NCBI RefSeq assembly: GCF_014635705.1
Contig: NZ_BMDI01000001.1
Span: 1,318,008-1,382,007 of the forward strand
DNA from: Oxalicibacterium faecigallinarum
GTDB taxonomy: Bacteria > Pseudomonadota > Gammaproteobacteria > Burkholderiales > Burkholderiaceae_D
Direction of reading: 5' to 3'
DNA: 64,000 nucleotides
Shown: positions 1 to 64,000 of the stretch, one piece after another
How the letters are laid out: each line of letters begins with the position of its first letter
How positions within the stretch are numbered: position 1 is the stretch's first letter
The notes under the pieces: model-generated
Databases searched by the model: none
Seen by the model: only the letters and a program-made list of their open reading frames with translations
What the model was told of the DNA's origin: nothing
Program-made: the position numbers and the translations under genes

Positions 1-1119
1 TTCGACCGTCTGGCCTGGTGCCATCACGGTGATCCAGTTACACAGATTTTCAAGCTGACGCACGTTGCCCGGCAACTCCAGACTGCTGAGAAACTGCATG
101 GCACCATCGGACATACGCTTGACTTCAACACCCAACTGCTTGGCACTTTGCGCGAGGAAGTGACGCGTCAGGATCGGAATATCCTCCTTGCGCTCACGCA
201 GGCTAGGCAGGCGCAAACGAATCACGTTGAGGCGGTGATACAAATCCTCACGGAACAAACCTTCGCGTACACGGTGTTCCAGATTTTGATGGGTTGCCGC
301 AATCACGCGCACATTCGCCTTGAGCGGCTGGTGACCGCCAACACGGTAGAAATGTCCGTCTGACAGCACGCGCAACAAGCGTGTTTGCAAATCAAATGGC
401 ATGTCCCCGATTTCGTCGAGGAACAGAGTGCCACCTTCTGCCTGTTCAAAACGGCCGCGACGCGTGGCCTGTGCGCCGGTAAAGGCACCACGCTCATGAC
501 CAAAGAGTTCAGACTCCAGCAAGTCTTTTGGAATCGCAGCCGTGTTCAATGCAATGAAAGGCTGCGAGGCACGCGGGCTGTGTTTATGCAGCGCCCGTGC
601 CACCAGTTCCTTTCCCGAGCCGGATTCCCCTGTAATCAGAACAGTGACGTTCGATTGAGAGAGGCGACCGATCGCGCGAAAGACATCCTGCATCGCCGGT
701 GCCTGACCGAGAATTTCCGGCGTATCGGCAGAGACATGTTCGACGCTGGTTTCGCGCAGACTTTCTTCCAGCGCGCGACGGATCAGTTCCACTGCCTTGT
801 CGATATCGAAAGGCTTGGCCAGATATTCAAAGGCACCGCCCTGAAACGCAGCCACTGCTGAATCGAGATCGGAAAAGGCGGTGATGATGATGACCGGCAG
901 ACCTGGATGCTTGGCCTTGACTGCCTGCAGCAGTTCAAGACCGGACTCGCCCGGCATGCGGATATCGGAGACCAGTACTTGCGGTGCGCCATCCTTCAAG
1001 GCCTCCATGGCATCGCGCGCATTGGAAAAACTCTTGGTGGCGAGATTTTCACGTGCCAGTGCTTTTTCAAGCACCCAGCGAATCGATTCGTCGTCGTCAA
1101 CAATCCAGATTGGTTTCAT
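1..1119 (-). CDS. ntrC: Nitrogen regulation response regulator NtrC (NR(I)), 3' end cut by window
   Basis: Sigma-54-dependent activator that NtrB phosphorylates under nitrogen limitation. The frame opens at ATG 1119 and is still open at base 1, giving 373 residues of a family usually about 470-500 long, so the Fis-type HTH domain lies outside the window. Visible are an N-terminal receiver (starting [15 protein letters not shown], phosphoacceptor Asp in VSDIRMP), an AAA+ domain with Walker A GESGSGKE, the sigma-54 contact loop GAFTGA, Walker [13 protein letters not shown], and the late motif [11 protein letters not shown]. It lies 70 bp downstream of ntrB on the same strand, so the two are probably co-transcribed. 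Identification is firm; only the C-terminus is unseen. Confidence 0.95.
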
Positions 1120-1189
1120 AATTCTTTTAATGTTCCGCGTGATGCGGCAATGTCGGCGACACTGCCAGTTTGTTGTTATTCCATCTCGA

Positions 1190-2263
1190 TCAAGGCAAAG
1201 GTATGAGGATTCTGAAATCCGTATACCCCGGGCGACTTTCACATTCGATCACGCCCATGTGTTGCTGAACGAATGTTTGCGCTAAGGTCAAACCCAACCC
1301 GCTGCCACCGTCCCTGCCGGATACCAACGGGTAGAAAATACGATCACGAATGTCCGGTGGAATACCCGGACCGTTATCGATGATATGCAAGTCTAATGCC
1401 AGCCGATAACGCACTTTGGCGAGCGTAACCTGCCGTGCGATGCGCGTCCGCAAGATCAATTCGGCATCGCCACTTTTCATGCGGGTTGCCAGTACTTGTG
1501 CTGCGTTATGTGCAATATTGAGTACAGCCTGGATCAATTGTTCCTTGTCACCGCGAAACTCGGGAATCGACAAGTCATAATCACGACGAATCTTCAATCC
1601 GTTCGGAAACTCAGAAGTAATCAGGCTGCGTACGCGCTCACACACCTCATGGATATTGACGTCCCCCACAATATGCGGACGGCGATGTGGTGCCAGCAGA
1701 CGATCCACCAGCGTCTGCAAACGATCGGCTTCCTTGATGATGACCTGCGTGTATTCCCCAAGCTCCTTCAAATGCCGTTCCGGCAATTCCAGTTCCAGCA
1801 ACTGTGCGGCACCACGAATACCGCCGAGCGGGTTTTTGATCTCATGCGCAAGATTACGGATGAGCTCCTTATTGGCCTGACTTTGATCCAGCAAACGCTC
1901 TTCCCGATCCAGCTTGAGCTGTTGCAGGTTTTCACGCAACTCGATCAGCACTGGCGCGTCGGGATTGTCCAGTGCCGTCACGACAACATGCACCTGCAAT
2001 GGCTCACGCCCCATGCGTTCCAGCGTCAGATCCTGACGTTTGTCGGCAAAGACATGTTCCAGCGCATCCTGAAACAAAACAGCGAGCTCTTCATTACTGA
2101 GAAAAAGTTCGGCCAGTGTCTGGTTCAACAAGGTCTTGCTGGATGATTCCAGAAGATTTTCGGCGGCAGGATTGACATAGATAATGTGGCCGTCCGCATC
2201 AAACAGCAAAACCGCCGATGCCAGCAGATCAAGACCACCAAGAGAAATCGTATTTTTTTTCAC
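1190..2263 (-). CDS. ntrB: Nitrogen regulation sensor histidine kinase NtrB (NR(II))
   Basis: Cytoplasmic kinase/phosphatase partner of NtrC, known in this family to be controlled by PII proteins. The 357 residues contain an N-terminal PAS domain (about 8-110), an HisKA helix with the phosphorylated His at about 140 in RNLAHEIKNPLGGIRGAAQ, and a C-terminal HATPase domain with N box (NIAHNAAQ), DNGPGIP and GSGLGLTLAQ motifs. HEIKNPLGGIRGAAQLL is highly characteristic of NtrB. No transmembrane segment is visible, as expected. It lies between the small DUF4124 gene and ntrC, the usual betaproteobacterial order glnA-(small gene)-ntrB-ntrC. Confidence 0.96.
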   Translation of the reverse strand: MKKNTISLGGLDLLASAVLLFDADGHIIYVNPAAENLLESSSKTLLNQTLAELFLSNEELAVLFQDALEHVFADKRQDLTLERMGREPLQVHVVVTALDNPDAPVLIELRENLQQLKLDREERLLDQSQANKELIRNLAHEIKNPLGGIRGAAQLLELELPERHLKELGEYTQVIIKEADRLQTLVDRLLAPHRRPHIVGDVNIHEVCERVRSLITSEFPNGLKIRRDYDLSIPEFRGDKEQLIQAVLNIAHNAAQVLATRMKSGDAELILRTRIARQVTLAKVRYRLALDLHIIDNGPGIPPDIRDRIFYPLVSGRDGGSGLGLTLAQTFVQQHMGVIECESRPGYTDFRILIPLP

Positions 2264-2350
2264 AAGACTCCATCAGAAAAGGCCAGCAAAAAAGAATGGC
2301 CGCAACATGCGGCCAGAATGAAGCAAACATCGTACCGATGCAAACGCATC

Positions 2351-2842
2351 TTATTTAAGATTGCCGAGTTCGCGTTTCAAGGCATCGATGTTACGTTGCG
2401 TCCGGGCGATGTCATCCTTCATCGACGCAGTACGCTCCTGATATTTTGCGTAATTGCGCTCGTCTCCGTGCCGCTCCGGCTCGCCGTTGTTGTAGTCGCG
2501 CTGGAGGCTCGCCAGTTTGGTTTCTTCGACTTTCATTTCATCCAGAAGAATCTGCCGACGGTCACTATCGCGCGCCTTTTGCTCGGCCGACTCCACGCGT
2601 GGAAATGATGCAGGAGAAGCGACCGCAGGACGTGGCGTCGATGGCGTCGCAGCTGGACGTGTCACCGGCGCAGAATGAGTCGTCGTCACGCCCGACAACT
2701 CGACTTTCTTGCAGCGTGCCGTCGAACCCGTGTTCTTGTATTCGCGCCGTCCCTCACTGTCGATGCAAAGATAAACATCGCTTTGTGCAAGGGCCGGCAA
2801 CCCGATGCTGCAGAGGAGCAAAATCAAAAGCTGCTGTTTCAT
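2351..2842 (-). CDS. DUF4124 domain protein with signal peptide and coiled-coil tail
   Basis: 163-residue secreted or periplasmic protein of unknown function. A signal peptide (residues 1-19, cut after PALA) is followed by a short DUF4124-like module (about 21-50: VYLCIDSEGRREYKNTG, with two Cys that could form a disulfide), a Pro/Ala/Thr-rich linker, and a charged coiled coil (about 90-160). Such genes often sit between glnA and ntrB in Burkholderiales, but I know of no established link to nitrogen control. The glnA terminator lies between it and glnA, so it probably has its own promoter or depends on read-through. Confidence 0.8.
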   Translation of the reverse strand: MKQQLLILLLCSIGLPALAQSDVYLCIDSEGRREYKNTGSTARCKKVELSGVTTTHSAPVTRPAATPSTPRPAVASPASFPRVESAEQKARDSDRRQILLDEMKVEETKLASLQRDYNNGEPERHGDERNYAKYQERTASMKDDIARTQRNIDALKRELGNLK

Positions 2843-2940
2843 ACATGCGCTTCAAACTGTTAAATCAGAACCCTAGTTTATGTCAGGAAACTCGGGGAAA
2901 CCACCATGCTGCCGCAATTTGTGCGGACGTGAGACAAATA

Positions 2941-2974
2941 AAAAGCGGGAAAAGCTTTCGCTTTTCCCGCTTCG
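2941..2974 (-). terminator. Rho-independent terminator of glnA
   Basis: A 12-bp perfect stem (AAGCGGGAAAAG at 2943-2954 against CTTTTCCCGCTT at 2961-2972, 6-nt loop) lies just after the glnA stop. On the minus strand it is followed by a T-rich stretch. Confidence 0.8.
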
Positions 2975-2996
2975 ATAACACGACGACAATAAACGA

Positions 2997-4412
2997 TTAG
3001 ACCGAGTAGTACATATCGTATTCGACTGGATGCGCGGTCATGCGGAAACGCGTGACTTCCTGCATCTTCAGATCGATGTATGCATCGATCATCGCGTCGC
3101 TGAACACGCCACCACGGGTCAGGAACTCGCGGTCTTTGTTCAGGTTGTCCAGTGCTTCTTCCAGCGATGCGCAGACGGTTGGGATCAGTGCATCTTCTTC
3201 CGGTGGCAGATGGTACAGATCTTTCGATGCTGCCTCGCCTGGATGAATCTTGTTCTGAACGCCGTCCAGACCTGCCATCAGCAATGCTGCAAAGCACAGG
3301 TATGGGTTGGCCAGTGGATCCGGGAAACGGGTTTCGATACGACGTGCTTTTGGATTTGGCACGTGTGGAATACGGATCGAAGCCGAACGGTTACGCGACG
3401 AGTAAGCCAGTTTGACTGGTGCTTCGAAGCCTGGAACCAGACGCTTGTACGAGTTGGTACCTGGGTTGGTGATCGCGTTCAGCGCTTTAGCGTGCTTGAT
3501 GATGCCGCCGATGTAGTACAGCGCGAATTCCGACAGACCAGCATAGCCGTCGCCTGCGAACAGGTTTTTGCCATCTTTCCAGACCGATTGGTGAACGTGC
3601 ATGCCCGAACCGTTGTCACCAACGATTGGTTTTGGCATGAAGGTCGCGGTTTTGCCGTAGGTGTGTGCCACGTTCCAGACAACGTACTTCAGGTTCTGGG
3701 TCCAGTCAGCGCGCTCGACCAGGGTCGAGAACTTGGTGCCGATTTCGTTTTGGCCAGCGCCAGCCACTTCGTGGTGGTGCACTTCAACCGGGATGCCGAG
3801 CGATTCAAGGATCAGACACATTTCCGAACGCATGTCCTGGAAGCTGTCGACTGGAGGAACCGGGAAGTAGCCACCTTTGACTGCCGGACGATGGCCGGTG
3901 TTGCCGCCTTCGATTTTTTCACCGGTCGACCACGATGCTTCTTCGGAATCAATCTTGACGAAGCAACCGGACATGTCGATCTTCCAACGGATACCGTCGA
4001 AGATGAAGAATTCTGGTTCAGGACCGAAATAGGCGGTGTCGCCCAGGCCCGACGATTTCAGGTAGGCTTCTGCGCGCTTGGCGATGGAACGTGGATCACG
4101 GTCGTAGCCTTTGCCATCCGATGGTTCGATCACGTCACACTGCATGAACAGCGTGGTTTCTTCCATGAATGGATCGATGTTGGCAGTGTTTGGATCAGGC
4201 ATCAGCAACATGTCGGATGCTTCGATACCTTTCCAGCCTGCAATCGACGAACCGTCGAATGCATGACCGGATTCAAACTTGTCCATATCAAAATGCGAAA
4301 CTGGCACAGTGACGTGCTGTTCTTTGCCACGTGTATCAGCAAAGCGAAAATCAACGAATTTGACTTCGTTGTCTTTCACCATCTTCAAGACCTCTGCGGC
4401 CGTCATTGCCAT
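2997..4412 (-). CDS. glnA: Glutamine synthetase, type I (GSI-beta)
   Basis: Catalyses ATP-dependent amidation of glutamate, the main ammonium assimilation step; the enzyme is a cytoplasmic dodecamer. The 471 residues match the GSI length. Visible motifs are the beta-grasp start ([24 protein letters not shown]), [12 protein letters not shown], the metal/ATP signature around PEPEFFIFD and [14 protein letters not shown], the K-P-x(n)-G-S-G-M-H block ([19 protein letters not shown]), and the adenylylation-loop tyrosine at about residue 400 ([10 protein letters not shown]), so GlnE-type control is likely. The start is supported by an AGGAG Shine-Dalgarno about 8 bp upstream. Transcription is probably controlled by the sigma-54 promoter and NtrC sites described separately. 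Confidence 0.98.
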
Positions 4413-4520
4413 GCGAATCTCCTAAATATGAGCAGGTAATACAAGAATTGGGTTGGGTTGTGATCCGTGCTGGTATTCAACTACGCGAACAGCGTGCGTC
4501 CATAACTCGCGGGGAATAAT

Positions 4521-4536
4521 AGCAGATTCCATGCCA
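4521..4536 (-). promoter_or_regulatory. Sigma-54 (-24/-12) promoter of glnA
   Basis: Read on the minus strand this is TGGCATGGAATCTGCT, against the consensus TGGCACG-N4-TTGCT. The invariant GG and GC doublets have exactly the required spacing, with two substitutions elsewhere. It lies about 110 bp upstream of the glnA start, leaving a roughly 100-nt leader. The match to an NtrC-dependent glnA promoter is expected from family knowledge. Confidence 0.8.
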
Positions 4537-4641
4537 CCATTTGCAGCAAAAACTTGTACACCGGCATGCACGCAAATCGTTGAATCACAAAGCAAAGCTC
4601 CGTTTTGGAGCAAAAGTTATCAAGCCATTCACACCCCGCAA

Positions 4642-4658
4642 CTCACCATAAAAGTGCA
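4642..4658 (-). promoter_or_regulatory. NtrC-binding site 1 upstream of glnA
   Basis: Minus-strand TGCACTTTTATGGTGAG matches the NtrC consensus TGCAC-N5-TGGTGCA at 10 of 12 defined positions. Its centre is about 120 bp upstream of the sigma-54 promoter, a typical enhancer distance. Confidence 0.7.
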
Positions 4659-4670
4659 AATATAAATAAA

Positions 4671-4687
4671 TTCACATTTAAAGTGCA
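4671..4687 (-). promoter_or_regulatory. Second, weaker NtrC-binding site upstream of glnA
   Basis: Minus-strand TGCACTTTAAATGTGAA keeps the TGCAC half-site and a GTG in the other half. Its centre is 29 bp from site 1, close to the roughly three-turn spacing of the paired NtrC enhancer sites at E. coli glnA. Confidence 0.5.
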
Positions 4688-4820
4688 TATTTGTATTGAA
4701 AAGAACAATTTGATCTTTTTTGGTGCGTTTTTATATGTCAATACAGCCTCTTGAACGAACAACCATTTTTTGCGTGCTCATCTATAATTTCTGCCAATCA
4801 TTCCACCATGAGGCATTGCA

Positions 4821-5276
4821 ATGAACACAATTCTTGACACCGGACGTCGTCGCGGCGCTGAGGCGCAACTCCCTTATGCTGGCGCGCTAACGCCGCAAGA
4901 AAGCCATGCTTTGCTGCAGGCTGACGCAAAGGTCAAATTGATCGATGTGCGCACCGATGCCGAACGCGACTGGATCGGCAAGCCGCAGATCGCCCCGAAT
5001 CAACAGTTTGCCGTGCAATGGACCTTGTATCCGGGCGGCAAACCCAATCCGGACTTTCTGGCCCAATTGTCACAAGTGGCCGGCAAGGATGATGTGTTGC
5101 TGTTTTTATGCCGGGGTGCCGTCCGCTCCAAAGGCGCGGCGAAGCTTGCTGCAGAACATGGCTATACCAACAGCTTTGACGTTCTGGAAGGATTTGAAGG
5201 TGCCAAGGATGCGGAAGGTCATCGCAAGAATGTCGATGGCTGGTGCAAGGCCGGGTTGCCCTGGATCGGTGCCTAA
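4821..5276 (+). CDS. Rhodanese-like domain protein (single-domain sulfurtransferase)
   Basis: 151-residue cytoplasmic protein with one rhodanese domain. KLIDVRTDAERDWIG forms the first conserved block and LFLCRGAVRSKGAAKLA carries the catalytic Cys loop (CRGAVRS), followed by the conserved VLEGFEG region. The active-site Cys is present, so persulfide transfer is plausible, but the substrate is unknown. ATG 4821 is preceded by a GAGG-type ribosome site. Its last four bases overlap the end of the convergent TAXI gene. Confidence 0.85.
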   Translation: MNTILDTGRRRGAEAQLPYAGALTPQESHALLQADAKVKLIDVRTDAERDWIGKPQIAPNQQFAVQWTLYPGGKPNPDFLAQLSQVAGKDDVLLFLCRGAVRSKGAAKLAAEHGYTNSFDVLEGFEGAKDAEGHRKNVDGWCKAGLPWIGA

Positions 5277-6634
5277 GCCGCTCCGGACATCCTGTCAGAC
5301 TCCGGCGCGTTTTCACTCAGCCAGAGAATCCGCTTGCGTACCAGATTGATATTGCTACGCAGGCGGTACAACTCATCTGCAAACGACAACGGAATCGTAA
5401 TCTGATTCACCCGCTCTTCCAGCTGCGCCAGACGCTTCAACTGCGCCGGATAGACATCGGCGCGCCGTGCAGGCGGCACCTCTTCGATAGCCTGTTCCAC
5501 ACTACGTAACTGACCATACCAGCGGTAGACACGCGAACGCACCTTCCACACATACAGCGGCGGAATGATGCGCGACAGCGGCAGGAACAAGGCACCAAGC
5601 GCCACGATCACCACCCACATCCGCTCAAGGAAATTGGCCAGCCAGAACGGCATGTAGCGCTGCAGGAATGGCGGCCCCTCCCGATAGAATTTCTCCGCTT
5701 CCGGCACAACCGGAATTTCCGTGTAACTCGCATTCGGGAATTCGCCTTGCTTACGGAACCAGCCTGCGCCGCCATGCACCGCGGTTGCGGTCTGCACAAA
5801 GAGATCGATCAGTGCCGGATGCAGATCTTCGCGCGCAACCAGCGTCGCTGTCGGTGCAATCAGGTGGTAGTTCTTTGATGGCAAATCCTTGCCCAGATCG
5901 ACGATTCCACGCGGCAGCGTGACATGCGACAGATACGGGAAACGACGCGAATACGCTTCGGCCTGGGAGAAGTCAAACAGCTTGATGCCTGGCGTTTGCA
6001 ACAGCATCTGTACCAGCAAACTGTCAGGGGCAGAACTGAACACCAGCGCATCGATACTGCCATCGAGCAGGGCCACCGTTGCCGGCGTGTCTTCCAATTC
6101 ACTCAATCGTACATCCGACGGCTCAATTCCGTTTACCGACAGCAAGGCAGTGAACAGTCTGGGTACGCCCGTCCCTTCCGGACCGACGTTGACCTTGCGA
6201 CCCTTCAATTCCTTCAACTGCGTGAAAATGCGATTTTCCCGGAAGAACAACCAGACTGGTTCGGTGAACAGGCTACCCAGTGAAATCAGGCCGGCGCGCT
6301 CCGCTTCATCATGTTCAGTCGATCCACTTTGCACGAAAGCGATGTCCGTCACCGAGCCCGGATCGTTCAGGCGCCGCAGATTTTCCTGTGAGCCCAACGA
6401 AGGTTGCAAGGTAACCGTAATGCCGTAGCGCGCCAGAGTATCGGCGTACTTTTTACCGAACTGCTCGTACGCACTGTTTTCCTGTCCGGTAGAAAGCGTA
6501 ACGTGCGACGGCGGTGTCGGATCCACCAGCCGATAGGCAACGTAACACGCCAGCACGATCAGCAAGGTCATGGGGCCGACCGTCACGAGCAGATCGCGCA
6601 GGGAAAATTCGGTGAACTTGAAGATTCTTGGCAT
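5273..6634 (-). CDS. TAXI-family TRAP-type solute-binding protein, anchored by two membrane segments
   Basis: 453 residues. A transmembrane segment at about 20-36 (MTLLIVLACYVAYRLV) is followed by a TAXI-type ligand-binding domain (about 45-330: HVTLSTGQENSAYEQFGKKYA, VQSGSTEHD, LKGRKVNVGPEGTG). A second hydrophobic segment follows (about 342-362, MWVVIVALGALFLPL), then a charged helical C-terminal tail of about 90 residues. Ordinary TAXI binding proteins are freely secreted and work with a TRAP permease. Here the domain is held between two membrane helices and no TRAP permease gene is nearby. It may act as a sensor or tethered scavenger, but the function is not known. It ends on top of the rhodanese stop codon. 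Confidence 0.82.
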   Translation of the reverse strand: MPRIFKFTEFSLRDLLVTVGPMTLLIVLACYVAYRLVDPTPPSHVTLSTGQENSAYEQFGKKYADTLARYGITVTLQPSLGSQENLRRLNDPGSVTDIAFVQSGSTEHDEAERAGLISLGSLFTEPVWLFFRENRIFTQLKELKGRKVNVGPEGTGVPRLFTALLSVNGIEPSDVRLSELEDTPATVALLDGSIDALVFSSAPDSLLVQMLLQTPGIKLFDFSQAEAYSRRFPYLSHVTLPRGIVDLGKDLPSKNYHLIAPTATLVAREDLHPALIDLFVQTATAVHGGAGWFRKQGEFPNASYTEIPVVPEAEKFYREGPPFLQRYMPFWLANFLERMWVVIVALGALFLPLSRIIPPLYVWKVRSRVYRWYGQLRSVEQAIEEVPPARRADVYPAQLKRLAQLEERVNQITIPLSFADELYRLRSNINLVRKRILWLSENAPESDRMSGAA

Positions 6635-6654
6635 GACAGCCCCGAAGCGAAGGC

Positions 6655-6689
6655 AAAAAAAGCCGGTAACGACAGTTGCCGTTACCGGT
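6655..6689 (-). terminator. Terminator of prfC
   Basis: The stem CCGGTAAC (6663-6670) pairs with GTTACCGG (6681-6688), followed on the minus strand by a run of T (the A-run at 6655-6661). It separates prfC from the downstream TAXI gene. Confidence 0.75.
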
Positions 6690-6697
6690 TGTGTAAC

Positions 6698-8365
6698 TCA
6701 ATCCAGTTTGGCTGCGTGTTCGCGCGTTTCATGGAAGGTTACATCAGGCCAACGTTCCTGTGTCAGGCGCAAATTGACACCCGAACTCGCCAGATAGGCA
6801 AGATTGCCAGCAGCATCGTGCGCAAGATTGTGCCCGGCAGACGATTTCTCGAACTCGGCGAGCTTCTTTTTATCCGCGCAGGAAATCCAGCGTGCCGTGC
6901 TGATGCTGGTGCCTTCAAAGACAGCATCAACGCCATATTCATTAAGCAATCGACTGGCGACAACTTCAAACTGCAGCACACCCACGCCGCCCAGAATCAG
7001 ATCACTGCTGTTGACCGGTTTGAAAACCTGAATCGCGCCCTCTTCGCCCAGCTGTTGCAGGCCTTTGTGCAATTGCTTGATCTTGAGCGGATTGCGAATA
7101 CGCACCGAACGGAAAAATTCTGGCGCAAAGTAAGGAATGCCCGTGAACTGCAGCAATTCACCTTCCGAAAAACTGTCGCCGATCTGCATGTTGCCGTGAT
7201 TCGGCAAACCGATGATGTCCCCCGCGTAGGCCTCTTCCACCTGCTCACGACTCGACGCCATGAAGGTCACCACGCTCGACACCTTGATCTCACGATTCAA
7301 GCGTAAATGCTTGACCTTCATGCCGCGTTCAAAGCGCCCTGAACATACCCGCAAGAAGGCAATGCGATCGCGATGTGCCGGATCCATATTTGCCTGGATC
7401 TTGAAGATAAAACCGGAGAACGGTTTTTCAGTCGGTTGCACGGCACGTACGGTTGCATCACGTTCACGTGGCGGCTGCGCCCAGTCCAGCAAGGCATTGA
7501 GAATTTCACGCACGCCAAAATTGTTGATAGCGGAACCGAAGAACACCGGTGTGCGGGTACCGGCAAGGAAAGCATCCAGATCAAACGGATGCGACGCACC
7601 GTGTACCAGCTCCACTTCCATCTTCAATTGTTCGATCTCCAGCGGGAACATCTCCGCCAGTTTTGGATTGTCGATCCCCTTGACGATCTCAAAGGTCTGA
7701 TCCGCCTTTTCGCTACCGGGCGCGAACAGCATGATTTCGTCGCGCAACAAGTGATACACGCCACGGAAGTTCTTGCCCATGCCGATTGGCCAAGTCACAG
7801 GCGCGCACTCGATCTTGAGAACGGATTCCACCTCATCCAGCAACTCAAGCGGATCGCGCGTTTCACGATCAAGCTTGTTCATGAAGGTGACGATCGGAGT
7901 GTTGCGCATGCGGCAAACGTTGAGCAGCTTGATCGTCTGCTCTTCCACACCTTTTGCTGCATCGATCACCATCAAAGCGGAATCAACTGCCGTCAGCACA
8001 CGATAGGTGTCTTCGGAAAAATCCTGGTGGCCCGGGGTATCAAGCAGATTGACTACATGCTCACGATATTCGAACTGCATGACCGAGCTGGCGACCGAAA
8101 TGCCGCGCTGCTTCTCGATATCCATCCAGTCAGACGTGGCATGGCGACCACTCTTGCGGCCCTTGACGGTACCGGCAAGCTGGATCGCGCCCGAGAACAA
8201 CAGCAGTTTTTCAGTCAGCGTGGTCTTACCCGCATCGGGGTGAGAAATAATGCCAAACGTACGACGACGCGCCACTTCGCTGGCGATCAGTTCGGAGGAA
8301 ACGCTACGTGACTCGACCGGCTGGTCGAGCTCATCGGAAATCGGAGAATCGGGCGCGGAAGACAT
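6698..8365 (-). CDS. prfC: Peptide chain release factor 3 (RF3)
   Basis: Translational GTPase that recycles RF1/RF2 from the ribosome after peptide release. It has 555 residues against about 529 for the E. coli protein; the difference is an N-terminal extension of about 25 residues before the conserved [18 protein letters not shown] start. G-motifs are present: P-loop SHPDAGKT (about 41-48), DTPGHQDF and [27 protein letters not shown] is the RF3-specific switch I region. No internal methionine offers a shorter start before the G domain. A terminator follows the stop codon. Confidence 0.97.
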
Positions 8366-8478
8366 GGAATAGCCCTAGGAAAAAGGCCACAAGTCTACCG
8401 TTTCCGGCGGCTGAAGTCTAATCCGCCAATGGCTTTTGCTCAGAGGACATGGGCAAAACAACAAGATGGCAATAGCGC

Positions 8479-8721
8479 TTAACGCTTGACCTTGAGCAAT
8501 CCCGCCGCTTCCAGACGCGCCCAAACGGCATCTTTTTCCTCGTCGGTGTAGATGATCCAGTTCAGCACTTCATCCCAAGTGCGGCCACACCCTTTGCACA
8601 CTTCATCCCCATGGGATGTCGAGCAATAACCGGCACATGGCGAATCCGGACGCAAGGAACTGCGTGCATGACTGCGCACGACTTCGGTCGACGTCTCGGG
8701 AGAAGAATCTTTATTGCTCAT
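8479..8721 (-). CDS. DUF1289 small cysteine protein (predicted metal/Fe-S binding)
   Basis: About 80 residues from ATG 8721; an in-frame ATG at 8784 would give 101 residues, but the extra N-terminus looks unrelated to the family. The DUF1289 signature is clear: SPCAGYCSTSHGDEVCKGCGRTWDEV, with four Cys as CxxxC...CxxC, then the conserved W and a YTDEEKDAVWARLEAAG helix. Family members are small cytoplasmic proteins often called predicted Fe-S proteins; no reaction is established. No strong Shine-Dalgarno supports either start. Confidence 0.75.
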   Translation of the reverse strand: MSNKDSSPETSTEVVRSHARSSLRPDSPCAGYCSTSHGDEVCKGCGRTWDEVLNWIIYTDEEKDAVWARLEAAGLLKVKR

Positions 8722-8800
8722 GAAGAAACAGCACTGCGCAGAGAAAGTGCCATTGTAATCCGCCACGACGCAGTATGTGTCCATGACGGCGGAAGGGAAA

Positions 8801-9226
8801 TCAGTTTTCCTGAATGATGAAATCGGTAATCAGGACATCTTCGACCGAAGGACCAATGGCCGACTTGACGGAATCCCGCGCAACCTGCTGCACGTAAGCC
8901 ACACCATCAGGCTGTTTGGCGCGACGCGGATCCAACTGCGAAAAAGCCGACTGCAGTGCAAATTCAATCTGTTTGCCCTGCTCGTTCATTGCGGAAGCAT
9001 TGCCGCTCCGACTTTGCACTGACACGCTGGTCCGCACGGAAAATTCGGATCCACGCACCACGATCGGACCGAAGCTGGTGTAGGCAATGCCCGCCGCTGC
9101 GCGCTCCTTGTACTGGAAATACATCCACCCCATGAAGCCGGCAATCGCAATGACGACAATGGCGAGCAGGATGTAGGCAGCCGTATTATCGGACTGTGTT
9201 GCCTTCGGCTTGGATTTGGTAACCAT
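8801..9226 (-). CDS. FliL-like single-pass membrane protein
   Basis: 141 residues with one membrane helix near the N-terminus (about 18-38, YILLAIVVIAIAGFMGWMY) and a periplasmic domain. The C-terminal block (VQQVARDSVKSAIGPSVEDVLITDFIIQ) resembles the end of FliL, where a VLFTDFVVQ-type strand is conserved. No flagellar genes are adjacent, so it may be a FliL paralogue rather than the flagellar protein. Assignment is by motif resemblance only. Confidence 0.55.
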   Translation of the reverse strand: MVTKSKPKATQSDNTAAYILLAIVVIAIAGFMGWMYFQYKERAAAGIAYTSFGPIVVRGSEFSVRTSVSVQSRSGNASAMNEQGKQIEFALQSAFSQLDPRRAKQPDGVAYVQQVARDSVKSAIGPSVEDVLITDFIIQEN

Positions 9227-9324
9227 GACAATATCGGGAGCAAACGACGCGCAAAGTGTAACCGATACGCACGCTTTCTCTCCTGCGATATTTACTTAAA
9301 GCAACACCGCGTCGACCTCGAGGA

Positions 9325-9822
9325 TCAATCGATGATCTTGACGGCGACCTTGCCATCCCGTTCCAGACGGTCTTCCACTTCACCAATCTGGGCAGCCAGC
9401 GAATTACCGGTCTGATCCACTGCAGCTACCAGACTGGCATCCAGGCGGTCCAGACGCGCCATCAAAGCAGCGCGTGCTTCGGCATCCTGACGGACGACAC
9501 CTTGCATTTCGTTCTCGATAAAGTGGCGCAATTCGGTAAAACGCGAAGCTTCCGCCTGATCCGCCAGTTCACGATTGGCCTGCAACTCTTTGGCATGGCG
9601 GCGCGCTTCCAGCAAAACCGAGGACTGCAGATAAATGATGAACGTCAGGAAGAATGCAGTCAGTACTGCTGTCAAACCCAGCATCACGATACCCAGCGGT
9701 GCATGCACCGTCGTCACGCCCAACCAAAGTTCTGTCGGTGTATTGAAAGTCTCCCAGTTCAGCGCAGCCAGCACGGCAATCGCACCGAGAATCAGGACGA
9801 AGATAAAAGTACGAATTTTCAT
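9325..9822 (-). CDS. LapA/DUF1049-type membrane protein with coiled coil
   Basis: 165 residues: two membrane helices (about 4-20 and 41-66) joined by a short loop with the NWETF..T motif typical of LapA/DUF1049 proteins, then a long charged coiled coil (about 70-160). A strong GGGGAGAG ribosome site precedes ATG 9822. LapA-type proteins are linked to lipopolysaccharide assembly in E. coli; here the long C-terminal coiled coil is additional, and the role is inferred only from the domain. Confidence 0.65.
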   Translation of the reverse strand: MKIRTFIFVLILGAIAVLAALNWETFNTPTELWLGVTTVHAPLGIVMLGLTAVLTAFFLTFIIYLQSSVLLEARRHAKELQANRELADQAEASRFTELRHFIENEMQGVVRQDAEARAALMARLDRLDASLVAAVDQTGNSLAAQIGEVEDRLERDGKVAVKIID

Positions 9823-10072
9823 GATGTCTCTCCCCTTTCAACGTTTAGCGGCCACCTGATCAGGCTGCTCCAGAATATTGTCATACAGATAAATATTTTG
9901 CGCTCTTTTGCCTGACTGCATTGTGCGCCACCGCACAATCCAAACCCATCCGCGTGACGCCCTCAAAGCATGACACAAGGCAATAATCGCTGCCCGCTGA
10001 CGAAACGCTTCATGTAACATTCATGATGGTTCGACACCGCATAACAACATATAAAACTACGGAGCACATCCC

Positions 10073-10888
10073 ATGAAACTGACATCCATGATGGCGGCCT
10101 TTGCGCTGGCAACCAGTGCGGGCCTGGCCTCGGCGCAGGAATTGATTCTGGTCGCTGTCAACGAGGGCGTCACCTATCAGGAAGGCGGCCCAGCCAGCGA
10201 GCGCTACAAACCCCTGATTCAAATGCTGTCCAAGGAACTCAAACAGAACGTCAAGCTGCAGGCCGTCGACAAATACGCGACACTGGAAAAAGGCCTGGCC
10301 GAAGGCAAATACGATCTGGCTTTCATTCATCCTGCTCACATTGGCTTGCACGCTGTGAAGAAAGATGGGTACGAAGGGCTGGTCACTGCCAAGGGCTATA
10401 CCGATTACCGTGCCCGCGTGATGGTGCCGCAAAACTCCCCACTGAAATCCATGCAGGATTTGCGCGGCAAGAAGATCGGCGTGCCCTCCGTGGAGTCAAT
10501 CACGACCGTCATGTTTACTGCCGACATGCGTTCGATGAATATTCCTCAACCGGAAAAGAGCTTTACCCCGACCCGCTATCAGGACGCGGTGCCCTTCATG
10601 ATCGATAACGGCTTTGTCGATGCCGGCGTCACCGGTTCAGCCGCGGTTGCACAGGCATGGACCGCTAAAGGGGGACGCATTCTGGGCGAGACCAAACCAG
10701 TCGCCATCAAGCAGTTCATCGCATCCAAGAAAATGAGCGAAGCCGATCGCGAGAAAATCAAGAAGCTGCTGCTGGAGTTGCCAGACAGTGAGGCCGGCAA
10801 GGCCGCCTTGCAGAAAATCGGCATGACCGGTTTCCTGCCATGGAACGATGCCGTCATGAAGGAAGCAACCGCACGCCTCGGGCTCTGA
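10073..10888 (+). CDS. PhnD-like periplasmic phosphate/phosphonate-type binding protein
   Basis: 271 residues with a signal peptide (1-20, cut after LASA) and a PhnD/phosphite-binding fold. Visible are YKPLIQMLSKELKQNVKLQAV, the GKYDLAFIHPAHIGL block, and DLRGKKIGVPSVESITTVMF, which carries the Ser/Thr cluster that contacts the oxyanion in related proteins. A GGAG ribosome site precedes ATG 10073 and a terminator follows directly, so it is a single-gene transcript without ABC permease or ATPase partners here. Ligand is unknown. The mature part has no cysteine, so it is not an AioX-type arsenite sensor. Confidence 0.8.
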   Translation: MKLTSMMAAFALATSAGLASAQELILVAVNEGVTYQEGGPASERYKPLIQMLSKELKQNVKLQAVDKYATLEKGLAEGKYDLAFIHPAHIGLHAVKKDGYEGLVTAKGYTDYRARVMVPQNSPLKSMQDLRGKKIGVPSVESITTVMFTADMRSMNIPQPEKSFTPTRYQDAVPFMIDNGFVDAGVTGSAAVAQAWTAKGGRILGETKPVAIKQFIASKKMSEADREKIKKLLLELPDSEAGKAALQKIGMTGFLPWNDAVMKEATARLGL

Positions 10889-10903
10889 CGCACAGCACCT
10901 TTG

Positions 10904-10936
10904 CAAAACCGCACGCAACTACGTGCGGTTTTTTAT
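10904..10936 (+). terminator. Terminator after the PhnD-like gene
   Basis: An AAAACCGCACG/CGTGCGGTTTT hairpin with a T-run, 17 bp after the stop codon. Confidence 0.88.
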
Positions 10937-11199
10937 TTGTGGCAACGCGTATAAGTCATTTTGGCAAGATTGCCAGTCTGTCCAGACACCAAACCAACAC
11001 TTGACGCATCAGGCGTGACTTTCATCGCGTGCGCTGTTATACTGTTCATCCATACAGTACTTTAAGTTTTCGGTCGAACCGCGCTCCTCACAGTTTCAAC
11101 TGCGGTTCGACCATCCTCTTCCGTGCAGGCCGTTAGCGATATAAGTCACCACGCCTTGCCGCACTTGCCTATCTTCCTGTTTTCCATCAAAGTAGCGCC

Positions 11200-11292
11200 C
11201 TGTTGTACCGCTCGGGGTCCTGCGCTGCGGCGCGGGTGAGAAATACCCGTTGAACCTGATTGAGGTAATCCTCGCGCAGGAAAGCACGTCCT
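11200..11292 (+). promoter_or_regulatory. TPP riboswitch (THI box)
   Basis: Conserved THI-box elements occur in order: CTCGGGGTCC at 11211, GGTGAGAAATACCCGTTGAA around 11235-11254, CCTGATTGAGGTAATCCTCG around 11255-11275, and GCGCAGGAAAGC to about 11285. It lies in the leader of the cytX-type permease. Thiamine pyrophosphate binding is expected to lower expression of that gene, either at translation initiation or by termination; no clear T-run terminator is seen before the gene, which favours translational control. Confidence 0.93.
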
Positions 11293-11353
11293 CCCCGCCC
11301 AGCCTCTTGGCGCGGCGCCGAAGCAGCTGACCTGCCAACATTGAAAGTTGATG

Positions 11354-12664
11354 ATGGCTTCACAAGATGCTGCACCTGCAGCCCATTCTGTTTCTTCTCC
11401 TGTCGTTTCGTCGCAATTCACACCCATCCCTGCCAGTGATCGTGTGTTCTCGTTTCGCGATCATGCTGCGCTCTGGTTCAGCCTCGGCGTCGGTTTGCTG
11501 GTTATCCAGATCGGCGCCTTTCTCGGTACGGCACTGGGCACCAAGACCGCGCTGTTCGCCATTGTCGCCGGTTCGCTGATCGGTGCTGCGCTGCTGGCGC
11601 TGGTTGCCTACATCGGTTTTCAACGTGGGTTGTCGAGCCCGATTCTGATGTGCCAGACGCTGGGCAGTTCCTTTGCCAAATTGCCGGTTGTCCTGAATGT
11701 CGTACAGCTGATCGGCTGGAGCGCGTTTGAACTGGTCGTCATGCGCGATGGCACCACGGCACTGGTAAAAGACATCACGGGTATCGATGCGGTTTGGCTG
11801 CCTTATGTGGCAGCCTTGTTCTGGGGATTATTGCTGGTTGGTCTGGCGACCGGCTCCATGATTGGACTGGTACGCTGGTTTGTCGGTCGCTTTGGCCTGC
11901 CGCTCGTGATTCTGTCACTGGTCTGGCTGACCTGGCAGTTTGGCATCAAGGCGCAGGCACAAGGATGGGAAGCGATCTGGAATCGTGCTGGCGATGGATC
12001 GATGAGTACCCTGGCCGGTATTGATCTGGTCATGGCAATGCCGGTCTCTTGGCTGCCGCTGGTCGCCGACTTTGCGCGCTATGGTCGTGCCGGCGGCACC
12101 ACGTTCCGCGGTACTTGGCTGGGCTTTGCAATTGCAAATATGTGGTGTCATGCGCTCGGCGTACTGGTTGTAAGCACCACCGATGTCGGTGCTGATCTGA
12201 TGGCAGCACTGCTACTGGCACAAGGCGGCCTGATTGCACTGGGGCTGATCCTGATCGATGAAATGGACAATGCCTACGGCGATGTGTATTCCGGTTCGGT
12301 TGCGCTCAACTTCCTCAACGGTCGTCACTCGATCCGTTTCTGGGGCATTGCGCTGGCATCAGTCGCGACCTGCTGCGCGTTGTTTCTGCCAATGCATGGC
12401 ATCGAACCGTTCCTGCTGATGCTGAGCTCGGTCTTCGTTCCCCTGTTCGGAGTCGTTGTCTCGCAACTGGCTGGCAATGGCATCGCAACCGAGAGGCGTG
12501 TTAATCCGGTGCCGGTGGCAATCTGGATCATTGGCATTGTGAGTTTTCATCTTTGCCCAGCCATCTGGCCACAAGTCGGCTCGGCAATTCCGGCCCTGTG
12601 CATCACGCTGCTGTTGGGCACGATCTATCGACTGACACGCACCACAGCCTTGCAGGCAGCCTGA
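11354..12664 (+). CDS. cytX: NCS1-family permease CytX (probable hydroxymethylpyrimidine transporter)
   Basis: About 436 residues with roughly 12 hydrophobic segments and the NCS1 (cytosine/purine/thiamine-precursor permease) pattern: an N-terminal FRDHAALWFSLGVGLLVIQIGAFL, then GWSAFELVVMRDG and MAMPVSWLPLVADFARYGR. The TPP riboswitch directly upstream argues strongly for the CytX branch, predicted to import the thiamine pyrimidine HMP. TTG-ATG-ATG stand in a row at 11348-11356; ATG 11354 is chosen because a GAAAG stretch lies 6 bp before it, but ATG 11351 is equally possible. A strong terminator follows. Confidence 0.87.
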   Translation: MASQDAAPAAHSVSSPVVSSQFTPIPASDRVFSFRDHAALWFSLGVGLLVIQIGAFLGTALGTKTALFAIVAGSLIGAALLALVAYIGFQRGLSSPILMCQTLGSSFAKLPVVLNVVQLIGWSAFELVVMRDGTTALVKDITGIDAVWLPYVAALFWGLLLVGLATGSMIGLVRWFVGRFGLPLVILSLVWLTWQFGIKAQAQGWEAIWNRAGDGSMSTLAGIDLVMAMPVSWLPLVADFARYGRAGGTTFRGTWLGFAIANMWCHALGVLVVSTTDVGADLMAALLLAQGGLIALGLILIDEMDNAYGDVYSGSVALNFLNGRHSIRFWGIALASVATCCALFLPMHGIEPFLLMLSSVFVPLFGVVVSQLAGNGIATERRVNPVPVAIWIIGIVSFHLCPAIWPQVGSAIPALCITLLLGTIYRLTRTTALQAA

Positions 12665-12680
12665 TTGCGCTTTCAATCAA

Positions 12681-12717
12681 CAAAAACGGCTGATGCAATG
12701 CATCAGCCGTTTTTTGT
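12681..12717. terminator. Bidirectional terminator between cytX and the efflux operon
   Basis: AAAAACGGCTGATGC pairs with GCATCAGCCGTTTTT as a near-perfect palindrome with A/T runs on both sides, between two convergent genes. Confidence 0.88.
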
Positions 12718-12739
12718 AGAAGCAGGATAGCCCCAGTCG

Positions 12740-14167
12740 TTATTGTTGGGCTGTCGGCGTACGCTCCCAACCACCTCCCAATGCCTTGAACAGATCGGTT
12801 GTGCCCGTCAGTCGTAACAGACGTTGCTGTGCCAGTGTATCTTCGGATGAGAACAGCGTACGTTGTGCATCCAGCAGGCTGTTCAGATCGTCCGCACCCT
12901 CGCGATAACGCAGTTCCGAAAGACGCAAGGCGCGTTGTGCCTCCGCACGAATTTCAGTCTGTGTACGTTCCTGTTCACGATTACGGTTGGCGTTGCCCAG
13001 GGCATCGTCGACTTCCTTGAGCGCCGTATAAATAGTGTTGCGATAGCTTTGTACAAGCTGACGACGCGTGGATTCGGTGCTTTGCACCTGCAGACGCAGG
13101 CGGTTACCGTCAAACAGTGTTTGCACGATGGATGCCGCCACACCAACGCTGTAGGTCGGGTTACCGAGATTCAGCAAGGCAGAACTCGATGCACCGGCCG
13201 CGCCACTGAGCGAAATCGTTGGCAACAGGGCTGCACGTGCGGCAGCAACGTTGGCATCGGCCGCGTACAACAGTGCTTCTGCACTGGCCAGATCAGGACG
13301 ACGTGTGATCAACGTTGATGGCAGATCGGGCGTGACCTCCGGCACCGTCAAACCATCCAGCCCTTGCGCGACGATCTGCAGCGATTGTGGCGAACGTCCA
13401 AGCAGGATGGCTAATGCACTGACGGTTTGTCGCTCCTGTGTCTGCAACGGCAAAATGGTGGCGCGCTGCGCCAGCACCGTGCTGCGCTGCCGACTGACAT
13501 CCAGTGCCGATGCCGAACCGTAGCGATAACGTGCCTCGACGATGGCATAGAGCTTCTCGGAGATGGCCAGATTTTCCTGTGCAATCTTCAAGCGTGTGCG
13601 CAACGCCAATGTCTGGAAGTAGGCATTCGCCACACCAGTCGTCAAGGTGGAGCGCACGCTTTCCATATCGAATCGACTCGCAGCGAGCGACGCATTGGCA
13701 CTGGTTGCAACTGCGGCAACGCGGCCCCACACATCCACCTCGTAGTTGATCTGCAGAGATGCGCCGGACGACTCGCTCTTGGCCCAGCCGGTGATGCCCT
13801 GGCCACCCGGCTTCACCCGACCTGTCCCCGTATCCGCGCTCACGGTCAACAAGGGAAACAATGACGCTCCCGCACTACGCGCGGTAATCTCGGCCTGCGT
13901 TACACGCTCTGCAGCAATGATCAGATCAGAATTGCCAGCCTGCGCCTCATCGATCAGTGCTGTCAGTTCTGCCGAGTTAAAACCGCGCCACCATTCACGT
14001 TGCAATGCCGCATTGCCAGCAGGCACGGCTTCTGCCCATGTCTGCGGCAAGGCAACATCGGGACGCGTGGCATCGATACGGCCAGCACACGCCGTCAGCA
14101 CAAAGGCCGTCGCGAATGCCAGAACAATCCGCGTCGGGCGAAAAATAGTCTGTTTTTTCATGTTCAT
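12740..14167 (-). CDS. NodT-family outer membrane efflux lipoprotein (TolC-like)
   Basis: 475 residues, with a lipoprotein signal (residues 1-27, lipobox LTAC then AGR). The two duplicated outer-membrane-efflux repeats are recognisable (about 55-260 and 265-460), with typical blocks such as RRPDLASAEALLYAADANVAAAR and RYREGADDLNSLLDAQRTLF. It would form the outer membrane channel for the MacAB-like pump encoded directly upstream; its start lies one base after the macB stop, so translation is probably coupled. The exact start may be the first or second Met (MNMKK). Confidence 0.93.
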   Translation of the reverse strand: MNMKKQTIFRPTRIVLAFATAFVLTACAGRIDATRPDVALPQTWAEAVPAGNAALQREWWRGFNSAELTALIDEAQAGNSDLIIAAERVTQAEITARSAGASLFPLLTVSADTGTGRVKPGGQGITGWAKSESSGASLQINYEVDVWGRVAAVATSANASLAASRFDMESVRSTLTTGVANAYFQTLALRTRLKIAQENLAISEKLYAIVEARYRYGSASALDVSRQRSTVLAQRATILPLQTQERQTVSALAILLGRSPQSLQIVAQGLDGLTVPEVTPDLPSTLITRRPDLASAEALLYAADANVAAARAALLPTISLSGAAGASSSALLNLGNPTYSVGVAASIVQTLFDGNRLRLQVQSTESTRRQLVQSYRNTIYTALKEVDDALGNANRNREQERTQTEIRAEAQRALRLSELRYREGADDLNSLLDAQRTLFSSEDTLAQQRLLRLTGTTDLFKALGGGWERTPTAQQ

Positions 14168-14168
14168 A

Positions 14169-16175
14169 TCACTCCGCCGCCAAGGCGACCACCGGATCGA
14201 GTTGGGCTGCTTTTTTGGCGGGCAGATAACCGAAGATCAGTCCGGTCATGAATGCACAACCAAACGCCAGCAACACCGGCATCAGGGAATACTTGATTGG
14301 TGTACCGAAGGCGCCGATTACACCGGCCGTCGTCAGCCCGATCACCACACCGATCGCACCACCGATTGCCGATACGACCATCGCCTCGATCAGAAACTGC
14401 TGCATGATGTTGCGTTCACGCGCACCGGTTGCCATGCGAATGCCGATTTCGCGGGTGCGCTCTGTCACCGATACCAGCATGATGTTCATCACGCCAATCC
14501 CGCCAACCAGCAGAGAAATTGCAGCAATCGATCCCAATAGAATCGTCAGCGTGTTTTGCGTCTGCTCCATCGCCTCCATCAGCGATGCCATGTTACGAAT
14601 CTGGTAGTCGACCGTGCCGTGACGTTCGAGCAGCAGCTTGTCAACCGCGTCCTGCGTCTCGTCGATCTGTCTGGTGTCTTCCACTGCCACGGTCACGTTA
14701 CGCAGATAACGCTGACCAGACAAACGCAGACTGCTGGTTGAGTACGGCACAAAGATGATGTCATCCTGATCGGAGCCCATCGGCGAAGCACCCTTCTCCG
14801 ACATCACGCCCACCACCTGAAACAACAGATTGTTGATCAGCACAAATTCGCCAATCGGATTCTGCTGTCCGAACAAAGCCCTGGCTGTTGTCTTGCCCAG
14901 TACCGCGACGGCCGCGTAATTGGCCTCATCTTCCTCGCTGAAAAAGCTACCTTGTGCCGGTTGCCATTGGCGTGCCAACGGGAATTTGGCCGACGTACCA
15001 TTGACGCTGGTCGAAGAATCCGAATCGCCGTAGCGCGCCGTCACGCTGCTGTTCTGCTCGGGAATTGCAGCCAGAATATTCGGCAACTCATTGATTGCCT
15101 TGACGTCATCGACCACCAGCGTCGCGGTTCCACTGAAACCGCGCTGGTTAGGCGCACCTGGGCGCACCAGCAGCAGGTTCGATCCCATCGAACTGATGCG
15201 CTCGACCACGACGGCCTTGGCACCATCGCCAATCGCCAGCATGGCAATCACTGATGCCACACCGATCACGATGCCCAGCAACGTCAAAATGGAACGGAAC
15301 AGATTGGCACGCAATGAACGCATGGCCATCTTGGCGGCTTCCACCATGTCCGCCAGTTGTGATCCCTTGCGCGGCACGATCGGGCGTACAAACGTCTGCT
15401 GAGTCGGCGAAACAGGTGCAGGACCCGGATCGGAAAGAATATTGCCGTCGCGGATTTCGATCAGACGGTGCGCATGCTCGGCGACCTCTTTCGCGTGCGT
15501 GATCAGCAACACCGTATGTCCACGCTCCGACAATTCGGCCAGCAACTTCATCACGTCCTGACCGCTCTTACTATCAAGCGCGCCGGTCGGCTCGTCGGCC
15601 AGAATGATGCGACCGCCGTTCATCAGGGCGCGCGAAATCGAAACACGTTGCTGCTGGCCCCCGGACAACTGATTCGGGCGATGGTGTGAACGCTCCGCCA
15701 GTCCCAGCTCACCCAACAGAATTTGCGAACGCTCGTGTCGTTCGGCAGGAGGCAACCCTGCGTACATGGCAGGGACTTCCACGTTCTCGGAAGCACTCGC
15801 CGATGCAATCAGGTTATAGCTCTGGAATACGAAACCAAAATCATCCCGGCGCAGCAAGGCCAGCTCGTCACGCGAAAAGCCGGAGACATCGCGCCCCATG
15901 AACAGGTATTCACCGGTCGTCGGCCTGTCCAGACAACCCAGAATATTCATCAAGGTCGATTTGCCGGAACCCGACGCACCCATGATGGCGACAAATTCGC
16001 CCTCATAAATCTTCAGATCAATGCCGTGCAATACCTCGACATCCAGACCACCGTTGCGGTAGGTCTTGGTTACGCCACGCAACTCGATCAGTGGTACGGC
16101 ATCTGCCGGACGCGTATTGTCACGTGGCGTCGCCAGAATATCGGCGGTCACGCTGTTGTCCTGCTCGCTCATCAA
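14169..16175 (-). CDS. macB: MacB-type ABC exporter (fused ATPase and permease)
   Basis: 668 residues. The N-terminal ABC ATPase (about 28-255) has Walker [10 protein letters not shown] (66-74), signature LSGGQQQR, and Walker [13 protein letters not shown] linker leads to a membrane helix at about 292-315, a large periplasmic MacB_PCD domain, and three C-terminal helices (about 545-660) with the FtsX-like pattern [30 protein letters not shown]. This is the full MacB topology. It overlaps macA by 4 bp (ATGA), a classic operon junction. MacB family pumps export macrolides, siderophores or peptides; the substrate here is unknown. Confidence 0.95.
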
Positions 16176-17695
16176 CGGCCTCGCATTGGCGAACCACCCA
16201 TGCCTGGCGGCATGCTGTTATTCACGCCGGATGGCCGATCGCCGCCATTTTGCGATGCCTGTTTGACGCCTGTGATCACGCGCTCACCTTCTGCCAGTCC
16301 GTTCAGCACCTGCATCTGGACACGGGTCGTGACGCCCAGCTCGATGGTGCGCTGCGAAATATTATTGTCGCCATCAATCACGCGCACCGTACCGGTTTTC
16401 TTCGGACGTTGTGCGTTTTCGGAAGGCAGACCACTACTGTCGCTTTGCACAGATTCTTGTCCGCCCTGCGCCTCCGCTGGCTTGCCGCTCTGTGCCTTAT
16501 CATCAGACGGCGTCTCCGACGGTTTGCCATCCTTTGCCGCTTCATCCGCTTGCGCCCGGCGGCGCTCACGCATGGCTGCACGCTCTTCCGGGGTCATCTT
16601 CTCGAACGCAGCGCGGCGTTGTTCAGGCGTCATGTTTGCCATCGGATTGCTGGCACCGGCAGCCCCTCTTCCCGCATTGGCGCCACCCGCACCACGTGTC
16701 AGGGTGACTGCGGCAGTGGGTACCAGTAGCGTGTCTTTGGCGGTTGCTGCAATAAAGAACACTTGCGTGGTCATGTTCGGCAACAAGGCCTGATTGCGGT
16801 TGGCAACGTCAAACAAGGCGTTGTAGAGAACGACGTTATTGGTCACGGTGGGGGTCGGCTCCAGCTTGCGCAACTTGCCGTACCAGCGGCGGCCCTGACT
16901 GCCCAACGTCGTGAAGTACACATCCATGTCCTTGCGCAGCTTGCCGACTTCCGCCTCCGAAACCTGTGTCTGTACCGTCATGGTGGACAGATCGGCGACG
17001 CGCAGAATGATTGGTGCCGACTGGTTGGCATTCAGGGTCTGGCCCTGACGCGCCGTCACCGACACAACGGTGCCGGACATCGGCGCGTAGATTTTGGCGT
17101 AATTGAGATTGGCTTCATCCGCACGCAGAGTCGATTCCGTCTGTTCGATCTGTGCCTGCAGGGATTCGACCTGGGCCTGTGCCGATTTCAGAGAGGTTTC
17201 TGCAGTCTGCAGAGATTCCTTGGTCGTGGCATCTTCTTCAAACAGATTCTTCTGGCGCTGATACTGAATGGCGGCCAGTGCAGCTTGTGCCTCCTGATTC
17301 TTTTTCGATGCCATCAGATTGCGCAACCCTGCGCGACGCGCATCCAGTGTGGCACGCAGCACGGTCGGATCGATCTCCGCCAGCAGATCGCCTTCCTTCA
17401 CGACCGATCCGATTTCCACATGCAGCTTCTTTAGCTGACCAGAAACCTGCGCACCCACATCCACATATTCCAGAGGCTGTACCGTGCCGGTTGCCGTCAC
17501 CAGGTCTTCGATATCACCCTTCTCAACTTCAGCGACCTGGTACTTGTTCAGTTCGTTCTTCTTGGCACTATATTTTTGCCAGCCCCAGTATCCACCGGCT
17601 GCCAGTAAAACGATCAGGATGCCGCTTACGGTGTAGCGGTTAAACAGACGCTGGCGCAGGCTGTTTGTCGAGGACGGTTTGGTAGGCTGAGACAT
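16172..17695 (-). CDS. macA: MacA-type periplasmic adaptor with a long low-complexity insertion
   Basis: 507 residues, much longer than E. coli MacA (371). One N-terminal membrane helix (about 22-40), then lipoyl/barrel-sandwich halves ([29 protein letters not shown] and [19 protein letters not shown]), an alpha-helical hairpin (about 112-195), a beta-barrel, and a C-terminal membrane-proximal domain. Between about residues 334 and 434 lies a Gly/Ala/Pro/charged insertion including [20 protein letters not shown], not part of the normal fold. The gene is first of the macA-macB-nodT operon, joined to macB by a 4-bp overlap. Confidence 0.92.
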
Positions 17696-17870
17696 GATGG
17701 ATGGCAGTGACTGGACGAAGAATGAAAGTAATAGGGGGATGGCCTGAAATCGCCATCAACGATAGCCAGAGCATAGGGGATTATCAAGATAATCTATGCG
17801 TCGCGCAGGTAAAGAATTGTGAAGACATCCTTAATGAGACAGTCCACGACAAACACGCAATCGGACAGCA

Positions 17871-17911
17871 GAAAAAAATGACGCCGGGAGTCAAAAGACT
17901 TCCGGCGTCAT
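17871..17911 (-). terminator. Terminator of fpr
   Basis: TGACGCCGGGAGTC (17879-17892) pairs with GACTTCCGGCGTCA (17897-17910) around a short A-loop. On the minus strand a T-run follows (A-run at 17872-17878). Confidence 0.85.
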
Positions 17912-17948
17912 TGTGCTGGCCTGGCCACGATTTGCGTGGCAGCGGGCA

Positions 17949-18725
17949 TTAACGTTCGACGAAGGCGCGTTCGATCACGTAATCGCCTGGCTGACCAATA
18001 CCTGCCGACACTTCGAAACCCAGTTTATCGAGTTCGGCTGCCGTGTCCTTCAGCATTTCCGGACTGCCGCAGATCATGGCGCGATCCCTCAGCGGATCGA
18101 TTGGCGGGATACCCAGGGTTTCGCACATCACACCGCTCGAGATCGCGGTGGTGATACGCCCCTTGTTGGCAAACTCCTCGCGGGTCACGGTTGGGTAGTA
18201 CAGCAGTTTCGCTGCGATTTCTTCACCCAGGCCTTCGATCTCCAGCAATTCCTTGCCGATGTAATCTCGGTACGCCAGTTCGCTGACCAGACGCACGCCG
18301 TGTACGAGAATGACCTGATCGAAACGTTCATAGGTTTCCGGATCACGGATGATGCTCATGAAAGGCGCCAGACCGGTGCCACTACCAAAGAGGAACAGGC
18401 GTTTGGCCGGCAACAGATCGGACACCACCAACGTACCGGTCGGTTTGCGGCCAACCAGCAATTCGTCACCGACCTTGAGGTTTTGCAGATGCTTGGTCAA
18501 GGCGCCGTCCTGCACCTTGATCGAGAGAAATTCCAGATGCTCTTCCCACGACGGGCTGGCAATACTGTAGGCGCGCAACAGGGGTTTGCCATCGATTGGC
18601 AGACCGATCATGACGAAGTGGCCGCTTTCAAAGCGAAAACTCGGTTCGCGCGTGGTGGTGAAGGAAAACAGAGTGTCGTTCCAGTGATGGACCGAAAGAA
18701 TACGAACAGTGTCAAAAGCGGCCAT
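17949..18725 (-). CDS. fpr: Ferredoxin/flavodoxin--NADP+ reductase
   Basis: 258-residue FAD enzyme that moves electrons between NADPH and ferredoxin or flavodoxin. FAD motif RAYSIAS (about 51-57), NADP motif GSGTGLAPFMSII, and MICGSPEMLKDTAAELDKLGF near the C-terminus match the bacterial subclass; it ends in the short VIERAFVER tail typical of this group. The gene is monocistronic with its own terminator. A Fur-like palindrome lies about 180 bp upstream, in the region shared with the divergent autotransporter gene. Confidence 0.95.
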   Translation of the reverse strand: MAAFDTVRILSVHHWNDTLFSFTTTREPSFRFESGHFVMIGLPIDGKPLLRAYSIASPSWEEHLEFLSIKVQDGALTKHLQNLKVGDELLVGRKPTGTLVVSDLLPAKRLFLFGSGTGLAPFMSIIRDPETYERFDQVILVHGVRLVSELAYRDYIGKELLEIEGLGEEIAAKLLYYPTVTREEFANKGRITTAISSGVMCETLGIPPIDPLRDRAMICGSPEMLKDTAAELDKLGFEVSAGIGQPGDYVIERAFVER

Positions 18726-18900
18726 AAAATCAAAGCATCCTAATAATCAAATCATCCCTGCCCGGTCCGACCAGCAAAACGCGCACCGCACATCCTGCTT
18801 GCTGCAGGCAAAGAACGCTATTTTAACAGTCAGGGATCAGGTAATGCGGCACCGCAATCTGTCGCAGCGAAAGCGAACGCTGCCAACCTGGCGGCATAGT

Positions 18901-18915
18901 TGAGAACCATTCTCA
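18901..18915. promoter_or_regulatory. Candidate Fur box
   Basis: TGAGAACCATTCTCA is a perfect 6-3-6 palindrome matching 12 of the 14 defined positions of the 7-1-7 Fur consensus TGATAATNATTATCA. It lies between fpr (minus) and the autotransporter (plus), so either gene could be the target. Confidence 0.5.
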
Positions 18916-18999
18916 TTATAACGCCTGCCTCGAAACTGGGCAAGCTGAGCAAGTCGGCAGCATACCTGAAACGCTTTCGGTATTTCGGATGGATTGCTC

Positions 19000-19022
19000 A
19001 TAAGCATATGCTGCCTGCTTAT
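19000..19022. promoter_or_regulatory. Inverted repeat in the fpr/autotransporter intergenic region
   Basis: ATAAGCA (19000-19006) and TGCTTAT (19016-19022) form a perfect inverted repeat with 9 bp between the arms, about 130 bp before the autotransporter start. This could be an operator for an unknown dimeric regulator. Apart from this and the Fur-like site, the 430-bp gap shows no gene. Confidence 0.3.
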
Positions 19023-19154
19023 AACATCTGCCAGAGCGCTAAGCTGCCACCGGAAATCGCCGTGTGACCGTTTCATAAAACTGTCATTAAACGGACATCA
19101 ACTTGTCACATGGCGTGCCCATACTCCCGTTTTTTCTTATTGGGAGCACAATAA

Positions 19155-22100
19155 ATGATGTCGGCAAAATGCTTGCGGCCGCTGCCGCTGATCCTCGCGT
19201 TGCAAGCGGCTTTTGGCGCTTCGGCTTACGCACAGTTCGTCGTCGCCGAAGGAGCGGTCGATACCGTCGCCAAAACACTGGCTGGTAACGCGTCAGGCGA
19301 AGTCAAAGCAGGTGGCAGCTTGCTTGTGTCTGGTTCGGCCGCAGGCGTCGCCATGAGCGGCACCACGAGCTTGATCAATGCCGGCACCATTCGGCAAGGG
19401 GGCAGTGGTCGCACGATCGATATCAATCCGGCCAACTCCAACATCGTCATCACCAATCAGATGGGGGGAACGATCACTGGCGCTGGTGCCCAGGTCATCC
19501 GTGTTGATAAGGCAAGCAGCAAATTCATCATCGACAATCAAGGCACGATCGCACACATCGGAACCATCACTGCAGGCGGCGAACGCGCCATCAAAGTTGA
19601 TGCAGACTACGCTACCAGCGGCAATCAAATCGTCAACGGCGCGATCAATAACCGCAACGCCATCATCAGCGCCACTGGCAACGATGCCATCCGCATCGGC
19701 TCCAACGTCACGTTGGTCAACTACGGCAGCATCTTATCTACGGGTGACGTCAACACAAGTTGCCCGAAATATATGGTGGCGGAAGGCAATCCATGTACCA
19801 GCGACCTGTCCGCAGCGGACGGTGTCGCCATCGAAAATGGCCGCAAGAATGCCGTCATTCTTAATTACGGAACAATCACGGGCCCACGTCACGGCATTGA
19901 CGGCGGCGATCCGGTCAATGCGACGGCAGATGCCAATCTGCTCAATCTCATGGGCGTCGGGGAATTGAAGATCACGCACGCAGCCGATAACAGCATCGTC
20001 GTTGAACACGTCTTGGGTAATGTCAGCACGCCCATCACCATCGCCAATCCCATCATCGTCAACTACGCGGGTGGCATCATCACTGGCAATAACGGTTCAG
20101 GTGTCGGACTTGATGGTCACGGCGTCGTCATCAACTACGGTACGATCAGCGGCAACTATGCTGGCGCAGGCAACGTATACGACCACGAAAATGCAGGTGT
20201 CACGACATCCAATGGCGATGGGGATGGCGTAGATATCGACGGTGTGGCTTACATCGACAATCACGGCCGAATCGAAGGAACAGGAGCTGGTGGTCGCGAC
20301 GCCGGCGGACAACCCAACGGCGCTGACGGCATCGCGGCAGGTGGCGGCACCATCATCAACCGCGCTGGTGCCACCATTTATGGACAATCAAAAGGGATTC
20401 TGATTGATGATGGCTCCGATGGCCTGTCAGCACCAACCGGCCGCGGCACCTATGATCCCGAAGCAAACAATGGTGCCGGTGACATCCTCACGGTAGCCAG
20501 CACCGTCCATATTCGTAACGCAGGCATCATCATTGGCGAAACCAAATCTGCCATTGGCATGGTCGGTAACTATAACGACGAACTGCTCAATGATGTGACC
20601 GGCGTCATCATCGGCGGCGCACAGGCAACACGTCTGGGCGAGAACAACAGCACAGTCGCTGGCGCAGCCATTCAAATGGGCGATGGTGATGACTTGCTGA
20701 CCAATTACGGCCGCATTGAAGGAAAGAACGGTCTGGCCATCGATATGGGCAATGGCAATGACACACTGCGCCTGTTTGGCGGCAGCGTTATCGGCACCAT
20801 TGATGGCGGCAGCGGCACCAATCTGCTGGAAACGAACGGCACGCAAGTCTTTGAAGCGGGCAAGGTTACCAACTTTCAAAACTTTGCGATCAAGGGTGGC
20901 ACCACTACATTCAACTATGCACTTGGCAACGTCAACAATGTGCAGATCGATGATGGTGGCACGCTTCGCGTCAACGGTGGATTCAACACATCGCAGGACC
21001 TCACCGTCAACGGCACACTGCTCGCGCCGACCGGCAATAGTTTCCGTACGATTAACGTGGCTGGTGATTACGCGCAGTCTGCATCGAGCATTCTTGAAGC
21101 ACGCATTGGCGCCAATGGTGCAAGCGATCAACTCGTCGTCGCAGGCATGGCTGACGTGGCCGACGGCGCAACCATTCGCGCCGTGGCTACAACCTATGTC
21201 AAAGATGGCACGCGCTACACCCTCATTGATGCCGGAACACTGAACGCGGCGCCGGCTAATCTGCATGTCAGCGTCAATGGCAACTCCAACTTTGTCACCT
21301 ATACCCTGCAACGTGATGGTAATGATCTCGTCCTGGTCGCCCATCGCGAACAGTCACTCGGACAGATACTGCCAGTACGCGACCAGAACATCACGACCGG
21401 CCTGGAAAACATTCTGAGTACGGGCTCTGCATCCAGTCAGGCATTGCTGACCGCCATCGAGAATCTGACCAGCACGCAGGCCGTATCGCGTGCCGCACGC
21501 CAGCTTCTGCCAGAGACGAACGGCTCGCAACTGCAAGCTGCCAAGGCTGCACAAGGCAGCCTGTTCTCGGCATTTGACAACCGCTCCGATGCAGCACGCA
21601 ATGGCGACAGGGCTGCATTCGATGGACAAACCGGCATGTCGAGCGGCGACGGCAATCGCGGGCGTGTCTGGATGCAAGGTCTGGCAGCGTTTGCCAAACA
21701 GAAGACACGCAATGGCGCCAATGGTTACGACGTCGACGCGCAAGGCCTGGCGGTTGGTTACGAAATGGATCTGGACGGTCGCGATCTGGTTGGTGTGTCT
21801 GGCGGCTACACGCAGGCAGGCACCGACGGACGCGATGCGGGTGTCGGCAATGACAACAACGTCAAGGCATTCCACCTCGGCGCTTATTTCAGTCGCACTG
21901 AAGCGAGCTACACGCTGGACGCCAGCGTCGCGGTCTCGGCAAATCGCTATAACGCACAACGCGCTGTCAACATTGGCGGTTTCAGCGAAACGCTGCGCGG
22001 CAAGTTCGATGGTACGCAACTGGGTGCACGTTTTGAGTATGGCTTGCCGTTCCAGATCGATAGCAAATGGGCAGGTCGCTGGATCATGGGCGCACGTCTG

Positions 22101-22478
22101 GCACGACTGGACAATGGTGCGTACACGGAAACGGGCGGCGTGTCGGCACAGAACATTGGCAGCACGCACTCCAGTTCCGCACAAAGTGTGTTCGGCGCAG
22201 AACTTCGCAATCGCATCGACCACACATCAAGCGCAACCTTGCACGCACGCTGGCTGCACGAGTTTGCCGATACGCCTGCCGTCACGGCAAGCTATGTTGC
22301 GGGCGGTCCTTCGTTTCAGGTGGATGGTGTACAGCCAGGTCGCAATGGATTGTTACTCGGCACCAGCTATCGCAAGACCACAGCGTCTGGCACGTTGATT
22401 TCCGTTGGCTACGATCTGGAATCGCGTGCACGCTATCTTGGTCATCAACTGACTGCACGCGCAATGTGGAGCTTCTGA
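19155..22478 (+). CDS. Autotransporter (type Va) surface protein
   Basis: 1107 residues. A signal peptide (1-26, cut after ASAYA) is followed by a passenger (about 27-820) rich in Gly, Asn, Thr and Ile, with recurring turns such as NYGTITG and IxNxGxIxG, typical of a right-handed beta-helix. The C-terminal autotransporter barrel (about 840-1107) ends in the expected aromatic residue (LTARAMWSF). The passenger function (adhesin, aggregation factor or other) cannot be read. One closely spaced Cys pair occurs around residues 200-212 (SCPKYMVAEGNPC). GGGAG lies 11 bp before the start. A strong terminator follows. Confidence 0.92.
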   Translation: MMSAKCLRPLPLILALQAAFGASAYAQFVVAEGAVDTVAKTLAGNASGEVKAGGSLLVSGSAAGVAMSGTTSLINAGTIRQGGSGRTIDINPANSNIVITNQMGGTITGAGAQVIRVDKASSKFIIDNQGTIAHIGTITAGGERAIKVDADYATSGNQIVNGAINNRNAIISATGNDAIRIGSNVTLVNYGSILSTGDVNTSCPKYMVAEGNPCTSDLSAADGVAIENGRKNAVILNYGTITGPRHGIDGGDPVNATADANLLNLMGVGELKITHAADNSIVVEHVLGNVSTPITIANPIIVNYAGGIITGNNGSGVGLDGHGVVINYGTISGNYAGAGNVYDHENAGVTTSNGDGDGVDIDGVAYIDNHGRIEGTGAGGRDAGGQPNGADGIAAGGGTIINRAGATIYGQSKGILIDDGSDGLSAPTGRGTYDPEANNGAGDILTVASTVHIRNAGIIIGETKSAIGMVGNYNDELLNDVTGVIIGGAQATRLGENNSTVAGAAIQMGDGDDLLTNYGRIEGKNGLAIDMGNGNDTLRLFGGSVIGTIDGGSGTNLLETNGTQVFEAGKVTNFQNFAIKGGTTTFNYALGNVNNVQIDDGGTLRVNGGFNTSQDLTVNGTLLAPTGNSFRTINVAGDYAQSASSILEARIGANGASDQLVVAGMADVADGATIRAVATTYVKDGTRYTLIDAGTLNAAPANLHVSVNGNSNFVTYTLQRDGNDLVLVAHREQSLGQILPVRDQNITTGLENILSTGSASSQALLTAIENLTSTQAVSRAARQLLPETNGSQLQAAKAAQGSLFSAFDNRSDAARNGDRAAFDGQTGMSSGDGNRGRVWMQGLAAFAKQKTRNGANGYDVDAQGLAVGYEMDLDGRDLVGVSGGYTQAGTDGRDAGVGNDNNVKAFHLGAYFSRTEASYTLDASVAVSANRYNAQRAVNIGGFSETLRGKFDGTQLGARFEYGLPFQIDSKWAGRWIMGARLARLDNGAYTETGGVSAQNIGSTHSSSAQSVFGAELRNRIDHTSSATLHARWLHEFADTPAVTASYVAGGPSFQVDGVQPGRNGLLLGTSYRKTTASGTLISVGYDLESRARYLGHQLTARAMWSF

Positions 22479-22497
22479 TCCAAAATAGATCAGCGCC

Positions 22498-22530
22498 AAC
22501 AAAAAAGCCCGCGAATGCGGGCTTTTTTTG
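22498..22530. terminator. Bidirectional terminator after the autotransporter
   Basis: AAAAAAGCCCGC-GAAT-GCGGGCTTTTTTT hairpin with A and T runs on either side, serving the convergent autotransporter and formyltransferase genes. Confidence 0.9.
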
Positions 22531-22556
22531 TTGCTCGGCAATGTGCGATACGCTTG

Positions 22557-23201
22557 TTACTTGGCTGCTGCAGCCGCCGCAGCGGCAGCTTCCGCATCCG
22601 CCTTGAACTTCTTCATCGACGGCTCGACCGTAGCGATGTCTTCGTTCTGAATCTTCTTGATGATGCGACCCTGCGCAATATCGTTACATGCCTGTACCAG
22701 AAGCTTGATGCCCAACGGCTGCAGATCACGCTTCCACAGCAGATCGGGCGTGTCGCCAGGCAGAACGAATACGTGTTCCTGCGCTGCGATCGGGCCGCCA
22801 TCCATCACTTCATTGAGCCAATAGACGCTACCGCCCGTGATCTTGTCACCTTTTTCAATTGTCCAGATGATGGCGTCTTTTCCGCGATGCAGTGGCAACA
22901 ACGACGGGTGATAACCGATGGCGCCATACGTCGTCTTGTTGCGGGTCGGCTCACGGACAAAGTCGTGTGAATGAGCCGTGACGATCAGATCGACGCCTTC
23001 AGGAATCGTGTTTTCGTTCAGTACGCCGGATTTCATCCATTTGACGCCGGCAGCTTCGGCCAACGCTTTCAGACGATCCGGGCTGCTGCCATCGCTTCCA
23101 AACTCAGGAGAAGAAACACCAACGATGGTATGACCTGCGTCTTTAAGCGCAGTAAATACGTCGGCAGCAAAATGCTTTTGTCCACAGATATAGATATTCA
23201 C
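22557..23201 (-). CDS. Formyltransferase-fold protein related to the hydrolase domain of 10-formyl-THF dehydrogenase
   Basis: 214 residues from a GTG start at 23201; an upstream ATG at 23294 would add 31 residues that do not look like the family, which begins VNIYICGQKHFAADVF. The catalytic block AIGYHPSLLPLHRGKDAIIW, followed by TGGSVYWLNEVMDGGPIAAQE, carries the His and Asp of the formyltransferase fold. The Asn of Met-tRNA formyltransferase and GART (INxH) is replaced, as in the N-terminal domain of eukaryotic FDH (IIYHPSLLPRHRG). It may hydrolyse or transfer formyl from 10-formyl-THF; the acceptor is unknown. It ends in a poly-alanine tail. Confidence 0.75.
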   Translation of the reverse strand: MNIYICGQKHFAADVFTALKDAGHTIVGVSSPEFGSDGSSPDRLKALAEAAGVKWMKSGVLNENTIPEGVDLIVTAHSHDFVREPTRNKTTYGAIGYHPSLLPLHRGKDAIIWTIEKGDKITGGSVYWLNEVMDGGPIAAQEHVFVLPGDTPDLLWKRDLQPLGIKLLVQACNDIAQGRIIKKIQNEDIATVEPSMKKFKADAEAAAAAAAAAK

Positions 23202-23417
23202 GGAATGATGATGTTCTTTAAAGTCGCTTTTGTAGCTATTGATATCAAGACAGAAGACGGGTGATCTGTCCGGCGGCATCCATCGCTGTTGCATTCCGTT
23301 CGGAAATCATCTTCTTGCCGCCAAGACAAGAGCGGCAACAGCAATGTCGCAGCATTGTAGTACAGGTTGGGACGCGCGCAAAAAAGGAAAATCCGTCAAG
23401 AACGGATCAAATCGGCA

Positions 23418-25871
23418 TCAATGCAAATGGCGCTGGTAAAGCAGGCTGCGCAAATCTTCGAAAGCGAGCGGTCTGCCGATGAAATATCCCTGCCCTTCAT
23501 CACAGCCGTTCTTTTTCAGGAAATCCATGTGTTCGCTGCGTTCCACACCTTCGGCAATGACCTTGATCTTCAGGCCGTGTGCCAGTGCAATGATGGTTTG
23601 CGAAATGATGGCGTCATCCGGATCGCTGTCGCAATTGAAGATGAATGACTGATCGATCTTCAGCCGATCGATCGGAAAACGCTTCAGATACGCAAGACTG
23701 GAAAAACCGGTACCGAAGTCATCGAGCGATAACTGAATCTGCATATCATTGAGTGCATTCAGCACGTCAATCACATCCTCGACGTTCTGCATGACCATGC
23801 TTTCCGTCAGCTCCAGCTCCAGACAACTCGGATCGATGCCCGTAAGGTGCAATGTTTCCCTCACCATCGGGATGAAATTTTTCTCGCCAAGCTGACGCGC
23901 CGAAAGATTGACCGCGACGCGCAACGGCGGCAAACCCGAATGATGCAACTCTTTTATCTGACGACACGCGGTCTGCAGTACCCAGTTGCCAATCGGGATA
24001 ATCAGTCCGTTGTGTTCCGCCAGCGGGATGAAATCCATCGGCGAGATCAAACCGCGTTTGGGATGCAGCCAGCGGATCAAGGCTTCCACACCGATGATGC
24101 GCCCACTCTCCAGATCAATTTGCGGTTGGTAGTTCAGGAAAAATTCATTGTTCTCCAGCGCTGACCACAGATCATGCTCAAGGGCCAAGCGCTGCCCCGT
24201 CATCGCATTCATTTCCTTTTCGTAGAACTGGTAGTTGTTGCGTCCGCTGGACTTGGCGCGATACATCGCCGCATCCGCATTCGCCAGCAATGAATCCGGA
24301 TCACGCCCATCCGCCGGATAACACGCGATCCCCATACTGCAGGTCACCACGATATCCTGACCGCGCACCACGACCGGGCGAATCATTTCATTCTGAATAC
24401 GTTGCATCACATGCGACACACCGCTCTGCATGTTCTGATTGATCAACAGCAGCACAAACTCATCGCCGCCAATCCGCGCCACCGTGTCACCGGCACGCAC
24501 ACACGTTTGCAGACGGGCACCGACCGTCGCAATCAATTCATCTCCGGCACTGTGACCAAGACTGTCATTCACCAGTTTGAAATTGTCGAGATCGATAAAC
24601 ACGATCGTCAACATACTGTTGTAGCGTTCGGCGTGAATCAGCGCCTGTTCGGCACGTTCATACAACAGGTTACGATTGGCCAGACCAGTCAGGGCATCGT
24701 AATTAGCCTGATGTTCCAGATCCGCCTGATAGCGCTTGATCTGCGTCACGTCATACAGCACGCCGACAAAATGGCGCACCTCTTCACCTTCCAAGCCTTC
24801 ATTGACCGGAGAGATGTAAAGCTCGTTGAGGAACATCGAACCATCCTTGTGATAGTTCCTCAACAGGACGGAGGTGGCGCGACGCTCGTTGATTGCTGCG
24901 CGCAGTTTCTGCAATTCGGCCTGATCGGTATCGCCACATTGGAGGAAACGGCAATTGCGTCCGATCGCTTCCTCCCGCGAATAACCGGTGATGTTCTCGA
25001 AGGCACCGTTGACATAGATCAGCGGCATGTTTGGCTGTTGCACGTCCACAATGACAATCGGATTGACACATGCCTCGATGGCGCGATTGCGCAGATACAA
25101 CTCGCGCTCGACCTTCATACGCTCCGTGATATCGATTGCAACGCCACCAATCTGCAGATTGCCTTCGCCATCCACCAGCGGAAACTTGGTGGATAACCAG
25201 TAGGTATCACCTTGATCGGAAGGAATCGTCTCGACAACCTGCATCGCCTTGCCGGCATCGAGCACATCGGCATCCGACAAACGCGAGCGTTCGGCAATAT
25301 CGGCCGGCAACACTTCCGTATCGCACTTGCCAATGGCTTCGCCTTTGCCAAGATGCAGCGCCATGTCAACCGCATGGTTGGCGTAGAGAAAGCGACCATT
25401 CTGATCACGGATGAAGGCAGCACCCGGCATGTTCTCCATGAAGGTGCTGAACATCCGATTCACTTCGCGCAATTCTTTTTCAACGCGACGACGTGCATCG
25501 CGTTGCTCAACCTGCTCTAGAACGCGAGAGACTGCGCTGGCCAGACGTGACAGATTGGTCTTGATCACATAATCGCTGGCACCGAGCTTGAGCGAATCAA
25601 TTGCCAGTTCTTCGCCAATGCGGCCCGACACAAAGACAAACGGCGTATCCGGATGCGTCTGCTTGACGACCGTGAGCGCGGACAAGCCATCGAAATGCGG
25701 CATGGAAAAATCGGACAACACGATATCCGGGCCGTACTCGTCCAACGCCGCGCGCAAATCCACCTCCGTATCGACGCGGCGCGTTTCATGCTGGATACCA
25801 CTACGCTTGAGTTCGCGTGAAGCAAGCTCAACGTCATGCGGTGTATCTTCAACGAACAGTATCTTGATCAT
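23418..25871 (-). CDS. REC-PAS-PAS-GGDEF-EAL cyclic-di-GMP signalling protein
   Basis: 817 residues. Receiver (1-120, phosphoacceptor Asp in VLSDFSMPHFDGL), two PAS domains (about 145-265 and 270-390; the second has the NCRFLQ stretch found in LOV-type PAS domains), GGDEF (about 400-560) with an intact RIGGDEF active site, and EAL (about 575-815) with GVEALIRWLHPKRG and later catalytic blocks (ELTESMVMQN, LDDFGTGFSSLAYL). Both c-di-GMP synthesis and breakdown are possible. The gene follows a response regulator and a CHASE3 kinase on the same strand with a 26-bp gap, so its receiver is probably their output. Confidence 0.93.
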   Translation of the reverse strand: MIKILFVEDTPHDVELASRELKRSGIQHETRRVDTEVDLRAALDEYGPDIVLSDFSMPHFDGLSALTVVKQTHPDTPFVFVSGRIGEELAIDSLKLGASDYVIKTNLSRLASAVSRVLEQVEQRDARRRVEKELREVNRMFSTFMENMPGAAFIRDQNGRFLYANHAVDMALHLGKGEAIGKCDTEVLPADIAERSRLSDADVLDAGKAMQVVETIPSDQGDTYWLSTKFPLVDGEGNLQIGGVAIDITERMKVERELYLRNRAIEACVNPIVIVDVQQPNMPLIYVNGAFENITGYSREEAIGRNCRFLQCGDTDQAELQKLRAAINERRATSVLLRNYHKDGSMFLNELYISPVNEGLEGEEVRHFVGVLYDVTQIKRYQADLEHQANYDALTGLANRNLLYERAEQALIHAERYNSMLTIVFIDLDNFKLVNDSLGHSAGDELIATVGARLQTCVRAGDTVARIGGDEFVLLLINQNMQSGVSHVMQRIQNEMIRPVVVRGQDIVVTCSMGIACYPADGRDPDSLLANADAAMYRAKSSGRNNYQFYEKEMNAMTGQRLALEHDLWSALENNEFFLNYQPQIDLESGRIIGVEALIRWLHPKRGLISPMDFIPLAEHNGLIIPIGNWVLQTACRQIKELHHSGLPPLRVAVNLSARQLGEKNFIPMVRETLHLTGIDPSCLELELTESMVMQNVEDVIDVLNALNDMQIQLSLDDFGTGFSSLAYLKRFPIDRLKIDQSFIFNCDSDPDDAIISQTIIALAHGLKIKVIAEGVERSEHMDFLKKNGCDEGQGYFIGRPLAFEDLRSLLYQRHLH

Positions 25872-25897
25872 AAAAGTGCAGCCACTTCAGAACATGT

Positions 25898-26344
25898 TCA
25901 ACGAGAAGCAGGAATACGATTCAGAATTGCCCAGTAAAAACCAACCTTGGAAACTTCTTCAAAAAACTTTTCAGACTCGACCGGCTTGACCAGATAACTG
26001 TTCACGCCCAGTTCGTAACAACGCACGATATCCGGCTCTTCCGCACTGGATGTCAGCATGATCACCGGAATAATGCGTGTCCGCGGATCGCCCTTGATCA
26101 CGCTCAACACTTCCAGTCCAGTGACTTTCGGCATCTTCAGGTCCAGCATGATCAGCGTCGGATCACCTTCGACGCGGCCGGCAAACTCCCCTTCACGCGC
26201 AATGTAATCCAGCGCCTGCTGGCCGTCTTTTACCCACGTAATGTTATTGACCAGTCCCACGCGTTTAAGTGCGCGCATGGTCATTTCGGCATCGGTCGCC
26301 GTATCTTCGACAAGCAGAATATGCACTGGCAACAAATCATTCAT
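25898..26344 (-). CDS. Single-domain response regulator
   Basis: 148 residues consisting only of a receiver domain: acidic cluster [11 protein letters not shown], phosphoacceptor Asp in [17 protein letters not shown], conserved Thr/Ser (VIMLTSS) and Lys ([15 protein letters not shown]). There is no output domain, so it acts by protein contact or phosphotransfer. Its start overlaps the upstream kinase stop by 4 bp. It closely resembles the 151-residue receiver gene at 51589-52044 (both have an SSxEExDxVRxYELGVNxYxVKPV pattern), indicating paralogous modules. Confidence 0.93.
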
Positions 26345-27729
26345 GCAGAAACCTCGGTAGGCAAACTGAAATTGAAAATCGTTTCCTTGGCCGGCTCGCT
26401 TTGCGCCCAGACACGGCCACCATGTCGCACGACAACACGCTTGACGATCGCCAGGCCGACACCCGTTCCCGGAAATTCGCTCTCGCTATGCAGGCGCTGG
26501 AATACACCAAAAAGCTTGTCGTAATAACGCATATCGAAACCAACGCCGTTATCACGCACGCTGTAGACGATCTCGTCCTCTTCTTCCGTTGAGAAGATAT
26601 CGATCACCGGCTCACTGACCGTACTGCTGTATTTAATCGAATTGGACAGCAGATTGAACAGAACCTGGCGCACCAATGCACGATCGCCATAGCACGGCAA
26701 TAAATAAGCCTTGTTGAACGCCGGCACCTTATCGGCATGCGATGTCACATCACGCCAGACATCATCCACAAGTTCGTTCATGTCGATCTTGCGCAGCTCG
26801 ACAGGTTTGCGTCCCAGCTTGGAAAAGGTCAGCAAATCATCGATCAGCATGCCCATCTTCTTGCTGCTATCGCGCACGACATTCAGAATGCGCCGGCCTT
26901 CGTCATCAAGCTTGTCGGCATAATCCTCTTGCAGAATGCGTGAGTAACCATCGATGGCGCGAAGAGGCGAACGCAGATCATGCGAAACCGAATAGCTGAA
27001 ACTTTCCAGTTCCTTGTTCGTCAGTTCAAGCTGTGCCATCGACTTCTGTGTCTCGCGTTGCGCCAGTTTGCGTTGTTCGATTTCACGCAGGATCGCCCAT
27101 ACGCCATAGAGCAACAAACTGACAGCAAACAGATTGCCAAAAAAAATCCACTGCCGGCTCGACGCTGCATTGTGACTGACCAGCGCAGCACGCCGTTTCA
27201 ACTCTTCTTCCTCCGTCGCCAGCATGCGATGCACCTGCACGTGCAATTGCGCCATGCTGCTCATGCCCTGCCCCTGAATCAGATCGACGATTTGACCGCG
27301 ATCCAGAATGGGTGCACGGAACAATGCGATGCCACTGGCCAGCGTCTCCATGCGCTGCACGATCATGTCTTGAAGAATCGGAATCTGGTCTCGCTGCTTG
27401 AGATGTCCGGAAGTAAGATCGCGCAATGTCGTCAGGCGGCCAACCAGCCGCTGCGCAACCGCATCATGTGCAAGAAGAAAATCGGCATGACCTGTCAGCA
27501 GATAGCCGCGCTGTGCAGACTCTGCATCTTTGACATCCAGCAGGATCTGATGCAGGGCCTCGATAACGAGATGCGTCTCCTCGACCGCCTTCGCGCTTTC
27601 TGCAAATTGCTGAATCCGAATCAACGTCATGCCAGAAAGACTGATCAGAATCATCAAGGCGACAATGAGTCCAACCTTGATGCCCAACACCTTTCTGTTT
27701 GCCTTCATTAATCGATATGCACCAACCAT
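26341..27729 (-). CDS. CHASE3-domain membrane histidine kinase
   Basis: 462 residues. Membrane helix at about 18-38, a CHASE3 extracytoplasmic sensor (about 40-185; [16 protein letters not shown] is diagnostic), a second helix (about 193-215), then HisKA with [18 protein letters not shown] and HATPase with [19 protein letters not shown] and [13 protein letters not shown]. The kinase core is of the type shared with phytochromes (compare the kinase at 52048-53451). First gene of a three-gene signalling operon; it overlaps the receiver gene by 4 bp. The start could also be the internal Met eight codons in. Confidence 0.93.
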
Positions 27730-28223
27730 GGTTCTCAGTCTCGATCATGTGAGATGCGACAAGCCTGATCGACATCCATTTGTATTTTTTATGAGAAGCG
27801 AACCATGTTGAAGAGCCGGTCGCCTTCTTGTTTTGTCTGCATCTGTAAATCGATTTTAGTAGATAAAAATAGTTTCCATAGAAAAATTTTTCGCTACGCA
27901 AGTTAATTAACAATCTCCTGTTTCTTCTACGCGAAAATTAAACGTTTCACTCTTAAAAACTCCCATATTTATGGGATAAACCTCGCCAATTTCATTTTTC
28001 GTAAATCCAAAAAAATAAAAAGCTGCTCAAAAATAATCCCCGATAAGACGATCGAACTTGGCGATTGGCGAACGAATGGATCGCGTCTTTATCTACCGAT
28101 CATTCATTCAACAAGCAAACGGATACGTAACTGGTGCAGGATGCAACGACAAGCATGCTCGTATACACTGCAATCATGATGTGCGTTACCCATCATTCAT
28201 TACGATTCAAGCAGGAGCCAGAA
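27730..28223. other. AT-rich intergenic region between signalling operon and a hypothetical gene
   Basis: About 490 bp without a convincing gene, clearly richer in A and T than the neighbours. It must carry promoters for the divergent kinase operon and the 127-residue gene. A near-palindrome, TCCCATATTTATGGGA, lies at 27961-27976. Confidence 0.5.
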
Positions 28224-28607
28224 ATGAACCCTCTCAACGTTCAATTCAATGTCAATGTCCTTACCGTGCCAAGCTTCATTCAGCCCAGCGAGTTTTCCAC
28301 CTGGTTACATCAGGAAGCACGTGCCTTGCAGGACCTTGCCGACGACAACAGCCTGATCATCGTCCGTCTCTATCTTGCACAACGCATCAAGGCGGAATGG
28401 AGCCGCAAGGATCTGGACGCCTTGTTGCAAGGCATTACGGCAAAGTATCCGCATATCTTCCGTGTGGAAATGATTGTGATCGAGGAAGACCTCAAACTCT
28501 CCGAGATCGAGATGCTGCAATCGGATGGCGACAAGGAGATTGCCAGTTTGATGGAATCCATGGAGCGCTATCAGAACGAGCAGATCGCGCGCAGCAAATT
28601 GCATTAA
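28224..28607 (+). CDS. Hypothetical cytoplasmic protein
   Basis: 127 residues from ATG 28224, which has an AGGAG ribosome site 6 bp upstream; an in-frame ATG at 28134 is less likely because its region lacks one. The protein is acidic, predicted mainly helical, with no signal peptide or membrane segment (MNPLNVQFNVNVLTVPSF at the start, ending MERYQNEQIARSKLH). I do not recognise a family. It stands alone upstream of the pga operon, separated by a 460-bp gap. Confidence 0.65.
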   Translation: MNPLNVQFNVNVLTVPSFIQPSEFSTWLHQEARALQDLADDNSLIIVRLYLAQRIKAEWSRKDLDALLQGITAKYPHIFRVEMIVIEEDLKLSEIEMLQSDGDKEIASLMESMERYQNEQIARSKLH

Positions 28608-28806
28608 CCCGATTCAGACACGTAAGAATTTCTGGTTCAACATAAACAGCCACCAACATCGATTGGAATTTCTTGCGCAATCCACACTAAGCTACACAAT
28701 TACATTTCCTCACATTTCTGTTTTTGTTTTCAAAACAGCCTAAAACTGGCGTCACAACAGCATTGTAAAAACAGCTTTCCGATACATCTAACACTTGCCT
28801 TGCACG

Positions 28807-28826
28807 TCTGTACGGCAACGTACAGA
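28807..28826 (+). promoter_or_regulatory. Perfect hairpin with GNRA tetraloop upstream of pgaA
   Basis: TCTGTACG-GCAA-CGTACAGA forms an 8-bp perfect stem closed by a GCAA tetraloop, with no T-run after it. It lies in the 460-bp gap between the hypothetical gene and pgaA and may belong to the pga leader RNA or act as a DNA operator. Confidence 0.4.
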
Positions 28827-28993
28827 GCAAACCACCCCGCATCTTTACTCTTTGGCAAGCAGTGACTCACCAAGACGCAATATAACGTCGTCACTTCCGA
28901 TTCAACTCGCAGAGACAGGTTGAATTTCCTGATTTTTACAGAGCAACAAATCTGTTCGCCTTGTATTAGTCCTCAAACTAAAACTTGATTCAC

Positions 28994-29063
28994 ACCAATA
29001 CAGCCTTGGCATATGCAAGGGGGTAACGCTTGCGCCTGTGGTTTGGCTGTAGGGAAAGTTGGT
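28994..29063 (+). promoter_or_regulatory. Structured leader around the pgaA ribosome binding site
   Basis: Two nested helices can form: ACCAA (28994-28998) with TTGGT (29059-29063), and TACAGCC (28999-29005) with GGCTGTA (29045-29051). The AGGGAAAG ribosome site (29051-29058) would bulge between them. Inside, the CAAG-containing segment (29015-29020) can pair either with CCTTG (29004-29008) or with GCTTGC (29028-29033), giving alternative folds. This resembles a translational control element, but no known riboswitch class was recognised. Confidence 0.4.
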
Positions 29064-29068
29064 AATAG

Positions 29069-31546
29069 ATGCCGAAAAAAAATAATCGGTGGCGAACCAC
29101 TGCATCCGGACTGATTGCCGGCGTACTGGGTCTTTCCACCTCGCTGGCGCTGGCCGCTGTTTCACAAACGGACTATGACAACGTCATCCGTTCTGCACGC
29201 GACGGACAGCCCGCCACTGCTGCACAGACTTTACAAACGTGGCATCGGGCCGATCCTGCCAATGTCCGCATCCTGCATGATCTGGTGGTGGTACTAGGGT
29301 GGGCCGGCCAATACGATGAGGCATTGGGCTATCGGAATCGCCTTCTCAATTCGCAAACACCGGCCTATGCATTGAAGTCACTCGGCAATGCCGCTCTCGC
29401 CCGTGAGCAATGGGATACTGCCATTCAGGCCTATCAGCTCGTTCTGAAAAAAATGCCGAGGGATGCGGAATCCCATGCGGGTGTTGCCACCGCATGGCAT
29501 CGGCAGGGAAAAACCGATGAGGCACTTGCCTACGTCCAGTCGCATCTGCCACAACACAGCTCGGACTATGCCGCCGCCGACGTGCCACTGATCATGGTGC
29601 TTGGTCGCATCTTGCGCGATCGTCAGGAAACCATTCTCGCTGCCAATGCCTATCGTGACGCAAGCCGGCTCGATCCGACTTCTCGCGAGGCATTCCGTGC
29701 CTACGTGTTTACGCTGAACGAAGCGGGCATGCCCTATCTGGCCAGCCAGACTGCCGATCAAAGACTGGATCTGTTTTCGCAGGAAGAGCGCCGTGAGATC
29801 GCACATGCCGCTGCCGGCACCACCGTCAACTTTGGACGCGCACAGGCAGGTGTCGATCATCGTCAGCCACGGTTCGCCACGACCGATGCCGCGCTGGATG
29901 ACAATGCCAGCGTGACGCGCCATTTTGGCGAACAGCCGATTACCGACTTCGACCGCATGATAGCGTTGCGCGACAGGCAATACATGCGTGAGGTGGTACA
30001 ACTCTACGAAGCATTGCATGCACAGGGTGTGACAATGCCGCCTTATGCTCGTGCGGCAGCTGCCGATGCCTATCTCTATCTGCAGGAACCTGAAAAGGCG
30101 CGCGACCTGTATCTGGGCGCCATTGAAGAAGCGCGCGCTGGTGACGTTGCCAGTATCGATAGCTGGCGTATCGGTCTGACCTACGCCTATGTCGAGGCAG
30201 AACAACATCGCAAGGCGCAGCAAACTGCAGATGAACTGTTAGCCACAACCCCACAATTCAGTAACTGGGGCATACGCGGTATCGAAGCACCGAATGACGA
30301 CTATCCGGTCGCTGCCACGCTGGCGGGTCTGGTCAAGCTGTATTCGAATCGCCTCAAGGATGCGGAACAACATCTGGCCTCGCTGCGCGATGCCGCCCCC
30401 TTCAATCCGCAGGTCCGTACCGCGTGGAGCGAGCTGAAGATGGCGCGAGGCCACCACCGCGCGGCGCTGGAGGAATACACGGTACTGCACGTCGATCAGC
30501 CGGAAGAAATGGGCCCCGTCCTCGGACAGGCCAATGCCTATCTCGCACTGAACGAATTCAGCAAGGCCAGGGAATTGGTGCCTGTACTGAACGACTCTTA
30601 TCCGGAAAACAAAGGTGTGCAGCGCCTGGCACGCCTGGTCGATATCTACGATCGTCCGCATCTGGAAGTCACCAGCACCTTCGGTAATGGTGGCGGGCAA
30701 GCGGGTGCGCAATCCGTCGTGGAAGCACGACTCTATTCGGCACCGCTGACCAGCTCACTTGGCGATCCGTGGCGTGTCTATAGTCGTCTGTCACATGCAA
30801 ATGGCGACATCAATGCGGGTCAGGCAAACGAATTTTCTGCATCACGCAGTCTGATCGGCGTTGGTGTCGATTACCGCATCCGTGACTGGACGCTGGAAGC
30901 AGAAGTCAACCGCGCCATCCGCAATGCTAACCGATCCGGCGTCGCGGCACGCGTGATCCACGATTTCTCCGATCAGTGGCAAGCCAGACTGGAAGGCGAT
31001 AGCAACGTCAACAATCTCGCCGCCCGCGCCTTCAACGCCGGCGTGACAGCACGACGCTACACGGCAGGCCTGACCTGGCGCCAGAACGAGTCGCGCAACA
31101 TCGATGGCGAGATTTCCAATACGCAGTTCAGCGACGGCAACCGACGCGACGCCGCCGGCGTGGCCTGGACAGAACGCTGGTACAGCGGCCCCAGACTGAC
31201 CTTCGACTCAGTCGTCAGCCTGGCAACCTCGCGTAACAGCCTGCCCAATGCCGTGTATTTCAATCCGTCCAGCGACAGCGAAGCGACGCTCGGCCTGAAC
31301 GCCGAATGGCTGACATGGCGTCGCTACCAACGCGCATTCAGTCAGCAACTGCAAGTCTACGGCGGCCGCTACCACCAGAAAGGCTTCAGTAGTGGCGGCA
31401 CCTCCGGTGCGCAATACGGACATGTATGGACCTTTGATGATGCTTTCCGTATCGAATATGGCGTCGGCCTGAGCAACCATCCGTATGACGGCGTACGCGA
31501 ACGACGCAACTACGGCTACCTGAATCTGAACTGGGCAATCAAATAA
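29069..31546 (+). CDS. pgaA: PgaA, outer membrane porin for poly-beta-1,6-GlcNAc export
   Basis: 825 residues. A signal peptide (about 1-30, LALA-AV) is followed by tetratricopeptide repeats (about 35-500) and a C-terminal beta-barrel (about 520-825), the PgaA architecture. It exports the partly deacetylated biofilm polysaccharide. It opens the pgaABCD operon and its stop overlaps the pgaB start by one base (TAATG). The length fits the family (E. coli 807). Confidence 0.95.
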   Translation: MPKKNNRWRTTASGLIAGVLGLSTSLALAAVSQTDYDNVIRSARDGQPATAAQTLQTWHRADPANVRILHDLVVVLGWAGQYDEALGYRNRLLNSQTPAYALKSLGNAALAREQWDTAIQAYQLVLKKMPRDAESHAGVATAWHRQGKTDEALAYVQSHLPQHSSDYAAADVPLIMVLGRILRDRQETILAANAYRDASRLDPTSREAFRAYVFTLNEAGMPYLASQTADQRLDLFSQEERREIAHAAAGTTVNFGRAQAGVDHRQPRFATTDAALDDNASVTRHFGEQPITDFDRMIALRDRQYMREVVQLYEALHAQGVTMPPYARAAAADAYLYLQEPEKARDLYLGAIEEARAGDVASIDSWRIGLTYAYVEAEQHRKAQQTADELLATTPQFSNWGIRGIEAPNDDYPVAATLAGLVKLYSNRLKDAEQHLASLRDAAPFNPQVRTAWSELKMARGHHRAALEEYTVLHVDQPEEMGPVLGQANAYLALNEFSKARELVPVLNDSYPENKGVQRLARLVDIYDRPHLEVTSTFGNGGGQAGAQSVVEARLYSAPLTSSLGDPWRVYSRLSHANGDINAGQANEFSASRSLIGVGVDYRIRDWTLEAEVNRAIRNANRSGVAARVIHDFSDQWQARLEGDSNVNNLAARAFNAGVTARRYTAGLTWRQNESRNIDGEISNTQFSDGNRRDAAGVAWTERWYSGPRLTFDSVVSLATSRNSLPNAVYFNPSSDSEATLGLNAEWLTWRRYQRAFSQQLQVYGGRYHQKGFSSGGTSGAQYGHVWTFDDAFRIEYGVGLSNHPYDGVRERRNYGYLNLNWAIK

Positions 31547-33687
31547 TGGGCAAGACGATCACGACTTTTCTCACCACGATACGCGTACTCACCGGACGAC
31601 TCGCATGCATTGCATCCCGTATTTCGTCGCGCATGTCGTCGGGTATGGCATACGGCATCGCAACCTGCATGGCAGCCAGTCTGCTGGCTGCCATCTCCCC
31701 CGCCCATGCGCAAACCGAGGTACGCCTCACCACGCCACCGTTGACCACACTCAAACCCGTCAACGATCCATCGCAAAGCTATCGCGTGCTCTCGTATCAC
31801 GACATCCGCGATAACGTACGCGACAGCTTCAAGGAGTGGCCGGAATCCACCGCCGTCGATACGCGCGATCTTGTCCTGCATCTGTCGTGGATCAAGCAGA
31901 ATGGCTTTCAGCCGGTGAGCATGCAGCAGATCATCGATGCGCGCCGCGGCGGCAAACCGCTGCCGGACAAGGCGATCTTGCTCACCTTCGATGATGGCTT
32001 TGCCAGCGTCTATCACAAGGTCTTCCCTCTGCTGAAGCAGTTCAACTATCCGGCTGTCATTGCACTGGTTGGTCAGTGGCTTGAGACACCAGCGGATACG
32101 GCGGTTCAGTTTGGCGACATGCTGGTCGATCGCAACCGGTTCGTGACATGGGATCAGGTACGCGAGATGCAGCGCTCCGGGCTGGTTGAAGTCGCCTCGC
32201 ATACCTACGGCCTGCACCAAGGCATCGTTACCAATCCGCAGGGCAATCTGCTGCCCGCCGCGGTCGGTCGCATCTATCGCAGTGATCTGCCGGTCGGCCA
32301 GCAATATGAAAACGATGCCGACTACCGCAAGCGCCTCCAAAGCGACTTTGAACGCAACAGCGCCCTGATCGCCCAACATACGGGCAAGCGTCCGCGCGTC
32401 ATGGTCTGGCCGTATGGCGCATACAACCAGACCGCCGTCGATGTCGCCAAGGAAGTGGGGATGCCCATCTCGCTCAATCTGGAGCCCGGTCCGAACACGC
32501 CACAAGACGATGCCAATCGCATCCGTCGTTCGCTCGTCATGTTCGATACGGGACTGACAGGGCTGATTCGTCTGCTGCGCCAGCCGTCGACCTACGATGG
32601 CGAAGAGCATCCATTGGAACGCGTCATCCATATCGATCTCGATTATGTCTATGATGCCGATCCGGTACAGCAGGAAGTCAATGTCTCGCACCTGCTCGAT
32701 CGTATCTATCGTCTGCATCCAACCACGGTCTATCTGCAGGCCTTTGCCGATCCGGATGGCGACGGTGTCGCCGATGCGCTGTACTTCCCGAACCGCCACT
32801 TGCCGATGCGTGCCGACTTGTTCTCGCGCGTGTCATGGCAACTGCAAACCCGCACCGGCGTGCGCGTCTACGCATGGATGCCGGTCATGTCATTCGATCT
32901 GCCAAAAGGGCATCCTGCGGCAAATCGACTTGTGCAACAAATGTCCGGTGCACCAGCCTCCGCCTCGGAAAACCGCTACCACCGCCTCTCGCCGTTCGAT
33001 CCGCTGGCACGCCAGACCATTACCGAGATTTACGAAGACCTCGGCAAGAATGCAATCTTTACCGGCGTGCTGTTCCATGATGACGCGACCCTATCCGACT
33101 ACGAAGACGCCAGCCCTGCCGCGCTGACTGTTTATCGGGACGAATGGAAGTTACCGGCATCGCTGGAAACCCTGCGCGCCGATCCGCAACTGCGCAAGGA
33201 CTGGGCGCAACGCAAAACGCTCTACCTCAATGACTTCACGCGGCAGCTGGCCGACACACTGCGCAAGTATCGCCCTGCGCTGCAAACCGCGCGCAACATC
33301 TACGCCGAACCGGTACTCAATCCGGAGTCGGAAGACTGGTTTGCCCAGACCTTCGACAGCTTCCTCGCCACCTATGACTACACCGCAATCATGGCCATGC
33401 CCTACATGGAGAACGCAAAGGAGCCTGATGCGTGGCTGAAGACACTGATCGGGAAGGTCAAGTCACATCCGGGCGCATTGCGCAAAACCGTCTTTGAACT
33501 GCAAAGCCGCGACTGGCGCACCAGCACACCGATCGATACGCGCACGCTGGCAGCGCAGATGCGCCTGCTGCGTCTGGCTGGTGCACGCAGCCTGGGTTAC
33601 TACCCGGACGACTTCCATAACAATCACCCAGAAGAAGCGCTGATCAAGCCTGAAATCTCGGTCGAGACGCACACCGTCAGAAAGTAA
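31546..33687 (+). CDS. pgaB: PgaB, poly-beta-1,6-GlcNAc N-deacetylase
   Basis: 713 residues. The N-terminal polysaccharide deacetylase domain (about 75-330) has VLSYHDI and ILLTFDDGFASVY metal and catalytic motifs and a later MVWPYGAYN block. The C-terminal half (about 345-700) is the glycoside-hydrolase-like PNAG-binding domain (GVLFHDDATLSDYED). E. coli PgaB is a lipoprotein; here the export signal (about 30-54, ending SPAHAQ) looks like a signal peptidase I type and no lipobox Cys is placed correctly. The first 30 residues are an unusual basic extension, so a start at Met30 or Met34 is possible. Confidence 0.94.
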   Translation: MGKTITTFLTTIRVLTGRLACIASRISSRMSSGMAYGIATCMAASLLAAISPAHAQTEVRLTTPPLTTLKPVNDPSQSYRVLSYHDIRDNVRDSFKEWPESTAVDTRDLVLHLSWIKQNGFQPVSMQQIIDARRGGKPLPDKAILLTFDDGFASVYHKVFPLLKQFNYPAVIALVGQWLETPADTAVQFGDMLVDRNRFVTWDQVREMQRSGLVEVASHTYGLHQGIVTNPQGNLLPAAVGRIYRSDLPVGQQYENDADYRKRLQSDFERNSALIAQHTGKRPRVMVWPYGAYNQTAVDVAKEVGMPISLNLEPGPNTPQDDANRIRRSLVMFDTGLTGLIRLLRQPSTYDGEEHPLERVIHIDLDYVYDADPVQQEVNVSHLLDRIYRLHPTTVYLQAFADPDGDGVADALYFPNRHLPMRADLFSRVSWQLQTRTGVRVYAWMPVMSFDLPKGHPAANRLVQQMSGAPASASENRYHRLSPFDPLARQTITEIYEDLGKNAIFTGVLFHDDATLSDYEDASPAALTVYRDEWKLPASLETLRADPQLRKDWAQRKTLYLNDFTRQLADTLRKYRPALQTARNIYAEPVLNPESEDWFAQTFDSFLATYDYTAIMAMPYMENAKEPDAWLKTLIGKVKSHPGALRKTVFELQSRDWRTSTPIDTRTLAAQMRLLRLAGARSLGYYPDDFHNNHPEEALIKPEISVETHTVRK

Positions 33688-33696
33688 GGGCCACGC

Positions 33697-35001
33697 ATGC
33701 TTTCCACCAATTTCCTTTTTGCCTTTACCTTTTACTACCCGTTATTCATGGCATATGTCTGGATCATCGGGGGCATTACCTACTATCTGCGCTACGAGCG
33801 CAAAGGGCTGCAGAAGAACAATGCCCTGGCCGAGCTGACATCCACGCCACCGGTATCCATCGTCGTGCCCTGCTTCAACGAGGAACACACAGTGCGTGAT
33901 GTGGTTGAGTCACTGGCACTGATGAATTACCCGGATTTTGAAATCATCTGCGTCAACGATGGCAGCACCGACAAGACCGGCGAGATTCTCGATGATCTGA
34001 TGACGTACTATCCAATGCTGCGTGTCGTGCATCAGGATCGCAATCAGGGCAAAGCAGTCGCTCTGAACACTGCGGCGCTGGTCGCCAGAAGTGAATTCCT
34101 GTTGTGTATTGATGGCGATGCAATCCTCGACAAGGATGCGATTCCATGGCTGCTGCGTCACTTCGAGACCGGGCCGCGTCTCGGTGCAGTCACCGGCAAT
34201 CCCCGTATTCGCACACGCTCCACCCTCCTTGGCCGTCTGCAGGTTGGCGAGTTCTCTTCCATCATCGGTCTGATCAAGCGTACACAGCGTATCTATGGTC
34301 GCCTGTTCACCGTCTCCGGCGTGATCGCCATGTTCCGTCGTCGTGCCCTGCTCGATATCGGTTTCTGGAGTCCGGAGATGCTGACCGAAGACATCGACAT
34401 CAGCTGGAAAATGCAACTGCATCATTACGACGTCCGCTTTGAACCACGCGCATTGTGCTGGATTCTGATGCCGGAAACCGTGCGCGGATTATGGCGTCAG
34501 CGTCTGCGCTGGGCGATGGGTGGCATTCAGGCGATCTTCAAGTACAGCTACATCTTCAAGGAATGGCGACTGCGCCGCATGTGGCTGGTCTATATCGAGT
34601 ACGTGACTTCGGTGATCTGGGCGTTCGCAATGGGCATCACGCTGGCACTCGGCATTCTCAACCTGTTTATCTACATCCCGCCGATGTGGCGCGTCGAGAT
34701 CATTCCAAGCTGGTACGGCGTTGCGATTGGTACCACATGCCTGCTGCAGGTCTTTGTCGGCATGGTGCTGGATCGTCATTACGACAAGAAAGCCTTCCGC
34801 CACTACTTCTGGATGATCTGGTATCCGGTGTTGTACTGGATGCTCAACATGTGTACCACGATCTGGGCGCTGCCTAAAACCATCGTCCGCAATCGTCAGC
34901 AGCGCGCGATCTGGGTCAGTCCCGATCGCGGCATTGGTGCAGAGACCGCCGCCAACGCGGTTGCGCATGACAAATACGCAAGCAAGCGTCAACCCAACTG
35001 A
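33697..35001 (+). CDS. pgaC: PgaC, poly-beta-1,6-GlcNAc synthase (GT2)
   Basis: 434 residues. Membrane helix near the N-terminus, then a family-2 glycosyltransferase domain (about 48-290) with CVNDGSTDKTG, LLCIDGDA, TEDIDISWKMQ and QRLRWAMGGIQ motifs (the D, DxD, TED and QxxRW catalytic set). Several C-terminal membrane helices follow (about 300-400). It polymerises UDP-GlcNAc and is known in E. coli to be activated by c-di-GMP together with PgaD. It follows pgaB by 9 bp. Confidence 0.97.
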   Translation: MLSTNFLFAFTFYYPLFMAYVWIIGGITYYLRYERKGLQKNNALAELTSTPPVSIVVPCFNEEHTVRDVVESLALMNYPDFEIICVNDGSTDKTGEILDDLMTYYPMLRVVHQDRNQGKAVALNTAALVARSEFLLCIDGDAILDKDAIPWLLRHFETGPRLGAVTGNPRIRTRSTLLGRLQVGEFSSIIGLIKRTQRIYGRLFTVSGVIAMFRRRALLDIGFWSPEMLTEDIDISWKMQLHHYDVRFEPRALCWILMPETVRGLWRQRLRWAMGGIQAIFKYSYIFKEWRLRRMWLVYIEYVTSVIWAFAMGITLALGILNLFIYIPPMWRVEIIPSWYGVAIGTTCLLQVFVGMVLDRHYDKKAFRHYFWMIWYPVLYWMLNMCTTIWALPKTIVRNRQQRAIWVSPDRGIGAETAANAVAHDKYASKRQPN

Positions 35002-35009
35002 GCACCGCC

Positions 35010-35507
35010 ATGAATCGAAGAAACAAACCGCGCGTCAAGCTTATCCTCAATGCCCCGGACAAAGTCTCGGCACAGACCAAGCTCGGCAGCAACATCGTGA
35101 CGATCCTGTGCTGGGTCGTTTACATCTACTTGTGGATTCCGTTGATCACGCTGATCGCGTGGGCAGTGGGTGCAACGCATGCTTATGACGAACTGGCTTT
35201 TGTCCGCCAGGTGGGGGACTTCCGCGAACTGGTGGTTTTCTACGGCATGGTCGTCGCCCTGCTCGGTGGCGGCTTGTTGTTATGGGCACTGAAAGAGTAT
35301 CTGCGCTTTCGCAACGCCAATCGCAGACGTCCACGTGGCCCGGCCACGCATGCCGAACTGGCCAGCCACACGACCGCGACCGAAACCGATGTCGAACGCT
35401 GGCAATCGCTGCGCCGCATGATTGCCCTGCATGACGAGAATGGCAAAGTCATGGGCGTGCACGAGCAACTGCCAAGCGCTGAGGCGACGCCACCTCAACC
35501 CACCTGA
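35010..35507 (+). CDS. pgaD: PgaD, accessory subunit of the PNAG synthase
   Basis: 165 residues with two membrane helices (about 27-50 and 75-95) and a cytoplasmic C-terminal tail; short PgaD proteins of this topology always follow pgaC. In E. coli PgaD forms the c-di-GMP receptor with PgaC. The sequence is divergent, as is usual for PgaD, so the call rests on topology and position 8 bp after pgaC. Confidence 0.88.
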   Translation: MNRRNKPRVKLILNAPDKVSAQTKLGSNIVTILCWVVYIYLWIPLITLIAWAVGATHAYDELAFVRQVGDFRELVVFYGMVVALLGGGLLLWALKEYLRFRNANRRRPRGPATHAELASHTTATETDVERWQSLRRMIALHDENGKVMGVHEQLPSAEATPPQPT

Positions 35508-35624
35508 TACAAGCCGTGACTGCGTTCACCTAATCGTGGCTGACACGATTTGCGTGACCTGCCCGGCAACGCTTAATTTCTAGGCAGCAAAAAAATGTGC
35601 TTACAAATCAACACGTTTTTCTGC

Positions 35625-35669
35625 TTACCCACAGTTACGCACAATCTTATCCACAGAAATTGTGCACAA
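35625..35669. promoter_or_regulatory. DnaA-box pair and palindrome upstream of the 154-residue gene
   Basis: TTACCCACA (35625-35633, one mismatch) and the perfect DnaA box TTATCCACA (35647-35655) lie 22 bp apart in the same orientation, followed by the palindrome TTGTGCACAA (35660-35669). They sit in the 260-bp gap after pgaD, about 100 bp before the next gene. This could be a DnaA-responsive promoter or a titration site. No other sign of a replication origin is present. Confidence 0.45.
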
Positions 35670-35768
35670 CGCCACGCAAGGTGGATTTCCCCACGAGAGT
35701 ATGATTAGATAGCCGTTCTTCCTTGTTCTGGCGCACAAGTTCGCGCATCTTCTCTCATCACTGATTCC

Positions 35769-36233
35769 ATGTCGGCCACCATCACTTTTCCCGTTCGTAA
35801 TCCATGCCCACCCGGCGCGTGCGTGTGCGAACTGGAAGCCATGTTGGATGACCCGAGTGCCGATTTGCGCGTATTGCGACTCACGCGCGAGGAAGAAAAG
35901 AAACTGCTATTGCGACTGGAAAGCCTGCAGTCCTATCAGGAGTTGGTACGCATGCAGCAACGCATGCACGAACAGCTCGGCATCGCCGTCACGATTACGC
36001 CAAGCGAACGCGGCGTACGGACCGTGCGCGGCATCAATATCCAGATTCAGGATCAGCGTGGTCTGTGCAAGAAGACCCGCCAGACCATTCCTGCTGCGAT
36101 CAGAAAATGTCTGGAAAAAAACGAAGCCATTGCATTTGCCATCGTCGATGCGCACGGTCTGCTCGCTCCCACACAAGCGCAGCTACAATCACCCGATCCT
36201 GCATCCGCAGACCTGCCTCACGATCCGTTATGA
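35769..36233 (+). CDS. Hypothetical protein with N-terminal CPPGACVC motif
   Basis: 154 residues. The start has a Cys cluster (CPPGACVCELEAM, three Cys) that could bind metal; a basic helical middle (about 35-60) and a compact domain with RGLCKKTRQTIPAAIRKCLEKN follow. No signal peptide. I do not recognise a named family. Its stop overlaps the cytochrome c start by 4 bp (ATGA), so the two are probably translated together, suggesting a linked role such as heme or redox function, which is only inference. Confidence 0.7.
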   Translation: MSATITFPVRNPCPPGACVCELEAMLDDPSADLRVLRLTREEEKKLLLRLESLQSYQELVRMQQRMHEQLGIAVTITPSERGVRTVRGINIQIQDQRGLCKKTRQTIPAAIRKCLEKNEAIAFAIVDAHGLLAPTQAQLQSPDPASADLPHDPL

Positions 36234-36610
36234 ATAAAGCAGTACCGCTTGCCCTGTTTTTCTCGCTGCAGCTTGGCCTCGTCTGTTCTTCCCATGCACA
36301 GACCGGCAATGTCGATGCAGGTAAAAAAGTCTTCCAGAACTGCGTCTATTGCCATCAGGTCGGTCCATCGGCACGCAATATTCTTGGCCCCCATCTCAAC
36401 GGCATCATTGGCCGGCCAGCCGGTTCGGTAAGCAACTTTGCCTATTCGCCCGCGATGAAAAATTCCGGCATCGTCTGGACCGAAGAAAAACTACGGGACT
36501 TTGTACGCAAACCCGGCAAGGTTGTGCCCAGTAACAAGATGCGCTTCTTTGGCTTGTGGAGTGATACGGAAGCCGACAATCTGATCGCCTACCTGCGTAC
36601 GCTCAAATAA
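36230..36610 (+). CDS. Class I cytochrome c, periplasmic
   Basis: 126 residues. Signal peptide (1-23, SSHA-Q), heme site CVYCH (Cys38-His42), and VVPSNKMRFFG carrying the distal Met ligand, as in cytochrome c2/c-550 proteins. ATG 36230 overlaps the upstream stop. It would carry electrons in the periplasm; the partner is unknown. The longer in-frame opening starting at 36065 lies inside the preceding gene and is not used. Confidence 0.92.
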   Translation: MNKAVPLALFFSLQLGLVCSSHAQTGNVDAGKKVFQNCVYCHQVGPSARNILGPHLNGIIGRPAGSVSNFAYSPAMKNSGIVWTEEKLRDFVRKPGKVVPSNKMRFFGLWSDTEADNLIAYLRTLK

Positions 36611-36740
36611 CTTTTGGTTTGCCTGCATCGCTCGACCTGAATTTTTGTCACAACAACATGGCTTAAACGCCACATCCGACCAGCGTTTTTGCACGCTGCA
36701 CGCGGTGTCTTCTCTCGCAAACATAAAGTGGCATCGTGAA

Positions 36741-36756
36741 TACCATATTCATGGTA
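36741..36756. promoter_or_regulatory. Inverted repeat upstream of the chemoreceptor gene
   Basis: TACCAT-ATTC-ATGGTA is a perfect 6-4-6 inverted repeat about 150 bp before the MCP start; possible operator. Otherwise the 294-bp gap holds no gene. Confidence 0.3.
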
Positions 36757-36904
36757 GGGATATTTCAAGCCGGGCGTGATAGCGTCACATCACTTTCCTG
36801 AGAGCATTAAAAACATCGCTTCCTCCGGAAACGACGGGACGGAACAAAACCGCACCGCCCTTCTTTTCCAGCCACTATCTCAGACATCACGGGGAGAAAC
36901 GACA

Positions 36905-38593
36905 ATGTTCTCAAACATGAAGGTGGGCTCCAAACTTGCCCTTGGATTCGGCGCGATGGCCTTGTTCATTCTGCTCATCGCTTCCTTCTCGCTACTCCGC
37001 ATTACCCAGATTGACGACGTCATTTCCAGCCAGAACGAAATCCGCGTGCAACAGCTGGAGCGTCTCTACACCGCACGCGAAGCTCTGGGGCAAACCGGCC
37101 TGGCAGCGCGCAATGCCTATATCTTTACGGACGATGTCGATGCAAACCGCGAACTTGATATTCTCGATGCACAGAAAGCCGTCTATCTCGAAGAACTGAA
37201 CAAGGTTGCGCCGCTGCTCAAGGGCGATGCGCAATTTGACAAGGTCTACGCCAACCTGCAAATCATGGCCAAGGAACTCGAGCGTCCACGCCAGTTCCGC
37301 AATGCCAATCAGATGGAAGCCTTCGGCACATTCCTCGTCACGGAATGCAGCCCGCTACGTCGTCAGATCGTGAGTGATATCAACACACTGGTCGCCACGA
37401 TCCAGAAAAATGTCGATGTCAAAGCGGCCGAGACCGAACAAGCCACCATGCAGTCCATCCTCGTTGTCTCGATTGCTGCAGCCATCGCGCTCGTCTTCAG
37501 TGCATTGCTCGGCTGGATCATCAGCCGTGCCATTACCCGTCCGCTGCATCGTGCGGTCGAAGTGGCACAGACCGTTGCCAATGGCGACCTGACCAGCAAC
37601 ATTCAAGTGCATTCGCAGGATGAAACCGGCCAGCTGCTGCAAGCACTCAAGGATATGAACGCCAGCCTGATCGGCATCGTCGATCAGGTGCGCGACGGCA
37701 CCGGCGCCATCGCCTCGGCATCCAATCAGATTGCCAGCGGCAATCTCGATCTCTCTACCCGCACCGAGCAACAAGCCAGCTCACTGGAAGAAACCGCATC
37801 CTCGATGGAAGAACTGACCTCGACCGTCAGACAAAACGCAGACAACGCACGGGAAGCCAACAACCTGTCCATCAATGCCTCCAGCATTGCGGTCAAAGGC
37901 GGCGAGGTCGTCAATCAGGTCGTCGCCACCATGAACGACATCAACGCCTCGGCACAACGCATTACCGACATCATCAGCGTCATCGACGGCATCGCCTTCC
38001 AGACCAATATTCTGGCGCTCAACGCCGCGGTGGAAGCCGCCCGTGCCGGTGAAGAAGGCCGCGGCTTTGCCGTCGTGGCAGCAGAAGTACGCTCGCTCGC
38101 ACATCGCTCCGCCACCGCCGCCAAGGAAATCAAATCACTCATCGACGATTCGGTCAGCAAGGTCGATATCGGCAGCAAGCTGGTGCAGGAAGCCGGCAGC
38201 ACCATGACGGAAGTAGTCGACAGCGTCAAACGCGTCACCACCATCATGGCCGACATCATGGCCGCCAGCCAGGAACAAAGCAGCGGCATCGAACAGATCA
38301 ACGAAGCCATCGCGCAGATGGATCATGTGACGCAACAAAACGCGGCGCTGGTCGAAGAAGCTGCAGCAGCGGCGGCTTCCCTGCAATCACAAGCCAGCAG
38401 GCTGGAAGAAACCGTGGGCGTCTTTCAGATCGACGGCGTCACCACCATCACCAGAAAAACCGCACCTGCGCAGCAGGAAGTACCGGCTGTCAGCAGCCAG
38501 CGCGCCGGACTGGCTTCACGCCTGTCCAGCCTGAAAAAGAACGTGCTGGCTGCGCCGTCCCTGCCAGCCATCGCAGCCCCCGGCATCGACTGA
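36905..38593 (+). CDS. Methyl-accepting chemotaxis protein
   Basis: 562 residues from ATG 36905, supported by GGGGAG 9 bp upstream; the open frame extends to 36776 but without a ribosome site. Membrane helix (about 11-31), a periplasmic four-helix-bundle sensor (about 35-188, 4HB_MCP type), second helix (about 193-213), HAMP, and a signalling domain with the conserved tip (IISVIDGIAFQTNILALNAAVEAARAGEEGRGFAVVA). No C-terminal NWETF-like CheR/CheB tether. No chemotaxis genes are adjacent; ligand unknown. Confidence 0.95.
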   Translation: MFSNMKVGSKLALGFGAMALFILLIASFSLLRITQIDDVISSQNEIRVQQLERLYTAREALGQTGLAARNAYIFTDDVDANRELDILDAQKAVYLEELNKVAPLLKGDAQFDKVYANLQIMAKELERPRQFRNANQMEAFGTFLVTECSPLRRQIVSDINTLVATIQKNVDVKAAETEQATMQSILVVSIAAAIALVFSALLGWIISRAITRPLHRAVEVAQTVANGDLTSNIQVHSQDETGQLLQALKDMNASLIGIVDQVRDGTGAIASASNQIASGNLDLSTRTEQQASSLEETASSMEELTSTVRQNADNAREANNLSINASSIAVKGGEVVNQVVATMNDINASAQRITDIISVIDGIAFQTNILALNAAVEAARAGEEGRGFAVVAAEVRSLAHRSATAAKEIKSLIDDSVSKVDIGSKLVQEAGSTMTEVVDSVKRVTTIMADIMAASQEQSSGIEQINEAIAQMDHVTQQNAALVEEAAAAAASLQSQASRLEETVGVFQIDGVTTITRKTAPAQQEVPAVSSQRAGLASRLSSLKKNVLAAPSLPAIAAPGID

Positions 38594-38674
38594 ACACAAT
38601 TCAGCCATATGCCGCATAACAATAAAGTCGCCGACGTGATCACCTGACGTCCGCGAGAAATACTCCTGAAATTG

Positions 38675-38706
38675 CCCGCCACGAGCCATCCTGGCGGGAT
38701 TTTTTT
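38675..38706 (+). terminator. Terminator after the chemoreceptor gene
   Basis: CCCGCCA/TGGCGGG stem with a T-run at 38700-38706. Confidence 0.8.
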
Positions 38707-38840
38707 GCCCGTGATTTTAATGAATATTCAAATAATCGATTGCCGTACAACGCCTGTCATACAAGGCTATTGCAAGCGCAATCAGCCAGTCGCATAATCA
38801 CATCGCACACCTGCGTGCTCACAATGCGAAAGGAAAAATC

Positions 38841-38963
38841 ATGAAAAAATTACTCGCAATGTTGCTGGTCGTCGCCTTCGGCACAAGCCTCTCGGCCTGC
38901 AATACAGTCAAGGGATTCGGCAAGGATGTCGAGCGCGGCGGAGAAAAAATACAAGGTAAGTAA
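38841..38963 (+). CDS. Entericidin-like small lipoprotein
   Basis: 40 residues: MKKLLAMLLVVAFGTSLSAC then NTVKGFGKDVERGGEKIQGK. The lipobox LSAC and the GFGKDVERGGEKIQ core match the entericidin A/B family, whose members are membrane-inserting bell-like lipoproteins studied as an antidote/toxin pair in E. coli. Only one copy is present here. AAAGGA lies 8 bp before the ATG and a strong terminator follows within 10 bp of the stop. Confidence 0.9.
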   Translation: MKKLLAMLLVVAFGTSLSACNTVKGFGKDVERGGEKIQGK

Positions 38964-38971
38964 GTGCCAGC

Positions 38972-39000
38972 CAAAAAGCCCCGAATTTCGGGGCTTTTTC
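38972..39000 (+). terminator. Terminator of the entericidin gene
   Basis: AAAAAGCCCCGAA-TTCGGGGCTTTTT hairpin with a T-run. Confidence 0.9.
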
Positions 39001-39082
39001 ATTCAACGCAGACTTCGCTTTCAACAGTCTTCGTTTTCAATCCAGCCTCATATCCATGAAACGGAAACTTAACGAGTCATTG

Positions 39083-39097
39083 AGGACAATATGTCCT
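39083..39097. promoter_or_regulatory. Inverted repeat before the small membrane gene
   Basis: AGGACA-ATA-TGTCCT is a perfect 6-3-6 palindrome, followed by a repeated ATGTCC half-site at 39106-39111. It lies 55 bp before ATG 39152 and may be an operator. Confidence 0.35.
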
Positions 39098-39151
39098 AGG
39101 GCTTTATGTCCAATATTGATTCCGACTTGCCTGCTCTAGAATAAGCCCATC

Positions 39152-39391
39152 ATGGATTGGGTACCTATCGTCTTCGTGACGTTCAAATTTCTCGTGCTGG
39201 CGATCGGCATGTTCTATGCCATCAAATGGCATTACGACCAAGGCAACAAAGAGCCGGAAAAAGCCAAGGAGATGCGTGCAGTAATCCGCGCCGGCGGCAA
39301 GGTCGCCGCCATCTTCATGGTAACGCTGCTGGGCCTGGGAATCGCCACCTACGCCCTTGTCAACATGCTCGGCATGGATATGCACTACTAG
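39152..39391 (+). CDS. Small two-helix inner membrane protein
   Basis: 79 residues with membrane helices at about 5-24 and 50-72 and a charged loop (KWHYDQGNKEPEKAKEMRA) between. No family recognised. Its stop overlaps the convergent 92-residue gene by 4 bp. Confidence 0.65.
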   Translation: MDWVPIVFVTFKFLVLAIGMFYAIKWHYDQGNKEPEKAKEMRAVIRAGGKVAAIFMVTLLGLGIATYALVNMLGMDMHY

Positions 39392-39669
39392 GCAGTTTCC
39401 ACCAGTGCACTGTGCAGTGATTTGATCTGCCTTGCCACTTCCATTGCCTTATCGCGTACCGCATTCACCGGCATCGTCGCCATATGCGCGTCGCAATACA
39501 CAATCTCGACCAGCGCGACATTCGGCGGGATCACATCGACAGCATGATCCAGACAATCAGCGATGCTGGTATCACCTGCATCGCGATCCATCACTTCTTC
39601 GCTACACGATACCTGCCATCCGTACAAACCGGGACTGAGACGTTCAATCGATATCTTGGGGATGAACAT
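39388..39669 (-). CDS. Hypothetical protein
   Basis: 93 residues from ATG 39669 (MFIPKISIERLSPGLYGW), chosen because GGAG lies 8 bp upstream; an ATG at 39708 would add 13 residues. A small acidic alpha/beta protein with a few cysteines (WQVSCSEEV, IADCLDH, VYCDAH). No signal peptide or membrane segment; function unknown. Confidence 0.6.
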   Translation of the reverse strand: MFIPKISIERLSPGLYGWQVSCSEEVMDRDAGDTSIADCLDHAVDVIPPNVALVEIVYCDAHMATMPVNAVRDKAMEVARQIKSLHSALVETA

Positions 39670-39800
39670 GGGGCGCTCCGTGCAAGGTGGGATGATCAGA
39701 CATGACAAACCACCGTCAATCTCCCCACGATGCTAGCGCCTAAATATTGCAGCACGATGACGCACAAGAAGGCTGCCCGGCAATGCCAGACCAAATGCGC

Positions 39801-40340
39801 TCAGGGCCGGATGCCCTTGTACAGCAAGTCCAGCACGCGTTGCGCATGATCCATACGCTCGGCTTGTGTACCGCGATTGCTGGTGCCAAACAGATCCAGC
39901 ATCAAATCCAGATCGTCTGCAGACAGATCGCTGCGTACCTGTTTGTGCCGCTTGGCGGCGACCAGCAAGGGCTGCATCAACTTGGTCACGCGATCGCGCA
40001 TGGCTTGCAGTTGCGGCTCCCACGAGGGATTGCCGCACAGTACGTCGGCCAGCCCCGCACTGCGTGCACAGCCTTCCGCCAGCATTTTCAATAGCGTCGT
40101 TAAACCATCCGGCTTGTCACGCAGCTCGGCTGCAATCGCTTCCAGCTCGACCAGATTGCTTTCAAAAATCGCGATGCCCAGCGCCTGCTTGTCCTTGAAG
40201 TTGCGATACAGCGTGGTACGGCTGACATTGGCCGCAGCGGCAATATCTTCCAGCGGCACATCGAAGCCACGCTCGGCAAACACATCAAAAGCCGCACGCA
40301 GCAAAGCCTCGCGATTGATCAGGGCATCGGATCGTTTCAT
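39801..40340 (-). CDS. TetR/AcrR-family transcriptional regulator
   Basis: 179 residues with the N-terminal TetR helix-turn-helix: LLRAAFDVFAERGFDVPLEDIAAAANVSRTTLYRNFKDKQAL. The C-terminal ligand domain is unspecific. It lies 12 bp downstream of the NADH dehydrogenase gene on the same strand, so it likely controls its own operon through the 16-bp palindrome at 41692-41707. Confidence 0.92.
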   Translation of the reverse strand: MKRSDALINREALLRAAFDVFAERGFDVPLEDIAAAANVSRTTLYRNFKDKQALGIAIFESNLVELEAIAAELRDKPDGLTTLLKMLAEGCARSAGLADVLCGNPSWEPQLQAMRDRVTKLMQPLLVAAKRHKQVRSDLSADDLDLMLDLFGTSNRGTQAERMDHAQRVLDLLYKGIRP

Positions 40341-40352
40341 CAGGATAATTTG

Positions 40353-41648
40353 TCAGTCAAGACGAATGGATGGGCGCACCTGTTTGTTGATCTGATCGAC
40401 CAGCCACAACAAACTGCCGCGCCAAAAACCATGCAAGTTGGATTGATGACTACGATACAGCATTGCATGACTCGCCTGCGCCAATTTGCCACGGATGAAA
40501 CCATCCTTGAACAAACCAAACTGGCCGAGCGATGCATACGCATCATACTCACCCAGCGACACCAGTGCGCCCAGATTGCGGTATGAAAATGGCGGCACCG
40601 CCTTCCCCTCCAGTACATCAGGCAGATGCTTGATCAGATACGTCGCCTGCTGATGCGCCACCTGCGCAGTCGGCGGCAAAGGCCGTGCAGAATTCGGCAG
40701 GATCAGACTCGCGCAATCCCCCACCGCATAGATCGCCGGATCGAGCGTGGTTTGCAGATACGGATTGATCACCAGTTGATTGTTGCGCGTGCATTCCAGC
40801 CCGTCCAGCTGACTCATCACTTCCGCCGCCTTCACGCCAGCCGCCCACACCAGCATCGATGCCGCGATATGGCTGCCATCCTGAATCGTCAAGCCATCGG
40901 CATCCGCCGACTGCACCCGCGTATTGGTCAGCACCGTCACACCCAGCTTTTGCAGCTTGTCACGTACCGCTTCAGAAATCGATTCGGGGAAGGCATCTAG
41001 CAAACGCGGCCCGCTCTGGATCAGCGTGATATGAATGCGTGATGCCAAACCATGCGCACCGTAACTCTCTGCCACTTCGGTCAACTGGATCAGTTCTGCC
41101 GCCAGTTCCACGCCCGTCGCACCGCCACCAACAATCGCAATCGACAACTGCTGATCAAGTCCCATGCACTGAAACATCCGCAAGCGCACTTCACGATTAA
41201 ACGCATCCGCCTGCACGCGCGAATCGATCATGTAGCAATGCTCTTTCACGCCCGGCGTACCAAAGTCATTGGCCTGACTGCCCACCGCCAGAATCAGACG
41301 GTCATACGCCACGACGCGCTCGGGGATCAGCAAGCGACCATCCGCTGCCTTCAATGCCGCGAGAGAAATCTGCTTCTGCGTGCGATTCAAACCATTGAGT
41401 TCACCAGGCTCGTAAGAGAAACCGCAGTCACGAGCCTGCGCCAGAAAGGTTGTTTGCTGTTGTGCGATATCACGCGTACCTGCTGCAATCGTATGCAGCA
41501 TCGGCTTCCAGACATGGGCCGAATCGCGATCAAGAACAGTGATGGTTGGCGCGGCTTGCCCACCGCGTTTGTACTTGCGCCCTAGCGCACTGGCAATTTC
41601 CAGACCGGCGATACCACCGCCGACGATGACGATCTTTTCTCGAGCCAA
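40353..41648 (-). CDS. ndh: Type II NADH dehydrogenase-like FAD oxidoreductase
   Basis: 431 residues. Two Rossmann motifs, VGGGIAGLEIASALG (about 8-22, FAD) and IAIVGGGATGVELAAELI (about 170-187, NADH), plus the FAD C-terminal motif YAVGDCASL. This fits NDH-2, a non-proton-pumping quinone reductase; a C-terminal amphipathic stretch would hold it to the membrane. First gene of a two-gene unit with TetR. Confidence 0.87.
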   Translation of the reverse strand: MAREKIVIVGGGIAGLEIASALGRKYKRGGQAAPTITVLDRDSAHVWKPMLHTIAAGTRDIAQQQTTFLAQARDCGFSYEPGELNGLNRTQKQISLAALKAADGRLLIPERVVAYDRLILAVGSQANDFGTPGVKEHCYMIDSRVQADAFNREVRLRMFQCMGLDQQLSIAIVGGGATGVELAAELIQLTEVAESYGAHGLASRIHITLIQSGPRLLDAFPESISEAVRDKLQKLGVTVLTNTRVQSADADGLTIQDGSHIAASMLVWAAGVKAAEVMSQLDGLECTRNNQLVINPYLQTTLDPAIYAVGDCASLILPNSARPLPPTAQVAHQQATYLIKHLPDVLEGKAVPPFSYRNLGALVSLGEYDAYASLGQFGLFKDGFIRGKLAQASHAMLYRSHQSNLHGFWRGSLLWLVDQINKQVRPSIRLD

Positions 41649-41691
41649 TTGCTTCTCCGCGTTGTGAGGAATGGCTCGAGGTTAGCATAAC

Positions 41692-41707
41692 CGTACATTA
41701 ATGTACG
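41692..41707. promoter_or_regulatory. 16-bp perfect palindrome, probable TetR operator
   Basis: CGTACATTAATGTACG is fully palindromic and lies 43 bp upstream of the NADH dehydrogenase start. The TetR gene in the same operon is the likely binder. Confidence 0.6.
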
Positions 41708-41902
41708 TTTGACGATTCACATATGAACAGCAATGGCATGCAAATGGCAAAACAACATGGCACATTTGATGAGTAATTAGTTCCAGATAAAGAACAAGAC
41801 GTTATCGAATCAGCTGGGATGTTGAGAGTTACCTGTATTGACTAATGAATTACGTCCACGCACAGAGATGTCAGATTGACAATTAAAATAGATTTATTTA
41901 AT

Positions 41903-41932
41903 AAGTTGCGAAGTTGCGCAACTTCGCAACTT
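41903..41932. promoter_or_regulatory. 30-bp perfect palindrome before the HTH-ImmA gene
   Basis: Each arm is 15 bp (left arm AAGTTGCGAAGTTGC) and itself contains a tandem GTTGCGAA-type repeat, so two operator-like half-site pairs overlap. The right edge is 16 bp before ATG 41949, where a bound repressor or RNA hairpin would block initiation. Autoregulation by the HTH protein is the simplest reading. Confidence 0.6.
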
Positions 41933-41948
41933 CGCATAATATCCACCC

Positions 41949-43097
41949 ATGAAATCCTTTATTAACGATTACCACACCCCGGGCCAGCTACTACTAACGC
42001 TACTGGAGGATAGAGGATGGAACCAACAAGTGCTGGCTACAGTATTAGGCGTTGATAAGTCAGGCATTACCAGACTTGTTTCAGATCAACGCACGTTTGA
42101 CGCAACAATTGCCTTAGCACTTGAAGGGCTATTTGACGTTCCAGCAGAGCAATTTCTAGCATTACAAGCGAAACATGATCTTTCCAGAGCTAGATTGGCC
42201 GTTACACCCGATCCTGGAATGCTAACTAGAGCAAAATTATTTGGCGAACTACCAATTGCCGAAATGATTCGTAGAGGCTGGTTAGACACTTCTGACGCAA
42301 AAGATAGTAGAGCCGTTGAACAATCTTTATTGAAATTCTTTGATGTGGAAAGTGCAGATGAAATTACATCGTTGCCTCACGCCGCAAAGAAATCTAATGC
42401 AGAAATACCCGCCACACCAGTTCAATTAGCCTGGTTACACCGTGCCAGAGAAATTGCAAGCGAGATGATTGTAGCTCGCTACTCTCAAGCTAATGGACGC
42501 AAAGCTGTACTCAAATTGAAAGAGTTGCTGCTAGCCGCGGAAGAAGCCAGAAAGGTACCTAGAATTCTCGCCGAATCTGGAATCAGATTTGTAATAGTTG
42601 AAACTCTTACGTCCGCAAAAATTGACGGTGCTTGTTTTTGGTTGAACGATACAGCTCCAGTCATAGCAATGACTATGAGATTTGATCGCATCGATAATTT
42701 TTGGTTTGTACTTAGACACGAACTAGAACATGTACTTCAAGGCCATGGAAAGAATGGCTCCCCCGTCATCGATTATGAATTAGAAGGTGAACGTGCTGGT
42801 TCTGGCGATAACGTATCTGAAGAAGAACGTATAGCAAATGATGCTGCGTCAGAGTTTTGTGTTCCACAAAAACTACTCGACAGTTTTATTTCTAGAAAAG
42901 CACCATTCTTTGCCGAACGAGACCTGATCGGATTCGCAAGAACTATCAACGTGCATCCTGGTTTAGTCGCAGGACAAATCCAGCGAAAAACGGCTAGGTA
43001 TGATCGTTTTAGAAACCATTTAGTAAAAATGAGAAATATCGTGGCACCTAGTGCCATTGTTGACGGATGGGGCGATATTGCTCCAGTTGGCCTTTAA
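41949..43097 (+). CDS. HTH domain fused to ImmA/IrrE-type metallopeptidase
   Basis: 382 residues. The N-terminal XRE/HigA-like helix-turn-helix (about 11-75: QVLATVLGVDKSGITRLVSDQR) is joined to an ImmA/IrrE-type domain with zinc motif HELEHVLQGH (His257-His261) and a downstream acidic EERIANDAASEFCVP segment supplying the third ligand. Such proteins typically cleave or sense a repressor in toxin-antitoxin, prophage or stress modules. Codon use and base composition are AT-richer than the neighbours, suggesting horizontal transfer. The 159-residue gene follows by 17 bp. Confidence 0.87.
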   Translation: MKSFINDYHTPGQLLLTLLEDRGWNQQVLATVLGVDKSGITRLVSDQRTFDATIALALEGLFDVPAEQFLALQAKHDLSRARLAVTPDPGMLTRAKLFGELPIAEMIRRGWLDTSDAKDSRAVEQSLLKFFDVESADEITSLPHAAKKSNAEIPATPVQLAWLHRAREIASEMIVARYSQANGRKAVLKLKELLLAAEEARKVPRILAESGIRFVIVETLTSAKIDGACFWLNDTAPVIAMTMRFDRIDNFWFVLRHELEHVLQGHGKNGSPVIDYELEGERAGSGDNVSEEERIANDAASEFCVPQKLLDSFISRKAPFFAERDLIGFARTINVHPGLVAGQIQRKTARYDRFRNHLVKMRNIVAPSAIVDGWGDIAPVGL

Positions 43098-43114
43098 GAA
43101 AGGAGCAATCAATC

Positions 43115-43594
43115 ATGACTACCAAAAAGCAAGAAATGCAAAGAATTATTCACCTATATCGAGAAGAGACAGGTGAAAAAGAAATCGATATGCATGACGT
43201 TGCCTTATTTGCGATGAAAAAAGGTTGGCCCATGCCAAAACCAGAGACACCTTTGGAAAGGCTCGCAAAACAATTTTCCGAAGCAGCGCGTGAAGAAGTT
43301 AGACGTGATGCTATTACCGGACGCCCCTATAGAGCAAACTTGGCAATTAGTGGCGGCTCTCAACAGGGAGCATTTTGGGTAGACATCGACGAAGCCCCGC
43401 GTAAACACGCTCATAAATCATTTGTTCAGCGACGAGAGCAAATGGTAGGCGATGGATTGCAACTTTCATTCGATGTAGATCATTGGAACAGCATAAATCC
43501 AACGGAGGAACCAATCGTAATGCCAATGGATTTAACACTAGATATCGAATGGCGCAAAAATGCACCGGACGACGATGCAATCGAAGTCGCTTAA
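43115..43594 (+). CDS. Conserved hypothetical partner of the HTH-ImmA protein
   Basis: 159 residues from ATG 43115, preceded by AAAGGAG; the frame is open further upstream only inside the preceding gene. Features: MDHVALFAMKKGW-like winged-helix-like start, then AAREEVRRDAITGRPYRAN, DIDEAPRKHAHKSFVQRREQM and DHWNSINPTEEPIVMP. No signal peptide or membrane helix; I do not know a function. Tight spacing to the HTH-ImmA gene and shared low GC indicate one mobile two-gene unit. It could be the peptidase target or the effector. Confidence 0.75.
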   Translation: MTTKKQEMQRIIHLYREETGEKEIDMHDVALFAMKKGWPMPKPETPLERLAKQFSEAAREEVRRDAITGRPYRANLAISGGSQQGAFWVDIDEAPRKHAHKSFVQRREQMVGDGLQLSFDVDHWNSINPTEEPIVMPMDLTLDIEWRKNAPDDDAIEVA

Positions 43595-43632
43595 ATATCT
43601 TTTGATCAAGAACCATCGAATGCAGCATAGTG

Positions 43633-43668
43633 ATAACAAAATCCGCAATTGCGGATTTTGTTATTTTA
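43633..43668 (+). terminator. Terminator of the HTH-ImmA operon
   Basis: A 32-bp perfect palindrome (43633-43664, core AATCCGCAATTGCGGATT) ending in a T-rich tail. Confidence 0.82.
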
Positions 43669-43671
43669 AGA

Positions 43672-43769
43672 GGGATTCGCCTACGTTCCGCAGGCCGCGA
43701 ATTCGCTTGCAAGCGAATCCCTTCGAATCCCCCGCGCAGGCCAAACTATTGGCCTGCTTCTCTCCGCCA
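43672..43769. repeat. Palindrome cluster with inverted copy of the tRNA-Ser 3' end
   Basis: Nested inverted repeats: GGGATTCGC (from 43672) with GCGAATCCC (to 43731), an inner TTCGCTTGCAAGCGAA, and a hairpin GCAGGCCAA-ACTA-TTGGCCTGC (43736-43757). TTCGAATCCCCC (43722-43733) and TCTCTCCGCCA (43759-43769) reproduce, in inverted orientation, the T-loop and CCA-end parts of the adjacent tRNA-Ser gene. Possible attachment-site or duplication scar. Confidence 0.5.
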
Positions 43770-43774
43770 AAACA

Positions 43775-43799
43775 AAAAAGCCCGCATATGCGGGCTTTG
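43775..43799 (-). terminator. Terminator of tRNA-Ser
   Basis: AAAGCCCGCATATGCGGGCTTT hairpin, followed on the minus strand by a T-run. Confidence 0.75.
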
Positions 43800-43805
43800 T
43801 GTTCT

Positions 43806-43896
43806 TGGCGGAGAGAGGGGGATTCGAACCCCCGATAGGCTATGAACCTATACACGCTTTCCAGGCGTGCGACTTAAACCACTCATCCATCTCTCC
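43806..43896 (-). tRNA. tRNA-Ser (GGA anticodon)
   Basis: 91 nt on the minus strand: acceptor GGAGAGA pairs with TCTCTCC, encoded CCA end, anticodon loop CTGGAAA giving GGA (reads UCC/UCU), long variable arm typical of serine tRNAs, and T-loop GGTTCGAATCC. Confidence 0.95.
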
Positions 43897-43993
43897 TGAT
43901 TCGGTTCGCTGAGTGCTTTTTGCGAAGCCGCTGATTATAGCAAAACTTTGCAGTTAATTGCCGCTTTTCATGCCTTTGGTTTTGCCCGGATGT

Positions 43994-44031
43994 AAAAAAG
44001 CCGTCGCAAAACTGGTCTGCGACGGCTTTTA
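43994..44031 (-). terminator. Terminator of acs
   Basis: AAAAGCCGTCGCA / TGCGACGGCTTTT hairpin with a T-run on the minus strand, just after the acs stop. Confidence 0.88.
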
Positions 44032-44044
44032 ATCAGTGCATCAA

Positions 44045-46027
44045 TTACTTGGCGTGCTTGAGCTGCTCGAGGATGGCCGGGTTTTCCAGCGTGGAAATGT
44101 CTTGCGTAATCTCTTCATCCTTGGCGATCACGCGCAACAGGCGGCGCATGATTTTGCCGGAACGGGTCTTGGGCAGATTGTCGCCAAAGCGGATTTCTCT
44201 CGGCTTGGCGATGGGGCCGATTTCCTTGGCGACCCAGTCACGCAGTTCTTTGGCGACCTTGTCAGCTTCGCCATCTTCAGGACGAGCACGCTTGAGTACG
44301 ACGAAGGCGCAGATCGACTCACCCGTGGTTGGGTCTGGCTTGCCGACAACCGCAGCCTCGGCCACCATTGGGTTGGCGACCAGTGCGGATTCGATCTCTG
44401 CCGTACCCATACGGTGGCCGGAGATGTTGAGCACGTCATCGATACGGCCGGTGATGGTGAAGTAGCCTGTTTGCTCGTTACGGATCGAGCCGTCGCCAGC
44501 CAGATACGTGGTGCCGCCCAGTTCTGGCGGGAAGTAGCTCTTTTTGAAGCGCTCTGGATCGTTATAGATGGTGCGGATCATCGATGGCCATGGGCGCTTG
44601 ATGACGAGCAAACCGCCCTTGCCGTTTGGCAGTTCTTTACCGGCATCATCGACGATGGCTGCGGTAATGCCCGGCAGCGGCAACGTACACGAACCCGGCA
44701 CCATTGGCGTGGCGCCCGGCAGTGGCGAAATAACGTGGCCCCCGGTTTCGGTTTGCCAGAAGGTATCGGCAATCGGGCAACGCTCGCCACCGATATTTTT
44801 GTAGTACCACATCCATGCTTCCGGATTGATCGGTTCGCCGACCGAACCCAGCAAACGCAGGCTGGTGAGATCGTATTTGCCTGGATGGACATTGCTGTCT
44901 GCATCGGCCGCCTTGATCAGCGAACGAATCGCGGTTGGTGCGGTGTAGAAGATCGTGACTTTGTGACGTTGCACCATGTCCCAGAAGCGACCTGCGTTCG
45001 GATAGGTCGGCACGCCTTCGAAGACGATCTGCGTTGCGCCGCAAGCCAATGGGCCATAGGTGACGTAGGTGTGGCCGGTGATCCAGCCGATATCGGCGGT
45101 ACACCAGTACACGTCGTCCGGCTTGATGTCGAAGACCCACTTCATCGTGAGCATGGACCACAGCAGGTAACCGGCGGACGAGTGCTGCACGCCTTTTGGT
45201 TTGCCGGTCGAGCCGGAGGTGTACAGAATGAACAGCGGATGCTCTGCGCCGATGGCGACCGGTGGGCATTCTGCCGCTTGTTTCTCGACCAGATCGTGCA
45301 GCCAGATATCGCGGTTTTGATCGAAATTGATATCGCCGCCGGTGCGCTTGTAAACCACGACCTTGCGGATCGTGTCGCAACCGCCGAGCGCCAGTGCCTC
45401 ATCGACAATCGCTTTCAATGGTAACTGACGACCGCCACGGACTTGATAGTCGGCAGTCAGCACGGCAACCGCGCCTGCATCGATAATGCGTTCCTGCAGC
45501 GATTTGGCGGAGAAGCCACCGAACACGACCGAGTGCGTGGCACCGATACGTGCGCATGCCTGCATTGCGGCGATACCGTCGATCGACATCGGCATGTAGA
45601 TGACAACGCGGTCGCCCTTTTCGATACCGAGCGACTTGAGACCGTTGGCAAACTTGCAGACGCGCTCGTACAGTTCGCGGTAGGTGATCTTGGTGACCTT
45701 GGCGTCATCCGATTCAAAGATTAGCGCGACCTTGTCGGCATTGCCGTTGGTCAGGTGACGATCCAGACAGTTGGCAGAAACGTTGAGTTCGCCATCTTCA
45801 AACCACTTGTAAAACGGCGCGTTGGATTCGTCTAGACGTTTGGTGAATGGTTTGGTCCACTGGATGTTCTGTTGCGCCAGACGCGCCCAGAAGCCTTCGT
45901 AGTCTTCTTCCGCCTCGGCACACAGTGCGCGATAGGCATCCATACCACTAATGGCGGCGTTATTGATGAATTCTTTTGGCGGGTTGAATACCCGCTCCTC
46001 TTGCTTGAAGCTTTCGATGTCGGACAC
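44045..46027 (-). CDS. acs: Acetyl-CoA synthetase (AMP-forming)
   Basis: 660 residues. Converts acetate, CoA and ATP to acetyl-CoA. P-loop-like adenylation motif [40 protein letters not shown], and the catalytic Lys at about 625 ([11 protein letters not shown]), which is acetylated to switch the enzyme off in related bacteria. Translation starts at GTG 46027, supported by a strong GGAGGGG 6 bp upstream. It is monocistronic, followed by its own terminator. Confidence 0.98.
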
Positions 46028-46259
46028 AGTCCCCTCCGGTAACGGATTTTTTAATTGGTGCGTACGATAATCTTATACGCTTACTGCCACCTTACGCAAA
46101 GCTGACGGCCACTCCGAAAATTGGCGTGAAATCACGCATTGCCGCGTGTTTTTGTCACATTTTTCGCCGTATTCAGAACAATATTTTGCATCATTGCGCG
46201 TACTGAATTTGCAAAGCCCGCGTGTAAAATATCGGCTTTCATTTCCATCGATTTTTTTC

Positions 46260-46883
46260 ATGTCTCCGTCTTCGCAGCCAACCAACACTGTCGCCAAAAA
46301 GCGTATTCATCCTTTGGCCAACTTCATCTTCATGACACGCTGGTTGCAGTTGCCATTGTATCTGGGTCTGATCCTCGCACAATGCGTCTACGTGTACCAC
46401 TTCTGGGTAGAGTTATCTGATCTGATCGGTGCCATTTTTGGCAATGCAGAATCGCTCAAACACATTCTGGAAGTCGTCACTGTTCCCGGCGCGCAACCTG
46501 CAGCCAAGCTGACGGAAACGACGATCATGCTGGTGGTGCTGGGCCTGATCGACGTGGTGATGATTTCCAACCTGCTGATCATGGTAATCGTCGGCGGTTA
46601 CGAAACCTTTGTCTCCCGCATGAATCTGGAAGGCCATCCCGATCAGCCGGAATGGCTGTCGCATGTGAATGCGTCGGTATTGAAGGTCAAACTGGCAACG
46701 GCGATCATCGGTATCTCGTCGATCCATTTGCTCAAGACCTTCATCAACGCGTCTGCCTATGACGCAAAAACGCTGTATGCTCAAACCGGCATTCATATCG
46801 TGTTTCTGGTTTCTGCGATGGCGATTGCCTATGCCGATCGCATCATGGCCGACACACATGCGATTACCAGCCAGGATCACTGA
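46260..46883 (+). CDS. UPF0114 (YqhA-type) membrane protein
   Basis: 207 residues from ATG 46260; the frame extends upstream to 46146 but that part is unlike the family. Four membrane segments (about 32-53, 72-92, 110-135 and 160-195) with the characteristic VVLGLIDVVMISNLLIMVIVGGYETFVS block. Function is not established for the family. Confidence 0.87.
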   Translation: MSPSSQPTNTVAKKRIHPLANFIFMTRWLQLPLYLGLILAQCVYVYHFWVELSDLIGAIFGNAESLKHILEVVTVPGAQPAAKLTETTIMLVVLGLIDVVMISNLLIMVIVGGYETFVSRMNLEGHPDQPEWLSHVNASVLKVKLATAIIGISSIHLLKTFINASAYDAKTLYAQTGIHIVFLVSAMAIAYADRIMADTHAITSQDH

Positions 46884-47051
46884 ATAAGACAAGAACTAAG
46901 CCAAGAACAATCAGCGAGACAGAAACACCTCACGCTGCCCAGCGTTACCGGAATTGAGTACCACCTTGTATTGCAAACGCACCTCGCAGCTTGAGGGGTG
47001 TCTGTTCTTTAAGTTCGTCCACCAACCCGATTGACTCTAGCCGAAACTGCC

Positions 47052-48587
47052 ATGACCATCATCAAACAAGACGACCTGATCGAATCCGTTGCTGCTGCCC
47101 TGCAGTACATAAGCTACTACCATCCACAGGATTACATCCAGCATCTGGCGCGCGCGTATGAAGCCGAGCAAAGTCCGGCGGCCAAGGATGCGATTGCGCA
47201 GATCCTGACCAATTCGCGCATGTGTGCCGAAGGCAAGCGCCCGATCTGTCAGGACACCGGCATCGTCAACGTCTTCCTGAAGATCGGCATGAACGTGCGC
47301 TTTGAAGGCTTTGGCGAGCGCTCGATCACCGATGCGATCAACGAAGGCGTGCGCCGCGCGTACAACCATCCGGATAACACGCTGCGTGCATCCATCGTGG
47401 CCGACCCACACTTTGAGCGCAAAAATACCAAGGACAACACACCTGCCGTCGTGCATATGGAATTGGTACCTGGCGATACGGTAGATATTCAGGTAGCGGC
47501 CAAAGGCGGCGGCTCGGAAAACAAAACCAAGTTTGTGATGTTGAACCCATCCGACTCACTCGTGGATTGGGTACTGCAAACAGTACCGCAAATGGGCGCT
47601 GGCTGGTGCCCACCGGGTATGCTCGGCATCGGTATCGGTGGTTCGGCAGAACGCGCCATGCTGATCGCGAAACAATCGTTGATGGAAGACATCGACATGT
47701 ACGAACTCAAGCAACGCGGCCCGCAAAACAAGACCGAAGAATTGCGTATCGAACTGTGCGACAAGATCAATGCGCTCGGCATCGGCGCACAAGGTCTGGG
47801 CGGTTTGACCACCGTGCTGGACGTGAAGATCGCAATGTATCCAACACATGCGGCTTCCAAACCGGTTGCCATGATTCCAAACTGCGCCGCAACCCGTCAC
47901 GCACACTTTGTGCTCGATGGCTCCGGCCCTGCGTACATCGATCCGCCGTCGATTTCCGACTGGCCGGACGTGAGCTGGGCACCGGATACCGAGAAGTCCA
48001 AACGCGTGAATCTCGATACGCTGACCAAGGAAGAAGTCGCCTCGTGGAAGCCGGGCCAGACTTTGCTGCTGAACGGCAAGATGCTGACTGGCCGCGATGC
48101 CGCGCACAAGCGCATTCAGGACATGCTGGCAAAAGGTGAAAAATTGCCGGTGGACTTTACCAATCGCGTGATCTATTACGTCGGCCCGGTCGATCCGGTA
48201 CGCGACGAAGTCGTCGGCCCCGCCGGTCCGACCACGGCGACGCGCATGGATAAATTTACCGAGATGATGCTGTCGCAGACCGGCCTGATCTCCATGATCG
48301 GCAAATCCGAACGCGGTCCGGTCGCGATTGAAGCCATCCGCAAGCATCAGTCGGCCTATCTGATGGCAGTCGGCGGCGCCGCGTATCTCGTATCCAAAGC
48401 CATCAAGAGTGCCAAGGTGCTGGGCTTTGCCGATCTGGGCATGGAAGCGATCTATGAATTCGAGGTCAAGGACATGCCGGTAACAGTGGCGGTGGATTCT
48501 TCCGGCACCTCCGTGCATACGACCGGCCCGCAGGAGTGGAAAGCCAAGATCGAGAAAATCCGTCTGGATACCTTAACGACCGCTTGA
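47052..48587 (+). CDS. fumA: Fumarate hydratase, class I (4Fe-4S)
   Basis: 511 residues from ATG 47052 (MTIIKQDDLIES). The class I fumarase pattern is clear: RPICQDTGIVNVFLKIG, GAGWCPPGMLGIGIGGSAERAM, and IPNCAATRHAHFVLDGSG, containing the Cys residues that bind the oxygen-labile 4Fe-4S cluster; both alpha and beta domains are in one chain. It interconverts fumarate and malate. The exact subtype letter (FumA or FumB) cannot be fixed from sequence. No strong ribosome site precedes the start. Confidence 0.95.
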   Translation: MTIIKQDDLIESVAAALQYISYYHPQDYIQHLARAYEAEQSPAAKDAIAQILTNSRMCAEGKRPICQDTGIVNVFLKIGMNVRFEGFGERSITDAINEGVRRAYNHPDNTLRASIVADPHFERKNTKDNTPAVVHMELVPGDTVDIQVAAKGGGSENKTKFVMLNPSDSLVDWVLQTVPQMGAGWCPPGMLGIGIGGSAERAMLIAKQSLMEDIDMYELKQRGPQNKTEELRIELCDKINALGIGAQGLGGLTTVLDVKIAMYPTHAASKPVAMIPNCAATRHAHFVLDGSGPAYIDPPSISDWPDVSWAPDTEKSKRVNLDTLTKEEVASWKPGQTLLLNGKMLTGRDAAHKRIQDMLAKGEKLPVDFTNRVIYYVGPVDPVRDEVVGPAGPTTATRMDKFTEMMLSQTGLISMIGKSERGPVAIEAIRKHQSAYLMAVGGAAYLVSKAIKSAKVLGFADLGMEAIYEFEVKDMPVTVAVDSSGTSVHTTGPQEWKAKIEKIRLDTLTTA

Positions 48588-48673
48588 CGGCGTGATGGTC
48601 TGCACGCTCTACTAGCGCACCCGACGACACCGCCGTCCATAACACAACGACATTTACAGAGAACGTTTGCCTG

Positions 48674-49525
48674 ATGGCTTTTTCCGCTTTTCCCGATCCT
48701 GTTGCCGCCGAAGCACCCATCGGCATTTTTGATTCCGGCATTGGCGCCCTCTCGGTGCTCAAGCACGTGACGACGCTACTGCCCTCCGATCACATTGTTT
48801 GTTTTGCCGATTCCGGCCATGCACCGTATGGCGGGAAGAGCGATGAAGAAATCACGACGCGTGTGCTGGCAATTGCCGCCTTCATGCGTACCAAGAGCGT
48901 CAAGGCGATTGTCGTTGCCTGCAATACCGCCACCGCCGCGGCAATTGACACGCTGCGCAAGCAATGTCCGGATCTGATCGTGGTGGGTGTTGAGCCCGGC
49001 GTCAAACCCGCAGCCGTCTTCAGCAGCACCGGCAAGGCTGGCGTTCTGGCCACGGCCAGCACCATTGCCAGCACGCGCTTCAGGACCTTGTGCGAGCGCA
49101 TCACGGAAACGACCGGCATCGAAATTCTGGCGCAGGCTTGCGCTGGGCTGGTCGATCAGATCGAAAAAGGCGATCTGGATTCACCGGAAACCGTAGCCAT
49201 GGTCGAAGGTTACGTCATGCCGCTGCTCAAAGGCGGCGCCGACACCATCGCACTGGGCTGCACGCACTATCCGTTTGTTGAACCGTTGATCGATGCGATT
49301 GCCAAGCGTGAAAGTGCAAATCCCGTCACCATCATCGACACTGGCGAAGCGGTCGCGCGCCAGCTGGAACGTCTGCTCCAGCAAAAGGGCGTACAGCGTC
49401 TGGTTGGCGATCCCGGCAAGATCGATGCCTATACCACGGGTGACGCTGCTGCGCTCCAGTACGCATTCGACAAGCTGCTCGGCAAGCCGGCGACGGTTAC
49501 CGCCCTCAAGTCCGGCGAGGCGTAA
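48674..49525 (+). CDS. murI: Glutamate racemase
   Basis: 283 residues. Makes D-glutamate for peptidoglycan. Conserved IGIFDSGIGALSVL, catalytic Cys blocks VVACNTATAAAI and LGCTHYPFVEPLI, and SGHAPYGGKS-like loop. Cofactor-independent racemase family; length typical. It follows fumA by 86 bp with no clear terminator between. Confidence 0.96.
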   Translation: MAFSAFPDPVAAEAPIGIFDSGIGALSVLKHVTTLLPSDHIVCFADSGHAPYGGKSDEEITTRVLAIAAFMRTKSVKAIVVACNTATAAAIDTLRKQCPDLIVVGVEPGVKPAAVFSSTGKAGVLATASTIASTRFRTLCERITETTGIEILAQACAGLVDQIEKGDLDSPETVAMVEGYVMPLLKGGADTIALGCTHYPFVEPLIDAIAKRESANPVTIIDTGEAVARQLERLLQQKGVQRLVGDPGKIDAYTTGDAAALQYAFDKLLGKPATVTALKSGEA

Positions 49526-49605
49526 AAACTGTCGTCAGAATGATTTGCCAGAGTCGTGGCGTTCTTGTACAATGCTCAGCTTTCCTGCCTCGCAGGAAAA
49601 CGACG

Positions 49606-49681
49606 GTGGCTGTAGCTCAGTTGGTAGAGTCCAGGATTGTGATTCCTGTCGTCGTGGGTTCGAGTCCCATCAGCCACCCCA
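49606..49681 (+). tRNA. tRNA-His (GTG anticodon)
   Basis: Acceptor GTGGCTG (49606-49612) pairs with CAGCCAC (49671-49677); G at 49605 can act as the G-1 pairing with C73, as tRNA-His requires. Anticodon loop TTGTGAT gives GTG. T-loop GGTTCGAGTCC, and CCA is encoded. Confidence 0.95.
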
Positions 49682-49943
49682 GCATTCCCTTCCTCTGGAA
49701 ATCTGTCTTCCCTTCGATTTCCGATTGTTTCCCCAAGAAATCCAAACCAAGCCTGATCCCCGCTGGTCACAGGTCTTATCCATATTTGCGCCCGTATGCA
49801 ATGAATAACAGGGTGTAGACCAGACGAACGCACTCACAGCAAAATCGAGGAATGCTATATTGTCACCTCCCTGATACGGCCCTGTATTGAATCTTTCTCT
49901 ATAGACAGAGTCTTATCTATCATCTCTCTCTTGCTCTGTTTTG

Positions 49944-51548
49944 ATGCCTGAAGAAAAAGAACAATACAAAGTCTTTCTGATCGACGACGAAACGCTCGGT
50001 GCCGAGATCGTTCAGCTCATGCTGGCATCCGAGGAAGATATCGAATTCAAAGCCGATCACGATGCGCGTACTGCGTTTGAAAAGGCGCAGATCTATGATC
50101 CGACCATCGTATTGGTTGATCTGCGCATGCCGCTGATCGATGGCTTTGATGTCATTCGCCAGTTCCGTAGCTGCCCTGCCCTGCAACACCTCCCTATCGT
50201 CATGCTGTCGTCGGAAGACGACCCTGCCCTGAAAGCCAAGGGATTTGCGCTGGGTGCCAATGACTATCTGGTTAAATGGCCGGACAAGCGCGAGCTGATT
50301 GCACGTATCCGCTATCACTCACGCGCCTATCGTGCCTTTCGCGAGCGTGACAATGCATTTTCTGCACTGGAGCAAAGTCAGGCTGATCTGCTGGCAAGGA
50401 CGCAGGAACTCGAGTTAAGCCGCTCTGCTCTGCTGCAAGCACAGAAGATGGAAGCGCTGGGCAATCTGACCGGCGGGATCTCGCATGACTTCAACAATGT
50501 GCTGCAGATCATCAACGGTTCCCTCAGTCTGCTGAAGCTGCAACTCAAGAATGACGAGCAGGCGCAAAAGCGGATCGAGGTTGCCCTGGGCGGCGTCAGT
50601 CGCGGTGCAAAACTCTCTTCGCAACTGCTGTCCTTTGCACGTCGACAGCCCTTGCAACCCAAAGTCACATCGATCGGCAAGCTTTGCGACGATGTGATGC
50701 AGCTGCTACGCCATGGCATCGGGCTGACCACGCCGATCGAAGTCGATATTGCTGCAGACCTCTGGAACGTTCTGGTCGATCCGGCCAAGCTGGAAAACGT
50801 GCTGTTCAATCTGGCAATCAATGCACGGGATGCCATGCCGAACGGCGGCACCATCCGCATTGCGGCCAGCAATATGCATCTGGTCCATGCCGACGTCATT
50901 GACGGCGATTATGTCCACATCTCTGTGCAGGATAGCGGCTGCGGCATGACAGACGCGGTGGCACAGCGCGTATTCGAACCCTTCTTCACAACCAAACCTG
51001 ATGGTCAGGGCAGTGGGCTTGGCCTGAGCATGGCCTACGGTTTCGTCAAACAGAGCAAGGGACACATCGAGATCGAAAGTACACTCGACGTCGGTACAAC
51101 CGTCCATATCTATCTACCGCGTGCGCAGACTGCATCTGCGCCGGCACCCAAGGAAGAAATCCCGCAAGATGTCAACGGGGCCGAATCCATTCTGGTAGTC
51201 GATGACGAAGAAGACGTGCGTCAGGCAACGGGAGAATTGCTGCGCTCGCTGGGTTATCGCGTCGTGGAATCACACAATGGTGAGGATGCTCTGGAAACCG
51301 TGAAAAAGAATCCGGACATCGATCTGATTTTCACCGACGTTATCATGCCAGGCAACATGCGGAGTGTGGACTTCGTTGCAGCGGCACAGGCCTTGCGGCC
51401 GGACTTGGCCGTACTGTTTACATCCGGATATGTACGTCCTGACATCCTGTCCGAATGGAAAAACCAGTCGCATATCCGACTGCTTTCCAAACCTTACGAT
51501 GTGCAGGATCTGGCGACGAAAATCAGAAAGCTTCTGGATAACCGCTAA
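49944..51548 (+). CDS. Hybrid sensor kinase, REC-HisKA-HATPase-REC
   Basis: 534 residues from ATG 49944 (a TTG lies one codon earlier). N-terminal receiver (about 8-125; VFLIDDE, VLVDLRMP), helical linker, HisKA with LTGGISHDFNNVLQIING, HATPase with NLAINARDAMP and GSGLGLSMAYGFVKQS, and a second receiver (about 415-530; VVDDEEDVRQA, FTDVIMPG). No membrane helix: a cytoplasmic phosphorelay node. Begins a sensory cluster with the phytochrome and the second hybrid kinase. No ribosome site is obvious. Confidence 0.9.
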   Translation: MPEEKEQYKVFLIDDETLGAEIVQLMLASEEDIEFKADHDARTAFEKAQIYDPTIVLVDLRMPLIDGFDVIRQFRSCPALQHLPIVMLSSEDDPALKAKGFALGANDYLVKWPDKRELIARIRYHSRAYRAFRERDNAFSALEQSQADLLARTQELELSRSALLQAQKMEALGNLTGGISHDFNNVLQIINGSLSLLKLQLKNDEQAQKRIEVALGGVSRGAKLSSQLLSFARRQPLQPKVTSIGKLCDDVMQLLRHGIGLTTPIEVDIAADLWNVLVDPAKLENVLFNLAINARDAMPNGGTIRIAASNMHLVHADVIDGDYVHISVQDSGCGMTDAVAQRVFEPFFTTKPDGQGSGLGLSMAYGFVKQSKGHIEIESTLDVGTTVHIYLPRAQTASAPAPKEEIPQDVNGAESILVVDDEEDVRQATGELLRSLGYRVVESHNGEDALETVKKNPDIDLIFTDVIMPGNMRSVDFVAAAQALRPDLAVLFTSGYVRPDILSEWKNQSHIRLLSKPYDVQDLATKIRKLLDNR

Positions 51549-51588
51549 GGGCCATCCTGGCACCCGTTGCGGTAACGGACGGCGAGGG

Positions 51589-52044
51589 TCATGCGCGACG
51601 ATGCGTGCGCACGGAACCTGGCGGCGGCTCGTTGAGCACCGCCCAGAAAATACCGAGATCCGAGATTGCCTTGATGAATTCCTGAAAGTCCACAGGCTTC
51701 ACGACATAGGCATTGACCCCGAGTTCGTAACTGCGCACCAGATCCTGCTCTTCCTTGGATGAGGTCAACATGACAACCGGAATGCTTTTGAGAACCGGCG
51801 ATTCGCGTACGTGTCGCAGTACCTCCAGACCATCCACCTTCGGCAGTTTCAGGTCCAGCAGAATGACGGCCGGATTGCCGGCAGGACGATCTTTATAATC
51901 GTCCGTTCCGTTCAGATACTGCAACGCTTCGCCGCCGTCGCGGATCACGATCACATCATTGGCCAGTTTGCTTTTCTCCAAAGCGACCAGCGTCAGCTCC
52001 AGATCATTTGGATTGTCTTCGACCAATAAGATGGGCTTTAACAT
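51589..52044 (-). CDS. Single-domain response regulator, partner of the phytochrome
   Basis: 151 residues, receiver only: LLVEDNPNDLE, ILLDLKLPKVDGLEVLRHV (phosphoacceptor Asp), VVMLTSS, AYVVKPVDFQEF. It starts 3 bp after the stop of the phytochrome kinase part on the same strand, the usual arrangement of a bacteriophytochrome with its response regulator. Paralogous to the 148-residue receiver at 25898-26344. Confidence 0.92.
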   Translation of the reverse strand: MLKPILLVEDNPNDLELTLVALEKSKLANDVIVIRDGGEALQYLNGTDDYKDRPAGNPAVILLDLKLPKVDGLEVLRHVRESPVLKSIPVVMLTSSKEEQDLVRSYELGVNAYVVKPVDFQEFIKAISDLGIFWAVLNEPPPGSVRTHRRA

Positions 52045-52047
52045 GCG

Positions 52048-53451
52048 TCATTCCTCTTCGACTTGCACTTGTTTCGGGAGCGAGAACGAGAAAACCGAGC
52101 CTTCGTTCAAGGTGCTGTCGGCCCATACCGCGCCCCCATGTCGTTCAATAATCCGTTTGACGTTAGCCAGACCGATCCCGGTCCCCTCAAACTCTTCCAT
52201 CCTGTGCAGTCGCTGAAACACACCAAACAGCTTGTGCACGTAATTCTTGTCGAAACCCACGCCATTGTCCCGTATATGAAAGACATACGCTGATGTAGTT
52301 TCTTCGGAAAACACCTCAATAATCGATTCGTCGCGATTGCGGGAGTACTTCACCGCATTTGACAGCAGATTGTACAGCGCGAGATTCAAGAATGTGGCGT
52401 CACCTGTCACAACAGGCAATGGCGCAATATTCCACGTGATTTTACGACCACCCACTTCATTGGAAAACCGCTCGATACAGGCATCGACCAATTCGTTCAT
52501 ATCCACACTGGACAGCGTCAACGCAGATCGTCCCATCTGCGAAAAACTCAGCAGATCGTCAACCAACTTCCCGGCGAAATGGGCCGAACTCTTGATCTTG
52601 CCAATGAAGCTGACGCCACGCTCGCTCAACGCATCGCTCTCCATTTCCAGCAGCAAGTCCGCGAAACCAGCGATATGTCTCAACGGTGAACGCAAATCAT
52701 GCGATACCGAATAGGAGAACGATTCCAACTCCTTATTCACGCGACCGAGATGCTCCGCCATCTCCGCCATTTCCTCGGCGCGCTGCAACACGATACCAAG
52801 AATGGCCGTGCGAAATTCCAGAACCGTTTCAATTTCACTCGGGCGCCAGAGCCTGGAAGTCGCCTGCACGGTTTCGCTCCAGACTTCAAAGCTGCGGCGC
52901 GGAGAAAGCGTCTCCGACATGCTTGCAGCGCGCATCTTGGCATAGGGATTACCTGCCCAGTCGATGGTCTGCACCACTTCCGGACGGAACCAGATCAGGT
53001 AATGCTTGTGAATCTGTGAAATTGACACCGCGAGCACTCCACTCGCGACGTCTTTATATTCGACTGCCGGCGCGAACTCTTTGCTCAGGGAGTCTGTGTG
53101 GTAAATATCATCAAACGCCTTACGCTCCAGCCACGTCACCAGCTCGCTGATTTTTTGCACTTCGGGCGTTTTTCCAAATACCGAAATGTAACTACCTTGA
53201 ACCAAGGCTGCGCCCGATGCATTGGCAAACTCCAGCAAATCACTCGCGACCCTCGACATATTGCCGGAAAAATCCCCCGACTGACTTAGGGTCGCGAGCA
53301 TGGAGACGAGCCTACCTCGCAACTGCAGTCGATGATTAAACTCTTTGCGCTCTTCTGCAGCGTCGAAATGCAGCGTCGAAATGCAGCGCCAGAATCTGCC
53401 CGAGCTGCTCGCACACAGCCCGGATTTCGAACGCCACACGACGCGGCGCAT
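52048..53451 (-). pseudogene. bphP: Bacteriophytochrome, downstream part (PHY domain and histidine kinase) of a frame-disrupted gene
   Basis: Open frame to 53451, of which about 435 residues after position 32 belong to the phytochrome. It has the PHY domain with WFRPEVVQTIDWAGNP and the PRxSF tongue motif (SPRRSF), HisKA with [18 protein letters not shown], and HATPase with DNGVGFDKNY and GTGIGLANVKRII. It lacks its own N-terminal chromophore region, which is encoded in another frame just upstream. Deleting one 13-bp repeat unit at 53356-53381 would fuse the two exactly into one protein of about 748 residues. As it stands it could be made only by internal initiation. Confidence 0.88.
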
Positions 53452-54307
53452 GATCGTGGCAAGAAATCATGCCCCATAACTTGCCCCGAATCACGATTGA
53501 AATCGACATGGAGGCACACGTGCCCATGTTTTTCATGTACTGGATATGCACAGGCGAGACACTGCGCAACGTTGCCTGGCTTAGATTGACCGGCTCACCC
53601 GATGCCGGGGTCTGCGGCACCAGATAAGCGGGCTGATAATCCGCATCTGCAATCAGACGTACCAGATTGGAGACATACAGCGCTCTTGCCTGCTGCGGAA
53701 TGTCCGACGCCGGAAAGTGCTGATTGAGATAGGTGTGATAGCCATCATCCCGCGCTTCGGACAAGACTTCGCCGTGCTGGTGATGATCGAAACGGTACAA
53801 AAGCACACGTCCGAAGCCGGTGATCTTCTTGATCTCGCGCACGGCAATGTCACTCATGGCGCGTATCGTTTGCGCCGAGGTCACCTCACTGACAAATCGC
53901 GTGACAATCGGATGAAAGAAACGGAAATCCGGTGCCACCTCAGCCGCAAATTCAAATTCGAGAATCAAAACCTGTTGCGCATGATGCGCCAGCACGTCAT
54001 ACGCGCCGTGAGCCAGACGCAAGGTACCTAGATAAATGGGCTTGGCTTCTACCGTGTGGTTGGCAAGCGCATGCCGTAGCCATGTGCCGCCTTCGTCCGC
54101 AAATACCTCTGTCAGTGAACGCCCAATTACCTGTTCCGCGGAAAAACCGAGATGCGCGTCGACATTATCGCTGGCGTGCGTAATGACCTGGTCTTCTGGC
54201 GCGATGACCAGAAGAAAACCATAGGGCTGAATGCTGCCAGGAATGTGGATCGGTTCCTTGTCACATGTCGTCGCATCAACAAGGGGCTGTTCGATTTTTT
54301 CGGTCAT
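53336..54307 (-). pseudogene. bphP: Bacteriophytochrome, upstream part (PAS and GAF chromophore domains) of a frame-disrupted gene
   Basis: 323-residue frame, of which about the first 313 are phytochrome: biliverdin-attaching Cys15 in TTCDKEPIHIPGSIQPYG, PAS domain (about 20-125), GAF domain (about 140-310) with the diagnostic FPASDIPQQARALY and SPVHIQYMKNMG. It then runs into about 10 frameshifted residues (FRRCRRAQRV) and a stop. The break comes from a 13-bp tandem duplication. The truncated product could still bind biliverdin but has no PHY or kinase domain. No heme oxygenase (bphO) gene is in this window. Confidence 0.9.
53356..53388. repeat. 13-bp tandem repeat (2.5 copies) that breaks the phytochrome frame
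   Basis: TGCAGCGTCGAAA occurs twice in direct succession (53356-53368 and 53369-53381), followed by the partial copy TGCAGCG. On the coding strand the unit encodes part of LHFDAA. Thirteen is not a multiple of three; removing one unit brings the upstream and downstream frames into register. Confidence 0.95.
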
Positions 54308-54546
54308 CTCTTGCGAATACTGGGTTAGAGCAACAACGGCAGGCCATGCTGCAGCGAATGGTTGGAATTATTGCACAGAACATAGTGTGCACCGTTCGGC
54401 GTCCTGTTCTGATGCGACCAAATTGGACACGAGTTGTTCATCGTCTTTGCGCCTGAATTGTCAATTTAACCCGCTGAAACAGCTTTCCGACATGCAATCA
54501 GGCTAGAATCACCAGACTGTATTTCCCTCTTTCAACTATTGCTGTC

Positions 54547-56457
54547 ATGGATAACGCCGGTCTTTCCCACATTGCCGAATCGGACCGCTTCCGCCTTCTG
54601 GTGGACAGCGTCACGGACTATGCGATCTACATGCTGACTGTCGAAGGTTACGTCAATAGCTGGAACACAGGTGCGCAACGCTTCAAGGGGTATCGCGCGG
54701 AAGAGATCATCGGCAAGCACTTTTCCAATTTTTATACGGAAGATGACCGTGCTGCCGGCATTCCGGCACGCTCGTTGCTGACCGCAGAACGCGAAGGACG
54801 CTTTGAGACCGAAGGCTGGCGTGTACGCAAGGATGGCTCCCGCTTCTGGGCCAACGTGATCATTGACCCGATTCGCTCGGAAAAGGGCATTTTGCTCGGT
54901 TTTGCCAAGGTCACGCGGGATGTGACGGAACGCAAGCTGACACAACAAGCCTTGCAGCAAAGCGAACAGCAGTTCCGCCTGCTGGTACAGGGCGTGACCG
55001 ATTATGCGATCTACATGCTGGATGCAAACGGCGTCGTCACCAACTGGAATTCCGGCGCACAACGTATCAAAGGCTACAGCGCCAGCGAGATTGTCGGCAC
55101 CCATTTTTCGCATTTCTACACGCACGAAGATCAGATTCGCGGTTTGCCAGCCAAGACGCTGGCAATTGCCGCTTCCAAGGGACGGCACGAGCACGAGGGT
55201 CTGCGCGTACGCAAGGATGGCTCGCAATTCATGGCGAATATCGTGATCGATGCCATTCGTGACGAACTCGGCCAGCTGGTCGGTTTTGCCAAGGTCACGC
55301 GCGACATCACCGAAAAACGTGCCGCCGAAGAAGAACTGCAAAGAGCCAATACCGCGTTGCTTCAATCTCAAAAGATGGAAGCACTGGGCCAGCTGACCGG
55401 CGGCGTGGCACATGACTTCAACAATTTACTCGGCGTTCTGTCGAGCGGGATTGACATGCTGTCGCTGCAATTGCGCTCGAATCAGGATGCGCGCGTGCTG
55501 GACAGCATGCGCCGCGCCGTCGAACGTGGCGCGGGCCTGACACAGCAACTCTTGTCCTTCGCGCGGCAGCAACCGCTCAAGACCGAAGCCTGTCTGATCA
55601 ATGACGTCATCACCCGTTTTGAATCCGTCTTGCGTAGCGCCTGTCGCTCTTCAGTCGAGTTTGACATTGCCCTGTCGTCCGATCCGGCGATGGTACAGAT
55701 CGATCCCGGCCAGTTGCAAACCGCTTTGTTGAACCTGGTGGTCAATGCATCGGACGCGATGCCTGACGGCGGCAAGTTGCACATCTCGACCGGCACGACC
55801 GAACTGAAGCAGAACGAGATCGGCAATCTGCCTGCCGCGACCTATAGCGTGATCCGTGTCGACGACAACGGATGCGGCATGCCCGACGCAGTCCGCGAAC
55901 GCGCACTCGAACCATTCTTTACCACCAAGGGAATCAACAAGGGAACCGGTCTCGGTCTGAGCCAGGTTTACGGCTTCATCACGCAGTCCGGGGGCGATGT
56001 GCGCATCCTCAGCAAGATGGATGAAGGGACCTCGATTCTGCTGTACCTGCCGATTACACACAACGATGATCCTGCTGAGGCGCTTGCCAGTGACGGTTTG
56101 GAAAAAGTCCTGATCGTGGAAGATCAGGAAGACTTGCTGATGCTGGGTGCCGAACTGTTCCGCGCAATTGGATATGAAGTCTATACGGCGACAAGTGCGG
56201 AGCAAGCCATTGACCTGCTGACGGCACGCACCGATATCAACATCCTGTTCAGCGATGTGATGATGCCGGATGGCATGGACGGCATTCAGCTGGCGCACTG
56301 GGTGCGAGAACGTCATCCGCACATCAGAATCGTGCTGGCATCAGGTTATGCACGACCTGCTCTGCAAGCGCAATCGCAGAACGGCGAACAATTCCACTTC
56401 ATCAACAAGCCGTATCAGTTATCCGATCTGGCAAAAGTACTGCGGCGCGCCGCCTGA
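54547..56457 (+). CDS. Hybrid sensor kinase, PAS-PAS-HisKA-HATPase-REC
   Basis: 636 residues. Two very similar PAS domains (about 12-125 and 137-250; both share DYAIYML, the GFAKVTRD end and VRKDGS), so one is likely a duplicate of the other. Then HisKA with [19 protein letters not shown], HATPase with [14 protein letters not shown] and [13 protein letters not shown], and a C-terminal receiver (about 520-635; [12 protein letters not shown]). No membrane helix. Divergent from the phytochrome gene with a 240-bp shared upstream region. The core resembles the hybrid kinase at 49944-51548. Confidence 0.92.
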
Positions 56458-56526
56458 AAAAACACGGTGCGCAATGATGCAAGCAAGCAGGCTACAATCA
56501 TGGTTCATTCGTAAAAGGAGGTAGAT

Positions 56527-56895
56527 ATGCTTCACAAAGCGAACATCGCGGCAATCATGGCTGCCAGCGCGCTATCTCTCGCCGTACTCACGCCTGCGCA
56601 GGCGCAATACACAGGCCCAAGCGCGCGCGTCACGCAAAATAGCGTCGCAGCCATTCTGAAAAATCCTGTGGACGATCAGCAGGTCATCCTGCGCGGTTAT
56701 CTGACACGCCAGATCGCCAAGGAAAAATACATGTTCTCCGATGGCACGGGCGAGATCCGTGTTGATATCGATGACAAGCATTTGCGCGGCCTGCCCGTCA
56801 GCGAAAAGACCAAGGTCGAACTGCACGGTGAAGTCGAAAAGGATTTTCTGGAAAGCCCGGAAATCGATGTCGATCTGGTCCGCATCATTCAGTAA
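56527..56895 (+). CDS. YgiW/YdeI-type BOF (OB-fold) stress protein
   Basis: 122 residues with a signal peptide (1-27, PAQA-Q) and a bacterial OB-fold domain (QVILRGYLTRQIAKEKYMF, then DGTGEIRVDID). Periplasmic family linked to stress tolerance in enterobacteria (YgiW); ligand unknown. Very strong AAGGAGG ribosome site, and a terminator 25 bp after the stop. Confidence 0.9.
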   Translation: MLHKANIAAIMAASALSLAVLTPAQAQYTGPSARVTQNSVAAILKNPVDDQQVILRGYLTRQIAKEKYMFSDGTGEIRVDIDDKHLRGLPVSEKTKVELHGEVEKDFLESPEIDVDLVRIIQ

Positions 56896-56920
56896 GCCAC
56901 AATCTCTTTTCTAGCGACGT

Positions 56921-56950
56921 TAAAAAACCGCCTTGCAAGGCGGTTTTTTA
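56921..56950. terminator. Bidirectional terminator
   Basis: AAAAAACCGCC-TTGCAA-GGCGGTTTTTT, between the BOF gene and the convergent small lipoprotein gene. Confidence 0.9.
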
Positions 56951-56978
56951 ATGCACAACGTTTTGCAGAATGGTCGGA

Positions 56979-57143
56979 TCAGTGACCCAGTTGCGATTCT
57001 GCAGCGGCGTTTGCCTTGCGAATACGTTCTGCTTTTGCTGCCTCTTCTTCTGCCGTCAGCGGTGTGTTCGGTGCTTCGGTCTCCGAACCACAGCCAGCCA
57101 GCGTCATGGCAAATGCAAATGCGACAAACAACGACTTACCCAT
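56979..57143 (-). CDS. Small lipoprotein
   Basis: 54 residues: MGKSLFVAFAFAMTLAGCGS, lipobox LAGC, then an acidic helical tail (TAEEEAAKAERIRKANAAAE). AAGGAAA lies 6 bp upstream of the start. No family is recognised; comparable short lipoproteins are common and often uncharacterised. It is convergent with the BOF gene and shares its terminator. Confidence 0.8.
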   Translation of the reverse strand: MGKSLFVAFAFAMTLAGCGSETEAPNTPLTAEEEAAKAERIRKANAAAESQLGH

Positions 57144-57341
57144 ATTTATTTCCTTGGAGATGATAGATGTTGATTCTCCCGGACACGCTGTCCGAGCCTG
57201 CCAGCTCCTGATTTCGTTAAAGAAACGTGAAGCTTTTGTTGAGGCAGACTATAGGTGAAGCGAGAAAGAAGCGTAAACTGTGGATGTCACTTAGCTACAT
57301 ATATGCGCAAGATAAAAGCACGTTCAAAACATTTCATTACA

Positions 57342-57375
57342 AATGACAAAGCCCGAAAATGCGGGCTTTGTCATT
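57342..57375. terminator. Terminator of the small hydrophilic protein gene
   Basis: AATGACAAAGCCCG pairs with CGGGCTTTGTCATT (14-bp perfect stem, 6-nt loop). Confidence 0.7.
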
Positions 57376-57408
57376 GCACCAAACCGGCTTCGATGCAGAA
57401 ACGCGAGA

Positions 57409-57609
57409 TCAATTGTTATTGGTTGCCTTGTTGGGCTGCTTGATCGGCAAGGTGTGCTGGCTGATGTGATCGGTCTGACTAGACTGGTTTGCCACTGCAT
57501 GCGCCATTTCCTTTTGGCGCTGATGCTCCTGCTCCGCTTCATGGCCTCTCAATTTTGGATTGCCGGGTGGGTTGGATGCGTGTGTCTTCTCTTCTTTGTG
57601 CTGTGACAT
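57409..57609 (-). CDS. Small hydrophilic protein
   Basis: 66 residues from ATG 57609, supported by AAGGAG 7 bp upstream (the frame is open further upstream but without a ribosome site). Very polar, rich in His, Gln, Lys and Asn (MSQHKEEKTHASNPPGNPKL, then EQEHQRQKEMAH), without cysteine, likely disordered. Function unknown. Confidence 0.65.
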   Translation of the reverse strand: MSQHKEEKTHASNPPGNPKLRGHEAEQEHQRQKEMAHAVANQSSQTDHISQHTLPIKQPNKATNNN

Positions 57610-57784
57610 AGCGATCTCCTTGTGTGGATGACATTTGACGATAGCATCGCAGCACACCTCGCCCAATAGGCAAACCTCACCGATGCATGTAGGAGAGACT
57701 GTAGCGCGTGCATGCCATGCAGCAAAAGGCAGCGTTTGCGCGTGACGTATCATGTGAGACCTTCGTCTTTCTTGATGCCACACC

Positions 57785-58120
57785 ATGACACCCAAACTGA
57801 TTGATACCACCGCACTGGAAACCGCTCTGGATGACTTTGCAACTGCCCGCAACTGGCACCAGTTTCATTCGCCAAAGAATCTTGCCATGGCGCTGACGGG
57901 AGAAGTGGGTGAACTGGTGGAAATCTTTCAATGGCGTACAGAGGAAGAATCCTGGCAGGTCGCGCGGCAGGCCGAGACTGCCGAGCATGTACGACAAGAG
58001 CTTGCCGACGTGGCCTTGTATCTCGTGCGTCTGGCATCCGTGCTTGAGGTGGATCTCAATCAGGCGATTGCCGACAAGATGGTATTGAACGCGCAAAAGT
58101 ATCCACCCTTGTCCGAGTAG
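57785..58120 (+). CDS. MazG-like nucleotide pyrophosphohydrolase (RS21-C6 type)
   Basis: 111 residues with the short all-alpha NTP-PPase fold: GEVGELVEIFQW supplies the ExxE metal motif and QELADVALYLVRLA the ExxD part. The family hydrolyses dCTP and modified nucleotides as housecleaning enzymes. No partner genes are obviously linked. Confidence 0.88.
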   Translation: MTPKLIDTTALETALDDFATARNWHQFHSPKNLAMALTGEVGELVEIFQWRTEEESWQVARQAETAEHVRQELADVALYLVRLASVLEVDLNQAIADKMVLNAQKYPPLSE

Positions 58121-58240
58121 GGACTACGCCCTTTTTTAAGAAGAATTGGCAGAGGTCAAGACTTCAATCCGGTTTCTTCCCTATATTGCTGTCTTTGCCC
58201 ACCATCAGCGCCTGCGTGCGCCTGTACTTTCAAGGATGCC

Positions 58241-58939
58241 ATGAGCGAAACTACCTTTGCACAACGATCCGATGCGTCACTGCGTTTTACCGACTGGCTG
58301 CGTGAAAACAATCGCGCCAACTGGGATGCCGCCATCCAGCATCGCTTCATCGATGAACTGTTCAACGGCTCGGTTGCCGATGAGGTATTGATTCACTATC
58401 TGGTTCAGGATTATCAGTTCATCGATCGTTTTGTGGCCCTGCTTGGCGCGGCCATCGCAAGTGCCGATCGCTTCTCTTCGCGCGTACGTCTGGCCCGTTT
58501 TGCCGCAATGATCACAAGCGATGAAGCCACCTATTTCATCCGCTCCTTCGATCATCTGGGCGTTGCTGAACGTCACCGCACACAGCCTGCGCTGACTGCG
58601 CCGACACGCGCCTTTCAAGATCTGATGAAAGAAGCGGCAGAGACGCAGAACTATCCGCTGTGCCTGTCCGTACTGGTCGTGGCTGAATGGCTGTATCTGA
58701 GCTGGGCAGAACGCCTGCAGGCTGAATTGCCGCCCAAGTTCATCCATGCCGAATGGATAACCTTGCACAACAACGAAGGCTTCACCGATTTCGTCAACTG
58801 GTTGCGTACGGAGCTGGATCGCACGGGCCCGACGCAGGATGCCGCCGGTCAGCAACGCAGCGCCGATCTGTTTGCACGTGCCGTCAAACTGGAGCGCGAG
58901 TTCTTCGATCACGTGTATACGCCAGCGCGCTACGACTGA
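58241..58939 (+). CDS. TenA-family protein, Cys-less (TenA_E-like)
   Basis: 232 residues with the TenA heme-oxygenase-like fold: Asp57 in YLVQDYQFIDRF and a VLVVAEWLYLSWA helix where the classical catalytic Cys is replaced, with Glu149 nearby. This is the TenA_E type, in bacteria and yeast, whose reaction differs from the Cys enzymes. AAGGATG precedes the start. Its gene is followed 57 bp later by a second, Cys-type TenA; the two are paralogues. Confidence 0.85.
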   Translation: MSETTFAQRSDASLRFTDWLRENNRANWDAAIQHRFIDELFNGSVADEVLIHYLVQDYQFIDRFVALLGAAIASADRFSSRVRLARFAAMITSDEATYFIRSFDHLGVAERHRTQPALTAPTRAFQDLMKEAAETQNYPLCLSVLVVAEWLYLSWAERLQAELPPKFIHAEWITLHNNEGFTDFVNWLRTELDRTGPTQDAAGQQRSADLFARAVKLEREFFDHVYTPARYD

Positions 58940-58996
58940 CCATTTATTTTCACCATGCCGCATGACGTACAACGCGGCCCATCATCGCGAGGAAAC

Positions 58997-59659
58997 ATGT
59001 CCTTTACCGCTGACATCTGGAAAAAGAACGCTGCCCTGTTCGAGGCAACCCGCACCATGCCATTCAATACCGAGCTTGCTGCAGGCACTTTGAGCGAAGA
59101 ACGTTTTCGCCATTACATGATTCAGGATGCGCATTACCTGATCGCTTTCGGTCGCGCCCTCGCAGTGGCATCGGCAAAAGCCGACACGCCGGACGAAATC
59201 GTCCAGTTTGCCATCGGCGCGCAAACTGCGATCGTGGTCGAACGCAGCCTGCACAAGGATTTCATGGAGCAGTTCAAGGTTACACCGGAGGTATTCGCAG
59301 CGACGCCGCTGTCGCCTGCAACGCATCATTACACCAGCTTTCTGATGTCAACTGCATGGGGTGCCTCGTATCCGGTGGTACTGGCCGGTCTGCTGCCCTG
59401 CTTCTGGATCTATGCCGAAATCGGACGTGACATCATCGGCCGCGCTGCCAAGAACAATCCGTATCAATCGTGGATCGATACCTATGCCGGTGATGAATTC
59501 CATGAAGCCGTACGCGCCGTCATTGCTACCGTCGATCGCGTTGCCGCCGTCGCCAGCAATGAAACACGCAAGGCCATGCACGATGCCTATACACGTGCGG
59601 CGCAACTGGAATGGATGTTCTGGGACTCCGCCTATCGATTGGAGCAATGGCCGGTCTGA
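58997..59659 (+). CDS. tenA: TenA, aminopyrimidine aminohydrolase (thiaminase II)
   Basis: 220 residues from ATG 58997 (GAGGAAAC before it). Asp44, Cys135 (GLLPCFWIYAEIG) and Glu205 (AAQLEWMFWD) occur at the same positions as the catalytic residues of Bacillus subtilis TenA. It salvages thiamine breakdown products to HMP. No TPP riboswitch lies directly upstream, unlike cytX at 11.3 kb. Terminator follows at 59677. Confidence 0.93.
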   Translation: MSFTADIWKKNAALFEATRTMPFNTELAAGTLSEERFRHYMIQDAHYLIAFGRALAVASAKADTPDEIVQFAIGAQTAIVVERSLHKDFMEQFKVTPEVFAATPLSPATHHYTSFLMSTAWGASYPVVLAGLLPCFWIYAEIGRDIIGRAAKNNPYQSWIDTYAGDEFHEAVRAVIATVDRVAAVASNETRKAMHDAYTRAAQLEWMFWDSAYRLEQWPV

Positions 59660-59675
59660 CTTGTCTCTGCGCCCA

Positions 59676-59710
59676 TAAAAAAGCCCGGTTAGCCATACCG
59701 GGCTTTTTAC
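59676..59710. terminator. Bidirectional terminator between tenA and sod
   Basis: AAAAAAGCCCGGT / ACCGGGCTTTTT hairpin between convergent genes. Confidence 0.88.
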
Positions 59711-59737
59711 TATGTGCCGAGTTGTAGGAGGTGCTGC

Positions 59738-60469
59738 TTATTTTTTCATCGCCTCATCGAAACGTTTGTTCACTTCGTTCCAGTTCACCACCTGCCACCA
59801 CTCTTTCAGATAATCGGCCCGACGATTGTTGTACTTGAGGTAGTAGGCATGTTCCCAGACATCGTTCCCCAGAATCGGCGTGCCTTTGACCTTCACAACA
59901 TCCATCAGTGGATTGTCCTGATTTGGCGTAGTCGAGACGACCAACTTGCCTTTCTGCACAATCAGCCAGGTCCAGCCCGAGCCGAATTGCTTGCCACCGG
60001 CGGTGTTGAATTCCGTTTTCAGCTTGTCGAGCGAGCCAAAATCGGCCTCGATACGTTTGAGCAGCGCTGCAGATGGTTCCCCACGCTGTCCGTCCGGTGC
60101 CATCGTGGCCCAGAAGAAATCATGGTTCCATGCACCGCCTGCATTGTTGCGTACCACATCGGGATACTTGGAAATCGATTGGATCAACTGCGGCAAGGTA
60201 TGCGAGGCGAGTTTGCTGTTGCTTGCGACTTCCTTGTTTAAATTGTCGTAATAGGACTTGTGATGCTTGCCATAGTGCAGCTCCATTGTCGCTGTATCGA
60301 TGACTGGCTCGAGCGCATTGTTGGCATAAGGCAGTGGTGCCTGTGTGAAGTGTTGCGCTGCAGGCGCCACCGACGCGCTCGCAGCCGTATTGGCTGGCTT
60401 GGTTGGTGTTTGTGCGTAAGCAGAACCAATGGCGAGTGTTGCAGCCAGTAGCAGGGGCGATTTAAGCAT
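59738..60469 (-). CDS. Exported superoxide dismutase (Fe/Mn fold, Mn-type signature)
   Basis: 243 residues from ATG 60469 (AGGAG 7 bp upstream), with a signal peptide (1-19, SAYA-Q) and a Thr/Ala-rich linker before the SOD domain. Metal ligands: His in ELHYGKHHKSYYDNL, His in NNAGGAWNHDFFW, Asp and His in GNDVWEHAYYLKY. The Gly-Gly before WNH and the Gln in NQDNPLM are residues usual for Mn enzymes (Fe enzymes have Gln at the first place), so Mn or cambialistic use is likely. Export is unusual for Mn-type SODs. Confidence 0.9.
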   Translation of the reverse strand: MLKSPLLLAATLAIGSAYAQTPTKPANTAASASVAPAAQHFTQAPLPYANNALEPVIDTATMELHYGKHHKSYYDNLNKEVASNSKLASHTLPQLIQSISKYPDVVRNNAGGAWNHDFFWATMAPDGQRGEPSAALLKRIEADFGSLDKLKTEFNTAGGKQFGSGWTWLIVQKGKLVVSTTPNQDNPLMDVVKVKGTPILGNDVWEHAYYLKYNNRRADYLKEWWQVVNWNEVNKRFDEAMKK

Positions 60470-60661
60470 GGATTCTCCTGATTGTTGTCGTAAAACGGCG
60501 CACCACACGAGTACCGGGACGAGTACAGCGCATGGAATGGATCAAACCAAACGGAAAGCACGACGACGAAATGTCGCGATGTTTATCAGAAAACGCAGGA
60601 TGCTATGAAGACGGTGCCGCCGCCGCACTGATCACGGCAACGAAGAGACAAACGACCGTAC

Positions 60662-60823
60662 TCACCATTTATAAGGCGGGATTGCAATCGTGACCAACGT
60701 ATTGATTTGCGGTTGCTGCGCAAAATGGACAGATGACGCTTCGGCGGATACGGTGGCAGGCTGTACCGCAAAAAAGATGATGCCGGCGACGGCTGCCAGG
60801 CCAGCGAAGAAAGAGAATTTCAT
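60662..60823 (-). CDS. Small secreted or membrane protein
   Basis: 53 residues: MKFSFFAGLAAVAGIIFFAV, a hydrophobic N-terminus that could be a signal peptide (cut near VSA-EA) or a membrane anchor, then AEASSVHFAQQPQ and an IPPYKW end. No family recognised; no strong ribosome site (GAGAGC). Confidence 0.5.
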   Translation of the reverse strand: MKFSFFAGLAAVAGIIFFAVQPATVSAEASSVHFAQQPQINTLVTIAIPPYKW

Positions 60824-60855
60824 GATGCTCTCGCGAAAAAAATTGAGAAGGTCGC

Positions 60856-61272
60856 TTAATGTGTAGCGCTCATGTCGGCCGCAATTTGCGGTCCGAATGG
60901 CAACACATTGGCGTGTCGGTGCAGATCGTCGCTATCGCTGCTGTGTGACTGCAGCGTCTCGGTCAGCCATGGATTCCGGATGACGCGACGGGTTGAATTG
61001 GCTTGTTCGAGTTCACTGACAAATTCCGGTGTGAACACGCGTGATTCCGCCTTGCTGTATGCACCAGCCAGCGAACTTTTGCGTGTGGAGAGATAACCCA
61101 TTGCCTGTGCACGCTTGCGCGCCAGAATCTGCGCCAGCCGATCTTCTTGTGTATCGGCCATTTGATGGCGTGCTTCTACATATGCCGGCCAATCGATATC
61201 GGCAGGTTTTTCCTGAAGAATGCTTTTCAGGAGAGCAGATGTCTCGCTGTGCGTGGTATGGAGTATCGACAT
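60856..61272 (-). CDS. Hypothetical protein
   Basis: 138 residues, hydrophilic and mostly helical (LLKSILQEKPADIDWPAYVE, RLAQILARKRAQAMGYLS), without signal peptide or membrane helix. AGGTGA precedes the start. Unknown family. Confidence 0.6.
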   Translation of the reverse strand: MSILHTTHSETSALLKSILQEKPADIDWPAYVEARHQMADTQEDRLAQILARKRAQAMGYLSTRKSSLAGAYSKAESRVFTPEFVSELEQANSTRRVIRNPWLTETLQSHSSDSDDLHRHANVLPFGPQIAADMSATH

Positions 61273-61617
61273 GATGGATCACCTCGGATAACAGTTAGCG
61301 CCGATAACGTTGCCTTCAGGCATATGCATGGGCAATCAATTTTGGCGATCAGACGGCGGAACCTTTGTAAAAAGTCATGGTCGTCCGACGTGATTAAATC
61401 TTAGCGAGCGACTCGATTTACCCATATAGGACGCCTTCGCAAGTTCTTGTAGGAAAAGATGACATGATGCATGGCAGCAAATTTCACGCACTTTGATGCT
61501 TTCTGTGCAAGACGCACTAGCACCTAAAAATGCACCAACACGTTGCAAAAAGAGAAGCTTTCTGTGCGTATTGGCGATTTGCGGTACGCTTTCTGCCTCT
61601 TTACAAGCCAGCGCACC
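61273..61617. other. Intergenic region before the MFS gene
   Basis: About 345 bp with no convincing gene. An open frame from 61543 leads into the MFS gene, but its N-terminal residues are not membrane-like or conserved. It must hold promoters for the divergent hypothetical gene and the transporter. Confidence 0.5.
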
Positions 61618-62814
61618 ATGCAAGCCATTCAGAGCACTCATTCGGACATTCCTCGCCTGACCATTCCCGCACTGTCGCTCGCTGCGTTCGGCAGTGCGAT
61701 TTCGCTCCGCGTTACCGATCCGCTCTTGCCAAGACTGGCCAGCGAATTTGGCGTATCGCTGGGGCAGGTTGCCTATGTGATCACTGCGTTTTCGATTGCG
61801 TATGGCGTCTCGCAATTGTTCTTTGGCCCGGTGGGCGATCGCTTCGGTAAATATTTTGTCATCGCCTGGGCGTGCATGGCGTGTGCACTGACGGCACTCT
61901 TATGCGCGCTTGCACCCAACTATCCCTTGTTGATCGTGGCGCGTCTGCTGGCAGGTGCAACCGCTGCTGCAATCATTCCGCTATCCATGGCGTGGATCGG
62001 GGATGTGATTCCTTATGAGGAACGACAACCGGTACTGGCGCAGTTTCTGATCGGACAGATTATCGGTATCTCGGCGGGTGTGTTGCTTGGCGGTTTTACC
62101 GCAGATCATTTGAGCTGGCGCGTGCCCTTCTTCCTGCTTTCGTTCTGCTTTGTACTGATCAGCCTGACCTTGTTTGCCTTCAACCGGCGCCTACCTGCGC
62201 GAGCGTTGACGACGCATCGTGCGGAAGGCTCTGCCGTGCGGCGTATGTTCAACGAGTTTAGCCTTGTACTACAACGTCCGTGGTCGCGCGTGGTACTGGC
62301 GACCGTGTTCTTGGAAGGTGCCTTTTTGTATGGTGCTTTTGCATTCATTGCTTCGCATTTGCATCACGTCCATCACCTCTCGCTGACGCGTGCAGCAGGA
62401 CTTGTCATGCTGTTTGGCTTGGGTGGCTTTTTGTATGCGATCTCGTCACGCCGGTTGGTGCGCGGGCTCGGTGAAAAAGGATTGGTACACTGGGGCGGTC
62501 TGCTCGTCATGGCGTCACTTCTGATGATCAGTCTGGCGCCGGTATGGTTGTGGACGATTCCTGCCTGCTTCGTCTGTGGGCTTGGCTTCTATATGCTGCA
62601 TAACACCTTGCAAATCAACGCAACACAAATGGCACCAGAACGGCGCGGTGCGGCAGTCTCCATCTTTGCATCGTGTTTCTTCCTTGGTCAGTCGGCTGGT
62701 GTAAGTGCTGCAGGCTGGGCAATCGGGCACTTCGGTACCACAGTGGTGATCGCCATCGGTGCGATCGGCGTACTCCTCGTTGCCTTGAACTTTGCACGCC
62801 TGAAAATTGACTGA
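61618..62814 (+). CDS. MFS transporter
   Basis: 398 residues from ATG 61618. Twelve predicted membrane helices; GDRFGKYFV between helices 2 and 3 is the A-like signature and RLLAGATAAAIIPLSMAWIGD the family motif of the DHA/drug efflux group. A stretch VLAQFLIGQIIGISAGVLLGG follows. Substrate unknown. Confidence 0.9.
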   Translation: MQAIQSTHSDIPRLTIPALSLAAFGSAISLRVTDPLLPRLASEFGVSLGQVAYVITAFSIAYGVSQLFFGPVGDRFGKYFVIAWACMACALTALLCALAPNYPLLIVARLLAGATAAAIIPLSMAWIGDVIPYEERQPVLAQFLIGQIIGISAGVLLGGFTADHLSWRVPFFLLSFCFVLISLTLFAFNRRLPARALTTHRAEGSAVRRMFNEFSLVLQRPWSRVVLATVFLEGAFLYGAFAFIASHLHHVHHLSLTRAAGLVMLFGLGGFLYAISSRRLVRGLGEKGLVHWGGLLVMASLLMISLAPVWLWTIPACFVCGLGFYMLHNTLQINATQMAPERRGAAVSIFASCFFLGQSAGVSAAGWAIGHFGTTVVIAIGAIGVLLVALNFARLKID

Positions 62815-62896
62815 CATGATGCGTCATCCGCATTCCCTCTTACAGAACAGAGGCTTGGAGCTATACTGAAGTCATCCATCGTCTGCAGGAGGCCTT

Positions 62897-63352
62897 ATGT
62901 ACCGCAAAATTCTGGTCGCATATAACGGCACGCCCGAAAGTCAGTCTGCATTGCAGGAATGTGTACGACTGGCTCCCGATCCCTCTGCCGAAATTCATCT
63001 TCTCGTCGTCGTCAATCCACCGCAAGCTGTAGTGCTCGGCGAGTACGCGATGGTCTCCATGGTCGGCATCGAGGAGGAATTGCAGGCCGAGAAGGAAAAG
63101 ATGCAACGGCAACTTCAGGACAGTCATTTCTTTTTGCAAAATGCAGGTCTGGCTGTGCAAACCCATCTGGAAGTCGGCGAACCCGTACCGACCATCGCCG
63201 CATTGGTTGAGAAGCTGGGTATCGAGCTTGTCATTGTCGGTCATTCGCGATTGCAGTCACTGGCGATGCGCTGGTGGCGTGGCTCGACCGATACGATGCT
63301 GGTCGAGAAAGTGCGCTGCGCCCTGCTGATCGCCAGCGATCCCAACAAATAG
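62897..63352 (+). CDS. Universal stress protein (UspA family)
   Basis: 151 residues with the UspA start MYRKILVAYNGTPESQSAL and a C-terminal VIVGHSRLQSLAMRWWRGSTDTML region that resembles the ATP-binding G-x2-G-x9-G-S/T motif, though the first Gly pair is altered (GHS). AGGAGG is before the start. Probably cytoplasmic nucleotide-binding stress factor. Confidence 0.9.
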   Translation: MYRKILVAYNGTPESQSALQECVRLAPDPSAEIHLLVVVNPPQAVVLGEYAMVSMVGIEEELQAEKEKMQRQLQDSHFFLQNAGLAVQTHLEVGEPVPTIAALVEKLGIELVIVGHSRLQSLAMRWWRGSTDTMLVEKVRCALLIASDPNK

Positions 63353-63367
63353 TGGCAGTGACCTCGT

Positions 63368-63407
63368 TTGCCATGCAACCATGACAACATGATTGGTTGT
63401 ATGGCAA
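63368..63407. repeat. Imperfect inverted repeat after the usp gene
   Basis: TTGCCATGCAACC pairs with GGTTGTATGGCAA (12 of 13 bp) around a 14-nt loop; no T-run follows, so it is not a clear terminator. Confidence 0.35.
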
Positions 63408-63492
63408 GAGACTGTTACAGTCTTTTACGCATTCCGCGTTGAGAAACGCCGTGGATTGACGTTAAATGAAGGTATCCATCAGGAGTTTCTCC

Positions 63493-63891
63493 ATGAATAT
63501 TTCACTACGTCATCTGCTTGCTCTTGCTGCCTTGAGCGCTGCCACTTCGACTGCGCCCGCCATTGCAGGCGGTGGCGTCAGCTGGTCCATCAGTGTGGGT
63601 AGCGGCTATCCCGGCTACTATCCGCCGCCACCCGTTTATCGGCCGCCGCCAGCCTGGAATAATTATTCGAATTACTACGCGCCTCCCATCATCTACGGGA
63701 ACAGCGTGCAGTACTACCAGCCGCCTCCGCCAGTCGTGATTTACGGCCCGCCGCCATCACAATACTGGCGCCCTCTGCCGCCGCCACGTCATCATGATCA
63801 TGGCTATCGTAACGATTATCGCAATGACTATCGTGGTTATCGTGATGGCTATCCGCGCGGACCACATGATGGACGTGACCCGCGCCGCTGA
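63493..63891 (+). CDS. Secreted proline/tyrosine-rich protein
   Basis: 132 residues from ATG 63493 (AGGAG 7 bp upstream). Signal peptide (about 1-25, APAIA-G), followed by SVGSGYPGYYPPPPVYRPPP and other PPP/YY repeats and a His/Asp/Arg/Tyr-rich C-terminus with NDYR repeats (GYRNDYRNDYRGYRDGY). Such proteins are common, of unknown function and located in the periplasm or surface. Confidence 0.8.
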   Translation: MNISLRHLLALAALSAATSTAPAIAGGGVSWSISVGSGYPGYYPPPPVYRPPPAWNNYSNYYAPPIIYGNSVQYYQPPPPVVIYGPPPSQYWRPLPPPRHHDHGYRNDYRNDYRGYRDGYPRGPHDGRDPRR

Positions 63892-63906
63892 ATCGGTAAG
63901 CGCAAA

Positions 63907-63940
63907 ATAAAAAGCTGATCGGATCGATCAGCTTTTTTAT
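63907..63940. terminator. Bidirectional terminator
   Basis: AAAAAGCTGATC / GATCAGCTTTTTT hairpin between convergent genes. Confidence 0.88.
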
Positions 63941-63956
63941 ATGCAACTTCATCGTA

Positions 63957-64000
63957 TTAACGACGCCAGCCCGGCGGCCTTGGGTGCGGATGAGGGTGAT
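63957..64000 (-). CDS. 3' end of a proline/histidine-rich protein gene
   Basis: On the minus strand an open frame enters from the window edge and ends at TAA 63957-63959 with the residues HPHPHPRPPGWRR. Its Pro/His/Arg character resembles the neighbouring convergent secreted protein, and it shares the terminator. Too short to be sure. Confidence 0.45.
   Translation of the reverse strand, partial: HPHPHPRPPGWRR

Follow-up and report, generated by a model that had tools for sequence, protein, structure and literature searches.

One of the closest described systems to the locus studied here is the canonical bacteriophytochrome histidine kinase paired with a single-domain response regulator. The locus lies in the window, by which we mean the whole 64-kb stretch of Oxalicibacterium faecigallinarum DNA that was analysed, and it shares with the canonical system the domain order (here spread across two frames), Cys15, the PASDIP and PRRSF motifs, the H, N and G boxes, and a partner receiver. 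It differs from a canonical bacteriophytochrome gene in that a tandem gain of 13 bp breaks the frame after GAF and before PHY.

Contingency loci usually consist of many short units that vary among isolates, whereas the array found here has 2.5 units. The tandem-repeat contingency loci treated in a review (PMC10710837) likewise have a slippage-prone unit, not divisible by 3, in a coding frame. Tandem duplications inside a regulator coding sequence are also represented by spontaneous lrp loss mutations of Xenorhabdus (PMC6786866); those duplications span 26-116 bp and came under selection late in infection or when cultures were prolonged, whereas the window duplication is 13 bp long and has no known selection. 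The covS variants of Streptococcus pyogenes (PMC4072638) are similar in that tandem-repeat insertions in the coding region of a sensor kinase lead to a truncated product. Three such repeat-bearing variants were recovered from mice, while the window allele comes from one genome, with no selection shown.

Results

An interrupted bacteriophytochrome gene

The window carries an interrupted bacteriophytochrome gene on the minus strand (Table 1), a strand that the original prediction had not given. The product of its 5' half is native to about residue 313 and then continues into a 10-residue out-of-frame tail ending at TAA. The 3' half, with Pfam matches to PHY (E 5.4e-51), HATPase_c (E 3.4e-23) and HisKA (E 5e-10), lies in a frame that is +1 relative to the upstream frame, as expected from a 13-bp gain. 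The PAS-GAF-PHY and HisKA-HATPase architecture is present when the two pieces are searched apart with Pfam, and in an orthologue (see below) it occupies one frame; a single continuous full-length sensor-kinase frame is absent from the window gene, which is interrupted at the tandem array. Each piece was also aligned by the NCBIfam BphP model NF041576, with scores of 232.6 and 80.5 bits that are far below the whole-protein cut-off of 1040. Across the two halves we found Cys15, PASDIP (at 199), PRRSF, the H-box, N-box and G-box, SPVH and ISCH. We take Cys15 to be the biliverdin cysteine, and the PASDIP motif, the conserved His of SPVH and ISCH and the other boxes to have their usual functional roles.

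Table 1. Features of the phytochrome locus and other features of the window (positions in the window; the first base is position 1).
Feature	Position	Strand	Evidence or remark
5' half, PAS-GAF	53336..54307	-	323-aa ORF; PAS_2 E 4e-24, GAF E 4.8e-14
3' half, +1 frame: PHY, HisKA, HATPase_c	52048..53388	-	Pfam matches, identity to the orthologue
Perfect 13-bp tandem array, 2.5 copies	53356-53388	minus-strand gene	net 13-bp gain relative to the orthologue, shifts the frame
First downstream-frame ATG past the upstream stop	53299..53301	-	34 nt beyond the TAA
Partner single-domain response regulator, intact	51589..52044	-	Response_reg E 1.4e-20
Divergent neighbour, PAS-PAS-histidine kinase-receiver	54547..56457	+	same position and orientation beside the orthologue
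Convergent neighbour, receiver-histidine kinase-receiver	49941..51548	+	same position beside the orthologue
Second receiver protein	25907-26320 (G000:C1:1343914-1344327)		49% identical to the partner response regulator
Inverted 8-bp tandem arrays forming a hairpin	41903-41936		just before an ORF starting at 41949
TPP riboswitch	11203-11299		

The partner response regulator begins 3 bp past the kinase stop. Its identity to the orthologue (95%) is much higher than that of its kinase (70-80%). These data bear out the structural part of the original prediction, which had been made from the letters without database searches: the coordinates and unit of the array are exact, the two halves in two frames each carry the expected Pfam domains, a 13-bp unit does displace the downstream frame by +1, the motifs said to be intact in both halves are there, and the response regulator follows at the distance claimed.

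The first downstream-frame ATG past the upstream stop sits about at the start of the PHY match and is preceded by a weak AGG, and it is a possible re-initiation site. The locus could then be read as a split two-protein system, in which a PAS-GAF protein and a re-initiated 417-aa PHY-kinase (from the ATG at 53301) would act apart, for example with a light-blind kinase working on the response regulator. The spacing and the AGG fit such a scheme, and so does the existence in the structure bank of phytochrome PAS-GAF pieces of about 300-350 residues: the PAS-GAF fragment would resemble these chains, and the best-matching stretches end at residues 306-319 in the 60 matches listed out of 104. The ribosome-binding site is weak, however, and the ATG encodes a methionine that is present in the unbroken orthologue too, which argues that it is not a special start. 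We find the split system barely credible.

The tandem array and its likely origin

The array consists of TGCAGCGTCGAAA repeated 2.5 times, with a 100% match across 33 bases. On the coding strand it reads CGCTGCATTTCGA twice followed by CGCTGCA, that is, three copies of CGCTGCA separated by two of TTTCGA, and its frame-altering unit (13 mod 3 = 1) stands in coding sequence. It tops the score ranking of the 24 tandem-repeat rows listed for the 64-kb window. The self-match at lag 13 is 20 bases long, a length never reached when the window was simulated 200 times under a first-order Markov model (longest 15), which rules out a chance origin of the array. A scan of 464 kb, made up of the window and a 400-kb sample of contig C1, listed four perfect arrays with at least two full copies, and no second one with a period of at least 11 and two full copies was found there; a genome rich in such arrays is thus ruled out for these 464 kb.

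The parent gene, as reconstructed, would have had a chance direct repeat of 7 bp within its GAF-PHY linker codons (CGCTGCA-TTTCGA-CGCTGCA, copies 13 bp apart). Because of this direct repeat, we propose an origin by slippage, in which the nascent strand misaligned on CGCTGCA at replication and 13 bp were duplicated. The repeat was absent from all three homologues in which the junction could be located (L003, L042 and L043), none of them of the same species, and the junction could be placed in only 3 of the 42 loci tried. As far as seen, the repeat is therefore accidental and local to this gene, with no sign of conservation. Since 20 bp of the array still match at lag 13, a reverse slip would be possible at low frequency, as for any short tandem duplication.

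Repeats of another kind occur elsewhere in the window, where two inverted 8-bp tandem arrays, AAGTTGCG twice and then CGCAACTT 2.5 times, form a 12-bp hairpin (z -6.2 when folded as DNA; Table 1). This is perhaps an operator or a 5'-leader hairpin.

An unbroken orthologue in the genus

A syntenic orthologue was present in G012, taken to be a metagenome-assembled Oxalicibacterium genome and placed in the genus of the window by a genome search. There the phytochrome is a single frame of 749 aa, and the array is absent. At the protein level the nearest public record is L007, which was taken as the same contig as G012:C76. The orthologue is followed by the same response regulator and flanked by the same divergent and convergent genes, so that the window and the orthologue contig share gene order on both sides. 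An unduplicated phytochrome in a close relative is what the original prediction had proposed to search for, and its length agrees with the restored protein of about 748 residues obtained there by deleting one unit. In the alignment of the junction, the window has 13 more bases than the orthologue (placed by the aligner as 2 + 11), and further gaps of 5 and 2 fall at the ragged ends of the slices. Protein identity to the orthologue was 216/310 for PAS-GAF (69-70% for the 5' half), 351/437 for PHY-kinase and 144/151 for the response regulator. The PAS-GAF half was matched at E <= 1e-30 in 3 of 13 genus genomes, and the orthologue was found in two of the 13, namely the window genome and G012. A scan of genome contigs for relatives returned 14 loci, the nearest 69% identical, in a collection from which records of this or very near genomes may be omitted.

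We used the orthologue contig to ask how many other genes of the window are split between frames. The contig holds 77 ORFs, of which 46 had any match in the window at E <= 1e-15 and 41 matched above 45% identity. Only one of these 41 comparable ORFs was split between frames, namely the phytochrome gene, and two others were partial matches within one frame. A generally poor assembly is thereby ruled out for the window.

These counts bear on the view that the array is an error of sequencing or assembly, or else that the culture used for sequencing had acquired the mutation. The allele does come from one genome, assembled in ten contigs. An exact 13-bp duplication is not a typical base-calling error, however, 40 of the 41 comparable genes are not frame-split, and no comparable array occurs elsewhere in the 464 kb scanned. 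The event is thus rare for both gene and genome, which favours a real single mutation over a noisy assembly, and we regard an artefact or culture mutation as unlikely.

Phytochromes in the family and in the window genome

The PAS-GAF half was matched (E <= 1e-60) at 107 places in 86 of 294 family genomes. In 104 of these places the frame stays open for 732 codons or more, the exceptions being the window gene, one place in G203 and G185:C77; three exceptions among 107 suggest that occasional phytochrome loss occurs. The G203 gene (L096, G203:C1:7074000-7079500) contains a stop and a frame change, and it lacks roughly 130-150 codons in comparison with two relatives. The G185 gene (L097, G185:C77:1-9500) is a second phytochrome with one in-frame stop after a 511-codon frame, in a genome that also has a full-length copy. 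Both resemble the window gene in being interrupted phytochrome frames, and G185 and the window genome each keep a full-length copy; the lesions differ, with a stop, gap and frame change in L096 and an in-frame stop in L097, against a 13-bp tandem gain in the window gene. The full-length copy of the window genome is a second phytochrome gene of 740 aa, and the genome also has a haem oxygenase gene (69 bits against a family cut-off of 23).

The length of the GAF-PHY linker, counted from BLAST end coordinates, did not vary among the 42 homologues in which both parts could be aligned. This set was drawn from 47 frames matching PAS-GAF, with five set aside that had no PHY-kinase match in the same frame (L016, L017, L018, L020 and L096); within it, L008 and L046 look like two entries for a single sequence, and three members (L004, L005 and L006) are paralogues.

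A constant linker is relevant to the idea that the break is recoded, a +1 ribosomal slip in the overlap (at TTT_CGA of the second copy, or at AGA_AGA at the array end) yielding some full-length protein. The required shift is indeed +1, and +1 slippage at tandem rare Arg codons is known from over-expression in E. coli. Both AGA (2.7 per 1000) and CGA (2.4 per 1000) are rare among 13,419 window codons. The AGA-AGA in question sits in the out-of-native-frame tail, and a scan of 28 long ORFs showed no other tandem AGA/AGG pair. The candidate sites are probably accidental, however, because they lie in duplicated or out-of-frame sequence. A slip product would also gain four residues in a linker whose length is otherwise constant, so any protein that did leak through may itself be impaired. 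We hold recoding to be highly improbable.

The same observation weighs on the proposal that the phytochrome is phase-variable, with the 13-bp array gaining or losing a unit often and usefully, such that a clonal population would be a mixture of red-light-responsive and blind cells. A unit that is not a multiple of 3 and two intact halves are what such a switch would need. Several publications point the same way: tandem repeats are described as readily reversible by insertion or deletion, and histidine kinases as mutation hotspots in evolution experiments (PMC10710837); repeat-bearing insertions in the sensor kinase gene covS have been suggested to be another type of phase variation (PMC4072638); and tandem repeats are deleted at high frequency by RecA-independent template switching, although the E. 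coli repeats in that work were 101 bp, far longer than 13 bp (PMC8378479). Against this, 2.5 copies is about the shortest array able to slip, far from the many copies of a contingency repeat. The three homologues with a located junction (L003, L042 and L043) do not have the seed repeat, and the linker is without gain or loss in all 42 aligned homologues. A simple recent mutation also predicts an identical sequence. Among the open-access papers listed by our literature searches, we found no example of a natural phytochrome with a tandem-repeat switch; some of the text consulted dealt with a broken light-harvesting gene. An on/off switch would be mechanically possible but is unsupported. The cited studies make it possible and nothing more, and we consider it very unlikely.

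Age of the frame break

The 2,244 coding bases of the two halves are open throughout, with no further lesion. Given that 3.6% of single substitutions in these bases would create a stop, the absence of lesions bounds the neutral divergence since the break at less than about 2% or less than about 1% (95%; for an assumed indel/substitution ratio of 0.03 or 0.1, respectively). Relative-rate tests compared the window genome with G012. With L042 as outgroup, the counts were 15 v 21 for PAS-GAF (chi-square 1.00) and 20 v 12 for PHY-HK (2.00); with L043 they were 15 v 17 (0.12) and 20 v 17 (0.24). The response regulator gave 2 v 1 (0.33). No significant excess of amino-acid change was thus seen on the window-genome branch with either outgroup, although the PHY-HK count with L042 leans, not significantly, to faster change there. 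Against the single orthologue, dS was saturated (1.6-3.6), so that only the direction of dN/dS is usable; it points to strong long-term purifying selection and is silent on the time since the break.

The break in the phytochrome frame looks recent, as the original prediction had judged, because the motifs checked are kept, there is no second lesion and there is no significant excess change. We rule out an old decaying pseudogene on the lack of an extra lesion together with the lack of significant excess change.

Discussion

We interpret the locus as one of two phytochrome genes, present here as a recent loss-of-function allele that could revert by chance, with a probability of roughly 0.83. 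The array is exact and not due to chance, and a syntenic 749-aa orthologue lacks the extra 13 bp. One of 41 comparable window genes is frame-split, and no similar array was seen in the 464 kb scanned. No further lesion and no significant rate excess were detected, occasional loss is seen in the family (3 of 107 places, this one included), and a full-length 740-aa paralogue and a haem oxygenase remain. Tandem duplications are among the spontaneous loss mutations described for the bacterial regulator lrp (PMC6786866). On the other side, the allele is known from one genome and might have arisen in culture or in the assembly, some activity could remain through re-initiation or leaky frameshifting, and one of the four phytochrome rate counts (PHY-HK with L042) tends, without significance, towards faster change. 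Of the interpretation first offered for this DNA, the tandem duplication, the frame break, the intact halves, the recency and the unduplicated relative have all stood; the suggested on/off switch is not supported, the array being near the shortest able to slip and its seed repeat missing from the three homologues located.

The consequences of a loss-of-function allele can be outlined from the reading frames. Translation would end after the PAS-GAF part and a few foreign residues, so under standard translation no continuous sensor kinase is predicted and the kinase half is not joined to its sensor. Light control of the partner response regulator would be lost or much reduced. The PAS-GAF fragment may still bind biliverdin, which is probably still supplied, and it would be unable to signal to its kinase.

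If the array does flip, the gene would be a phase-variable phytochrome, for which the open-access papers listed by our searches gave no example. The locus also calls for caution in annotation: a gene finder may report the broken phytochrome as two unrelated ORFs, and the strain has two phytochrome genes and probably only one full-length product. Because a haem oxygenase gene and the 740-aa phytochrome gene exist, some residual red-light sensing may persist in this strain.
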